Notes under the pieces: generated by a model
What the model saw: only the letters and a program-made list of their open reading frames with translations
Told to the model about the DNA's origin: nothing
Databases searched by the model: none
Made by a program: the position numbers and the translations under genes
Part shown: positions 1 to 46,246 of the stretch, one piece after another
How the letters are laid out: every line of letters begins with the position of its first letter
Position numbering within the stretch: position 1 is the first letter of the stretch
From: Bacteroidota bacterium
Lineage (GTDB): Bacteria; Bacteroidota; Bacteroidia; Chitinophagales; Chitinophagaceae
Direction of reading: 5' to 3'
Length of the DNA: 46,246 nt
Assembly: GCA_030706605.1 (NCBI GenBank)
Contig: JAUZOE010000033.1
Location: 1 to 46,246 of the forward strand

Positions 1-157
1 AGATGGTCAACGTATTCGCCCTGCCAGAAAAGTGTTCCCTGCGCGTAACATCACTTTATTATGGGATCATGATCAAATGAAGATCACGAACTGTGATGAG
101 GTAAATCAATACGTTAAACGAGAATACAGAGAAGGCTTCGGACTTAGTGGTGTTTAA
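1..157 (+). CDS. C-terminal fragment of a probable Gfo/Idh/MocA oxidoreductase
   Basis: An open frame enters from the left edge (codons from base 2) and ends at TAA 155-157, giving 51 residues with no start in view. The tail contains ARNITLLWDHDQMKI followed by a Q-Y-V-K-R-E-Y-R-E-G-F ending. A 'LxWD...M.ITN..E.N.Y..REYR.G' C-terminus is, from memory, typical of secreted Gfo/Idh/MocA NAD-dependent oxidoreductases in Bacteroidota and Planctomycetes. The frame has coding character and is followed 28 bases later by a strong terminator, so I treat it as a real gene end. The family is inferred from the tail only. Confidence 0.6.
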   Translation, partial: DGQRIRPARKVFPARNITLLWDHDQMKITNCDEVNQYVKREYREGFGLSGV

Positions 158-185
158 TTAGCATACTAACATATATTGTTCATAA

Positions 186-216
186 GAGGCAGCCTGAACA
201 GGCTGCCTCTTTTTTT
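186..216 (+). terminator. Intrinsic terminator after the left-edge CDS
   Basis: A 9-bp perfect stem GAGGCAGCC (186-194) and GGCTGCCTC (201-209) with a 6-nt loop is followed by seven T. It lies 28 bases after the stop codon at 157 and ends that transcript. Confidence 0.9.
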
Positions 217-302
217 GTATATTTTCTTCTGCTTCCCCATTACTAACTAAAAAATATAATAGAAGCAACTGGTTTAAAATTAAAGTGACGAACAGTCTCA
301 GG

Positions 303-310
303 TCGGAAGA
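303..310. repeat. Left target-site duplication of the IS4-type element
   Basis: TCGGAAGA occurs directly before the left inverted repeat and again at 1521-1528 directly after the right inverted repeat. The 8-bp direct repeat marks the insertion site. Confidence 0.85.
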
Positions 311-1520
311 CCACAAGTGTTCGAAACCTTCTTCATACTGAATTAAAAAGATGAGGTGCCTTGCCAGGATCTCCTCCACAAAGCGTTACTATCGTTTTGA
401 TAATTTCATTCTCTAATTCTATTTCAAACTTTAGTTTGGCTATTTTAAATCCTTTTATTCCATTGATTTTTTTATATGCAATGATCAGAATAGCCAGGAT
501 CATAGTCATATAAATCATAACTTTTATTCCGTTCTCGTTTCTTGATACCAGGTGCTTTACATTAAGGTGCTGCTTTATAAATTTAAAGAAGGTTTCTATC
601 TCCCATCTTTGTTTGTACCATTCAGCAATGGTATAGCAATCTTCGTCTGATATGTTGGTAACAAAACAGATTTCTTCCTTACTTTGGTCTATGATACCCT
701 TGATAACCCTCTAGGTATGTTGTGTCTTCTTCTCTTTCCGGTTGATTAGAAATCCTATATCATCACTGATAATAGTTACCGTGCTTGCAGCAGGTTTTAA
801 ACCGATTTCTTTAGATGCAATAACCTTACACCTGACAGTGGGATTGGCACGGGTTACAAATGATTTATTGGTATTGGTGAACCTGTCAAACGAATTACGG
901 GATTGTAAGCCCCGATCAAATACAACTACACAATTGTCTATACAATCTGCACCGTTGATCACTTCTGCCAATGCCAGTTCTTCACTTATGTAAGATTGCT
1001 CCGTATGTACTTTCACAGATGAAGGAATACTGCCTTTTAGATTAACACTGTATTTGACAAATCGTTTACTATCATCACCATTCTTCATGCCGCCGGAAAA
1101 TAGTTTTGTAGCCAGTGCCACGTAGGTGCTATCAGTTTTTGATAAGGTATTCTCTTCCTTAAGCTCTTTGTTATAAATGGCAAATATTTCTTCAAAAAGC
1201 TTCTCAAAATAGGATGCATTAATGGTACAGATGCGATCTCTGATAGAATTGTATTTACTCTCTAAAATGTCAAACTGAGAAAAAGATTTAAACCTGGCAG
1301 ATTGCAAAAAGGTTTCCATTACTCTCAAACTGAGTTTGTCACTGCTTAACATTGAAAACAAAATCAATTTAAACATCACTTCCCCTGATAACTTCTTTAC
1401 CTGAGCATCTACTTTGGTCTCTAAAGCCAAATCTCTAAAGGTTTTTGCAGGAATTAGTTTGAGCAGTTCATTTACGGTCATCTGCAAAATTATTCAAACT
1501 TAGGTTTCGAACACTTGTGG
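311..1520 (-). mobile_element. IS4-family insertion sequence, 1210 bp, complete ends
   Basis: The element is bounded by a perfect 19-bp inverted repeat, CCACAAGTGTTCGAAACCT at 311-329 and its complement at 1502-1520. It is flanked by the 8-bp direct repeat TCGGAAGA (303-310 and 1521-1528). One transposase frame fills it on the minus strand. Intact ends and an exact target duplication indicate a fairly recent insertion. If the insert and one TSD copy are removed, no reading frame of note is restored, so the target seems to have been intergenic. Confidence 0.93.
333..1487 (-). pseudogene. IS4-family DDE transposase with an in-frame amber codon
   Basis: Read from ATG at 1487, the frame runs 258 codons to TAG at 713-711, then continues in the same frame for another 125 codons to the stop at 333, for a full length near 384 residues. 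The first part holds the first two catalytic aspartates (SKTDSTY and VVVFDRG). The part after the amber holds the IS4 signature Y(2)R(3)E(6)K (Y-K-Q-R-W-E-I-E, then six residues, then K). The coding potential is therefore intact apart from one nonsense codon, with no frameshift. The third catalytic acid lies after the stop, so the truncated product should be inactive unless the amber is read through. Only a copy elsewhere could mobilise the element in trans. Confidence 0.9.
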
Positions 1521-1528
1521 TCGGAAGA
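1521..1528. repeat. Right target-site duplication of the IS4-type element
   Basis: TCGGAAGA, identical to 303-310, follows directly after the right inverted repeat. Confidence 0.85.
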
Positions 1529-1676
1529 CATGCGCCAGTTTAAGGCTTTGTAATTAGTAAATAAATTGGCTTTGCATCGCAACGTTTGTCACAAGCATAG
1601 CTAACATCCATGGCTAAATGACAAAGCATGAGCCAGCGAAAAACAAGAGGTCTTTTCTTTATGAATCCATTTTATC

Positions 1677-1872
1677 TCAGGCAGCAGCTGATTCCTTCTT
1701 ATCTGCCTTTACATCATGCTTTAGTAGCCACTTTAGCATATTTTTAAAGCCTTCATATTTTTTCGGAAACTGGTGATGAAGAATTTGTGAAGGATTATTC
1801 GCTTTAATTAGAGCAGCATAGAAACATAGTTTAGAGATTGTCTATACCCATAAAAAAATTCAACTTGCTCAT
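1677..1872 (-). pseudogene. Relic of an IS110-family transposase N-terminus
   Basis: On the minus strand from ATG at 1872 the frame reads MSKLNFFMGID and then hits a stop. Dropping one base at about 1840 restores ISKLCFYAALIKAN and continues through HHQFPKKYEGFKNMLKWLLK to a TGA at 1677. The pattern FxGIDISKL, followed by H.QF...KGFK..LKWLK, is the RuvC-like N-terminal start of IS110-type DEDD transposases. No C-terminal part is visible, so this is a short, frameshifted remnant. It lies 150 bp from the IS4-type insertion, which suggests a repeatedly invaded site. Confidence 0.7.
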
Positions 1873-2352
1873 ACTTTGTAATATTTAAATGTGAATAAAT
1901 CAACCTAATTTTTTGAACAAATCAAGACCTTAATCATGGGACCGTTATCCTTATTTTCTGTTTGATTCCGGTTCAAAAAAAAAGCACAAGATTAGAACGT
2001 TGTATAAGTCTTAAAACCTTGCCCAATCGATAATCCTATTGTGCTGAAATGTTGGTTTTATAAATGTAGTTTTCCACATTTATAATCATATCCACAAAGA
2101 AAAAAGTAGCAAAACAAATAATAGTAGTAGTAATATTTTATATAACTTTTTTGAAAACAAATCTAAATCTAAAGACCCAATGTGTGAAGACATTGATGAG
2201 AAATTTAGTTTTTTGCCCGTATTATTTTCCCGTATATATTTCTTTCATATTGATCAGAAACTGCAAAAAAAAGATATCACTAGTATACCCAAAATAAGTA
2301 TCAATAAAATACTTAAAAAAAAAGCCAATACTTACTTAAATACAATTTTAAA
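1873..2352. other. AT-rich intergenic region without a recognised gene
   Basis: This 480-bp stretch between the IS110 relic and the SDR gene end has no ORF above about 60 codons, no clear hairpin terminator and no consensus promoter. It is very AT-rich with long A and T runs. Nothing functional was recognised. Confidence 0.6.
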
Positions 2353-3114
2353 TTAATAAGGTGAAGGGCTAATACAAGTCCACCCTCCGTCTACAATTAA
2401 ACTTTGCCCCGTAATATGTCTTCCTTTATCTGACACAAAAAATAAAGCTGTGCCAGCTATATCAGCAACAGAAGCTGGTCGACCCATTGGTGTTAACCTG
2501 GACCATGTAGCTTCATAACCCGGCTCTTCTAATGTCCTCTCTGTTAATGTAGCGCCAGGTGCAATAGTATTTACATTGATTTTATATTGGGATAATTCTA
2601 TTACCAGGTTTTTTGCCAGCATTTCCAAAGCGGCTTTGCTCATTCCATAAGCTGCCAGATTTTTATGCGCCTGGTGGCCGGTAACAGAAGACGTGAATAA
2701 TAAGGAACCTCCCGATGCCTGCTTTTTCATTTGATTGGATGCTGCCTGTGTCAGAAAGAAAGTGCCTCCCAGGTTAACCTGCATTACCCTGTAAAAAGAT
2801 TCAGGTGAATATGTAAAAAAATCGCCAAATAAAGTAATACCTGCATTAGCAATAACTATATCCAGGTGGCCAAACCGGGAGACTGCTGTATCTACCATTT
2901 TTTGAATGAATGTGATCTCACTCGAATCTCCTACAAGGGCCATGCAATTTCCTCCTGTATCCTCAATGATTTGTTTCACTGCATTATCCGCCAAAGAGGT
3001 ATCCAGGTCATTTAAAATAACCTGTGCTCCTTCTCTTACCAGTTGTCTGCATATTTCAAATCCAATACCCTGCCCGGCACCCGTTACTATCGCAACTTTA
3101 TTTTTAAAGGACAT
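2353..3114 (-). CDS. Short-chain dehydrogenase/reductase (SDR)
   Basis: A 253-residue classical SDR, probably oxidising a sugar or sugar-acid hydroxyl with NAD(P). The Rossmann motif TGAGQGIG is at residues 11-18, N-A-G at 90-92, the structural Asn at 114, catalytic Ser at 142/143 and the Y-x-x-x-K pair at Y156 and K160, so all catalytic residues are present. Asp at the end of the second strand (NDLD, about 36-38) suggests NAD preference. It lies 74 bp downstream of the IlvD/Edd dehydratase and after a lactonase on the same strand, so a role in non-phosphorylative sugar oxidation is likely. The exact substrate is not readable from sequence. Confidence 0.9.
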   Translation of the reverse strand: MSFKNKVAIVTGAGQGIGFEICRQLVREGAQVILNDLDTSLADNAVKQIIEDTGGNCMALVGDSSEITFIQKMVDTAVSRFGHLDIVIANAGITLFGDFFTYSPESFYRVMQVNLGGTFFLTQAASNQMKKQASGGSLLFTSSVTGHQAHKNLAAYGMSKAALEMLAKNLVIELSQYKINVNTIAPGATLTERTLEEPGYEATWSRLTPMGRPASVADIAGTALFFVSDKGRHITGQSLIVDGGWTCISPSPY

Positions 3115-3188
3115 AACAATCGTTTTTTGCTGTGGTCAATATTTTAATCAATAATTGCGGTTAACAACTTTTTATTATTCCTATTTTA

Positions 3189-4907
3189 TTAGTGTGAATC
3201 TCGAATAACTTTACTCCCAGAACCACCTTTCAAAAAATCCATGTCGGCACCGAGGTGGGCCTGCTCTACATGAGATTGATACAAATAAACATACCCGCGT
3301 GCCTGGATCTTTTCAGTAAGTTTCCATGCAACTTTACGCGCTGACAATTCTTCTTCTGATACGTCTAACTGAAGTGTCCTGTTATGAGTATCCAGGTGGA
3401 TGACATCTCCATTTTGCACCAATGCCAATGCACCACCAACAGCAGCCTCCGGAGACACATGAAGTACCACGGTTCCAAACCCTGTACCACTCATCCTTCC
3501 ATCAGAAATGCGCACCAGGTCAGTAATGCCTTGTTCTAATAATTTTTTGGGCAATGTCATATTGCCTACTTCGGCCATCCCCGGGTATCCTTTTGGTCCT
3601 ACATTTTTCAATACCATAATACTATCCGCATCAATGTCCAATTCAGGATCGTCTATTCTTGCATGATAGTCTTCAATATTTTCAAAAACTACAGCTTTTC
3701 CTGAATGTTTTAACAGAGCAGGACTCGCTGCAGAAGGTTTTATCACAGCACCATCAGGAGATAGATTTCCCTTCAAAACAACAATTCCTGATTCAGGCTT
3801 AAAAGGATTCTGCATGGTACTGATAATAGTGCGGTCATACACTTCAGCATGAGCACAATTTTCACCTATGGTTTTGCCATTGACGGTAATAGCTTCATTA
3901 TGAATAATGGAAGACATTTCTTTGAGTACTGCAGGCAAACCTCCTGAATAATAGAGGTCCTCCATATAGTTTTCGCCGGAGGGCTGTATGTTGGCAAGTA
4001 GAGGTATATTCCGGGAGTATTCATCAAAATCATCTATATTTAATTCAACTCCTATCCTACCTGCAATAGCTAATAAATGAATCACAAAATTGGTTGATCC
4101 CCCAATGGCTGCATTTACCATGATGGCATTTTCAAAAGCATTGCGGTTAAGTATTTTTGACAAATTCAGGTCTTCTTTTACCATTTCCACTATTCGTCTC
4201 CCGGATAACTGGGAGAGTACTTTACGACGCGCATCTGCTGCCGGGATGGATGCATTATCTGGTAACGAAAGACCCAATGCCTCAACCATAACCGCCATAG
4301 TAGAAGCGGTACCCATTACTGCGCAATGCCCCTGCGTACGAGCCATACAGGCCTCAGCTTCTACAAACTCCGCGGGGGTTATTTCACCTAATTTGCTGGC
4401 AGCATCAAAACGCCAGATATCAGATGTGCCGATATCTTTTCCCTTCCAATGACCTTTGAGCATGGGGCCTCCTGAAACAACCAGGGTCGGTATATTTACA
4501 CTGCAGGCACCCATTACCAGTGAAGGAGTAGTTTTATCACAACCACAAAGCAACACAATACCGTCAACCGGATTAGCACGAATTGACTCTTCAACATCCA
4601 TACTTACAAGGTTGCGATAAAGCATGGCAGTGGGTTTAATCAGCGTTTCCCCTAAAGACATGACAGGAAATTCAACCGGGAATCCACCTGCCTCCAGCAC
4701 CCCTTTCTTTACTGAATCTGCTAAATCGCGGAAGTGAGCATTGCAAGGAGTTAGTTCACTCCAGGTATTACAAATCCCTATTACAGGTTTTCCGTCAAAC
4801 ATATCCGGTGGAATACCCTGGTTTTTCATCCAGGCACGGTATATAAATCCATCCTTGCCTTTACGGCCAAACCAATTACTGCTCCTCAATTTATTTTTGT
4901 CTATCAC
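3189..4907 (-). CDS. IlvD/Edd-family sugar-acid dehydratase (L-arabinonate dehydratase-like)
   Basis: A 572-residue Fe-S dehydratase that removes water from an aldonic acid to give a 2-keto-3-deoxy acid. The three expected cluster ligands are present: Cys55 (ELTPCN), Cys123 (CGCDKTTPS) and Cys195 (GHCAVMGTAST). The GRMSGTG active-site serine motif lies near residue 480. Length and the motifs NTWS-LTPCN and MYRNL match the pentonate dehydratase branch (L-arabinonate/xylonate type) better than biosynthetic dihydroxy-acid dehydratase, and no ilv or leu genes are adjacent. Neighbours are a lactonase upstream and an SDR downstream. Substrate choice among arabinonate, xylonate, fuconate and others is inference. 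Confidence 0.88.
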   Translation of the reverse strand: MIDKNKLRSSNWFGRKGKDGFIYRAWMKNQGIPPDMFDGKPVIGICNTWSELTPCNAHFRDLADSVKKGVLEAGGFPVEFPVMSLGETLIKPTAMLYRNLVSMDVEESIRANPVDGIVLLCGCDKTTPSLVMGACSVNIPTLVVSGGPMLKGHWKGKDIGTSDIWRFDAASKLGEITPAEFVEAEACMARTQGHCAVMGTASTMAVMVEALGLSLPDNASIPAADARRKVLSQLSGRRIVEMVKEDLNLSKILNRNAFENAIMVNAAIGGSTNFVIHLLAIAGRIGVELNIDDFDEYSRNIPLLANIQPSGENYMEDLYYSGGLPAVLKEMSSIIHNEAITVNGKTIGENCAHAEVYDRTIISTMQNPFKPESGIVVLKGNLSPDGAVIKPSAASPALLKHSGKAVVFENIEDYHARIDDPELDIDADSIMVLKNVGPKGYPGMAEVGNMTLPKKLLEQGITDLVRISDGRMSGTGFGTVVLHVSPEAAVGGALALVQNGDVIHLDTHNRTLQLDVSEEELSARKVAWKLTEKIQARGYVYLYQSHVEQAHLGADMDFLKGGSGSKVIRDSH

Positions 4908-5049
4908 CTGCTGTTTATAGTTTAAATGTAATACTTATAAAAAATCAATTCATAATCTTTTCAACTAGAGAACCATCTTCTATTAACATTACTCTATTTT
5001 AGTTTATTATTCCAAAACCAAAATAAATGGTTTATCAATTTCTACCTTT

Positions 5050-6201
5050 TTAATTCACTGGAAGTAGCTGCAAACAAACAGGTTTGGGAATACGAATCTG
5101 TTTTCCAGTTGCAGTAAGTAATCCTGTACTTTTATCCCTTTTAAAAATGACAATATTATCGGAATCCTGGTTAGCAACAAGAAGATAATTTCCTGATGGA
5201 TCTATCATAAAATGACGCGGTGCCTTGCCTAAAGTTGGCTGATATCCTCGTAACTTCAATTTACCAGTAACAGTATTTATTAAAAATATAGTAATGGTAT
5301 TTTCATCTCCCCTATTAGATGCGTATAAAAATTTTCCATCGGGAGAAACATATACTTCAGCACTACCAATAGTTCCTTTAAAACTTTCCGGATGAGCCGA
5401 AATACTTTGAATTTCAAGGAAATTACCATTGTTATACTTGTAGACATTCACTTTGCCACTAAGCTCACCTATCAGGTAGGCAAATTTTTTATTAGGATGA
5501 AATGTTATATGCCTGGGACCGTATCCGGGTGTGACACTTATATAAGCAGGATTAAAGGGTATTAGTGGTTTTTTAGCTGAAGGATTAAATTTATAAATCA
5601 TTATCTTATCCGTTCCCAAGTCCGGGGTTAACAGATAACCATTGTCCGGAGAAAAAACGGTTTCATGTACATGAGCACTTTCCTGCCTTGCCTTATTAAT
5701 ACTGCCTCCTGTATCCTGTATCAATTGAGCATAAGGCTGTAGTGACCCATTTTTATTTATGCGAAAGGCTGTAGCGCTGCCACTAGAATAATTTGCCACT
5801 GTAAGCCATTTGCCATCCATACTAGTTGCAACATAGCAAGGAGCCTCGCCACCTGAAAATTGAGTATTCAGAAAATGAAGTTTGCCATTTTTTTTATTAA
5901 ATGAATAAGCACTTACTCTTCCTGGGTTGGCTCCACTGGTTTCGTTAACTGCATATACATAATTGCCATTTTTTGAAACGGTGAGATAAGAAGGATTATT
6001 TGCGCTATCCGTATTACTTATCCACTGTACGTTACCATTTGTCGCATCAAAATTATATACATAGATTCCCTTACTTCCGGTATTGGTATAAGTACCGATA
6101 AATAAATAATATTTCTGTGCTGACGTAAATAATGAAATACAAGTAAATACAAGTAAAAAACTTAAACGCGTCATTTTGTTTCTGTAAAATATTTTTTGCA
6201 T
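5050..6201 (-). CDS. Secreted lactonase family protein (6-phosphogluconolactonase YbhE type)
   Basis: A 383-residue seven-bladed beta-propeller lactonase. An N-terminal Sec signal peptide (hydrophobic stretch near residues 13-28, ending TSAQ) points to the periplasm. Family signatures include the opening YLFIGTYTNTGSKGIYVY, E-S-A-H-V-H-E-T-V-F-S-P-D mid-protein, GPRHI.FHP.K and APRHFMIDPSGNYLLVANQ. It hydrolyses aldonolactones in the inferred sugar-oxidation path, supplying the acid for the dehydratase 142 bp downstream. It has no sequence features of the cytosolic SugarP-type 6-phosphogluconolactonase. A start at ATG 6174 (MTRLSF) is also possible and would give a more usual signal-peptide length. 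Confidence 0.88.
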   Translation of the reverse strand: MQKIFYRNKMTRLSFLLVFTCISLFTSAQKYYLFIGTYTNTGSKGIYVYNFDATNGNVQWISNTDSANNPSYLTVSKNGNYVYAVNETSGANPGRVSAYSFNKKNGKLHFLNTQFSGGEAPCYVATSMDGKWLTVANYSSGSATAFRINKNGSLQPYAQLIQDTGGSINKARQESAHVHETVFSPDNGYLLTPDLGTDKIMIYKFNPSAKKPLIPFNPAYISVTPGYGPRHITFHPNKKFAYLIGELSGKVNVYKYNNGNFLEIQSISAHPESFKGTIGSAEVYVSPDGKFLYASNRGDENTITIFLINTVTGKLKLRGYQPTLGKAPRHFMIDPSGNYLLVANQDSDNIVIFKRDKSTGLLTATGKQIRIPKPVCLQLLPVN

Positions 6202-6295
6202 AAATAAAAAAATGTAGTGGTTATTAAACTAAGGTAATCATGTAAGGATAGAAAAAGACCAAAATATTTTCCTCTTTGAAAGATTTCTCCAGTTT

Positions 6296-6571
6296 CTATT
6301 CCCATTCGATCACTTCAAAATCATCAAATTTTATTTCAGGCAGATTAGATATAATCACTTCTTCAACTTTTGCTCTTTCAGGGCCTATCCTACACCATTC
6401 TATAAATTCATCCACTTTATTGGCCTGTCCATATATCATTGCTTCAACTTTTCCATTTGCTGTATTTTTAATCCAACCAGTAATTTCATATTTATAAGCA
6501 ACTTCTTTTGCTTTTGCCCTGAAAAATACGCCTTGAACTTTACCAGTGATGTATAAATGAACTGTTTTCAT
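6296..6571 (-). CDS. acyP: Acylphosphatase
   Basis: A 91-residue acylphosphatase that hydrolyses the carboxyl-phosphate bond of acyl phosphates in the cytosol. The signature GKVQGVFFR supplies the phosphate-binding loop and catalytic Arg18, and the W-I-K-N-T-A-N-G segment supplies the catalytic Asn36. Length is exactly that of the family. The start is fixed by a consensus promoter whose TTTG ends only four bases before the ATG, so the mRNA is probably leaderless. It stands alone on the minus strand, 94 bp upstream of the lactonase start. Confidence 0.96.
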   Translation of the reverse strand: MKTVHLYITGKVQGVFFRAKAKEVAYKYEITGWIKNTANGKVEAMIYGQANKVDEFIEWCRIGPERAKVEEVIISNLPEIKFDDFEVIEWE

Positions 6572-6575
6572 TTTT

Positions 6576-6608
6576 CAAAGATACATTGCAGAATCAATTA
6601 TATACAAA
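6576..6608 (-). promoter_or_regulatory. Bacteroidota-type promoter of acyP, leaderless geometry
   Basis: On the minus strand, TTTG (6605-6608) and TATCTTTG (6576-6583) are separated by 21 nt, matching the -33/-7 consensus. Only four bases separate the TTTG from the acyP ATG, so transcription should begin at or next to the start codon. Confidence 0.8.
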
Positions 6609-6742
6609 TTGCAAAACAACGTTTTGTACTAATAAAAAGTATTTATACTGATTTATTTATAGTAATAATACCATTAATCTCTTTCGTTAATTTACTTTCC
6701 AGGCAGTAAATACATTAGTTGTAAAATTAGGCAGTACTGCTC

Positions 6743-6773
6743 TTGCGCAGGGTAGCTGCTCTCCCTATCTTTG
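6743..6773 (+). promoter_or_regulatory. Promoter of RNA unit A
   Basis: TTG (6743-6745) and a perfect TATCTTTG (6766-6773) are 20 nt apart, the Bacteroidota -33/-7 arrangement. GCAGTACTGC (6731-6740) just upstream and GCAGGGTAGCTGC between the two boxes are GCAG-n-CTGC elements conserved in all units and could be operators. Confidence 0.8.
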
Positions 6774-6778
6774 TTACA

Positions 6779-6896
6779 GAAGTTGATTGATGTTCAACAA
6801 ACATTAATCAAAAATCCAAATCCATTGAAAAGAACCATTTCCCAATCCAGGAAAAACCATATTAAATCCGATATCAGTCAACTTCTATTTTTTTTG
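6779..6896 (+). ncRNA. Predicted small RNA, unit A (107 nt plus U tract)
   Basis: The predicted 5' end, six bases after TATCTTTG, begins GAAGTTGATTGAT, which pairs over 13 bp (one G-U) with ATCAGTCAACTTC ending at 6885. The pairing is followed by a T-rich tract (TATTTTTTTT, 6886-6895). The 5' strand can instead form a local 11-bp hairpin (TTGATTGATGT with ACATTAATCAA, loop TCAACA), so the two folds exclude each other. A small TTTCC/GGAAA hairpin lies inside. No coding frame is conserved. The family is unknown to me; transcription is inferred from the promoter. Confidence 0.6.
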
Positions 6897-7035
6897 AATT
6901 CAATGCCTTAGAAAAATATTAATCCCGATGAAAACCAACCGGTAAAACGGTATCCAATCTATCCAAGAAAAATCTAAAACCCAGATTTAAGTATTTAAAA
7001 AACTTCTGCATGCTTTTGCAGGAGTTTTTTATTTT
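6897..7035 (+). other. Distal structured segment of unit A with mini-ORF and terminator
   Basis: After the U tract come a conserved linker and ATG AAA ACC AAC CGG TAA (6928-6945, MKTNR). An ACCG/CGGT hairpin overlaps the mini-ORF end, then an AAATCT/AGATTT hairpin, then an intrinsic terminator with stem AAAAAACTTCTGCA (6997-7010) and TGCAGGAGTTTTTT (7017-7030). The same order recurs in units B and C with different stem sequences. Confidence 0.6.
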
Positions 7036-7150
7036 AAACCATATTCTATGCGATCAATATACAAAAAAGGTAGTTTTACGATTACACTTTATCGTTAATT
7101 TACTAATCAGACAGTAAATACATTAGTTGTAAAATTAGGCAGTACTGCTC

Positions 7151-7181
7151 TTGCGCAGGGTAGCTGCTCTCCCTATCTTTG
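7151..7181 (+). promoter_or_regulatory. Promoter of RNA unit B
   Basis: TTG (7151-7153), 20 nt spacer and TATCTTTG (7174-7181), identical in design to unit A, with the same GCAG-n-CTGC elements. Confidence 0.8.
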
Positions 7182-7186
7182 TTCCA

Positions 7187-7301
7187 GAAGTTGATTGATG
7201 TTCAACAAACATTAATCAAAAATCCAAATCCATTGAAAAGAACCGTTTCCCGATCCAGGAAAAACCATATTAAATCCGATATCAGTCAACTTCTTTTTTT
7301 T
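7187..7301 (+). ncRNA. Predicted small RNA, unit B (107 nt plus U tract)
   Basis: Runs from GAAGTTGATTGAT (7187) to CAACTTC (7293), exactly 107 nt as in units A and C, followed by eight T. The end-to-end stem and competing 5' hairpin are conserved. Substitutions relative to A are few and mostly in loops, for example within the CCCAATCC/CCCGATCC loop of the TTTCC/GGAAA hairpin. Confidence 0.6.
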
Positions 7302-7448
7302 GAATTCAATGCCTTAGAAAAATATTAATCCCAATGAAAACCAGGTTATGAAAATAACCAACAAAGTTTAAACCTGAAAAACCATAAAACCCCAGGATTA
7401 AAGCATTACAAAAGCCTCTGCAATAACATGCGGAGGCTTTTTTTTAAG
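7302..7448 (+). other. Distal structured segment of unit B with mini-ORF and terminator
   Basis: ATG AAA ACC AGG TTA TGA (7334-7351, MKTRL) overlaps a hairpin GGTTAT-GAAA-ATAACC. A CCTG/CAGG hairpin follows, then the terminator stem AAAAGCCTCTGC (7410-7421) and GCGGAGGCTTTT (7430-7441) with a T tract. Stem sequences differ from unit A throughout while pairing is kept. Confidence 0.6.
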
Positions 7449-7560
7449 CTATATTGCCAGTAATTAATATGAAGGTGAAGTAGTTTTACGATTACACTTA
7501 ATCGTTAATTTACTAATCACAGAGTAAATACAGTAGTTACAAAATTAAGCAGTACTGCTC

Positions 7561-7591
7561 TTGCGCAGGGTAGCTGCTGTTTATATCTTTG
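7561..7591 (+). promoter_or_regulatory. Promoter of RNA unit C
   Basis: TTG (7561-7563), 20 nt spacer and TATCTTTG (7584-7591). The spacer differs from A and B at its end (GTTTA instead of CTCCC), but both boxes and their distance are unchanged. Confidence 0.8.
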
Positions 7592-7596
7592 TTACA

Positions 7597-7711
7597 GAAG
7601 TTGATTGATGTTCAACAAGCATTAATCAAAAATCCAAATCCATTGAAAAGAACCGTTTCCCAATCCAGGAAAAACCAAACAAAATTCGATATCAGTCAAC
7701 TTCTTTTTTTT
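7597..7711 (+). ncRNA. Predicted small RNA, unit C (107 nt plus U tract)
   Basis: From GAAGTTGATTGAT (7597) to CAACTTC (7703), again 107 nt, followed by nine T. The competing hairpin has AGCATTAATCAA in place of AACATTAATCAA, which weakens its loop side but leaves the main pairing. Confidence 0.6.
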
Positions 7712-7853
7712 TAATTCAATACCTGTAGAAAAATATCATCCGAATGAAAACCGGCCATTAACTGGTCAGAAATTTAAACCTGAAAAACCAAACAAACCCC
7801 AGGATTAAATTATCAAAAAACTTCCCTGTTAATTATAGGGAAGTTTTTTATAT
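7712..7853 (+). other. Distal structured segment of unit C with mini-ORF and terminator
   Basis: ATG AAA ACC GGC CAT TAA (7744-7761, MKTGH) overlaps a GGCCA/TGGTC hairpin. Then comes a longer AATTTAA-CCTG/CAGG-TTAAATT hairpin and a perfect 13-bp terminator stem AAAAAACTTCCCT (7815-7827) and AGGGAAGTTTTTT (7837-7849). Confidence 0.6.
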
Positions 7854-8039
7854 CATATTATCTGCAAATAGTTCAAAATAAGAAGCCCCGCTTTATATTT
7901 ATCCCGATGATAGTAATGCCATTTATATAAATGCGATTGTATAACTTAACTTCCAAATAATAATCGGTCATTTCATATTTGTTCTTTATAACTTTACGAA
8001 GAACATTTTAAAGTATCCATACATTTAAAATTAATTTAT

Positions 8040-8402
8040 ATGATTGAAATAATTAAAGGGGTTCCAGAGCATGTTGCAGCATTCAATGCTACAGGAAAAA
8101 TCACCGAAGATGATTATATAAATATCATAAACCCACTTGTAGATAAGATTGATAAGGATTTTGGGAGAATAAACTATTTACTTGTTTTAAACACTTCATT
8201 GAGCAACTATAGTATTGGTGCGTGGATTAAAGATATTCTTTTAGGTTTTAAATATTTGTCAAAATGGAACAAACTTGCCATCGTTTCCAAAAGTAAAAAC
8301 ATAAAAGATTTTACCGATTTTTTTGGAAACCTGATTCCTCCCAAAACAAAAGGATTTATGATGGAGGAAATAGAAGCAGCCAAGACCTGGGTTTCAGAAT
8401 AA
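8040..8402 (+). CDS. STAS/SpoIIAA-like protein (DUF3478 type)
   Basis: A 120-residue cytosolic protein with the pattern of the SpoIIAA-like STAS/SEC14 fold: an opening 'G.P..V.AF.A.GKIT.EDY..I..P.VD', a central hydrophobic strand YLLVLNT, W-I-K-D and KLAIVS.S, and a C-terminal EIEAAKTWV. Proteins of this family are widespread small cytosolic proteins of unclear role, possibly lipid or ligand binding. It is monocistronic, 187 bp after the last terminator of the RNA array and 109 bp before the DnaJ-like gene. A specific function cannot be read out. Confidence 0.8.
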   Translation: MIEIIKGVPEHVAAFNATGKITEDDYINIINPLVDKIDKDFGRINYLLVLNTSLSNYSIGAWIKDILLGFKYLSKWNKLAIVSKSKNIKDFTDFFGNLIPPKTKGFMMEEIEAAKTWVSE

Positions 8403-8511
8403 ATTTATAAAACCCCTGGTGCACTTTATGTGAACTATTATTTATTTAAACCAGCTGCGTTATTTTAATATCTCTTAATTTTATTAAATATTTTAAAACT
8501 AAAATCAGAAA

Positions 8512-9429
8512 ATGGATTTTGTAGACTATTATAAAACACTGGGTGTCCCAAAAAACGCATCGGCAGATGATATAAAAAAAGCATATAGAAAACTAGCCAG
8601 GAAACTTCATCCAGATGTGAACCCAAATGATAAAGAAGCACATAAAAAATTTCAACAAATAAATGAAGCCAATGAAGTATTAAGCGATCCTGAAAAAAGA
8701 AAAAAGTATGATCAATATGGCGAGAACTGGAAACATGCCGATCAGTATGAACAAGCACGCCAACAACAAGATCAACAGGGTTTTGGCAGAGGCGGATTCG
8801 GGAGTCAAGGCTTTGGCGGTGGAGAATACACTTATTCTTCCGGCGACCAGGATGACTTCTCAGACTTTTTTGAGTCACTTTTTGGAGGTTCAGGAAGCAG
8901 AAGAAGCCAGACAAAATACAGGGGCCAGGACTTTAATGCAGAACTTCAGTTATTATTATCAGAAACGTATAACACGCATAAAAGGACCATAACAATTAAT
9001 GGAAAAAATGTAAGAGTAACCATTCCTGCCGGAGTAGAAAACGGGCAAAAACTAAAATTAAAGGGTTACGGCGGCCCGGGAACAAATGGCGGCCCTAATG
9101 GAGATTTATACATCACATTTAACATTAAAAACGATACCAATTTGAAACGCGTGGGAAATGATATTTATAAAACTGAAGATATAGATCTATATACCGCCTT
9201 GCTTGGTGGAGAAAAAACAATTGATACAATGAGTGGTAAAATAAAATTAAAAGTAAATCCTGAAACTCAAAACGGCACTAAGATCAGGCTGAAAGGAAAG
9301 GGATTCCCGGTTTATAAAAAAGAAGGACAATTTGGAGATCTTTACATTACCTGGAATGTGAAATTACCTACTAATCTGACCGAAAAACAAAAGGAATTAT
9401 TTACTGAACTTTCAAAATTATCAACTTAA
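8512..9429 (+). CDS. cbpA: DnaJ-class co-chaperone, CbpA type
   Basis: A 305-residue J-domain protein that stimulates the ATPase of DnaK. The J domain occupies residues 1-70 with H33-P34-D35. A Gly/Phe/Gln-rich linker spans about 80-130 ([17 protein letters not shown]). Two beta-rich C-terminal substrate-binding domains follow. There is no CxxCxGxG zinc-finger block, which separates it from DnaJ proper and makes it CbpA-like. The next gene starts 10 bp downstream and encodes a CbpM-like modulator, an arrangement known from cbpAM in Proteobacteria. Confidence 0.93.
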
Positions 9430-9439
9430 ATTTTTTGAT

Positions 9440-9727
9440 ATGGAACCCAACGAATTAATACCGGTTAATGATTTTTGCGTATATCATAATATTGAATATT
9501 CATTCATCAGTTCATTAGAAAATTCAGGATTGATAAGTGTTACATCAGTTCAGAAAACATCCTATATCCCTGCAGATGAAATGCAAAAACTCGAAAAATT
9601 TGTACGGTTACATTATGATCTTGATATTAACCTGGAAGGATTAGAAACTATTAATCATCTTTTGGAAAAAATAGAAGAGATGCAAATGGAAATTTTGAAG
9701 CTGCAGAATAGCGTAATTGCTGATTAA
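9440..9727 (+). CDS. cbpM: CbpM-like chaperone modulator
   Basis: A 95-residue MerR-like helix-turn-helix protein with a C-terminal coiled coil (GLETINHLLEKIEEMQMEIL). In enterobacteria CbpM binds the CbpA J domain and inhibits it. The start lies 10 bp after the cbpA stop, so the two are translated from one mRNA. The stop (9727) abuts the convergent permease gene end (9728) with no spacer. Confidence 0.82.
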   Translation: MEPNELIPVNDFCVYHNIEYSFISSLENSGLISVTSVQKTSYIPADEMQKLEKFVRLHYDLDINLEGLETINHLLEKIEEMQMEILKLQNSVIAD

Positions 9728-11065
9728 CTAATCAATTAATTGAAATGGCCATTCTTTTTGGACTTTTGCCTTAATAAAATATACAATAATACCAAAGAAA
9801 ATCACCACCAGGCCGCTATACATTAATTTACTGCCTGTAGAAATCAGTATAAATGCCCACATTATTATTGCAAGAATAACAGGTAGTGGAAACAGTGGCA
9901 TTTTATAAGGAAATATATTGTCCTTTTTCCTGCTTCGCAATATTAATAATCCTACTGCCTGCGCTATAAATTGTGTCATAATCCTCATAGCAAGTATGGC
10001 ACTTATTACATCACTTAACTTAAACAACATACTAAAGGCAAATGCAATACTTCCCAATGCCAAAATAGATACATAGGGAAAGTTCTTTGTTGGGTGGAGT
10101 TTGCTAAAGACCTTAAAAAATTCCCCATCAGCTGCAGCTGCATACGGAATTCTGCTATAGCCAAGTGTTGCAGAAAACACTGAAGCAAAAGCTACCCATA
10201 AGATTAAGCAGGTAATAATTTTAGCGGCTGTATTTCCGGCAATTACCTGCATAAATTCGCTTACTACAAATTCGCTGTTTTTGGCATGTTGCCAGGGAAT
10301 GACACTTACGATACTCACATTCATCAATAAATATAAAACTGCTATCCCGGCAATAGAAATAAACATACTGCGAGGTATATTTTTCGAAGGATTTTTTATT
10401 TCACTTCCCAAATGACAAACATTATAATAACCCAAATAACTATAAACAGATTTTACGCTGGCAAATCCAATAGCATTAACAAATGCATAATCAATGGTGA
10501 GTCCTGAATTAATGTTTTTAATAGGTGATAAAAAATTTCCATGAGCAATGCCACCACCTATTATCCAAAACATAGTAATGATAACACCACTCCAAAGAAA
10601 TAAACTAATTTTCCCGATTGCCTCAATTTTTCGATATAATAAAATCACGATCAAAATCACTACAGTACCGCTCACTGCTTTTTCAGCAATTCCGCTAAGC
10701 GGTACCAGGTAAGAAAAATATTTCGCAAAGCCTATAGCAGCAGAAGCAATGACTAATGGCGCTTGTATCATTGTTTGCCAGACAAATAAAAAGCTCATCA
10801 TCTTGCCGGCTCCTTTTTCCCCGTATGCTTCTTTTAAAAAATTATAACTACCACCTGCTTTTGGAAATGCAGCGCCCAGTTCGCTCCAAACCATAGCATC
10901 TACAATCGATAAAAAAGCGCCTGCAACCCAGGCATATAAAAAATAAGGGCCATTCATCATAACTATTACCATAGGCAAAGTAATGAAGGGGCCAATGCCT
11001 ACCATATCAATCATGTTAATAGCAGTAGCATGGCCAAGCCCAAGGCTTCTTTTTAATTCAGGCAT
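9728..11065 (-). CDS. APC-family amino acid permease
   Basis: A 445-residue integral inner-membrane transporter with about 12 hydrophobic segments. The first membrane segment has IDMVGIGPFITLPMV, the unwound glycine helix typical of the amino acid-polyamine-organocation superfamily, and A-F-P-K-A-G-G-S-Y-N-F-L-K-E-A-Y-G (near residue 70) is an APC signature. It probably imports an amino acid by cation symport; substrate unknown. It is monocistronic and converges on cbpM. Confidence 0.9.
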   Translation of the reverse strand: MPELKRSLGLGHATAINMIDMVGIGPFITLPMVIVMMNGPYFLYAWVAGAFLSIVDAMVWSELGAAFPKAGGSYNFLKEAYGEKGAGKMMSFLFVWQTMIQAPLVIASAAIGFAKYFSYLVPLSGIAEKAVSGTVVILIVILLYRKIEAIGKISLFLWSGVIITMFWIIGGGIAHGNFLSPIKNINSGLTIDYAFVNAIGFASVKSVYSYLGYYNVCHLGSEIKNPSKNIPRSMFISIAGIAVLYLLMNVSIVSVIPWQHAKNSEFVVSEFMQVIAGNTAAKIITCLILWVAFASVFSATLGYSRIPYAAAADGEFFKVFSKLHPTKNFPYVSILALGSIAFAFSMLFKLSDVISAILAMRIMTQFIAQAVGLLILRSRKKDNIFPYKMPLFPLPVILAIIMWAFILISTGSKLMYSGLVVIFFGIIVYFIKAKVQKEWPFQLID

Positions 11066-11382
11066 TTACAAAATTGGATTGAATAACCAGTTACCTAATA
11101 ATTTGAAATGAAAACAATTTAGGAATAAAAAAGCAATCAGACCAGAGATAACTTTTTCATTCATGTAAAAATAAAAACGCAATCCATGGCTATGCTTAAA
11201 AGAAATAATTATAAGCAGGATAAAATAGTAGTTCTTATATCTCAATATTTTTATCTTCCAATCTATTTGCAGATATAAAGATTTCCAAAGCCTGCATGAA
11301 GCAAAACAAATAATTAGCGTTTTTAAAGTTATTATTTTCCTTGATCTTTGCGAAACAGAGATAATCATTTATTGCAAAGAGT
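11066..11382. other. Intergenic region between divergent permease and pdxJ genes
   Basis: This 317-bp gap carries the promoters of both divergent genes. Toward pdxJ, GATCTTTG at about 11341-11348 is a one-mismatch -7 element. Reading frames found here lack coding character and overlap pdxJ in antisense. No hairpin of note. Confidence 0.5.
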
Positions 11383-12105
11383 ATGACGAAACTATCCGTA
11401 AATATTAATAAAATTGCCACATTACGAAATTCCCGTGGCGGCAATAATCCTGACTTAATCAAAACAGCCATTGATATTCAGAACTTTGGTGCAGAGGGAA
11501 TTACCGTACATCCCCGTCCCGATGAAAGGCATATTCGCTATGCAGATGTTTTTGAATTAAAAAAAATAATTACCACCGAATTCAATATTGAAGGAAATCC
11601 AAAAGAGCAAAAATTTGTAGATCTTGTTCTTGCTAATAAACCCGAGCAGGTCACCCTGGTGCCTGATGCCCTGGGGCAATTAACATCTGACCACGGATGG
11701 GATACAAAAAAAAATAAAGATTATCTGGTTGAAATAATTGCCCTTTTTAAAAAGGCTGGAATAAGGGTTTCCATATTTGTGGACCCTGATGTAGAAATGG
11801 TTGTAGGCGCTAAAGAAACTGGCACAGACAGGATAGAATTATATACAGAAGGTTATGCCACTTTATACGGGAAAGGCAATCAACAAAAAGCAATTACTCC
11901 CTATATTTCGGCTGCCAAAAAAGCTGTTGATCTGGGTCTTGGCATCAATGCTGGCCACGACCTTGACTTACATAATCTAAAATATTTTGCTGAAAATATT
12001 CCGGGTCTTCTTGAAGTCTCTATAGGGCATGCCCTAATTTGTGATGCATTGTATTTAGGTCTTGAAAATACAGTTCAACTATATAAAAGACAATTACCCG
12101 GTTAG
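11383..12105 (+). CDS. pdxJ: Pyridoxine 5'-phosphate synthase
   Basis: A 240-residue TIM-barrel enzyme that condenses 1-deoxyxylulose 5-phosphate with 3-amino-2-oxopropyl phosphate to pyridoxine 5'-phosphate in the DXP-dependent vitamin B6 pathway. Signatures are [17 protein letters not shown] at the N-terminus, [13 protein letters not shown] (catalytic His and Arg), [14 protein letters not shown], and [10 protein letters not shown]. Length matches the family. PdxJ makes the cofactor needed by TrpB next door, but the genes converge and are not co-transcribed. Confidence 0.97.
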
Positions 12106-12185
12106 CAATTGTGCAACTAATAATTCTGAATATCAGGGAGAAAAATTTTTCACTACTGCAGTATATAATGGTTTACCTCACTGTG

Positions 12186-13247
12186 TTATTTGAATATTTC
12201 TCCCAGTTTTTGATTCAATGCATCCCCACGTAGATTTTTTGCAATGATCTTTCCTTGAGGATCTATCAAAAGATTTTGAGGAATACTGGTTATGTGAAAT
12301 AGGCCAGCTACTTCATTTCCCCAGCCTTTCAGATCACTCACATGAGTCCATCTCAGGCCATCCATTTTAATGGCACTTATCCAGGCGGGTTTTGCCTGGT
12401 CAAGAGAGACGCCCAAAACTGTAAAATTTTTGGTATTATATTTATTATAAGCTGCTACTACATTGGGATTTTCCATCCTGCAGGGCCTGCACCAACTCGC
12501 CCAAAAATCAACTAAAACATATTTACCTTTAAAAGACGAAATGCTAACCATTTTACCTGAAGTATCTTTTTGTGAAAAGTTGGTAATAACGGAACCAATT
12601 GGGTTAATTTTTGATTCTGCAATCTGGTGATTTACATATTGCGATAAGCTGGTAGCTTTTACATTTGAAGATAACATGCTATACAATTCGCCGGCTTTAG
12701 TACCATTCTGAGAAGATTGCAATATCCGGATAATAGCAATGGGCGCTACATACGATGATGGATTTTTCCTCACAAATTCTTCACTGATCTTTTCAACCGC
12801 TGCGACAGATGCAGGATCATGTTCTGCATCCGGAGAAAATATTTGTTCATACGGTTTTAATGCTGAGGATAACTCAGCAAATTGAGTTTGTGTTTTGGAT
12901 CCGGTAATTGAAAGCCGGTCCAGGGCATTTTTATCACCCGAAATTTTAACTTTACTATTGTCCAAAAATAAAGGAATAGCAGGTGGTTGATCTCCAAAAA
13001 CCAACACTTTAAACGAAGGCTCAGACAATTGTCCTTTTATAAAAAATTTTCCTTTTTCAATAGTAGTTTGTTTTTCGGGAGTACTCGTCTGTTCGTTTAA
13101 AAATGAAACTGAAGTTCCATCTCCATAACCGGTAACATTTCCGGAAATTTCAAACCCCTGATTGGCAGCCTCATTTTTTTCAGATGACCTGGTTTGAGAA
13201 AAGGCAAAAACCGGAAGTATAAAAAACAGATAAAATATTCGTTTCAT
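12186..13247 (-). CDS. TlpA-like thiol-disulfide oxidoreductase with DUF4369-type N-terminus
   Basis: A 353-residue exported redox protein, taking ATG 13247 (MKRIFYLFFILPVFAFSQ) as start because it begins directly at the signal peptide; an upstream ATG at 13268 exists. After the signal comes a beta-rich N-terminal domain as seen in Bacteroidota TlpA-like proteins (DUF4369 type), then a helical linker and an AhpC/TSA-TlpA thioredoxin domain with WASWCRPCRMENP, active-site CxxC at residues 253-256. It probably reduces or oxidises periplasmic thiols. It sits about 58 bp after trpA on the same strand without an obvious terminator, so it may be the last gene of the trp transcript by read-through. 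Confidence 0.88.
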   Translation of the reverse strand: MKRIFYLFFILPVFAFSQTRSSEKNEAANQGFEISGNVTGYGDGTSVSFLNEQTSTPEKQTTIEKGKFFIKGQLSEPSFKVLVFGDQPPAIPLFLDNSKVKISGDKNALDRLSITGSKTQTQFAELSSALKPYEQIFSPDAEHDPASVAAVEKISEEFVRKNPSSYVAPIAIIRILQSSQNGTKAGELYSMLSSNVKATSLSQYVNHQIAESKINPIGSVITNFSQKDTSGKMVSISSFKGKYVLVDFWASWCRPCRMENPNVVAAYNKYNTKNFTVLGVSLDQAKPAWISAIKMDGLRWTHVSDLKGWGNEVAGLFHITSIPQNLLIDPQGKIIAKNLRGDALNQKLGEIFK

Positions 13248-13305
13248 AATAAATAGCATTGGCATCAAATTTAATTTTTTTTTGCTAAAAACCCTCGTAT
13301 ATCGT

Positions 13306-14082
13306 TTATTTCCTTTGTAAAATACCGTTAATAAACTGTTGCGTCACTGCTTCAATATTATCAGCATTTGCAATTGCTTTAATATAAGCTGTCCCTATAA
13401 TGGCACCAGTTGCATATTGACATGCCTGGGAAAAAGTAATATGATCCTTAATCCCGAAGCCAATAAGCACTTCATTTTTCAGATTCATATTTTTAATTCG
13501 TTTAAAATAATTCTCCTGGGCATTCATATCAGTATCTCTTCCTGTAATAGAGGAGGATGAGACCGCGTAAATAAATCCATCACTTATAGAATCAATTTTC
13601 CGTATCCGCTCATCAGATGTTTCAGGAGTTATTAAAAAAATAAAATGCAAATCATTTTCAGCCAAAATCTTTTTATACTCGTTCTCAAATTCATTTATTG
13701 GAAGATCAGGTAAGATGATCCCGGCAATACCTGCTTTTTTAGCATCCGCGCAAAAGTTTTCAAAGCCATATTGCAGCACTGGATTCAGGTAACCCATTAA
13801 AATTAAAGGAATTTCAATCTGCCCTTTACATTGATTCAATTGCTCAAAAAGTAATTTTATAGTCATTCCATTTTTCAATGCTTCCATGCTGCTGTTCTGG
13901 ATTACAGGACCGTCAGCCAAAGGATCGCTGTAAGGAATCCCTACTTCTATCATGTCTGCACCATGATTGTTTAAAGCATTGATAATTTTTTCAGTATCAT
14001 TCAGGTGAGGAAATCCGGCAGTAAAATAAATACTAAGTATATCTTTTTTCTTTTCTGAAAACAATTTTTGAATCGTGGTCAT
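13306..14082 (-). CDS. trpA: Tryptophan synthase alpha subunit
   Basis: A 258-residue TIM barrel that cleaves indole-3-glycerol phosphate to indole and glyceraldehyde 3-phosphate in the TrpAB complex. Key motifs: FTAGFPH, D-M-I-E-V-G-I-P-Y-S-D-P-L-A-D-G-P-V-I-Q (catalytic Glu and Asp), LILMGYLNPV, G-I-I-L-P-D-L-P, and G-F-G-I near the C-terminus. It lies 44 bp after trpB as the final trp gene of the operon. Confidence 0.97.
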   Translation of the reverse strand: MTTIQKLFSEKKKDILSIYFTAGFPHLNDTEKIINALNNHGADMIEVGIPYSDPLADGPVIQNSSMEALKNGMTIKLLFEQLNQCKGQIEIPLILMGYLNPVLQYGFENFCADAKKAGIAGIILPDLPINEFENEYKKILAENDLHFIFLITPETSDERIRKIDSISDGFIYAVSSSSITGRDTDMNAQENYFKRIKNMNLKNEVLIGFGIKDHITFSQACQYATGAIIGTAYIKAIANADNIEAVTQQFINGILQRK

Positions 14083-14126
14083 TTGTTATTTTATATTTAT
14101 TTCCTTTTTGATATTCAGTTTACTTT

Positions 14127-15305
14127 TTATTTTTCGATAAACTTCATGTAAGTATCCATGTCCTTATCTCCTCTCCCACTCAAATTCACTACAACAATTT
14201 CATCTTTGGTAAATTTCATTTTCTGTAAAACAGATAAAGCATGCGCAGATTCCAACGCTGGAATAATACCTTCCATCTTGGCAAGTTCAAACGCCGCATT
14301 AAGGGCTTCTTCATCAGTTGCATTCATAAATACAGCCCTTTTTTCAGCAAATAGGTTAGCATGCATTGGCCCTATTCCCGGATAATCTAATCCTGCTGAA
14401 ATGCTGTGTGGTTCTACTACTTGCCCATCTTCTGTTTGCATAACAAAGCTTTTGCTTCCATGCAAAATACCTACAGATCCCAACTGAGTAGTAGCAGCGC
14501 TCATGCCACTATCAACACCCAGCCCGGCGGCTTCTACAGCAACCAGTTTTACAGATTCATCATTGAGAAAATGATAAAAAGCACCCGCAGCATTGCTACC
14601 TCCTCCTACACAGGCTATTACATAATCCGGCAATTCATTTCCGGTTTTTTCTTTTAGCTGGCTCCTAATTTCCTTGCTGATCACACTTTGAAAACGGGCC
14701 ACCATGTCAGGATAAGGATGCGGCCCAACCACACTACCAATTAAATAATAGGTATCATTCGGATTATTGATCCAATCCCTGATCGCTTCATTGGTAGCAT
14801 CTTTCAGCGTTTTACTTCCACTAACAGCCGGTATCACCTTCGCTCCCAGCATTTTCATTCTGGCCACATTTGGCGCCTGCCTTTCAATATCTTTTTCACC
14901 CATATACACAATACACTCAAGTCCCTTCAAAGCACAAACAGTTGCCGTGGCTACGCCATGTTGCCCGGCCCCGGTTTCAGCAATGATTCTTTTTTTCCCA
15001 AGTTTTTCTGCCAGTAAAATCTGGCCGATAGTATTGTTGATCTTATGAGCCCCCGTGTGACAAAGGTCTTCGCGCTTTAGAAATATGCTTGCACCATATT
15101 TTGCACTCAATCTTTCAGCCAGGTACAAAGGTGTGGGCCTGCCTACATAATCTTTTAATAAGGAGCTAAATTCCTTTTGAAAACTTTCTTCCCTGATAAG
15201 TTTTAAATAGTTCTCCTTTAAATTCTCAACATTATTATACAACATTTCAGGAATGTATGCACCGCCAAATTTGCCGTAATATCCATCATTATTAACCTGC
15301 CACAT
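14127..15305 (-). CDS. trpB: Tryptophan synthase beta subunit
   Basis: A 392-residue PLP enzyme joining indole and serine to tryptophan. [13 protein letters not shown] and [19 protein letters not shown] contain the PLP lysine (K in HKIN); [10 protein letters not shown] and [10 protein letters not shown] bind the cofactor phosphate. Length and motifs are those of the standard TrpB1 type that pairs with TrpA, whose gene follows. It begins 19 bp after trpF. Confidence 0.98.
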
Positions 15306-15324
15306 GGTAAATTATTTTAAAATT

Positions 15325-15954
15325 TTATTTCTTTAGTTCACTGATAAATTCTTTTATTAAATCCATATCTTTTATCCCCGGCGCTGTTTCAAACCTGCTA
15401 TTGATATCCACACCGTAAAAAAAAGAATGTTTGAATTGGGTAAGGGCTTCCGCATCACCCGACCTGATACCACCACTTAAAAAAAACGGTTTCCCAATAA
15501 CAGAATTTTCAATCAATTTCCAGTTAAATTTTTCACCGGTACCACCATATAAACCCGCTGACACTTTATCAAATAAATAAAAATCACACACTTCATCATA
15601 TTCTTTTATCAGCCAATCTATATTGGTATCATAATCTGCAATCCTAAATGCTTTTATCACTTTTATATGATCACTGATATGGCTACAAAATGCAGCGGTT
15701 TCATCTCCATGAAGTTGCACAATATCCAAACCAAAATCCTCAACCTGTTTCATAATTTGCTCTTCAGAAGCATTTACAAAAACACCCACTTTGCCGATTG
15801 ATAAATTTAAATCTTTTACTTCTTTCCCCTCCAGCTTTTTTAAAACATACCTGGGCGATTGTTCATAAAAAATAAGCCCTACATAATCAATTCCCCAATC
15901 ATTAAATTCTTTCAATTGCTGAAGAGAAGTATTCCCACATATTTTTATTTTCAT
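15325..15954 (-). CDS. trpF: Phosphoribosylanthranilate isomerase
   Basis: A 209-residue TIM barrel that converts phosphoribosylanthranilate to the carboxyphenylamino-deoxyribulose phosphate. The N-terminal KICGNTS contains the catalytic Cys; VQLHGDE and the C-terminal FFLSGGI with D-I-N-S-R-F-E complete the family signature, the Asp near 174 being the general acid. It starts two bases after the trpC stop, so the pair is translationally coupled. Confidence 0.96.
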   Translation of the reverse strand: MKIKICGNTSLQQLKEFNDWGIDYVGLIFYEQSPRYVLKKLEGKEVKDLNLSIGKVGVFVNASEEQIMKQVEDFGLDIVQLHGDETAAFCSHISDHIKVIKAFRIADYDTNIDWLIKEYDEVCDFYLFDKVSAGLYGGTGEKFNWKLIENSVIGKPFFLSGGIRSGDAEALTQFKHSFFYGVDINSRFETAPGIKDMDLIKEFISELKK

Positions 15955-15956
15955 TT

Positions 15957-16751
15957 TTAAATTTTACTGGTTTCTTTAAGTTCCTTTACAAAATCACGGA
16001 AAGCATTCCCGGGGTTTTGCTCTCTCATAAATTTTTCGCCCATTAAAAATCCGCTGAAGCCATTTTGTTTTAAAAAATGAATGGTTGACACTTCATTGAT
16101 GCCGCTTTCAGAAATTTTTATTTTATCCGCAGGAATTTTTTTGCATAACTCTATGGAATGATTTAGATCCACTTTAAAACTTTTGAGATCACGATTATTG
16201 ATTCCAATTACATCCACATCGTCACAAATATGATCCAGTTCCTGTTCATTATGAATCTCGAGCAATACATTCAAACCAATATTATGAGCAAAAGAAGAAA
16301 GATTTTTTACTTCCTCCCTGGAAAGACAGGCCGCAATTAATAAAATAACGTCTGCACCAAATGCTTTAGATTCAACAAGCTGGTATTCATCAATTATAAA
16401 TTCCTTTCTTAATATCGGCAGGTCATTGATGGTGGCTTCTGATAAATCATTAAGAGAACCGCCAAAAAATGCTTCATCAGTAAGTATGGAAATTGCACTG
16501 GCTCCATAGGTTACATAATCTGAAGTTACTTCACTAACTGATGATGTATTATTAATGATTCCTTTTGAAGGTGACTGCCTTTTAAATTCTGCAATGATTC
16601 CGGTCTTATCTTTTCTTAGCAAAAATTCTTTGAAGGAAAGCGTTTCATTTTTAAAGAAAGGACCTTTTTCTAAGTCAGCGACACTATGTTTAAGCTTTCG
16701 TTCTACAACTTCAATTTTCTTTTTAGCTATAATGGTTTCCAGTATATTCAT
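15957..16751 (-). CDS. trpC: Indole-3-glycerol phosphate synthase
   Basis: A 264-residue single-function enzyme that closes the indole ring by decarboxylation. Signatures: N-terminal MNILETIIAKKKIEV, IAEFKRQSPSKG (catalytic Lys and Glu), LTDE.FF.GS, LRKEFIIDEYQ, IGINNRDL and SESGI. TrpC and TrpF are separate proteins here, unlike the E. coli fusion. The start overlaps the trpD stop by four bases (ATGA). Confidence 0.97.
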   Translation of the reverse strand: MNILETIIAKKKIEVVERKLKHSVADLEKGPFFKNETLSFKEFLLRKDKTGIIAEFKRQSPSKGIINNTSSVSEVTSDYVTYGASAISILTDEAFFGGSLNDLSEATINDLPILRKEFIIDEYQLVESKAFGADVILLIAACLSREEVKNLSSFAHNIGLNVLLEIHNEQELDHICDDVDVIGINNRDLKSFKVDLNHSIELCKKIPADKIKISESGINEVSTIHFLKQNGFSGFLMGEKFMREQNPGNAFRDFVKELKETSKI

Positions 16752-17743
16752 TTTTGCAGACTCATTAGTTTTTTAAAATTTTTATATGCTTTTCCACTCT
16801 CCAGGCTATCCACACTTAATGCATAACACTCTTCATAATTTTTAAATTTTCCGGTGGCATGAAGCGCCATAGCTGCATTAGCAATTACCACTGCATTTTG
16901 TGCCCAGCTACCTTTTCCTTTTAAAATTGTCAAAAATATTTTAGCAGCTTCCTCCGTTGAATTTCCACCAAAAATATCTACCGGGCTTACTGTTCTTTTT
17001 CCTAAATATTCTGCAGATAATATTTGTTCACCTTCATTCGTAATCACTTTTGTATCGCCCGTAAGGGAAATTTCATCATATCCTTCCAGGCTGTGAATGA
17101 TCATAAACCGGGAATCAGATTGCTGAAGCAAATAGGAGTAAATCCTCGCCATCTCCAGGTTGTAAACGCCTATCATTTGCACTCCCGGTAAGGCCGGATT
17201 TACCATCGGCCCCAGCATATTAAAGAATGTACGAACGCCCAGGTTTTTCCTGATCGGTCCTACCACTTTCAATGCAGGATGAAACAGAGGTGCATGCATA
17301 AAGCAGATATTTACCTCTTCAATTTCATTAAGCAATTTTTTATTATCAGATGAAAACCGATAGCCTAAAGTTTCCATCACATTACTCGAACCACTTATTG
17401 AAGAAGCACCATAATTGCCATGTTTAGCTACTTTCTGCCCGGCACCTGCCGCAATAAAACAACTGAGTGTAGATATATTAAAGGTATTTTTTCCATCACC
17501 GCCTGTGCCTACAATATCCAGGACCGTATGCCCATTCAGATCAACAGGAACACATAATTCAATTAAAGCATCGTGAAAACCCTGCAATTCAGGAATAGTA
17601 ATACTGCGCATTAAAAAAACGGTAGTGAAAGAAGCTATTTCTGCATCAGAAAAAATCCCCTTAGAAATATTCAATAAAACATCTTTCGCTTCAACGCGGT
17701 TAAGTGTTTTATGTTCAAATAAATATTGTAATATCTTTTTCAT
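16748..17743 (-). CDS. trpD: Anthranilate phosphoribosyltransferase
   Basis: A 331-residue enzyme transferring the phosphoribosyl group from PRPP to anthranilate. D-I-V-G-T-G-G-D-G-K-N-T-F-N-I-S-T (about residues 79-95) is the PRPP-binding loop, K-H-G-N-Y-G-A-S-S (substrate site) and VRTFFNMLGPMVNP follow. It is not fused to a TrpG domain. It begins four bases after trpG and overlaps trpC by four bases. Confidence 0.97.
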   Translation of the reverse strand: MKKILQYLFEHKTLNRVEAKDVLLNISKGIFSDAEIASFTTVFLMRSITIPELQGFHDALIELCVPVDLNGHTVLDIVGTGGDGKNTFNISTLSCFIAAGAGQKVAKHGNYGASSISGSSNVMETLGYRFSSDNKKLLNEIEEVNICFMHAPLFHPALKVVGPIRKNLGVRTFFNMLGPMVNPALPGVQMIGVYNLEMARIYSYLLQQSDSRFMIIHSLEGYDEISLTGDTKVITNEGEQILSAEYLGKRTVSPVDIFGGNSTEEAAKIFLTILKGKGSWAQNAVVIANAAMALHATGKFKNYEECYALSVDSLESGKAYKNFKKLMSLQK

Positions 17744-17746
17744 ATA

Positions 17747-18328
17747 TTATATTTTTAACCAGTTCTGCATCATTTTTTCTCCCAATGGTGTCAACACACT
17801 TTCGGGATGAAATTGTACACCCTGCACATCAAAAGTTTTATGACGCAGGGACATAATAAATCCATTTTCATCTTCTCCTGTGATTTCCAGATCAGCAGGA
17901 AAATCTTCATTATTTACAATCCACGAATGGTATCTGCCCACTTCCAATTCATTAGGCAATGATTGAAATAAATCATTGTCAAACAAGGTTCTTTCTTCCC
18001 TGATTTTTATTTTGGTAGCTACTCCATGGAAAACAGTTTTCAGATTAACCAGGCTTCCACCAAAACTTTCAGCAATTGCCTGCTGCCCTAAACAAACACC
18101 CAGTATAGATTTAGAAGAAGCATACTCCTTAATCAGAGGTAATAAAAGCCCCGATTCGGAAGGAAGCCCCGGCCCTGGCGATAAAATAATTTTATCATAC
18201 TCGTTCATTTTCTCAAGAGCAATTTTATCATTCCGGAACACATCTACCCTTCCATGTATTATTTTTTCAACAACATGAACCAGGTTATAAGTGAAAGAAT
18301 CGTAATTATCAAAAATCAATATTTTCAT
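17747..18328 (-). CDS. trpG: Anthranilate synthase component II (glutamine amidotransferase)
   Basis: A 193-residue class I glutamine amidotransferase that supplies ammonia to TrpE. ILSPGPGLP, the nucleophile Cys79 in GVCLGQQAI, and the H-P-E-S-V-L-T-P catalytic His-Glu are all present. Such subunits can also serve PabB, but its place between trpE and trpD assigns it mainly to tryptophan. It starts 69 bp after the trpE stop. Confidence 0.96.
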   Translation of the reverse strand: MKILIFDNYDSFTYNLVHVVEKIIHGRVDVFRNDKIALEKMNEYDKIILSPGPGLPSESGLLLPLIKEYASSKSILGVCLGQQAIAESFGGSLVNLKTVFHGVATKIKIREERTLFDNDLFQSLPNELEVGRYHSWIVNNEDFPADLEITGEDENGFIMSLRHKTFDVQGVQFHPESVLTPLGEKMMQNWLKI

Positions 18329-18396
18329 TTGTTCATTTTTATATTTTCCAGGTCACCTAAAAATTTGCAAGGATGGACAATGGATTATTTTAAGTA

Positions 18397-19815
18397 CTAA
18401 ATATTTTGTGCAGATTTAATGGCTGCGGTAAGTGCATTTAATTTATTATTTACTTCCTGCAATTCACTCTCAGGGTTAGACGCTGCTACGATCCCGGCAC
18501 CCGCCTGGTAATTAAGATGGTTGGTCTTGCTTAAAAATGTCCTGATCATGATTGCATGATTAATATTCCCATTAAACCCGACAAAACCAATACAACCACC
18601 ATAATATCCCCTGGCATTATTTTCAAATTCATTAATTAGCTGCATAGCTTTATATTTTGGTGCACCGCTCAATGTCCCTGCAGGAAATGTAGCTCCCAGT
18701 AAGTCAAATGGATTGGTACCTTTTTCTACAGATCCTTTCACTTCGCTCACCAGGTGAATAACATGTGAGAAATATTGAACTTCACAAAAACGGGATACTT
18801 TTACTTTAGTACATAACCGGCTGAGATCATTTCGGGCAAGATCAACCAACATCACATGTTCTGCATTTTCCTTTTTATCTTTTAAAAGTTTTTCCGCCAG
18901 CTTTTCATTCTCAGCATCGTTATCAGTTCTTCGGAAAGTTCCTGCTATGGGATGCACTATGGCTGTATTATTTTTTACAATCAATTGGCTTTCAGGACTG
19001 CTACCAAAAAGCCGGTAATCACCATAATCAAAATAAAAAAGATAAGGGCTTGGATTTATATTGCGCAAGGCGCGATAAACATTAAACTCATCCCCGGAAA
19101 ATTTTTGCTGAAATTTTCGACTCAGTACCACCTGGAAAACATCCCCCCGGGCACAACTTGCAATTCCCTTTTTTACCATACTTACATATTCTTCATCCTT
19201 CAGTGGAGAAGTTTCCTTACCTGCTGCTGCAAAGGGATAAGTTGGGACATCTTTGCTTTTTATAATACTTTCAATAAGATTCACTTCACTTTCAATTCCC
19301 TCAATATGATTTTCACAAATATAGAGTTCATCTTTAAAATGATTAATTGCAATAACGTATTGGTAAAGCCGGTAACGAACCAGTGGAATGAGCGTTGCCG
19401 AATTAGAATGATGAGATGGCAGCTTTATATCCTCAAAAAACTGAACTGCATCATAAGTAGTATAGCCAAATAAACCCTGGGCCATATTTACCGGCATTTC
19501 TGCAGGTTCTGCAATATGAAACTGCTGCATAAAATTCCATAACTCATCAGTAACTTTTGCAGTCTTGCTGATAGCAATTTTCTTTGGCTCCTCAAGTGGC
19601 AACTTGTATTCAAGTTCCTGTAAATTGGTAATTTCAATACCTGCAATGGCATTAATACCAATGAAGGAATAACTATTTTCACCGACGTGAAAATCAGTAC
19701 TTTCAAGGAGAATCGTATCACGAAAGCGATCACGAAGACGCAGATAAATCCCTACCGGGGTAAATACATCCGCCAATAATTTTTTGTACGAGGTTGATAA
19801 TTCTATTTTCTTCAT
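18397..19815 (-). CDS. trpE: Anthranilate synthase component I
   Basis: A 472-residue chorismate-using enzyme. The N-terminal L-L-E-S (residues 36-39) with Y-S-F-I-G matches the tryptophan feedback site; the C-terminal chorismate-binding domain has SPSPYLFY.D-like NPSPYLFYFDYGDY, GSSPESQL, HPIAGTFRR, ENAEHVMLVDLARND and TFPAGTLSGAPK. It is first in trpEGDCFBA. The attenuator hairpin ends only a few bases upstream of the ATG at 19815, so expression depends directly on antitermination in the leader. Confidence 0.98.
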   Translation of the reverse strand: MKKIELSTSYKKLLADVFTPVGIYLRLRDRFRDTILLESTDFHVGENSYSFIGINAIAGIEITNLQELEYKLPLEEPKKIAISKTAKVTDELWNFMQQFHIAEPAEMPVNMAQGLFGYTTYDAVQFFEDIKLPSHHSNSATLIPLVRYRLYQYVIAINHFKDELYICENHIEGIESEVNLIESIIKSKDVPTYPFAAAGKETSPLKDEEYVSMVKKGIASCARGDVFQVVLSRKFQQKFSGDEFNVYRALRNINPSPYLFYFDYGDYRLFGSSPESQLIVKNNTAIVHPIAGTFRRTDNDAENEKLAEKLLKDKKENAEHVMLVDLARNDLSRLCTKVKVSRFCEVQYFSHVIHLVSEVKGSVEKGTNPFDLLGATFPAGTLSGAPKYKAMQLINEFENNARGYYGGCIGFVGFNGNINHAIMIRTFLSKTNHLNYQAGAGIVAASNPESELQEVNNKLNALTAAIKSAQNI

Positions 19816-19820
19816 AATAT

Positions 19821-19848
19821 AAAAAAAGCCCCGGCTTAGTGCCAGGGC
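19821..19848 (-). terminator. trp attenuator terminator
   Basis: On the minus strand GCCCTGGC (19848-19841) pairs with GCCGGGGC (19835-19828) around a 5-nt loop, followed by seven T. It sits 5 bp before trpE. The GUGCC strand of the upstream hairpin (19888-19884) can pair with GGCAC (19843-19839) in the 5' arm, giving an alternative antiterminator. Confidence 0.88.
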
Positions 19849-19881
19849 GTATTATTTATTAAAAACACAAATAAAAGCAAT

Positions 19882-19909
19882 GCGGCACAATCAAGAGATC
19901 GTGTGCCAC
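19882..19909 (-). promoter_or_regulatory. trp leader pause hairpin (1:2 structure)
   Basis: GTGGCACA (19909-19902) overlaps the tandem Trp codons and pairs with TGTGCCGC (19889-19882) over 8 bp, one of them G-U. A ribosome stalled on the Trp codons would break this stem and release strand 2 for the antiterminator. Confidence 0.75.
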
Positions 19910-19938
19910 CAGCTATTGTATGTGTTATTGATTTTCAT
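19891..19938 (-). CDS. trpL: trp operon leader peptide
   Basis: A 15-residue peptide, MKINNTYNSWWHTIS, encoded from ATG 19938 to TGA 19891. Two adjacent Trp codons (TGG TGG) lie where a stalled ribosome would cover the 5' arm of the following hairpin. The order of leader ORF, pause hairpin, antiterminator and terminator with U tract just before trpE is that of classical ribosome-mediated attenuation. The promoter TTTG ends nine bases before the ATG, so the leader mRNA has almost no 5' UTR and no room for a Shine-Dalgarno site. Confidence 0.88.
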   Translation of the reverse strand: MKINNTYNSWWHTIS

Positions 19939-19947
19939 TTCTATATG

Positions 19948-19979
19948 CAAATATGAAATGAATTTTTTAAACAGACAAA
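19948..19979 (-). promoter_or_regulatory. Promoter of the trp operon
   Basis: TTTG (19979-19976) and CATATTTG (19955-19948, one mismatch to TAnnTTTG) are 20 nt apart on the minus strand. Transcription should begin near 19942, only a few bases before the trpL start codon. Confidence 0.7.
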
Positions 19980-20082
19980 TTTTTTATTAAATTCTTTTTT
20001 TATTCACCCCCTGCCTTTTGTGGAATAAGAATACATGCAACTGTGGCATGTTTTTTTCGATCTGTTTACAAATTAATTAAAA

Positions 20083-20478
20083 TTGAAACAACTTTTATTA
20101 TTCCTGTTTGTAACCGCATCCTCATTTGCCAACGCACAAAAGATTGAAAGTATTCATGTTGATCTATATACTGACAGCCTGAAAAAAGGAACTTATAATT
20201 ATATTAATATAGATGGGAAATTACCTGACGGGAACTACATACCGCTTGATTCTACGGATATTATTTTTTCTTCAGACAATGGAAAATTTTTTGGCAATTC
20301 TCTTTGGGTTGACCCTGGCTTTTCAAAAGAGAAAATTAATATAAAAGCGGTGTTACTTTCTAATCCTGAATTGTACAAAGAATTTACTATCTACATCAAA
20401 AAAATTCCCAATCCCGATCAATTGCCCTCACTAAACCAAGTGCTGGATAAAAAGAATATCCCCAAAAAGAAGAAATAA
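20083..20478 (+). CDS. Small secreted protein of unknown function
   Basis: A 131-residue protein opening with a clear signal peptide, MKQLLLFLFVTASSFANAQ, read from a TTG start at 20083. The TTG is chosen because the signal peptide begins exactly there and no upstream ATG fits. The mature part has alternating beta-like segments (G-N-Y-I-P-L-D-S-T-D-I-I-F-S-S) and a lysine-rich tail ending KKNIPKKKK. The S-S-D-N-G-K-F-F-G-N pattern recalls small Ig-like domains, but I do not recognise a family. It is divergent from the trp operon and ends at a bidirectional terminator. Confidence 0.75.
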   Translation: MKQLLLFLFVTASSFANAQKIESIHVDLYTDSLKKGTYNYINIDGKLPDGNYIPLDSTDIIFSSDNGKFFGNSLWVDPGFSKEKINIKAVLLSNPELYKEFTIYIKKIPNPDQLPSLNQVLDKKNIPKKKK

Positions 20479-20497
20479 TATTTTGAGATTCCAAAGT

Positions 20498-20536
20498 AAA
20501 AAGCCTTTTCAAATTGAAAATTTGAAAAGGCTTTTT
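20498..20536. terminator. Bidirectional intrinsic terminator
   Basis: A perfect 16-bp stem, AAAAAGCCTTTTCAAA (20498-20513) and TTTGAAAAGGCTTTTT (20521-20536), with a 7-nt loop. It lies between the convergent ends of the small secreted protein and transaldolase genes and has A/T tracts on both sides, so it serves both. Confidence 0.92.
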
Positions 20537-20554
20537 TATTTTAAATATAATTTA

Positions 20555-21211
20555 TCAGGCAAATTTCTTCGCGTCTTCCATAAATTTAGCAAGACCAATA
20601 TCCGTTAACGGATGTTTAGTAAGCCCCATTATAGAATCGAGAGGACAAGTACAAACATTAGCACCTGCTTCAGCGCATTTGATGATATGCAATGAACTGC
20701 GGATCGAAGCTGCCAGAATTTGTGATTCAATACCTTGTATTGCAAAAATATTTGCAATTTGCTGAATCAATTCGATACCATCCCAGCCACTATCATCAAT
20801 ACGACCAATAAACGGTGACACATAAGCTGCGCCTGCTTTAGCAGCAAGCATTGCCTGGCCGGCACTAAAAATCAAAGTACAATTGGTGCGGATTCCGTTA
20901 TCAGTAAACCATTTAATCGCTTTTACTCCATCAGGTATCATAGGCACCTTTACAACAATATTTTTATGTATTGCGGCCAGTTGTTTACCCTGCTCCACTA
21001 TCGATTTAAAATCTGTATAAACTACTTCAGCACTTACATCGCCACCATCTACTATTTCACAAATAGTTTTATAATGTTTATATACTGCCTCATTTCCTTT
21101 TATGCCTTCTTTGGCCATCAAGGATGGATTAGTAGTAACGCCATCAAGAATTCCCAAATCATGAGCTTCTTTAATTTGATCAAGATTTGCTGTATCAATA
21201 AAATATTTCAT
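20555..21211 (-). CDS. tal: Transaldolase, short (fructose-6-phosphate aldolase/TalC) type
   Basis: A 218-residue TIM-barrel enzyme transferring dihydroxyacetone units in the pentose phosphate pathway. The short subfamily is marked by MKYFIDTANLDQIKEA, DGVTTNPSL, the Schiff-base Lys88 in VVKVPMIPDG, TNCTLIFS, and S-P-F-I-G-R-I-D-D. Length (about 215) is that of TalC/Fsa proteins rather than the 316-residue TalB type. Whether it acts as transaldolase or fructose-6-phosphate aldolase cannot be decided from motifs alone. Confidence 0.95.
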   Translation of the reverse strand: MKYFIDTANLDQIKEAHDLGILDGVTTNPSLMAKEGIKGNEAVYKHYKTICEIVDGGDVSAEVVYTDFKSIVEQGKQLAAIHKNIVVKVPMIPDGVKAIKWFTDNGIRTNCTLIFSAGQAMLAAKAGAAYVSPFIGRIDDSGWDGIELIQQIANIFAIQGIESQILAASIRSSLHIIKCAEAGANVCTCPLDSIMGLTKHPLTDIGLAKFMEDAKKFA

Positions 21212-21327
21212 AAATACCGTACCCTAAAAGGGATTTTATTTTTAGTTAATAAAAAAATAGAAAACAAATGTAAACCAAATAAACTAAAATGGATTTCCGG
21301 AATTTATTATGGGGGAAGCAAAAAAAA

Positions 21328-21425
21328 CCGGCAAGTTACTTACATCGCACCGCTCAACCGCATACCCTTGCTATCTTCCGATCCTGGGGGAGTTCTGTAG
21401 GAGCTGGCCGTATAAGACTTGCCGG
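21328..21425 (-). ncRNA. ffs: Signal recognition particle RNA, small bacterial type
   Basis: On the minus strand a 98-nt segment begins and ends with the complementary CCGGCAAG and CTTGCCGG, and is followed by seven T, so the closing stem doubles as terminator. In the middle is CAGGATCGGAAGATAGCA, which matches the SRP domain IV hairpin of E. coli (CAGGTCCGGAAGGAAGCA): the GGAA tetraloop is kept and the adjacent stem changes from UCC/GGA to AUC/GAU, a compensated change. It binds Ffh for membrane protein targeting. End positions are set from the outer stem. Confidence 0.92.
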
Positions 21426-21547
21426 GTGCAAATATAAGGATTGAATCAAGAATTAAGAATTGTTAATTGAAAATAAAATCAGGTTGATCATTTTTTAAAA
21501 GGCTAACTCATTTATTGTAAATCAATAATATTCATAAAAATGATACA

Positions 21548-21574
21548 ATAAAACCCCGGTCGTTAAACCAGGTT
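21548..21574 (-). terminator. Probable terminator after the DUF4399 gene
   Basis: On the minus strand AACCTGG (21574-21568) pairs with CCGGGGTT (21559-21552) with one bulge, followed by TTTTATT. It lies 20 bp after the stop at 21595. Confidence 0.5.
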
Positions 21575-21594
21575 AATCTATTTTTTCTTCCTAA

Positions 21595-22098
21595 TTATTT
21601 CTTAACGTTTACGTTAATCGAAGTTGCTAACTTACTTCCATAAGAACGATGTGCCCCATCCGCAACCTGCAAAGCAAGTTTATGCATGCCGGGAGTTAAT
21701 TCAATAGTTGCTTCTTTCTGCGCATTCCCAAAATGAAGATGTGTACTATCTTTAGGTACCACAACTCCTGAGGATATTGAATCTCCTGCATCAATCAAAA
21801 TATGAAAATGCCCCGAATTGGGTTTGATTGCCCCCGCTGTATCAATTGAAAAATTTGTCACACCCATTTCTACTTTAAGAGGAGAAGATACTGTCTGCCC
21901 GTCTTTCAGGTTTTCAAAAAACACTTTAGCGTCAGCAGGAACTGCCGGAAGAGATACATCTGCTTCCATTTTCATGGCGGAATGCAATGTATCAGTCGAT
22001 GTGCTGGTTGAATCAGATGAGGTTTCATTTCCTGTACCCGAATTACACGATATCAATCCCATTAACAATATTGCTGGGATGCTCAGAAACTTTTTCAT
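21595..22098 (-). CDS. DUF4399 lipoprotein
   Basis: A 167-residue exported protein. The N-terminus ends in a lipobox LISC with Cys18 as the lipid-modified residue, followed by a Ser/Thr-rich linker to about residue 50. The rest matches the DUF4399 domain: VFFENLKDGQTVSSP, V-E-M-G-V, SGHFHILID, HFGNAQKEATIELTPG, and LQVADGAHRSYG. Proteins with this domain are periplasmic beta-sandwiches of unproven function, with conserved His residues (H-F-H) that could bind metal. It is monocistronic. Confidence 0.85.
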   Translation of the reverse strand: MKKFLSIPAILLMGLISCNSGTGNETSSDSTSTSTDTLHSAMKMEADVSLPAVPADAKVFFENLKDGQTVSSPLKVEMGVTNFSIDTAGAIKPNSGHFHILIDAGDSISSGVVVPKDSTHLHFGNAQKEATIELTPGMHKLALQVADGAHRSYGSKLATSINVNVKK

Positions 22099-22405
22099 TA
22101 TGTTATATTTTTAAAGGTTTATTAAATCAATTAAATATCAGGTATTTTACTAAACTTTATGCCACATGAAAATAAAATCTTCTAAAACTTTATTAAAGTT
22201 AATTCAACAACATATAATAAGTAAAGAAAAATTGTCGTTTAAATTTACATGGAAAGATAAAACGTTTCCTAGTGACTCGTCCTAAGAAAAGTCTACATGA
22301 AGCGGAACCCGTGAGGTTTTTTAAGAAAAATACTTGTGAAAACAGATTGTGAAAAATGCCTTCTTCCCGGCGGCGTCTTTCCCGGGGCTTTATTTTATTA
22401 TTTAT
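22099..22405. other. Intergenic region between two minus-strand genes
   Basis: The 307 bp hold the promoter region of the DUF4399 gene and the end of the thioredoxin-like transcript. A CCCGG/CCGGG pairing at about 22365-22395 could be a weak terminator. No ORF with coding character. Confidence 0.45.
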
Positions 22406-22966
22406 CTATAATATGCTCACAATTTGCGGGTAGTAGGTTGTAAATATTCTATGCCTTATTTCTTCCTTGTCCATTGAACCGCCGGTCTTACAAAATTGTA
22501 TGTGCCCTAAACGATCCACTATCATGCTTACTGGATAGCCCATGTTCCGGCTAAGTCTTCCGCAATCGGCAATGGTCACTGAAAACACTTTGTAGGTAAT
22601 GCCATATTTTTTCCTGGTACGCTCCACCACGTTTGGAGGGTCGAACGTGAAAGAAATAAACTCAAAATTCTTATGGCTTTTTAGCGTATCGTATAAATGG
22701 TTAAGTTCTGTTAGCTCTGCCATACACGGCGCACAGGTGGTATTCCAAAAATTGATAAAAACGGTTTTGCCAACAAGGTTTTTATTGGTAAATTTTTTCC
22801 CTTGGTAGTATGCTGTAAACGAATCCAGTTGCTTGCCTATAGCCTGTGCTTCCTGCGCCCTTAAAATCGAGTCTATGTTCAACACGGCTGCTGTCGGCAC
22901 TACATCCTGTTGCCCGAAAGCATTCATGACAAAAAAAACTGCAATAAAAAAAAGGAGTGGTTTCAT
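22406..22966 (-). CDS. Periplasmic TlpA/thioredoxin-like protein
   Basis: A 186-residue protein with a Sec signal peptide (residues 1-18, ending NAFGQ) and a thioredoxin-like domain with INFWNTTCAPCMAEL, the CxxC being Cys78 and Cys81. The V-S-M-I-V-D-R-L-G-H-I segment near 150 supplies the cis-Pro region seen in TlpA and ResA, with VS in place of TP-like residues. It is probably a thiol-disulfide reductant. It stands alone, unlike the larger homologue at 12186-13247. Confidence 0.87.
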   Translation of the reverse strand: MKPLLFFIAVFFVMNAFGQQDVVPTAAVLNIDSILRAQEAQAIGKQLDSFTAYYQGKKFTNKNLVGKTVFINFWNTTCAPCMAELTELNHLYDTLKSHKNFEFISFTFDPPNVVERTRKKYGITYKVFSVTIADCGRLSRNMGYPVSMIVDRLGHIQFCKTGGSMDKEEIRHRIFTTYYPQIVSIL

Positions 22967-23104
22967 AGTGTTTAATAACGGAAGTTTTGTAACCCCATAT
23001 TTATTTCATTTTCATCCCTGGTGTATACTCTTTTCAGCAAAAAATTTGCCAGCCGGGGTCTTTTACCCCGAAACCGAACACTCCACGACTATAGCAGAGT
23101 TTAT

Positions 23105-23614
23105 TTAATTACTTGCCGCCTGCATTTTTTCTACATCTTCTGCGGTAGGCCCGTAGATACGAGGATTTACTACACCCATAGGGCGATAATAAGTACTTAA
23201 CTGCCCGCGATGATGTATCATCTCAAATATAAACATCCAATACATATTCATCATAGGGGCTTCAAAAAGCTTATTTCCAAACACTTCAAGAGGTATTATT
23301 TTTTCTTCCCATGTTGCATCGTCAATCTTTTCCAGGTTGTCAGCCACTTCAGCAGCATTTTTTTCAAAATAAGCAGCCGCTTCTTCAATGCCTGAAAATT
23401 CTTTGCTGTCTTCGCTGATCACAAAAGCTTTGGTTGCGATATTCAGTTCTTCTGCATGTGGCAGAATGTGGGAAATGATTTCCATAGCCGACCTGCATTT
23501 ACCACTTGGCTTATACGCAAGTTTGCTCATGTCAGTTGGCAAAGCCCTTACAGCGCCGGCAGTTATTTTGCTTTCATTCTTCCATGTTTGAATAAAAAAT
23601 TCCTTGTTTGTCAT
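23105..23614 (-). CDS. DinB-family protein
   Basis: A 169-residue four-helix-bundle protein of the DinB/YfiT-like superfamily. It opens with E-F-F-I-Q-T-W-K-N-E-S, has W/Y-rich turns and the three-His metal triad expected of the family: H near residue 49 (IISHILPHAEE) and M-I-H-H-R-G-Q-L-S-T-Y near residue 134. L-S-T-Y-Y-R-P-M-G after the last His is typical. Members include damage-induced proteins and metal-dependent thiol transferases; the actual reaction is unknown. Confidence 0.88.
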   Translation of the reverse strand: MTNKEFFIQTWKNESKITAGAVRALPTDMSKLAYKPSGKCRSAMEIISHILPHAEELNIATKAFVISEDSKEFSGIEEAAAYFEKNAAEVADNLEKIDDATWEEKIIPLEVFGNKLFEAPMMNMYWMFIFEMIHHRGQLSTYYRPMGVVNPRIYGPTAEDVEKMQAASN

Positions 23615-23655
23615 AATTGTTTTTTAAAAATTAAAAATGTAATCACCCTTTAAAT

Positions 23656-23925
23656 TTATAAACTTAATTCCTTTGAAATAGTTATAGGTTCCAATACTGT
23701 GTGCATTTCTCTCACAGCAATATTTGCAGGATCATTTATCATTGCTCCTATTTTTCCCAGATCCTCATCAGTATCTACAAGAAGAACTACTGATTTTGGA
23801 TCATCCATATCCTGGAAGGTTCTGAAATTGGATGACAATGGTCCGAAAAGTTCCAGTCTTTCTTTGTGGCCTTTTAGCCATGCGTCAATGTCGCCTACTT
23901 TGTGACGAAAAATGTACGTTGCCAT
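23656..23925 (-). CDS. Small conserved-looking protein of unknown function
   Basis: An 89-residue cytosolic protein starting MATYIFRHKVGDIDAWLKGHKERLELF. I place the start at 23925 because the frame upstream to 23982 is low in coding character. The pattern of W-L-K-G-H with strand-like SVVLLVDTDEDLGKI and a C-terminal amphipathic end suggests an alpha/beta ferredoxin-like or dimeric alpha-beta barrel fold, similar to small monooxygenase-like proteins, but this is only a guess. It lies downstream of no obvious partner, 41 bp before the DinB-family gene on the same strand, so they may be co-transcribed. Confidence 0.7.
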   Translation of the reverse strand: MATYIFRHKVGDIDAWLKGHKERLELFGPLSSNFRTFQDMDDPKSVVLLVDTDEDLGKIGAMINDPANIAVREMHTVLEPITISKELSL

Positions 23926-24522
23926 AATTTTTGTTTTAAATGTGTAATTAATCCGTTTTTTATAGTGATCTCTGGACTTCACTTTTATTTAATTTAGCTT
24001 CCTTGTATAAAGTATTATCAGGGCATCTTCCAGGGCTGGCAATCGTCATTATTTTTCCCCACAATAAAAGTAATGATTTTTGGTCTTTATTTCTCAACAA
24101 GATCTTACGCTGGTAGACGTTGCAAATTAAAGTTAGAATAAGGCGAAGCCCAGGGTTAAACACCATAGCCATCCCCTGATTTTTATAAGGGCTATCTTTT
24201 CAAATAAATTTAATAGCAAATTCAATGTTTACAAGCTTTCCCCAGGTCGTGTTTTCTATGGTAGGATGGCAATAATATCCATTAAAATCGGGCAGTTTCC
24301 CCCTATGAAGGAACACACAATTAACAGCGGCGTGTAGGCTTAAATGAGAATGGAGCTATGCTTCAGGAACAGAAACAACTGCATAAATATACTGCTCATG
24401 ATTTATTGACACAGATACGCCAACGCTACTTTTCCTTTGCTGCATATCTGCCAGTGTGGGAGCTGGTAATTTAAAAGAAAACCAACTTTTAAATCACTAC
24501 ATTGCATGAAATCAAATGTGAA
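23926..24522. other. Gene-poor stretch with a possible coding relic
   Basis: About 600 bp without a convincing gene. On the plus strand an open frame from 24325 to 24474 ends with MLQEQKQLHKYTAHDLL and has amphipathic, protein-like composition, but it has no start context and no family I recognise; it could be the tail of a lost gene. A minus-strand frame at 23960-24172 has no coding character. Confidence 0.4.
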
Positions 24523-25254
24523 ATGTATAAGTTTCGAAATCCCACGAAAGTCATTAGTTTTTTTTTATCCTCAATATTATGTTGTTTTTCTGCTTCAGCC
24601 CAATATGTTTCCCCTTATAATTCAAGTGGAACAGTTAAATCTGTATCTGAACGAAAGTATGATAATTATAAAGCATCAGAACAAAATAGAACTGTAGAAC
24701 GATACAACCGAGCCTCGCGATATGAATCAAAACCTACAAAAACCTACACACCTCGTGAATCTACTAACAGTTCACCAAGCTACACCCCTTCTTCTCCTGC
24801 AAATACCAGTTACGAAGTACAACCTAAATCACCTACTTATGAATCACCAAAGCCTGTGGAGCTTACGAGTAATCGAAAGCCATTTGCAGCGTTAAGGTCA
24901 AGTGGCTTGAAGCCAGCACGCATTATAAATTCAGGCGATTTGCATTCTACTTATCAGTGGAAAAGCCAGACTACCAAAACGCTTGGCATTTTAGTCGGTA
25001 GCTCAAAAGTAGAAGAAGTAAAAATGATGTCGAATGAAACTTCCTGGCCCACAGGTTTGGTTTCCTTATCTCTTCGGATGAAGAAAAATGCTTATTTCAG
25101 TGAATACAATACTTTTTATAAAGGACTTATTAAGGAAGGTGTGGCACTTCTCTGGGTGCCAGCAGCAGAAAATACAAAGATGCCACCAGAAATGCGTTCG
25201 GATAAGGATATCTATTTTGTGATTGCTGTTGAAGGAATAGAAATTGATCAATAA
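24523..25254 (+). CDS. Secreted protein of unknown function with a Ser/Thr/Pro-rich region
   Basis: A 243-residue protein. I start it at ATG 24523 (MYKFRNPTKV), after which an N-terminal signal peptide runs to SASAQ near residue 26. Residues 30-125 are low complexity, rich in Ser, Thr, Tyr and Pro with repeated T-Y-x-P-R/S motifs. The C-terminal 110 residues look globular (ILVGSSKVEEVKMMSNETSWP, then GVALLWVPAAENTKMPPEM). No family recognised; the layout suggests a secreted or surface protein with a disordered linker. It has no operon partner. Confidence 0.72.
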   Translation: MYKFRNPTKVISFFLSSILCCFSASAQYVSPYNSSGTVKSVSERKYDNYKASEQNRTVERYNRASRYESKPTKTYTPRESTNSSPSYTPSSPANTSYEVQPKSPTYESPKPVELTSNRKPFAALRSSGLKPARIINSGDLHSTYQWKSQTTKTLGILVGSSKVEEVKMMSNETSWPTGLVSLSLRMKKNAYFSEYNTFYKGLIKEGVALLWVPAAENTKMPPEMRSDKDIYFVIAVEGIEIDQ

Positions 25255-25560
25255 TTTGCAATTTATCTTTCCCCTGCCGTGTCTCTATTCCTGGCTCTGT
25301 GCTATGGAAGGACACCGCTGCATAGACGCACCATTCCATTATCAAATATATACTTTATAACCTAAGATAAACATTTTTATCACTCTTATTGATCGGCCGT
25401 GTCCTGCTTTGCTTCAAGGCTTGGAGGAGAGACACGGCCTGGGAGTAATGAACATTTGCTCTATGCAGGCACAAGATCGCCAACTCACAAAACCTATTCT
25501 ACACTCTTGCGCCAGGCTTTTTTTATATGCTTGGACTAAATGGTGGGGGGTGTCAAAGTT
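25255..25560. other. Intergenic region with a long-loop hairpin
   Basis: 306 bp between convergent gene ends. A perfect 9-bp inverted repeat, GGCCGTGTC (25395-25403) and GACACGGCC (25431-25439), encloses 27 nt. A second GCCGTGTCTC occurs at about 25275. No T tract follows either, so a terminator role is uncertain. Confidence 0.5.
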
Positions 25561-28533
25561 TTACCTTGTGTATTTTAACTCACGGTTGTTAAATGCTGGC
25601 AATGTCCCTTCAAGAATATTTACTACTGCCTCATTTATGATTTTGTCCTCAATTGCACCCGAATAGAACTTTACTGTATTCTTATTTTCTTTTTCAATTT
25701 GCATATGAATAATTTGGTCTGCATCACATACAATTGCAAGGTTAGGATTGTGGGTTACAATTATGATTTGTCTTTGTTCTTTTACTTTTTTTATAAAATG
25801 AACCAATATATGATAGACGCTTTCATTGTCAAGATTTTCTTCGGGTTGGTCAATAATTAATGGAATGTCATCTTTGTCAAGGATTAGATAAAAAATTAGA
25901 AGTAAAGCTCCTCTTTCTCCTGGGGAAAGTTCTTGAAGCGTTTTAATTCCAAGTTTGAGATTATAAATAGGTTGTAAATAGTCATAGCTATAGATGTAAT
26001 CGTATAACTCATTTACTTCTGTTCCTTTTCTTAGTTGACTGCTGATGTCAACAATTGAGTTGTCCGTAGTTCTTTTATCGTGTTGAAGATTATCAATTAA
26101 CTCGTCTGTAAATGCGATGAAGCCTTCTTGTGTGTCAAAGTGTGCTTTTTCTATAATGTCTAACAAACGTTTATATCCATCTTCTTTACCACAAAATGTT
26201 CCTGCTTTACCTTGACTAATTTTATTGAAAAAATTGTCAGCGAACGAACGTAATTCAAGTGCAACATCAATTTTCACATCATATCTTGCTTTGAGTTCTT
26301 TAAAATCTTCAATAAATTGTGAGACAGGTAAGAATAATTCTTTTCTTATGTTGATGAGGTCAATTTTTTTAGAAAATAATTGTTCAGCCAATTCCTTTCG
26401 CTCTTTGTATTTGATTGTCAAAGCAGGAATTAATTGAGTATTTAGATATATCAATTGGCTCTCTAAAAATTTTAATGACCCTTCGCTTTCGATATCACCT
26501 TCAATAGTTTGTTTTTGAAGTTCCCATTTTTTTAAAGCATCAAGATATTTTTGTTGCTCTTTTGCTGGTTTATCTAATTCCTCTTGACCTTTTTGCAGTT
26601 GGGCATTTAAGGTTATCAAGTTGAATGCTTTTCCTAATTGATTTTGTGGGTTTAATATTAAATCAAGTGCTGCAATTAATGCTACAACAGTTTGAATTTC
26701 TATTGAAATAGTGGACGTATTTATTGTGTAACTAAATACATCATTAGGATTAAGATTGTATTTTGTGAGTATTTGTGAATATTCGTTTGTAGGGTCTTGA
26801 ATTTTCTTTAGTTGCTCGTCAAGGTTTTTGTAATACTGTAAGGTTCTATTAAGTTCCTCTTGTTTCATAGCTAATAGACCTCTGTCTTTTTTATGAGCAA
26901 CTATTTCATCTTCGACTATTTTAATTCGGTCTCTAATTGCGGTAAGTTCAACCACTAATTGGGTGCTTGCTTCGTTTTCTTGTTCAGTAACAGGTTTTAT
27001 AGGGATTATTCCATTGTGTGTTAATAATTCGTTTTTCTTTAATTGAAGTTTGTTTTCGACGGTTCTTTTATAATCAAGAGTGGCTTTATTTTCAAGCTCA
27101 ATAATTTGAGAATTTGTTTTTGAAATTTCACTTTGAATTATTGTTATTTCATCATTTACCAAACTTGATTTGTAATTTATCAGTTCGTCAAGTGTTGATT
27201 TGTCAAGGCGTTTGTCTGGTGGTGTATGAGAAAATATTATTTGTTTTAACTCTTTTTCAAAATCATCACTTTCAACATTTGCACAAAGACGTTCAAGAAA
27301 ATTTTGTGGAATATATTTAACTCTTTCGGGTAATCTTTTGTCAGGATTTTCATTCAAACGTTTTATTTCAGTAGTGCCGTCCTCCCATGTAAGAGTAGCT
27401 TCAAATTTTTCAGAAAGGTTATAAGGCTTAAGTTTTCTGAATTTAGTTGGTGTAAGAAATGAAAAGTTTTCTTTTTCTTGATATGTGTTACCACATAAAC
27501 TTATTACATCTGTTATTGCACTTTTTCCGCTGCCTTTATTACCAATTATAGCAACTAATGCACTATTCAACTGTATATTAAAATTGTCAAACCAAACATC
27601 ATCAATTAAAACTCCATCTGCTTTCTTTATGGAAATTGATTTAATGAATTTTGTCTTGTTAGCTCTTACTCGTTTTGTTAAATCAGGTTCATCACCAATA
27701 AATACTCTTTCAGGCTCTACAACAATTTGTTTTAAGCCTTTAAATGTCAAGTCTGCACAAATCCAACAATGCTTGTCTATCGGTTGTGATAGATGGTTTT
27801 GTAAAAGTCCAAATGGGTAATCTATTTTATGTGCATCAGAGCCTTTGATACAAGGTTTTGGTTTTGTAAACCAACTTTTATAATTCGTAATTGAATATTT
27901 AGGGTCTGTCCAATTGAAAAAATCAATTTGTTTCTTCGTGGAAGAACCGATAATGTGAGACTTATTAATTAAAGAGAGTTTAAATATTCCATCTGCAACA
28001 GGGTCAATTTCATCAATTCCTCCGTATTCGTCATATGGCAACCAAATTAAAGAATGGGTGTCGTAAAGTTTAAATTCTTTTAGACTTTCTACAACATATT
28101 CAAAGTCAAATGAAACTTTTGATAAATCCGTTGCTGTACCTAATTGAATTGTATTTGCTTTTTCATCAAGACATTTTAAGGAAGAAACCCAATTTGAAAT
28201 TTTAGGAAGAACCTCTGGGGTATTGTCGAAAATAATGTGAAAATTAATTCTTACTCCATTTGGATTTTTTTTAGTTGTCAATAAATTATGCATGCGAAGT
28301 TCGACAACTGGAAATATTACTTTGTCAGGTATTCCACCAAGCTTAACAATTTCCTCGTAGCCTTTAACGGAACAATAATCATTTACGCCAATGACAGAAG
28401 CTTTACTAACTTTTGCATTATCAATAAAAGTTTGATATTCTCCACCGTAAGTTGCAGGTGAATGAACGTGCAAATCCCAAACTCTCCATATTGAACCTTT
28501 ATTTTCTCCGTTATTCATATAATTTATTGTCAA
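25561..28533 (-). CDS. PHP-domain plus SMC-like ATPase (TrlF-like)
   Basis: A 990-residue two-part protein. Residues 15-290 form a PHP-type metal hydrolase-like domain (D-L-H-V-H-S at 20-25, GVNDYCSVKGY near 53, GSDAHKIDYPFG near 235). Walker A GNKGSGKSA lies near residue 331; a long charged coiled-coil region follows (about 450-800); the ABC signature LSPGERGALLL is near 866, Walker B LIIDQPEENLD near 887 and the His switch IVTHNPNLAIV near 925. This is the layout of TrlF-type AAA/ABC ATPases, several relatives of which act in phage defence. The PHP half may cut nucleic acid. No partner gene adjoins it. Confidence 0.82.
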   Translation of the reverse strand: MTINYMNNGENKGSIWRVWDLHVHSPATYGGEYQTFIDNAKVSKASVIGVNDYCSVKGYEEIVKLGGIPDKVIFPVVELRMHNLLTTKKNPNGVRINFHIIFDNTPEVLPKISNWVSSLKCLDEKANTIQLGTATDLSKVSFDFEYVVESLKEFKLYDTHSLIWLPYDEYGGIDEIDPVADGIFKLSLINKSHIIGSSTKKQIDFFNWTDPKYSITNYKSWFTKPKPCIKGSDAHKIDYPFGLLQNHLSQPIDKHCWICADLTFKGLKQIVVEPERVFIGDEPDLTKRVRANKTKFIKSISIKKADGVLIDDVWFDNFNIQLNSALVAIIGNKGSGKSAITDVISLCGNTYQEKENFSFLTPTKFRKLKPYNLSEKFEATLTWEDGTTEIKRLNENPDKRLPERVKYIPQNFLERLCANVESDDFEKELKQIIFSHTPPDKRLDKSTLDELINYKSSLVNDEITIIQSEISKTNSQIIELENKATLDYKRTVENKLQLKKNELLTHNGIIPIKPVTEQENEASTQLVVELTAIRDRIKIVEDEIVAHKKDRGLLAMKQEELNRTLQYYKNLDEQLKKIQDPTNEYSQILTKYNLNPNDVFSYTINTSTISIEIQTVVALIAALDLILNPQNQLGKAFNLITLNAQLQKGQEELDKPAKEQQKYLDALKKWELQKQTIEGDIESEGSLKFLESQLIYLNTQLIPALTIKYKERKELAEQLFSKKIDLINIRKELFLPVSQFIEDFKELKARYDVKIDVALELRSFADNFFNKISQGKAGTFCGKEDGYKRLLDIIEKAHFDTQEGFIAFTDELIDNLQHDKRTTDNSIVDISSQLRKGTEVNELYDYIYSYDYLQPIYNLKLGIKTLQELSPGERGALLLIFYLILDKDDIPLIIDQPEENLDNESVYHILVHFIKKVKEQRQIIIVTHNPNLAIVCDADQIIHMQIEKENKNTVKFYSGAIEDKIINEAVVNILEGTLPAFNNRELKYTR

Positions 28534-28667
28534 GCAGTATTTAAAAGGTGAAGTTATTGTAATGCCATGGTTTATTTGAAGTCGTCAGTTCGTCCGTTGA
28601 ATTTTTAACCCCCTCGTTGGTCTTCCTTTTCTTCCAAATTTAAAGTATTACAAAGACTAAAAACAAA

Positions 28668-28706
28668 CCGCCGATGTTGTGTGTTTCGTGCAGATGGCTT
28701 TGCGGC
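28668..28706. repeat. Left arm of an imperfect ~40-bp inverted repeat
   Basis: Contains CCGCCG..TGTT and a perfect 18-bp core TTCGTGCAGATGGCTTTG (28685-28702), repeated in inverse orientation at 28929-28946. The arms enclose about 220 bp with no ORF. Confidence 0.8.
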
Positions 28707-28924
28707 ATGGCATCACCAACATCAGTATGAACCCATATTGCACGATTATCCTAAACCATCCAATGTGTTAGAAAACCAAATTGATCCTCTCCTCTTCATA
28801 AACCTCTTCCGATGAATATTGATAGCCTTCAGGATAATTACCTATTCCTGCTAAGGTATTTAATGTAACCCATGTTTAAGTTTTATTTAGTTCATAAATC
28901 CCTGTAGTTGTTGGTGATTGCTAA

Positions 28925-28963
28925 GCTACAAAGCCATCTGCACGAACACCAAACAACGGCGGA
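28925..28963. repeat. Right arm of the imperfect ~40-bp inverted repeat
   Basis: CAAAGCCATCTGCACGAA (28929-28946) is the exact complement of the left core, and AACGGCGG further out matches CCGCCG of the left arm with small differences between. Confidence 0.8.
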
Positions 28964-29020
28964 AGGTTTCTTTTTTAGGTGGCAATCGTATAAAAGAATC
29001 ATTTTTCAATATGGTTTTTT

Positions 29021-29104
29021 ACTTTTTCAATATGGTAAATCTTTAATTCAATATGCTTTTTTACTTTTTCAATATGGTAAATCTTTAATTCAATATGCTT
29101 TTTT
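29021..29104. repeat. 42-bp tandem repeat, two copies
   Basis: Two copies of a 42-bp unit start at 29021 and 29063; each contains two TTCAATATG words, and a further TTCAATATG lies just upstream at 29005. The period is a multiple of three, which is why a plus-strand frame stays open across it. Confidence 0.85.
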
Positions 29105-29264
29105 CCAAAAACAAATAGGCCTCTGCGTATTTCATTACGAAGTTTTCTTTTTACAGGTATGATCTTTCGCCATTAGGTGCAAAGCAATAAATAAACCGTA
29201 TGCAGTTTTTTCCCGGCCTCTCAATGACCGGCTTATTAAAAGCGTGCAGGAAATTAATTTATGA

Positions 29265-29876
29265 TCAATGAATTCTATCTCCGCGCACGGCCATATTTAG
29301 CATTATGCCGGTTTCATACGCAATCCATTCTTTCCATCTTTTTCTTACTTTTTCTTTGGGCAAATAGGTATCTGCCAGGTTGATGAATAAAGTATAATGA
29401 CCGGCTTCGCTTTCCATAAATTTCCGGTAAAAGTTTTTCAGGTAGGCATCACTGAGTCCCTCGCTCAGCCTTTTAAAACGTTCGCAGCTCCGGGCTTCTA
29501 TCAGGGCCATCGTTAGCAACTGGTCCAGGAATCTTTCTTCGGGGCTGCCGCCTTTTTTTTGAAACTCCAACAGCTTGTTTACATATTCATCTTTGCGTTG
29601 CCTGCCAAGCGGCAAATTTCGTTTCCGCAATTCCTGTATCACCTGCCTGAAGTGCCCCCACTCTTCGGTAACTATCGGCGCCAGTTCATTCACCAGTTCT
29701 TCTTTGTCATTATATTTTTGAATCAGCGATATGCAACTGTTGGCAGCCTTCTGCTCGCACCAGGCATGGTCGGTCAATATTTCTTCCAGCGAAATGGAGG
29801 CAAGGTTTACCCATCGCGGGTCAGTTACCAATTGCAATCCCAGTATATTTTTTGTGTCTTGTGACCAATTTTCCAT
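29265..29876 (-). CDS. miaE: tRNA 2-methylthio-N6-isopentenyladenosine hydroxylase
   Basis: A 203-residue diiron monooxygenase that hydroxylates ms2i6A37 of tRNA to ms2io6A. Ferritin-like helices provide the iron ligands: D-H-A-W-C-E-Q-K-A-A near residue 38, E-E-W-G-H-F (Glu and His) near 73, E-A-R-S-C-E-R-F near 125 and E-S-E-A-G-H-Y (Glu and His) near 156. Length matches MiaE. It needs MiaA and MiaB, which are not in this window. It is divergent from the BioF/KBL-type gene. Confidence 0.95.
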   Translation of the reverse strand: MENWSQDTKNILGLQLVTDPRWVNLASISLEEILTDHAWCEQKAANSCISLIQKYNDKEELVNELAPIVTEEWGHFRQVIQELRKRNLPLGRQRKDEYVNKLLEFQKKGGSPEERFLDQLLTMALIEARSCERFKRLSEGLSDAYLKNFYRKFMESEAGHYTLFINLADTYLPKEKVRKRWKEWIAYETGIMLNMAVRGDRIH

Positions 29877-29984
29877 GAGTCAAAATTAAGCAATAGCCTG
29901 TTACGTCCGGAAAGGAAATTAGTCCTTCTTTATCCCGGCATTCTATCCTTCCGTTTGGAGACTGGCACAGGTGAAGCTTCTTCT

Positions 29985-29992
29985 TATCTTTG
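29985..29992 (+). promoter_or_regulatory. -7 element of the BioF/KBL-type gene, leaderless geometry
   Basis: A perfect TATCTTTG ends four bases before ATG 29997. No good -33 TTTG is seen 20 nt upstream. The position argues against a start at 29955 and for a leaderless mRNA. Confidence 0.6.
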
Positions 29993-29996
29993 CCCG

Positions 29997-31106
29997 ATGA
30001 ACGAAGATTTTCTCGATAAAAAACTACAGGAAAGAATACAGGCAAATGCATTGCGGTCATTGATCATCAATAAAGATAAAATAGATTTTTGCAGCAATGA
30101 TTACCTCGGTATTGTAAAAAATCAATTGATCGAAAAATCAATCTCTCACCCGCTTTCTCATGGAAGTGGAGGTTCGCGCCTGCTTTCCGGTAATTATCCG
30201 TTGATAGAAGAAACAGAAAATTCCATTGCGGCCTTTCATGATGCGGAGGCCGGTTTAATTTTCAATTCGGGCTACGATGCCAATACAGGAGTGCTGGCAT
30301 CGGTGCCGCAAAAAAATGATACCATCATTTACGACCAGTTGAGCCATGCTTCCCTGCGCGATGGCATCCGCTTATCTTTTGCCACTTCATTTTCTTTTTT
30401 GCACAATGATACCCGCAACCTGGAAAAGAAACTGGCTGTTGCCAGGAATAACGCACAAAACCTATTTGTAGTTACTGAAAGTGTTTTTTCAATGGATGGA
30501 GATTATGCCCCACTGAAGGCAATATCGGACTTATGTGAAAAATACAATGCCGCTTTAATAGTAGATGAAGCACATGCTACGGGAGTAGTAGGGCAAAAAG
30601 GGAAAGGGCTGGTACAGCAGTTACATCTTCAGAAAAAATGCTTTGCCCGCATTCATACTTTCGGAAAGGCCTGCGGGGCCCATGGAGCCATCGTGTTAGG
30701 ATCGGAGAAATTAAAAAAATACCTGGTCAATTTTGCCCGCACCTTTATCTATAGTACCGCATTGCCACCTTCGGCTGTGGAAGCCATTGCCCTCTCCTAC
30801 CAAACTTTTCCCACCATGGAAAAGGAAAGAACCCATATTAATGAACTGATTGGATTTTTTAAAAACGCCCAATTGCCCTACAGGATATTACCCGGCCAAA
30901 CCCCCATCCAGGTTGTAATCATACCCGGCAATGAGGTAGTAAAAAAAATAGCCCAAACTTTACAGGAAAATCATTTTGACATCCGCCCGATTCTTTATCC
31001 TACCGTTCCAAAAGGACAGGAGCGTTTGCGGATGGTGCTGCATAGTTTTAATAAAGTGGAGGAGGTAGAAGCCGTAGTTGCTTTATTAAGCAAAGCAAAA
31101 AGCTGA
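29997..31106 (+). CDS. PLP-dependent alpha-oxoamine synthase (BioF/KBL type)
   Basis: A 369-residue aminotransferase-fold enzyme that condenses an acyl-CoA with an amino acid. Signatures: FCSNDYLGI, GSGGSRLLSGN, D-A-E-A-G-L-I-F-N-S-G-Y, the cofactor Asp in VDEAHATGVVG, and the PLP lysine in FGKACGAHG. Its shortness and the start right at a helix fit 8-amino-7-oxononanoate synthase (BioF), but no bioA, bioB or bioD gene is adjacent; the alternatives are 2-amino-3-ketobutyrate ligase or a sphingoid-type synthase, which are longer. I start at 29997, because the promoter lies just upstream. Confidence 0.88.
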   Translation: MNEDFLDKKLQERIQANALRSLIINKDKIDFCSNDYLGIVKNQLIEKSISHPLSHGSGGSRLLSGNYPLIEETENSIAAFHDAEAGLIFNSGYDANTGVLASVPQKNDTIIYDQLSHASLRDGIRLSFATSFSFLHNDTRNLEKKLAVARNNAQNLFVVTESVFSMDGDYAPLKAISDLCEKYNAALIVDEAHATGVVGQKGKGLVQQLHLQKKCFARIHTFGKACGAHGAIVLGSEKLKKYLVNFARTFIYSTALPPSAVEAIALSYQTFPTMEKERTHINELIGFFKNAQLPYRILPGQTPIQVVIIPGNEVVKKIAQTLQENHFDIRPILYPTVPKGQERLRMVLHSFNKVEEVEAVVALLSKAKS

Positions 31107-31247
31107 TGCTTTTCAGGGATTCTATTGCCACGCAACAAACCAGGATTCGGGATAAAAAGATTATCCATGCTTTGCCCGTGAAGCCACAATGTCTATTTCT
31201 TTTATTTTCTTTCGATCTTTTAGTATTTTACACCTTTAAACCTGTAT

Positions 31248-33674
31248 ATGAAAATACTTCCTTTTATCATTTTTGGAATCATTACTGCCGCGCTGGTAGT
31301 AATACTTAATTCTACCCTGCTGCTTCCGGCTCCATTGGGTAAGTTATTAAGTCCCCAAAATGGTTTATGGCAAAATGCAGAACCTGTCAATGAAGATTAT
31401 TCTGCCCATCTTATTTTCCCTCAATTAAAAGGGAAAGTAAAAGTGTATTTTGATGAAAGACTGGTTCCTCATGTATTTGCAGATGATGAAAATGATGCTT
31501 TTTTTGTACAGGGATATCTCCATGCTAAATTTCGGTTATGGCAAATGGAATTTCAAACCTATGCAGCGGCAGGAAGGTTGAGCGAAATAGTGGGCAGGAA
31601 AGCTTTGGATTTAGACCGGGATAAAAGAAGACTGGGAATGGTGTTCGCTGCGGAAACTGCTTTAAAAGAAGTAGCTAAAGATCCTGAATCTTTAGCTGCC
31701 TGTGATAACTATACTGCAGGTGTAAACGCATATATCGAAAGTTTAACAGAAAGTACCATGCCTATGGAATATAAGTTATTAGGCTATTACCCTGAGAAAT
31801 GGACCAATCTAAAAACAGCCCTGTTCCTGAAATATATGGCGTTTGAACTGGCAGGTGGCGAAAATGATTTTGAATATACCAATGCTAAATCAATCTTCTC
31901 TTCTGCTGATTTCGATAAAATTTACCCGATTGTTATGGATTCCCTGGACCCGATTATTCCTAAAGGGACTGTTTTTGCCCAACCGGGAATCCATTTAAAA
32001 ATTCCGGCTTCTGCAGATTCTTTATATTATGATCATAAAGATTCTACTACCATAGAAGAACAAAAGCCCGATCCGTCTAATGGTAGTAACAACTGGGCGG
32101 TGAGCGGTTCTAAAACACAAAGTGGCTCTCCTATCTTATGCAATGACCCTCACCTGGGTCTGAATCTTCCTTCGCTCTGGTATGAAATGCAGATTTCCAC
32201 ACCGACCTATAATGCTTACGGGGCAACGTTTCCGGGGGCTCCTGCCGTTATTATTGGCTTCAACGACAGTTGTGCTTTTGGCGTTACCAATGCCGAACGT
32301 GATGTAAGAGATTATTATGAAATAAAATTTAAAGACGATAGCCGCAAGGAATATTGGTTCGATAGTGAATGGGTAAATTCCGGTTTCAGAATTGAAGATA
32401 TTAAAGTAAAAGGGGAACCGGACTATTTAGATACAGTAGCTTATACCATTATGGGGCCTGTGATGTATGACAAAAGCTATAGCGGCGGAAGAAGTACCAA
32501 CAATAAATATTATGCAGTACGTTGGAAAGCTCACGACCCCAGCGATGAATTAAAAGTTTTTCTGTTGCTGGATAAAGCAAAAAATTATAATGATTACCTG
32601 GAAGCAATAAAGTATATGCATACCCCCGGTCAAAATTTTGCATTTGCAAGCAAAAGTGGCGACATTGCTATGTGGGACCAGGGCGATTTTCCAGCTAAAT
32701 GGAAACGACAGGGCGATTTCGTAATGCCCGGAACTGACAGTAGTTATTTCTGGCAGGGCATGATACCCCAGGAAGAAAACCCACACATGATCAATCCTGA
32801 AAGAGGTTTTGTAAGCAGCGCCAACCAGTTGCCGGCAGATACTACTTATCCATATTACCTCGGAGGAAGCTACCCTCCCTACCGTGGTTGGGAAATCAAT
32901 AAAAGACTGAGTGTAATGAACAACATTACTCCACAGGATATGATGAAATTGCAAACAGATAATTATAATGTATTTGGAGAGATGGCGCTTCCTGTATTGA
33001 TAAAAAATATGGAAACAGATCAACTTAGCCCGGATGAAAAAAGATATTTTGACATTTTGAAAAACTGGAATTACAGGAACGATGCCGACTCTAAAGGCGC
33101 TACCTTATTTGTAGTAACCTGGGACAGCCTGGAAAATGTAGTCTGGGGTGACGAATTTAAAAAAGCAGGTTTACCATTGATGCGGCCTTATGAAAGTACT
33201 TTGCTGGACGACATGAATAAATACCCCAACTTAAAATATTATGATAACATCAATACGCCCGAAACAGAAACCCTTCAGGATGATGTAACTGCTGCCTTTA
33301 AAAAGGCTTCAGCAACAGTAAAAATTGCAGAAGAAAACGGGAAAATGGAATGGGCGAAATATAAGGACACCAAAGTATTGCACTTAGCCCGGCTTGAGGC
33401 ATTCAGCAGGTTGCATTTGCCCATTGGAGGAGGTACCAATACGATTAATGCCGCCAATGCACAACATGGTCCAAGCTGGAGGATGATTGTTTCCCTAACT
33501 CCCCAGACTGAAGCCTATGGCATATATCCCGGCGGACAAAGCGGTAATCCAGGTAGTAAGTTTTACGATAATTTTGTAGATAACTGGGCAGCAGGAAAAT
33601 ATTATACACTTTGGATGATGAACGCCTCAGATGTTGGCAATAATAAAATAAAATGGACTATGAATTTTAATTGA
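31248..33674 (+). CDS. Penicillin acylase (penicillin amidase) family hydrolase
   Basis: An 808-residue N-terminal-nucleophile hydrolase anchored or exported by a hydrophobic N-terminus (residues 5-25). The precursor should self-cleave at the Gly279-Ser280 bond: the following S-N-N-W-A-V-S-G-S-K-T is the conserved beta-subunit start with Ser280 as nucleophile. D-P-H-L-G-L-N-L-P-S-L-W-Y and the later H-G-P-S-W-R-M match the family. Members cleave amides such as penicillins or acyl-homoserine lactones; the natural substrate here is unknown. It is followed 54 bp later by a small membrane protein. Confidence 0.92.
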   Translation: MKILPFIIFGIITAALVVILNSTLLLPAPLGKLLSPQNGLWQNAEPVNEDYSAHLIFPQLKGKVKVYFDERLVPHVFADDENDAFFVQGYLHAKFRLWQMEFQTYAAAGRLSEIVGRKALDLDRDKRRLGMVFAAETALKEVAKDPESLAACDNYTAGVNAYIESLTESTMPMEYKLLGYYPEKWTNLKTALFLKYMAFELAGGENDFEYTNAKSIFSSADFDKIYPIVMDSLDPIIPKGTVFAQPGIHLKIPASADSLYYDHKDSTTIEEQKPDPSNGSNNWAVSGSKTQSGSPILCNDPHLGLNLPSLWYEMQISTPTYNAYGATFPGAPAVIIGFNDSCAFGVTNAERDVRDYYEIKFKDDSRKEYWFDSEWVNSGFRIEDIKVKGEPDYLDTVAYTIMGPVMYDKSYSGGRSTNNKYYAVRWKAHDPSDELKVFLLLDKAKNYNDYLEAIKYMHTPGQNFAFASKSGDIAMWDQGDFPAKWKRQGDFVMPGTDSSYFWQGMIPQEENPHMINPERGFVSSANQLPADTTYPYYLGGSYPPYRGWEINKRLSVMNNITPQDMMKLQTDNYNVFGEMALPVLIKNMETDQLSPDEKRYFDILKNWNYRNDADSKGATLFVVTWDSLENVVWGDEFKKAGLPLMRPYESTLLDDMNKYPNLKYYDNINTPETETLQDDVTAAFKKASATVKIAEENGKMEWAKYKDTKVLHLARLEAFSRLHLPIGGGTNTINAANAQHGPSWRMIVSLTPQTEAYGIYPGGQSGNPGSKFYDNFVDNWAAGKYYTLWMMNASDVGNNKIKWTMNFN

Positions 33675-33728
33675 CCATTCACGGAACGAATAAAATATTT
33701 AACACCAAAACCATTTAACTATCAACTA

Positions 33729-34097
33729 ATGAAATTGATCATTTCCATAATCCTGATAATACTTCTAAGTTTTTGTGCGTGTTTATATTTTCCCTGGTGG
33801 AGCATCGCAATTGTTGCGTTTATAGTTGCTGCCCTTATTCCGCAAAATCCTGGCATTTCCTTTATTGTCGGTTTTGTAGCACTCTTCCTCTTGTGGGGAG
33901 GTTTAAGTTTTTGGATCAACAGTAATAATGATGGCATATTGGCCAAACGGGTTTCTTTATTAATTTTTAAAAACGAAAGCCCATTATTATTAATATTTAT
34001 TACTGCGCTTATTGGCGCTTTAATAGGTGGCTTTGCGGCACTAACAGCTAGCTTTATCCGCCCGGTAAAAACAACAGAACCCAAACAATTATCATAA
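33729..34097 (+). CDS. Small integral membrane protein of unknown function
   Basis: A 122-residue protein with about four hydrophobic helices (residues 3-20, 24-40, 46-62, 85-110). The short loops and the P-W-W-S-I-A and F-I-V-G-F-V-A-L-F-L-L-W-G-G segments are typical of small Bacteroidota membrane proteins. No known family recognised. It is on the same strand 54 bp after the acylase gene and 68 bp before the DUF5686 gene, so it may be part of one transcript. Confidence 0.78.
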   Translation: MKLIISIILIILLSFCACLYFPWWSIAIVAFIVAALIPQNPGISFIVGFVALFLLWGGLSFWINSNNDGILAKRVSLLIFKNESPLLLIFITALIGALIGGFAALTASFIRPVKTTEPKQLS

Positions 34098-34164
34098 AAA
34101 TTACCGCAGATTTTATTCCAGGCTATTTCACACCGTACTAATTTTTTAGAAGTTATTTTCGCGT

Positions 34165-36720
34165 ATGCAAAAACTCATCTTGTTTATTTTTATTTTCCAG
34201 GTTTTTTCTGCTTCTGCACAAAAAATTGAAGGAACCGTAAAAGATGAGCAAGGAAATGTTTTGCCTTTTGCTTCTATTCTGGTAAAAGGAACTCATTTGG
34301 GTACTACATCCAATAACCATGGTGAATTCAGCATTACTCTTGCACCCGGAAAGTATGTTATAGAATGCCGTTATGTTGGCTATATGTCACAGGAAAAACA
34401 GATTAATTTAAGTTTTGTAGATGAAACCATCCATTTTGTTTTAGCGCAGCAAAAACTTACACTGAAAGAAGTGGTGATTAAAGAAGGAGGGGAAGACCCT
34501 GCCTATGAAATTATCAGGCAGGCAATAAAGAAACGACCTTTTTACGAAAAACAGGTAAAGGCATTTGAAGCCAAAATTTACATAAAAGGAATCATTAAAT
34601 TAAATAATTTGCCAGACCAGTTTATGGGCAAAAAAATTCCGGAAGAAGACAGGAACCAAATGGGACTAGACTCTTCTGGTAAAGGAATTATTTATTTATC
34701 GGAATCAGAAACCAAAGTTTCGGCACAGGAGCCCAACAAATTTAAACTGGAAATACTTTCCAGCCGCGTCAGTGGAAGCAATGGCTTTGGATTCGACTTT
34801 CCGGCATTCATCAGCTTTTATAAAAACAATGTGAATGTATTTGCTTCAAAACTAAATCCACGCGGCTTCGTGTCGCCTATTGCCGATGGTGCTTTAAATT
34901 TTTATAAATATAAATTTCTCGGCAGTTTTTTTGAAGACGGAATTATGGTGAATACCATAAAAGTAATTCCACGGCACAATTACGAACCTTTATTCTCAGG
35001 CATTATCAATATCACTGAAAACGACTGGCGCATTTACAGTTGTGATCTGTTGCTCACCAAAACCTCTCAATTAGAAATTTTAGATTCTTTGCAGATCAAA
35101 CAAATTCATGTACCGGTAACTGATGATATATGGCGGATTAAAAGCCAGGTTTTGCATTTTACTTTCAACCAGTTTAAATTGAATGCTGCGGGCAATTTTG
35201 TAAACGTGTATTCAGATTATAACATGGATCCTCATTTTCCGAAAAATTATTTTAACCGGGTAGTCATCAAATACGACACGGCGGTCAATAAAAAACCTCA
35301 TGCATATTGGGATTCTATCAGACCCGTACCATTAGAGCCTGAGGAAATAAAAGATTACAAAACCAAGGATAGCGCCTTTGCAGTGCGAAAAGATTCCACT
35401 TCACAAAATATTGATTCGCTCAGGAAAAAGCAAGGTCCTTTAAAAATTTCACAGGTATTATGGTCCGGTGTCAACCGAACGCATTCCAGCAAAACAAATA
35501 CCTACCAGGTAAATTTTGATCCTTTACTCAAAACACTTCAATATAATACCGTAGAAGGTTTGGCTATCAATCCTTCTTTGACTGTTTCTAAACGAATATC
35601 CAAATTGAATACTAAAGTCACCTTCATCGCTGATGCACGATATGGATTTAGCAATCGTCATTTTAATCCCTGGGCAGGCTTTGTTTTTAATAATAAAGGA
35701 GACGCATTGGATCCTGATCAAAAATTTAAAAGACAATCATTTTTTATCGCAGGCGGAAAACGGGTAAGCCAGTTTTTTAAAGAAAGTGATCTGGATGGTT
35801 TAACCAATTCCATCGCGACCTTATTATATGGGCAAAATGATATGAAATTATACGAAAATTATTTTGCCAAAACCGGGTTTACGAAGCGTTGGGAAAGTGG
35901 CGCCCGATTTAAAATAGAAGGCGAATATGAAGACAGGTTGCCTATCAATAATTCCACCGATTTTATCCTGAATAAAAAATGGCTGTATCGCTTTACACCG
36001 AATTATCCTGTCGAGATTTTATCTTCACAGTTTTCGAGATACCAGGCGGTGGTTTTGCACACATCGTTTAGTATCAAACCAGGCCAGCGTTACATTCAAT
36101 TTCCAAAATCAAAAGTTGCCATAGGTTCTAAATTCCCAACATTCACTTTAAATTACAGCAAAGGATTTAAAAACATTTTTGGCAGCGATGTTGATTTTGA
36201 CAAATGGTCTTTTAATGTGGCCGACAATATGAATTTAAAACTGGCAGGTTTGGTAAAATACAGTTTAACACTTGGCGGATTTCTAAACAGTAAATCTGTT
36301 TTTATCCAGGACTATCAACATTTTTATGGCAACACTTCTCATGTGGCTAAAGAATATGTGCATTCATTTCAAAATGTATCTTATTATGGTTTTAGCAATA
36401 TATCCTCCTTCTATGCAGAACTTCACCTGGAACATCATTCGAATGGATTACTGACTAATAAAATTCCGGTTTTTAAAAAGCTGAACTGGAACCTCGTAGA
36501 AGGAACCAATGCGATTTACATCAATCCTGATACAAAATATGCAGAAGTCTTTGTGGGCCTGGAAAATATATTTAAAATTTTTAGAGTCGATTGTGTAGCA
36601 GGGTTTCAAAACGGGTTTAAGCCTGTGTATACTTACCGAATTGGATTTGGCGGCCTGCTTGGAGATGTAATGAATATTCAACGATCCAAAAAGACCAACA
36701 AGGTAATTGATAAATGGTAG
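34165..36720 (+). CDS. DUF5686 outer-membrane protein with carboxypeptidase-like regulatory domain
   Basis: An 851-residue protein with a signal peptide (1-18, ending SASAQ), a CarboxypepD_reg-like beta-sandwich at about 19-105 (IEGTVKDEQGNVLPFASILVKGT, ...GEFSI...Y.I...YVGY), and a long beta-rich DUF5686 region that probably forms an outer-membrane barrel. The function of this Bacteroidota family is unproven; some members resemble TonB-linked or assembly proteins but lack a plug domain, and none is seen here. The C-terminus ends in basic residues rather than a Phe. Confidence 0.85.
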   Translation: MQKLILFIFIFQVFSASAQKIEGTVKDEQGNVLPFASILVKGTHLGTTSNNHGEFSITLAPGKYVIECRYVGYMSQEKQINLSFVDETIHFVLAQQKLTLKEVVIKEGGEDPAYEIIRQAIKKRPFYEKQVKAFEAKIYIKGIIKLNNLPDQFMGKKIPEEDRNQMGLDSSGKGIIYLSESETKVSAQEPNKFKLEILSSRVSGSNGFGFDFPAFISFYKNNVNVFASKLNPRGFVSPIADGALNFYKYKFLGSFFEDGIMVNTIKVIPRHNYEPLFSGIINITENDWRIYSCDLLLTKTSQLEILDSLQIKQIHVPVTDDIWRIKSQVLHFTFNQFKLNAAGNFVNVYSDYNMDPHFPKNYFNRVVIKYDTAVNKKPHAYWDSIRPVPLEPEEIKDYKTKDSAFAVRKDSTSQNIDSLRKKQGPLKISQVLWSGVNRTHSSKTNTYQVNFDPLLKTLQYNTVEGLAINPSLTVSKRISKLNTKVTFIADARYGFSNRHFNPWAGFVFNNKGDALDPDQKFKRQSFFIAGGKRVSQFFKESDLDGLTNSIATLLYGQNDMKLYENYFAKTGFTKRWESGARFKIEGEYEDRLPINNSTDFILNKKWLYRFTPNYPVEILSSQFSRYQAVVLHTSFSIKPGQRYIQFPKSKVAIGSKFPTFTLNYSKGFKNIFGSDVDFDKWSFNVADNMNLKLAGLVKYSLTLGGFLNSKSVFIQDYQHFYGNTSHVAKEYVHSFQNVSYYGFSNISSFYAELHLEHHSNGLLTNKIPVFKKLNWNLVEGTNAIYINPDTKYAEVFVGLENIFKIFRVDCVAGFQNGFKPVYTYRIGFGGLLGDVMNIQRSKKTNKVIDKW

Positions 36721-36864
36721 TGAAGATCGAAGCACATTTCATCTTTTCCAGCTATTTAAAAAAATACTTATTTAGTAGACTTAAAACAAGTCTGGGTGAT
36801 ATACAATCATCTTCAAAGAAATAACTAACTTCGATCGCTAAAAATCTATTAAAGCATTTTGATC

Positions 36865-37818
36865 ATGTTGAACAGACGTAAACTTTTTAAAATATCTGGT
36901 GCAGCCGCTGCCCTGGCCATGCTTCCCAGGGTAGTTACAGCCAGTACCCCATCACCCAAAGAAGGTCCTTTCCGCTTTTGTCTAAATACAAGTACAATCA
37001 GGGGACAAAACCTGGGCCTTCTTCAATCTATTGATACAGCTTCTAAAGCCGGGTATGATGGTGTAGAACTCTGGGTGAAGGATGTCAGAGACTATATGAA
37101 AGAAGGTAATTCGCTCTCAACCCTGGCAAAACATATTTCGACCAGGAATCTTAGAGTGGAAGATGCTATAAGTTTTACTCAATGGATGGTAGATGATGAT
37201 GTAAAGCGGAAAGCAGCATTGATAGAACTGGAAGAAGAAATGAAAATAATGTCTGCCCTCGGTTGCCATCGTATAGCGGCACCCCCTGCCGGAGTGGAAA
37301 AAGATAAACCCCTAGATTTCCAAAAAGATGGTGCCAGGTATCATGAAATATTATCACTTGGCAGAAAATACAATGTAATGCCTATGCTGGAGTTCTGGGG
37401 CGCTTCGGGCACCTTGTACAACTTTGGCCAGGCCCTTGCTATTGCTGCAATGGCAAATGACCCAGACGCCCGCATATTACCAGATGTATATCACATGTTC
37501 AGAGGAGGTTCCGGATTTGAAGGATTAAAACTGGTAAACGGTAGGGTAATTGATATCATTCATATGAATGATTATCCGGGCACTATACCTGCCAATGAAC
37601 AAACAGACAGTGACCGGGTATATCCAGGCGATGGCGTTGCTCCACTAAAACAAGTATTGCATGACCTGCAGGCTATGGGAGGCACTAAAGTACTTTCGCT
37701 GGAACTCTTTAATAAAAATTACTGGGCCCAGGATGCTTTACTGGTTGCCAGCACAGGTTTGCAAAAAATGAAATCCTTGGTGAATGAAGTTTTAAAAGAA
37801 AAAACTGCAAAGTCTTAA
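36865..37818 (+). CDS. Tat-exported sugar isomerase/epimerase-like TIM-barrel protein
   Basis: A 317-residue protein, start set at ATG 36865. It opens with a twin-arginine signal, N-R-R-K-L-F-K-I-S followed by an alanine-rich hydrophobic stretch, so it is probably exported folded. The rest is an AP endonuclease family 2/xylose isomerase-like barrel: the metal ligands are likely the Glu in M-L-E-F-W-G, Asp in L-P-D-V-Y-H-M, His in H-M-N-D-Y-P-G and Glu in L-S-L-E-L-F. Similar proteins act as hydroxypyruvate or sugar epimerases. The substrate is not known; a role in sugar catabolism fits the nearby glycosidase gene. Confidence 0.85.
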   Translation: MLNRRKLFKISGAAAALAMLPRVVTASTPSPKEGPFRFCLNTSTIRGQNLGLLQSIDTASKAGYDGVELWVKDVRDYMKEGNSLSTLAKHISTRNLRVEDAISFTQWMVDDDVKRKAALIELEEEMKIMSALGCHRIAAPPAGVEKDKPLDFQKDGARYHEILSLGRKYNVMPMLEFWGASGTLYNFGQALAIAAMANDPDARILPDVYHMFRGGSGFEGLKLVNGRVIDIIHMNDYPGTIPANEQTDSDRVYPGDGVAPLKQVLHDLQAMGGTKVLSLELFNKNYWAQDALLVASTGLQKMKSLVNEVLKEKTAKS

Positions 37819-37821
37819 TTG

Positions 37822-38697
37822 CTAACCGGCAGTTTGTTTTTTATAAGATTTTTTTAGATACAAACTCACATTTCGTTCTTCATCATAGTTGTATTCAAAA
37901 TTTAATCTGTTCGCAACATCGTTTGCAAACTGACTAAATAAAGCAGTCATAATAAATAACGCATTCCAGTTATGTTCGATTTTCTGATCGGAATATGTTG
38001 ACAGAATTTTATGATACTGTTTTTTTGATAGATACTGATTCATGAACCTGCCCGACTTTCCAAAGGAAACAGAAAAATTTGTTTTAGTTCCTATATACCA
38101 TTCGATCATCTTCATAAACTTAGGTCTCACAACAGTCTCAAGCATTTCTTTAGAGTAAGTAATTTCACTTCTCAAAAGTCCTTTTGAAACGTAAGTACAT
38201 ATCCACCAAAATTCATTACAGGTATCTAAAAATTCCTTTTCGGTAGGTACTTTGATTAAATAGTCAAAGTCGGTGGCTTTACCTATGTTCGGGAAAGCAT
38301 TATCCTTATCAAGCCATACTAATGTTAAGCTGTCGAAATGAAAACCTGGTTTAATTTTATCTTCAGGAAACAATGTCAGATCAATTCTATTGCCGTCTTT
38401 AAAAAGCATTAAATAATGGAAGCCGAAAGTTTCATGTTGATTACCATTCTCTGTTTCGTTATAGCCCATCTCATCAGGTAATTGCCAAATTATTTTGTCA
38501 CCAAAAATATTTGTCCAGCTATGATCCGAAGTAAAGCTTTCAAGCTCTTTTACAATATAAAAAATGTCAAAATCCTGCAACTGATCAGGTTTTACCTTGT
38601 TGTTAGCCCTTGACCCATTTAAAAAAACAGCACGAACTCTATCATCTGAATTTGCTTTGTCAATTATTATTTTTTTTATTTGTTTGCTGCTTCTCAT
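37822..38697 (-). CDS. Aminoglycoside 6-adenylyltransferase-like nucleotidyltransferase
   Basis: A 291-residue ANT(6)-type enzyme. The nucleotidyltransferase motif G-S-R-A-N (28-32) with D42 and D44 in L-Q-D-F-D-I-F, and a further acidic residue in R-I-D-L-T-L-F, are the expected metal ligands. Characterised relatives adenylate streptomycin. The gene lies between chromosomal metabolic genes without an integrase or resistance cassette, so it is probably intrinsic; whether it confers resistance is unknown. It ends four bases from the convergent isomerase gene end. Confidence 0.88.
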   Translation of the reverse strand: MRSSKQIKKIIIDKANSDDRVRAVFLNGSRANNKVKPDQLQDFDIFYIVKELESFTSDHSWTNIFGDKIIWQLPDEMGYNETENGNQHETFGFHYLMLFKDGNRIDLTLFPEDKIKPGFHFDSLTLVWLDKDNAFPNIGKATDFDYLIKVPTEKEFLDTCNEFWWICTYVSKGLLRSEITYSKEMLETVVRPKFMKMIEWYIGTKTNFSVSFGKSGRFMNQYLSKKQYHKILSTYSDQKIEHNWNALFIMTALFSQFANDVANRLNFEYNYDEERNVSLYLKKSYKKQTAG

Positions 38698-38749
38698 TTT
38701 GAGCTAATCCTTATTAAAACTTCAGATTCAATATTGATACTTCGCTGGC

Positions 38750-40969
38750 TTAGTTTGGAAAATCTTCCTTTTTAGTTCCCCATGTGGCAGAAGGTTTATC
38801 CCCCATGTAAAGCACTAATTCTCCCCCTCTCATAATGTCAGCATGTTTGATAAACGATTTAGTATAAGGGTGCCCGTTGAGGGTCGCTTTTTGTACATAG
38901 ATACTTTTTTTGCTCAATCCGTTTGCCTTTACAATAAAATGCTTCCCGTTAAAAAGCGAAAGTTCTGTTTTGTTGGCCAGTGGAGTTCCAATCACATATT
39001 CACCATTTGCAGGGTTCACCGGGTAAAACCCAATAGCACTAAATATATACCATGCACTCGTCTGTCCACAATCATCATTTCCACACAAGCCCTTTGGATC
39101 GTTACGATAAAATGCACATATTTGCTTTACTCTTTCAGCCGTTTTCCACGGCATCCCCACGTAATTATAGAGATAGGAAATATGGTGACAAGGCTCGTTA
39201 CCATGCCACATTAACCCAATATAACCATCATACTTGAAGATGGATTGGCTGTCGGGTGGTGTAAGTGTATACAAAGAATCCAGCTTTTGCGCAAACCTTT
39301 CTTTGGTTCCAAACATGTGTATTAGTCCATATACATCCTGCGGAACATACCACGTGTATTGCCAGGAATTCCCTTCAGCAAATGCTCTTGTTTTACCAAA
39401 CCTTTCTTCATAAGGATCAAACGGGGTAATCCATTTACAACTGGCATCTTTGGGTCTTATGAATAAAATAGCAGGATCAAAAAGGTTTTTCCAGTTACCA
39501 CTCCGTTTCATAAAAATTTTGTACTCATTCTCTTTTCCCAGCATCCGGGCCACCTGGGCAATGCACCAGTCATCATAAGCGTATTCCAAAGTAGAAGTCA
39601 CACTTCCATCATCTTTTTCGAATGGAACGTACCCTAGCTTCCTGTACCAATCTGTCCCCCGGATATTTTGATTGGCACTCGCTTTCATAGCTTTAAATGC
39701 TTCTTCATAATCGAACCCTTTGAAGCCTTTCAAAATAGCATCTGCTATAATGGCTACTGCATGATAACCTTTCATATCATTTGTTTCAGTAAAATACAAA
39801 TCCCATACCGGTAAAAGTCCATATTGATGGTAAAAAGTAAGGAAGGAATTAATAATATCGGGAACGCGCTCCGCTTGTGTTATGGTGAATAAAGGATTCG
39901 CTGCCCGATAGGTATCCCAAAGTGAATTAATAGTATATATATTTTTACCTTCACTGATTGTTTGTTTATTGATGCCCCTGTATTTTCCTAACGCATCATC
40001 TATACGAACTGGAGCAAGATAAGTATGGTAAAGTGCTGTGTAAAAAACCGTCTTAAAATTTTTATCCTCTGAGATAATTTTAATCTTCTCAAGTTCTCTT
40101 TCCCATATATCCTCAGCATTATGTTTTACAGCATTAAAATTCCAGCCTTTAATTTCCTTTAGTCCGGCCAAAGCACCCTCCACGTTAGCAGTGCTCAAGG
40201 CAACTTTGAGCAACACCTGTTCGCCTTTCTTTGTTGAAAAAACAAGGCAGGCCTTCACATCCCGTCCCATGGCTTCATTTCCTAAGTTCACTAAACTGCT
40301 ATCTCTGAAAAGTACAAAATCACTAACAGGCTTACTTATTTGGGCCGCAAAGTAAATGTGCCGATCCTTCGAAAATGACGATTTAGAAATTCTGTATCCC
40401 ACAAAGGTAGTGGCGTTTATTTTTTTAAAATAACAGTCAGTTGCAACGTCATCACCTGCACCATAGGCTAAGTCAAACCGAATAATAGATTTTTTGCTTT
40501 CAGGGAAGGTGTACCGATGAAAACCACACCTTTGAGTAGTTGTCAACTCTGCCTTAATGCCAAAGCTTTTCAACATTACTGAATAGTAGCCGGGGCTGGC
40601 ACTTTCTTCATTGTGAGAAATATCGCTCCGGATATCACTAACCGAAGGATTTTTGCCGACCATAGGTAAAACAGAAATATCTCCTAACGCGGGACGACCA
40701 GTACCACTTAGGTGAGTATGGCTAAATCCTTTTATCATGTTTTTAGTGTAGGAGTACCCAGAACAATATCCTTCATCCTTGTCTTTTTCTGTCAATCCAT
40801 TATCAGGGCTAAGTTGCTCCATGCCAAACGGGAGAGTTGCTCCGGGATAAACGTGTCCTTCAAAAATAGTCCCGATAAAAGGATCCACATACCGGGTTAA
40901 ATGTAGCTGACCAATACAATTAGCTAAAATAAAAATTGCAGATATGAAAAATATGATTTTTTTTGACAT
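38750..40969 (-). CDS. Glycoside hydrolase family 92 (alpha-mannosidase type)
   Basis: A 739-residue exported enzyme with a signal peptide (1-20, ending C-I-G-Q). Family 92 signatures: YVDPFIGT, GHVYPGATLPFGM.QLSPD, G-F-S-H-T-H-L-S-G-T-G, L-W-D-T-Y-R-A near 340, E-G-N-S-W-Q-Y-T-W (catalytic Glu), W-H-G-N-E-P-C-H-H, and G-N-D-D-C-G-Q-T-S-A-W (calcium and catalytic region). Length matches the family. It removes terminal alpha-mannose from glycans, in calcium-dependent fashion. No SusC/D pair adjoins it. It is monocistronic, 52 bp upstream of the nucleotidyltransferase gene. Confidence 0.96.
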   Translation of the reverse strand: MSKKIIFFISAIFILANCIGQLHLTRYVDPFIGTIFEGHVYPGATLPFGMEQLSPDNGLTEKDKDEGYCSGYSYTKNMIKGFSHTHLSGTGRPALGDISVLPMVGKNPSVSDIRSDISHNEESASPGYYSVMLKSFGIKAELTTTQRCGFHRYTFPESKKSIIRFDLAYGAGDDVATDCYFKKINATTFVGYRISKSSFSKDRHIYFAAQISKPVSDFVLFRDSSLVNLGNEAMGRDVKACLVFSTKKGEQVLLKVALSTANVEGALAGLKEIKGWNFNAVKHNAEDIWERELEKIKIISEDKNFKTVFYTALYHTYLAPVRIDDALGKYRGINKQTISEGKNIYTINSLWDTYRAANPLFTITQAERVPDIINSFLTFYHQYGLLPVWDLYFTETNDMKGYHAVAIIADAILKGFKGFDYEEAFKAMKASANQNIRGTDWYRKLGYVPFEKDDGSVTSTLEYAYDDWCIAQVARMLGKENEYKIFMKRSGNWKNLFDPAILFIRPKDASCKWITPFDPYEERFGKTRAFAEGNSWQYTWYVPQDVYGLIHMFGTKERFAQKLDSLYTLTPPDSQSIFKYDGYIGLMWHGNEPCHHISYLYNYVGMPWKTAERVKQICAFYRNDPKGLCGNDDCGQTSAWYIFSAIGFYPVNPANGEYVIGTPLANKTELSLFNGKHFIVKANGLSKKSIYVQKATLNGHPYTKSFIKHADIMRGGELVLYMGDKPSATWGTKKEDFPN

Positions 40970-41261
40970 AACATTATTGCTTATACTTAAATATTCAAAT
41001 AATTTTTTTAATAGTAATTAAACATCATTGGGACAATGAAAAACCTTCATCCAATCGTAACTCATTTATTTCTTTCTTTTGTAAGCTAATAAAATATAGT
41101 AGTAATAAAATCAGCTTGCAATTATAGTTTGTCTACCAACTTCAGGCAATATTTAAATATACAAATATAATTCAGGAGTGATCTTAAACAGGAAAAAATA
41201 CTCGAAGGGTCAATTTTTCAAGGTAAAGTTATTATTGTTTGAAATTGAAAATGCCCGACAT
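40970..41261. other. Intergenic region holding the decayed 3' part of the relic below
   Basis: Between the GH92 promoter side and the relic at 41262-41432, this stretch has no ORF. The first 70 bases left of 41262 still translate, in a shifted frame, to a recognisable continuation (YKLDVGHFQFQ), after which no coding signal remains. Confidence 0.5.
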
Positions 41262-41432
41262 CTAGCTTATAGGGCTTTCAGTAACATCCGGAGGATCAGT
41301 TGCTAATTCTCTGATTTGCGTTTTGGATGTAGGATGAAAAAGATTGCAGTTTTGCCGGGAAGAATCCGGTGGTGACTGGGCATAGATCGAAGCTGTAAAT
41401 ACAAATAAAACAATAATACTAACCCATTTCAT
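41262..41432 (-). pseudogene. Frameshifted relic of an outer-membrane transporter-like protein
   Basis: A 56-codon frame starts 8 bp after the Nramp gene stop: signal peptide MKWVSIIVLFVFTASIYAQS, then LFHPTSKTQIRELATDPPDVTES, and stops at TAG 41262. One missing base at about 41270 shifts the frame; read in the other frame the sequence goes on as S-P-Y-K-L-D-V-G-H-F-Q-F-Q-T. That matches the 'LFNPTP...RE..TDRPD.TESPYTVDAGHFQ.E' start of a Bacteroidota outer-membrane protein family annotated as transporter. The remainder is gone. Too short for the usual ORF finders, it was found by reading the sequence downstream of the Nramp gene. Confidence 0.75.
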
Positions 41433-41440
41433 AGAAATCC

Positions 41441-43312
41441 TTAATTAATCACCAATACAGGAATTTTTATTTTATGCCTTACAGCATCAACAGTACTTCC
41501 AAATGCCAGGTCTTTAAAGCCTTTGTGGCCGTGTGCGCCTAATACCAGTAAATCAATATTCTGCTGTAATATAATTTTTGACATCTCAGACGCCGGGTTT
41601 CCAAAACCTATCTCGATTTTGGATTCATACCCTAATTCTTTAAGTTTTTCCTTGTATTGCACCAGGTTACTTTTGTCCAGAAGTGTTTCATGATCTAAAG
41701 CATTTTTTCCAAAATAACGGGCAGCCGCACTTTCTACTACATGAATAAAAGTATAAGTAGCCTGCTTTCCACCTATCATTATAGCATTTTGAATAATCCT
41801 TTCATCTTTACCTGAAAAATCTATCGCTATACCAATATGTTTGTAGTTAATGTTAACGTCGCCTGTAATGATTTCGGCATGACCATGTGGTAATTGTTTC
41901 TTGGCTCTTGCCCCTTTATATAAAAAGGGATGAATAAAAACATAGCCGAGCAAGGCGAGGCAGGCAACTGCAACAGGAATTACAATGATGTAAACAAGTA
42001 GTTTATTACCTCCGGCAGCTTTAATCCAGTCGTAAATTTGCTGAATCACCAATTGAATATTTAAGTAAACAATGATGGCTGCACTTATCCATGCCAACAC
42101 TTTCACCCATATTTTAATAGTAAATTCTTTCATCAATTTTTTATCTGAATTAAAATGGATCAGCGGGATTACTGCAAAACCTAACTGCAGACTTAATACT
42201 ACCTGGCTTAGCACCAGGAGTTTTCCCAGTGCTTCTGATCCAAAATAAAGAATAGTAAACAACGCAGGGATAATAGCGAGCGACCTGGTAATTAATCTTC
42301 TGAGCCACGGCTGAATCCTGATATTTAAATGCCCTTCCATTACAATCTGCCCTGCCAAGGTACCTGTGATGGTAGAACTTTGCCCCGAAGCAATTAAAGC
42401 AATAGCAAAAAAAGCAGGCGCTGCTTTGCCAAACAACTTTTCCAGTAATACAGAAGCATCCTGAATTTCTGCCACATTAAAATATCCATTTACATAAAAT
42501 GCCGCAGCAGCTAAAATTAAAATAGCGGCATTTACAAAAAATGCAAGATTCAAGGCAATCGTCGTATCAAGGAAATTGAATTTAATAGCCTTTTTCATTC
42601 CTTCAGAAGTACGGTCAAATTTCCGGGTTTGCACTAATGAGGAATGTAAATACAAATTATGCGGCATCACCGTAGCGCCAATAATACCAATGGCAATATA
42701 TAATGCATCTCCATTTAATTTTGAAGGAACAAATCCCTTAACAACGTTTCCATAAACGGGAGCAACAATGAACATCTCTACTAAAAAAGAAAGACCAATA
42801 ATTGCCACCAGTGTAATAATAAAAGCTTCCAATACCCGCATTCCCTTATTGAGTAAAAGAAGTAACAATAAAGTGTCTAAAGCCGTTAAACAAATCCCCC
42901 AGACCAATGGCAGGCCAAATAACAAATTAAGACCAATGGCCATTCCTACAATCTCTGCGAGGTCACATGCAGCAATGGCTATCTCTGCAAGAATGTATAA
43001 AGGAATATTGGCCCACCGGGGATAAGCGTTTTTCGAAGCCTGGGCAAGGTCTAACCCTCTTACAATACCCAACCGGGCACTAAGAGTTTGCAGAAGCACC
43101 GCGATGAGATTAGACATTAGCAGTACCCATATTAAATTATATCCAAAAGCTGAACCACCTGCAATATCTGTAGCCCAGTTGCCCGGATCCATATAACCAA
43201 CACTTATTAAATAAGCTGGCCCCAGAAAAGCCATCATCTGCCTCCAGCCTTTTTTCTCTGTTATCACAGAAGAATGAACCTCATTCAATGAATTTGAAAC
43301 TGTATTTTTCAT
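41441..43312 (-). CDS. mntH: Nramp divalent metal transporter with fused universal stress domain
   Basis: A 623-residue fusion. The first ~450 residues are an Nramp transporter with 11-12 membrane segments: the metal site D-P-G-N-W-A-T-D in segment 1 and M-P-H-N in segment 6, so Mn2+/Fe2+ import by proton symport is expected. Residues from about 490 (HIGIAIDFSGKDERII) form a cytosolic UspA domain that ends with the ATP-binding G-A-H-G plus nine residues plus G-S-T. The single gene lies 8 bp before a relic of an outer-membrane protein. A palindromic operator sits in its promoter. Confidence 0.94.
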   Translation of the reverse strand: MKNTVSNSLNEVHSSVITEKKGWRQMMAFLGPAYLISVGYMDPGNWATDIAGGSAFGYNLIWVLLMSNLIAVLLQTLSARLGIVRGLDLAQASKNAYPRWANIPLYILAEIAIAACDLAEIVGMAIGLNLLFGLPLVWGICLTALDTLLLLLLLNKGMRVLEAFIITLVAIIGLSFLVEMFIVAPVYGNVVKGFVPSKLNGDALYIAIGIIGATVMPHNLYLHSSLVQTRKFDRTSEGMKKAIKFNFLDTTIALNLAFFVNAAILILAAAAFYVNGYFNVAEIQDASVLLEKLFGKAAPAFFAIALIASGQSSTITGTLAGQIVMEGHLNIRIQPWLRRLITRSLAIIPALFTILYFGSEALGKLLVLSQVVLSLQLGFAVIPLIHFNSDKKLMKEFTIKIWVKVLAWISAAIIVYLNIQLVIQQIYDWIKAAGGNKLLVYIIVIPVAVACLALLGYVFIHPFLYKGARAKKQLPHGHAEIITGDVNINYKHIGIAIDFSGKDERIIQNAIMIGGKQATYTFIHVVESAAARYFGKNALDHETLLDKSNLVQYKEKLKELGYESKIEIGFGNPASEMSKIILQQNIDLLVLGAHGHKGFKDLAFGSTVDAVRHKIKIPVLVIN

Positions 43313-43404
43313 TTTGGGAATTAATAATCCTATTTAAAATATTTTATTGGTTGAGCCAACATATCTATATTAGCTTCTTTTGAATCCACGAATATATTTT
43401 TGAC

Positions 43405-43435
43405 CAAAAGTATAAAGTTAGATTAATCTAACAAA
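43405..43435 (-). promoter_or_regulatory. Promoter of the Nramp gene
   Basis: On the minus strand TTTG (43435-43432), 19 nt spacer and TACTTTTG (43412-43405) form a perfect consensus. The start would lie near 43398, giving an 86-nt 5' UTR before ATG 43312. Confidence 0.8.
43417..43432. promoter_or_regulatory. Perfect 16-bp palindromic operator, probable MntR/DtxR-type site
   Basis: GTTAGATTAATCTAAC is a perfect inverted repeat lying inside the spacer between the -33 and -7 boxes. Its form resembles DtxR/MntR-family operators (TTAGGTTAnCCTAA-like). A bound repressor would block RNA polymerase, so metal-dependent repression of the transporter is likely. No mntR gene is in the window. Confidence 0.78.
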
Positions 43436-43592
43436 TTATTTTTGTTTTATTTAAACTACCATATATAAATAGTTCTAAAAAGCGTAAAAAATGTAGTCAG
43501 TAAATGTGCCCGCATAAAAAAACATTCAATAAAATTTTTTAGGAAGTAGCGCATTTAGAGATATTAAATAGAATTATATTGATAATTTAATT

Positions 43593-46094
43593 TTAAAAAG
43601 GAAGTATTGCTTTTACACAAATATTTCTTCCCATATTATAAATACCCAAATGTTTGTTAGGCGATTGAGAATAATATTCCAAATACTGCAATCTGCTTAA
43701 ATGATTTTGATATGCTGTATTGAAAACATTATTTACAGAAAGCTGAATACTTACAGGATTCTTTTTAGAATAATTAATATCAGAATGAACAGAGAGATTT
43801 ATCAGCATATAGGCTGCTGTTCGGGTTTCGGTATTATTTAATCCGTCATAAAGGTTTTGAGCTGCATTGAAATCGCCTTCTGCATTAAATGAAACAGATT
43901 TTGTCAGTTTGCTATTTGCAGAAATTGTATAGTTGATACTGCTAAGCAATCTTGGAGGAGGTATAAATGGAAGGTACTGACCTTTCACACCCGTGTTCTT
44001 AAAATCGGGAGACAGATTATTACCGTATACAATTGAAACTGCGTTATTAAACCGGAATGCTTTCCAACCATTCGGATGAACATTAAACGTAGCATTCAAT
44101 CCGTATAAACTGGCATTTGTTTGCTTGTATTGAAATGTGCGGTTGCCAGGTACAAGTACAACAGGGTTGCCATTTTCATCTACTTTTAAATCTTCATAAA
44201 TGTAATTCTGTATATAATTATTGTAAACGCTCATGTCAAAAGAGAAATCCCTGTAACCTCCAAGGATACCAATGTCTTCCTGTAAACTAAATTCCGGTTT
44301 CAAATCTAAATTTCCAAGGTAATAGATATGAGCTCCCGGATCTAAACCATTCGAGGCAATTTCAGTTATATTAGGGGAGCGGTAGCCTCGTGCTACATTC
44401 ATTTTTAAACTTATTTGATTGTTAACCCGGTAAGTACCCCCGATGCTTCCTGTAACGCCTTTAAAATTTAAATTAAAAGCATGAAAAGGCCGGATGGAAC
44501 CAATAGTATCGTTTAATGAAACTTGTTTATAAAACCCTGAGGCTGAGTCAGAATTAATATACATGTCGTTACCGTCTTCGTTCCTGTGGTCATACCTTAT
44601 GCCTCCAGCAATTGTCCATTTTTTATGTTGCCATTTGCCGTAAACGTAACTTCCAATATCAAATAAATGATAATCAGGAATCGGAAAGTCAGTAGCGTTC
44701 TTTGTGATATTGATTTGGTGCATTCCATTTACTCCGGCAGAAAAATCAATATTCAGAAAAGTTGGTGCATTATATCTCAAACCATAATCAAGGGTATTGA
44801 GCAAAATATATTCTCCTGCCTGCGAAATATCCGTTGGGTGATTGTATTCCCTTCGAATATTTTGTTCAAAACCAATTAGAACTTTTATATCACTTTGTCC
44901 GAGGTAATAGTAGTTATCAGTATAGATGCGGTAATCCTGGATGCGCTGTGATAATGGGCTAAGCTTATAAGAATTTAAAATATTTTCGGGTACAACGGGA
45001 CGGTTAGTAATCGTATCAACCTGTCGGAATTTTGTATTTTCTCCAGGTGATTCATAAACTTGATAAGTGAATTTTCTTGTGAGCGAATCTCTGCTTCCAT
45101 CCGGAATTCCCTGGCGGCTATCATAAAACGTAAGATTTAGATGAGAATACCCCTTTGAATTCTTATATCCAAGAAAAGCAGAAGCGTTTGCCGTTTTAAA
45201 TCCTGTGTTATATATTCTTCCGTCAACAGGATTGGTGTAATTTCTTGCAATTCTTTGGGAACCCCGAAATGCATAAGACCAATGATTAAACCCCTGAGTG
45301 AGGCTAAGGCTATTGCCAATTAAACCATTGTTCGATTGGTATTCAGATAAAAATCTGCTATGAATAAGCCCATCCGTTTGTTTGGGTATTGCAGTAAAAA
45401 GGCTGAGCACGCCACCTATAGCGTCTGAGCCATACATGAGGCTTGCAGGGCCTTCTATAACTTCAGCCTTTTCAATAATATAATCATCCATAGGTATTCC
45501 ATGTTCATCGCCCCATTGCTGCGTTTCTACCCTTAGTAATCCGTCATACAAGGTGAGCACCCTGTTATATCCCAGTCCATTGATAAAAGGTTTTGAAACA
45601 TTAGGCCCGGTTTTGACGGTTTGCAAACCAGGTGCATTTCTGGAAATAGCATCTATTACATTGCTGGCAATGGTTTGATCAATTGCTTTCTGAGGTACAC
45701 TCAAAATAGCCACGGGATTTTCTCTTATACTAGTGGCTTTAGAAACACCCGTGAGAATCACTTCATTTAAAATTCCTTCCTGCGGTTTAAGAAAGATTTT
45801 GTATTCAGCAGAAGCTGATGAAACCTCCAGCGTATCAGGCACATAACCAATGGCAGTAATTATCAATCGGGGAAAAATAATATTTTTTGGAAGGGCAATT
45901 TTAAATTTTCCTGCTCTATCTGCGCTGGCTCCGATGGGTGTATTTGCTAATAGAATATTACTAAATCCAACCGGCTGGTTTGTTGATTTATCTTTTATAA
46001 TTCCCTTTATTTCCTGGGCTTTTGCCATAAATTGAAGCATCGAACAAAAAATTACAGATAATATAAGGCTTCTTAAAAGATTACGTTGGTTCAT
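43593..46094 (-). CDS. TonB-dependent receptor with carboxypeptidase-like N-terminal domain
   Basis: An 833-residue outer-membrane receptor. Signal peptide to about residue 26 (M-A-K-A-Q), a CarboxypepD_reg-like domain to about 110 (EIKGIIKDKSTNQPVGFSNILL...), a plug domain at about 120-240 (R-E-N-P-V-A-I-L-S-V, ...NGLGYNRVLTLYDG, E-V-I-E-G-P-A-S-L-M-Y-G-S-D-A-I-G-G-V) and a 22-strand-type barrel ending in the C-terminal Phe. It is not accompanied by a SusD gene. It is upstream of the Nramp gene on the same strand but separated by 280 bp with a separate promoter; a metal or siderophore substrate is possible but unproven. Confidence 0.94.
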   Translation of the reverse strand: MNQRNLLRSLILSVIFCSMLQFMAKAQEIKGIIKDKSTNQPVGFSNILLANTPIGASADRAGKFKIALPKNIIFPRLIITAIGYVPDTLEVSSASAEYKIFLKPQEGILNEVILTGVSKATSIRENPVAILSVPQKAIDQTIASNVIDAISRNAPGLQTVKTGPNVSKPFINGLGYNRVLTLYDGLLRVETQQWGDEHGIPMDDYIIEKAEVIEGPASLMYGSDAIGGVLSLFTAIPKQTDGLIHSRFLSEYQSNNGLIGNSLSLTQGFNHWSYAFRGSQRIARNYTNPVDGRIYNTGFKTANASAFLGYKNSKGYSHLNLTFYDSRQGIPDGSRDSLTRKFTYQVYESPGENTKFRQVDTITNRPVVPENILNSYKLSPLSQRIQDYRIYTDNYYYLGQSDIKVLIGFEQNIRREYNHPTDISQAGEYILLNTLDYGLRYNAPTFLNIDFSAGVNGMHQINITKNATDFPIPDYHLFDIGSYVYGKWQHKKWTIAGGIRYDHRNEDGNDMYINSDSASGFYKQVSLNDTIGSIRPFHAFNLNFKGVTGSIGGTYRVNNQISLKMNVARGYRSPNITEIASNGLDPGAHIYYLGNLDLKPEFSLQEDIGILGGYRDFSFDMSVYNNYIQNYIYEDLKVDENGNPVVLVPGNRTFQYKQTNASLYGLNATFNVHPNGWKAFRFNNAVSIVYGNNLSPDFKNTGVKGQYLPFIPPPRLLSSINYTISANSKLTKSVSFNAEGDFNAAQNLYDGLNNTETRTAAYMLINLSVHSDINYSKKNPVSIQLSVNNVFNTAYQNHLSRLQYLEYYSQSPNKHLGIYNMGRNICVKAILPF

Positions 46095-46246
46095 TTGAAT
46101 ATATCCTAATTAATTCAAGTTGCTAGTTATTAAGTCAGTTTATTAAAAGTAAATGCTACTATAAACATTAATAGTTTCAGCAAAAATCCTTTAAATGTAA
46201 CTGCATGTATTTTTCTTAAAAACAAATTTTTTATTTCACTAAAGCT

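Follow-up and report, generated by a model that had tools for sequence, protein, structure and literature searches.

The three tandem units in the window, by which we mean the whole 46,246-nucleotide stretch of DNA analysed here (contig C27 in a genome assembly of 71 contigs and 4.27 Mb), are, as judged from sequence, copies of a small RNA family that is absent from the Rfam library and that recurs in one bacterial family, the Chitinophagaceae. Expression of the RNA appears to be under the positive control of a sensor and its regulator. As to its function, the explanation that we favour, with somewhat less than even confidence, is that of a multi-copy RNA of about 260 nt under two-component control which would titrate an RNA-binding protein in the manner of the Gac/Rsm system, with other partners.

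The preliminary description of this DNA had listed three copies 408 and 410 bp apart, each with its own promoter, an invariant element behind it, a T tract at constant distance and a second intrinsic terminator. The spacing is confirmed by ungapped 300-nt copies that start at 6620, 7028 and 7438, the outer two being 78% and 85% identical to the middle one, and the alignment of the three extends over promoter and terminator. The promoter core GCANTNNTGCTCTTG-N20-TANNTTTG is present in each unit with zero mismatches, and the invariant element CAGAAGTTGATTGAT indeed follows it, starting at 6777, 7185 and 7595. The early T tract was also found at the place named for it, directly after ATCAGTCAACTTC, which is the pairing partner of the 5' GAAGTTGATTGAT, and each unit does end in a second intrinsic terminator, a hairpin followed by a T run (Table 1). 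The stems of these later terminators vary in sequence among the three copies, with the pairing retained. Of the two terminators the later is the stronger, and the early T tract completes a folded domain, so that a transcript of about 260 nt is probable.

Table 1. Features of the three units in the window and the two response regulator genes of the same genome (locus handles precede positions outside the window).
Feature	Position	Strand	Basis
Unit 1, dyads of the regulator type (two)	6660-6673, 6684-6697	+	symmetrised matrix; training set excludes the window's genus
Unit 1, core promoter	6731..6773	+	perfect match to family promoter core
Unit 1, 5' domain with 13-bp closing stem, then U tract	6777..6890	+	covariance model, 86.1 bits
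Unit 1, tail	6891..7036	+	intrinsic terminator ~6998-7036, hairpin -15.8 kcal/mol and T run
Unit 2, dyads (two)	7068-7081, 7092-7105	+	same matrix as unit 1
Unit 2, core promoter	7139..7181	+	perfect match to family promoter core
Unit 2, 5' domain	7185..7298	+	covariance model, 88.0 bits; unit used to train the model
Unit 2, tail and terminator (~7410-7445)	7299..7445	+	hairpin -20.0 kcal/mol and T run
Unit 3, dyads (two)	7478-7491, 7502-7515	+	same matrix as unit 1
Unit 3, core promoter	7549..7591	+	perfect match to family promoter core
Unit 3, 5' domain	7595..7708	+	covariance model, 86.3 bits; unit used to train the model
Unit 3, tail and terminator (~7816-7849)	7709..7849	+	hairpin -17.3 kcal/mol and T run
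RR1, own genome	L304:6103-6783		
RR2, own genome	L305:9674-10339		

The units had been taken for paralogous small RNAs rather than protein genes, and the computations support this proposal. Other genera, too, keep the promoter and the stem that closes the 5' domain. There is no open reading frame of at least 80 aa within 6572-8039, and a coding origin was rejected on this ground. It had further been stated that the units could not be matched to a named family, and a search of the window against Rfam 15 gave indeed no match to them at the gathering thresholds. Seven loci, six with relatives and one with the regulator genes, gave no match at the gathering cut-off either. The sub-threshold candidates (L10 leader, PyrR, leader peptides and others), 20 matches at E ≤ 5, were all far under the curated cut-offs and were rejected. 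The one Rfam match listed in the window is a small SRP RNA (RF04183, 87.9 bits) at 21325-21431 of the minus strand. Among the open-licence articles searched, no paper was recognised as describing this Chitinophagaceae RNA.

Concerning the surroundings, a link of the RNA to the neighbouring STAS-like gene was rejected, as such a neighbour is not recurrent beside the RNA in the loci examined. At 8512-9727 the window also encodes a protein of the DnaJ type and, after it, a small MerR_2 protein, a pair that we take to be reminiscent of CbpA/CbpM.

The three units are real, but the list of them was incomplete. DNA similarity reveals nine copies in the same genome, that is, the three of the window and six more on contigs C1 (two), C5 (three) and C28 (one), those on C1 and C5 reaching contig ends, and the covariance model recovers the same nine. 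This model was built on 57 sequences, consisting of 55 unit rows and two of the three window units. Among the matches listed for the seed pattern, 83 of 129 had a 3' partner within 330 nt, the other 46 being units cut off at a contig end, units whose partner was not recognised, or chance matches; removal of near-identical units left 59, also among the matches listed, from which the long-loop L040, L044, L054 and L111 were left out. A search beyond the window with a covariance model, as the preliminary description had proposed, gave matches in 53 of 147 Chitinophagaceae genomes and 33 of 92 genera under strict filters, with 1-10 copies per RNA-bearing genome. DNA similarity, which uses a different query, gave matches in 21 of 59 genomes (own genome included) and 4 of 39 genera. 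The corresponding numbers for the model are 16 of 148 genomes in a sample of the order and 3 of 247 in a sample of the phylum, samples that overlap with each other and with that of the family, and among the matches listed all of these genomes lie within the Chitinophagaceae. Since the unit recurs nine times in the genome and across the bacterial family, the three copies are more than a chance resemblance.

With laxer filters, six of nine re-searched genomes gave a match at E ≤ 1. The weak matches in G104 and G090 were judged by eye to be chance-like and were rejected, while G101, G113, G169 and G177 have apparent diverged members, also by eye, and were excluded from the counts. These four genomes carry the regulator discussed below, and their matches (E 0.006-0.44) show by eye a like promoter and UCC repeats. 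Given the strict filters and these four genomes, the model undercounts the family. In two of the diverged loci, L324 and L326, which come from two genomes of one genus, promoter and repeats are kept and the closing stem is not recognisable by eye. L322 keeps the GTTGATTGA core of the 5' element, and L323, from G177, keeps both stem and core and has no U tract. The 5' domain of L323 is followed by some 300 nt of UCC/GAAAAACC repeats, a stretch much longer than in the window's units. A viral origin was also considered and rejected, as the nine pattern matches in IMG/VR all lack the 3' partner strand.

The family RNA consists of a stem-closed 5' domain, a body and tail that are poor in G and contain [A/G]UCC repeatedly, and a terminator. 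Its context and dyads were analysed in 80 hand-picked (not random) stretches from 34 of the 53 RNA-bearing genomes. The fetched loci gave 116 model matches, of which the 17 weakest, all repeating on the opposite strand a place matched before, were dropped; the 99 kept copies form 97 unique rows, and 96 of them enter the promoter counts, three being skipped.

The closing stem, called P1, has 13 bp in the window's units, where the 5' GAAGTTGATTGAT pairs with ATCAGTCAACTTC ca 80 nt downstream. Over the 97 unique rows, 99.1% of the cells are paired, compared to 97.9% after shuffling, and changes on both sides of a pair occur in 18 cells compared to 4.0, a number reached by none of 500 shuffles. 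These changes, mostly from U-A to C-G at the inner end of the stem, are confined to two pairs, and 176 of the 500 shuffles reach two. As the alignment was fitted to P1 and the seed pattern fixed part of the stem, we regard the covariation support for P1 as moderate. A local hairpin, P2, would compete with P1 for the 5' strand; it is paired in 84.6% of the cells (82.6% shuffled), with both-side changes in 24 cells (5.5 shuffled) and three pairs (2.2 shuffled). The near-invariant stem core AGUUGAUUGA suggests that the stem has a second role.

We now consider the promoter. When the whole genome is scanned for the core with up to three mismatches, 14 places are found, and the seven perfect matches are all at RNA units. 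The core of the RNA on C28 has three mismatches, as have six non-RNA places, and the reversed pattern gives no match in this genome at the same tolerance. Over the 96 unique promoters the conserved blocks are TA-N2-TTTG, a TGCTCTTG-like block and AAAA, and the TANNTTTG element is conserved across the family. Further upstream, conserved blocks are found at about -84 to -73 and -66 to -55.

From the outer region (positions -86 to -73 of 75 promoters, with the window's genus held out) a symmetrised dyad matrix was made, with the consensus TCGTAAATTTACGA. At a score of at least 7.0, sites are present in 84 of the 96 promoters, namely 66 of the 75 training and 18 of the 21 held-out ones, with centres near -79, -102 and -124, thus ca 22 bp apart. 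The average is 1.25 dyads per promoter compared to 0.06 in shuffles; like the motif statistics given below, these numbers count related copies as separate. It is important to point out that the -79 site is the training site of the matrix. Away from this position, a further dyad is found in 52 of the 75 promoters used for training and in 10 of the 21 held out. Positions 6601-8040 of the window contain six sites, with 0.18 in shuffles. In 156 kb from the held-out genus, 17 of 26 dyads scoring at least 8.0 lie in RNA promoters, which make up 2.7% of the bases (0.7 expected), and in the training loci the same threshold places 75 of 123 dyads there (3.4 expected).

A source of the predicted regulation is offered by the gene context. 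The RNA recurs in two settings, one between cysteine-synthase-like and BtuF-like genes (named from sequence, with a crude ORF caller), and the other divergent from the gene of a NarL/LuxR-type response regulator, which is the case for 25 of the 99 copies. L221, L254 and L257 each contain two regulator-RNA pairs within a single locus, which suggests that regulator and RNA have been duplicated as a module. In the own genome there are two paralogous regulators, RR1 and RR2, both with the Response_reg and GerE domains, and no RNA copy was recognised beside either of them. RR1 was rejected as an adjacent regulator in this genome, since L304 gives no model match up to E 5 and no dyads, the count for the region between RR1 and infC being zero. 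Near RR2 there are a HisKA_3 histidine kinase and a third regulator of the Response_reg/GerE type. The intergenic region between RR2 and C7, the gene that opens the kinase operon, has five dyads where 0.14 are expected, and upstream of RR2 in G016, which is of the same genus as the window, there are two (0.14 expected). Other genera carry the RNA at the position matching this gap between RR2 and the kinase operon.

Two side observations can be made at L305. Between RR2 and the kinase operon, 9289-9400 (minus strand) gives a 17.4-bit model match with E 0.15, which could be a decayed copy or chance. In addition, the kinase operon beside RR2 encodes two small proteins without a Pfam match (7817-8947, minus strand), relatives of which recur beside the RNA in other genera; they are possible accessory parts of the sensor.

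As read from the search tables, 61 of the 147 genomes have RR1, at E below 1e-82 in 59 of them and as fragments in G116 and G163. RR1 occurs in all 53 RNA-bearing genomes, and the 86 genomes without RR1 have no strict RNA match; this comparison takes the two 147-genome samples as identical (the listed handles agree). Shared ancestry of one clade could yield much of this co-occurrence. Taking dyads, context and co-occurrence together, the predicted control of the RNA by a response regulator is in our view well supported at the level of sequence, and the informative partner of the units is this response-regulator system elsewhere in the genome, rather than the STAS-like neighbour.

We turn next to the body of the RNA. 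In the family as a whole the inner domain has 25.4% C and 10.5% G, with UCCA occurring 272 times (81.7 expected) and ATCCAA 123 times (21.2 expected), and in the 160 nt past it ATCCA occurs 126 times (30.1 expected). The mean density over 96 units is 12.0 UCC per 300 nt, compared to 8.1 in shuffled sequences and to 1.7 for GGA. The commonest spacings of UCC pairs are 6 and 7 nt, found 94 and 116 times where 21 and 20 are expected, and UCC is unpaired with a probability of 0.73 against 0.54 for the average base, the corresponding shuffled values being 0.68 and 0.59. The signal is weak in the window's own units: [A/G]UCC occurs 7, 5 and 4 times in units 1-3, compared to 2.7, 2.1 and 2.7 in shuffles, counts that 2, 17 and 130 of 500 shuffles attain. 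Bare UCC is near expectation with 8, 6 and 6 compared to 6.1, 4.8 and 5.9, and lies far below the 12.0 per 300 nt that the family averages. The interpretation as titration thus rests on the family and not on the three copies in the window.

As for the 3' end, a strict filter finds a downstream terminator-like hairpin in 50 of 96 units, compared to 16 of 98 shuffled tails, and the terminators of all three window units are clear. By eye, the tails of L130, L133, L138 and L043 contain a recurrent hairpin-like segment resembling TATGCYGTAAAAAGCGATGATGGC, possibly a further module of repeats.

CsrA and Hfq are the best known among the RNA-binding proteins that act as global regulators. CsrA (PF02599) was found in none of the 147 Chitinophagaceae genomes, with E. 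coli, B. subtilis and T. maritima positive as controls. Hfq was above the cut-off in none of the 147, with three weak sub-threshold matches and a control set in which 5 of 14 genomes were positive. To our knowledge, broad post-transcriptional control in such bacteria is largely an open question.

We infer from these features the following mechanism. A NarL/LuxR-type response regulator, RR1, RR2 or both, would bind the upstream TCGTAAATTTACGA dyads and activate the -33/-7 promoter, so that the RNA is transcribed. The G-poor and largely unpaired body and tail would then present the [A/G]UCC motifs, often paired 6-7 nt apart, and the most likely effect of these repeats would be the titration of an RNA-binding protein other than CsrA and Hfq. 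The mRNAs under the control of this protein would thereby be freed, and the strength of the response would be set by the RNA copy number.

Other explanations have to be weighed against this one, the most serious being that the units are regulator-controlled sibling RNAs similar to csRNAs and Qrr, with the invariant 5' GAAGUUGAUUGAU or the UCCA repeats base-pairing with target mRNAs. Sequence conservation of the 5' strand and of its partner is higher than pairing alone would require, and the P1 and P2 alternatives share this strand, such that it could be exposed or hidden. The weakness of the UCC motif in the window's units points in the same direction, and FopS, csRNA and Qrr provide precedents. 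However, L324 and L326 retain repeats and promoter and not the 5' element (L322 and L323 do keep its GTTGATTGA core), a seed made of a single short motif repeated many times would be unusual, and none of the 147 genomes has Hfq above the cut-off. We consider base pairing unlikely on balance. The composition of the inner domain brings up a further option, namely that the C-rich, G-poor and unstructured body is an array for binding Rho, giving either a Rho-dependent end or a Rho decoy. Repeated pyrimidine-C steps, as found here, resemble rut sites. The motif [A/G]UCCA[A/G] and its preferred pair spacing are, however, more specific than rut sites need, and the window's units end in intrinsic terminators, which makes this option improbable.

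If the units were instead leader or attenuator RNAs of nearby genes, with the two terminators as alternatives, one would understand why one synteny type places the RNA between two same-strand genes and why the stem, with a U tract after it, has the look of an attenuator. This is difficult to combine with three consecutive units in the window that are each strongly terminated and have no ORF of at least 80 aa between them, or with the 37 of 96 nearest downstream ORFs (crude ORF caller) that lie on the opposite strand, and we find it quite improbable. The tandem arrays, some of them at contig ends, and the variable copy number would also be expected if the repeat had spread selfishly or neutrally and had no role in regulation. 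Here, the recovery of the unit by the model in 33 genera, the retention of promoter and dyads, and syntenic positions that recur in loci from 34 of the 53 genomes leave hardly any likelihood to such an origin.

Titration by a two-component-controlled RNA hence remains the preferred explanation. A more far-reaching version of it, in which the decoy RNA would sequester an undescribed UCC-recognising protein as part of a global post-transcriptional switch that arose independently of CsrA/Rsm, is in our judgement doubtful; if true, it would amount to an independent invention of the Gac/Rsm logic. With a conserved RNA, a probable regulator, a probable operator and a repeated motif usable as bait in hand, the question of post-transcriptional control in these bacteria becomes testable.

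It is instructive to compare the RNA with known systems. CrcZ-type Hfq decoys carry A-rich repeats in unstructured RNA. The present family likewise has repeats in unstructured RNA, but it occurs in a set of 147 genomes where Hfq does not exceed the curated cut-off. The csRNAs are controlled by CiaR and pair with mRNAs. In Streptococcus their copy number is described as 2-6, with a distal/tandem arrangement, and the Qrr RNAs of Vibrio are described in the same source as multi-copy siblings under the response regulator LuxO that pair with mRNAs (PMC4211561). The units studied here are similarly multi-copy sibling RNAs with predicted response-regulator control, but they are longer, have the repeated UCC, belong to another phylum and match no Rfam family.

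The nearest multi-copy family that we found described in Bacteroidota, among the open-licence articles searched, is FopS. FopS/GibS of Bacteroides is reported to be a 14-member paralogous family with sigma-ABfr promoters, associated with RbpB, an RNA-binding protein that prefers single-stranded regions; FopS RNAs have ca 65-70 nt and a 5' seed, and the word 'tandem' is not used in the main text (PMC11697453). Both are paralogous multi-copy RNA families in Bacteroidota. The present one is set apart from FopS, with its R1/R1' seed, by the length of ca 260 nt, the tandem arrangement, the upstream dyad and the repeated UCC.

The closest functional parallel would be Gac/Rsm. There, the LuxR-type regulator GacA acts through a dyad upstream of the promoter, and the sibling RNAs RsmX/Y/Z carry copies of a short single-stranded motif. 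A LuxR-type regulator (here a predicted one), an upstream dyad and sibling RNAs with a repeated short motif are features that the present system has in common with it (GacA, RsmX/Y/Z; Csr). In contrast, the repeated motif here is UCC and not GGA, the promoter is of the Bacteroidota type, no CsrA/RsmA homologue was found in the 147 genomes, and the scarcity of GGA does not give the repeated GGA in loops. With no CsrA and few GGA, the units are thus best filed as a new RNA family that would work like Gac/Rsm, rather than as a member of it.
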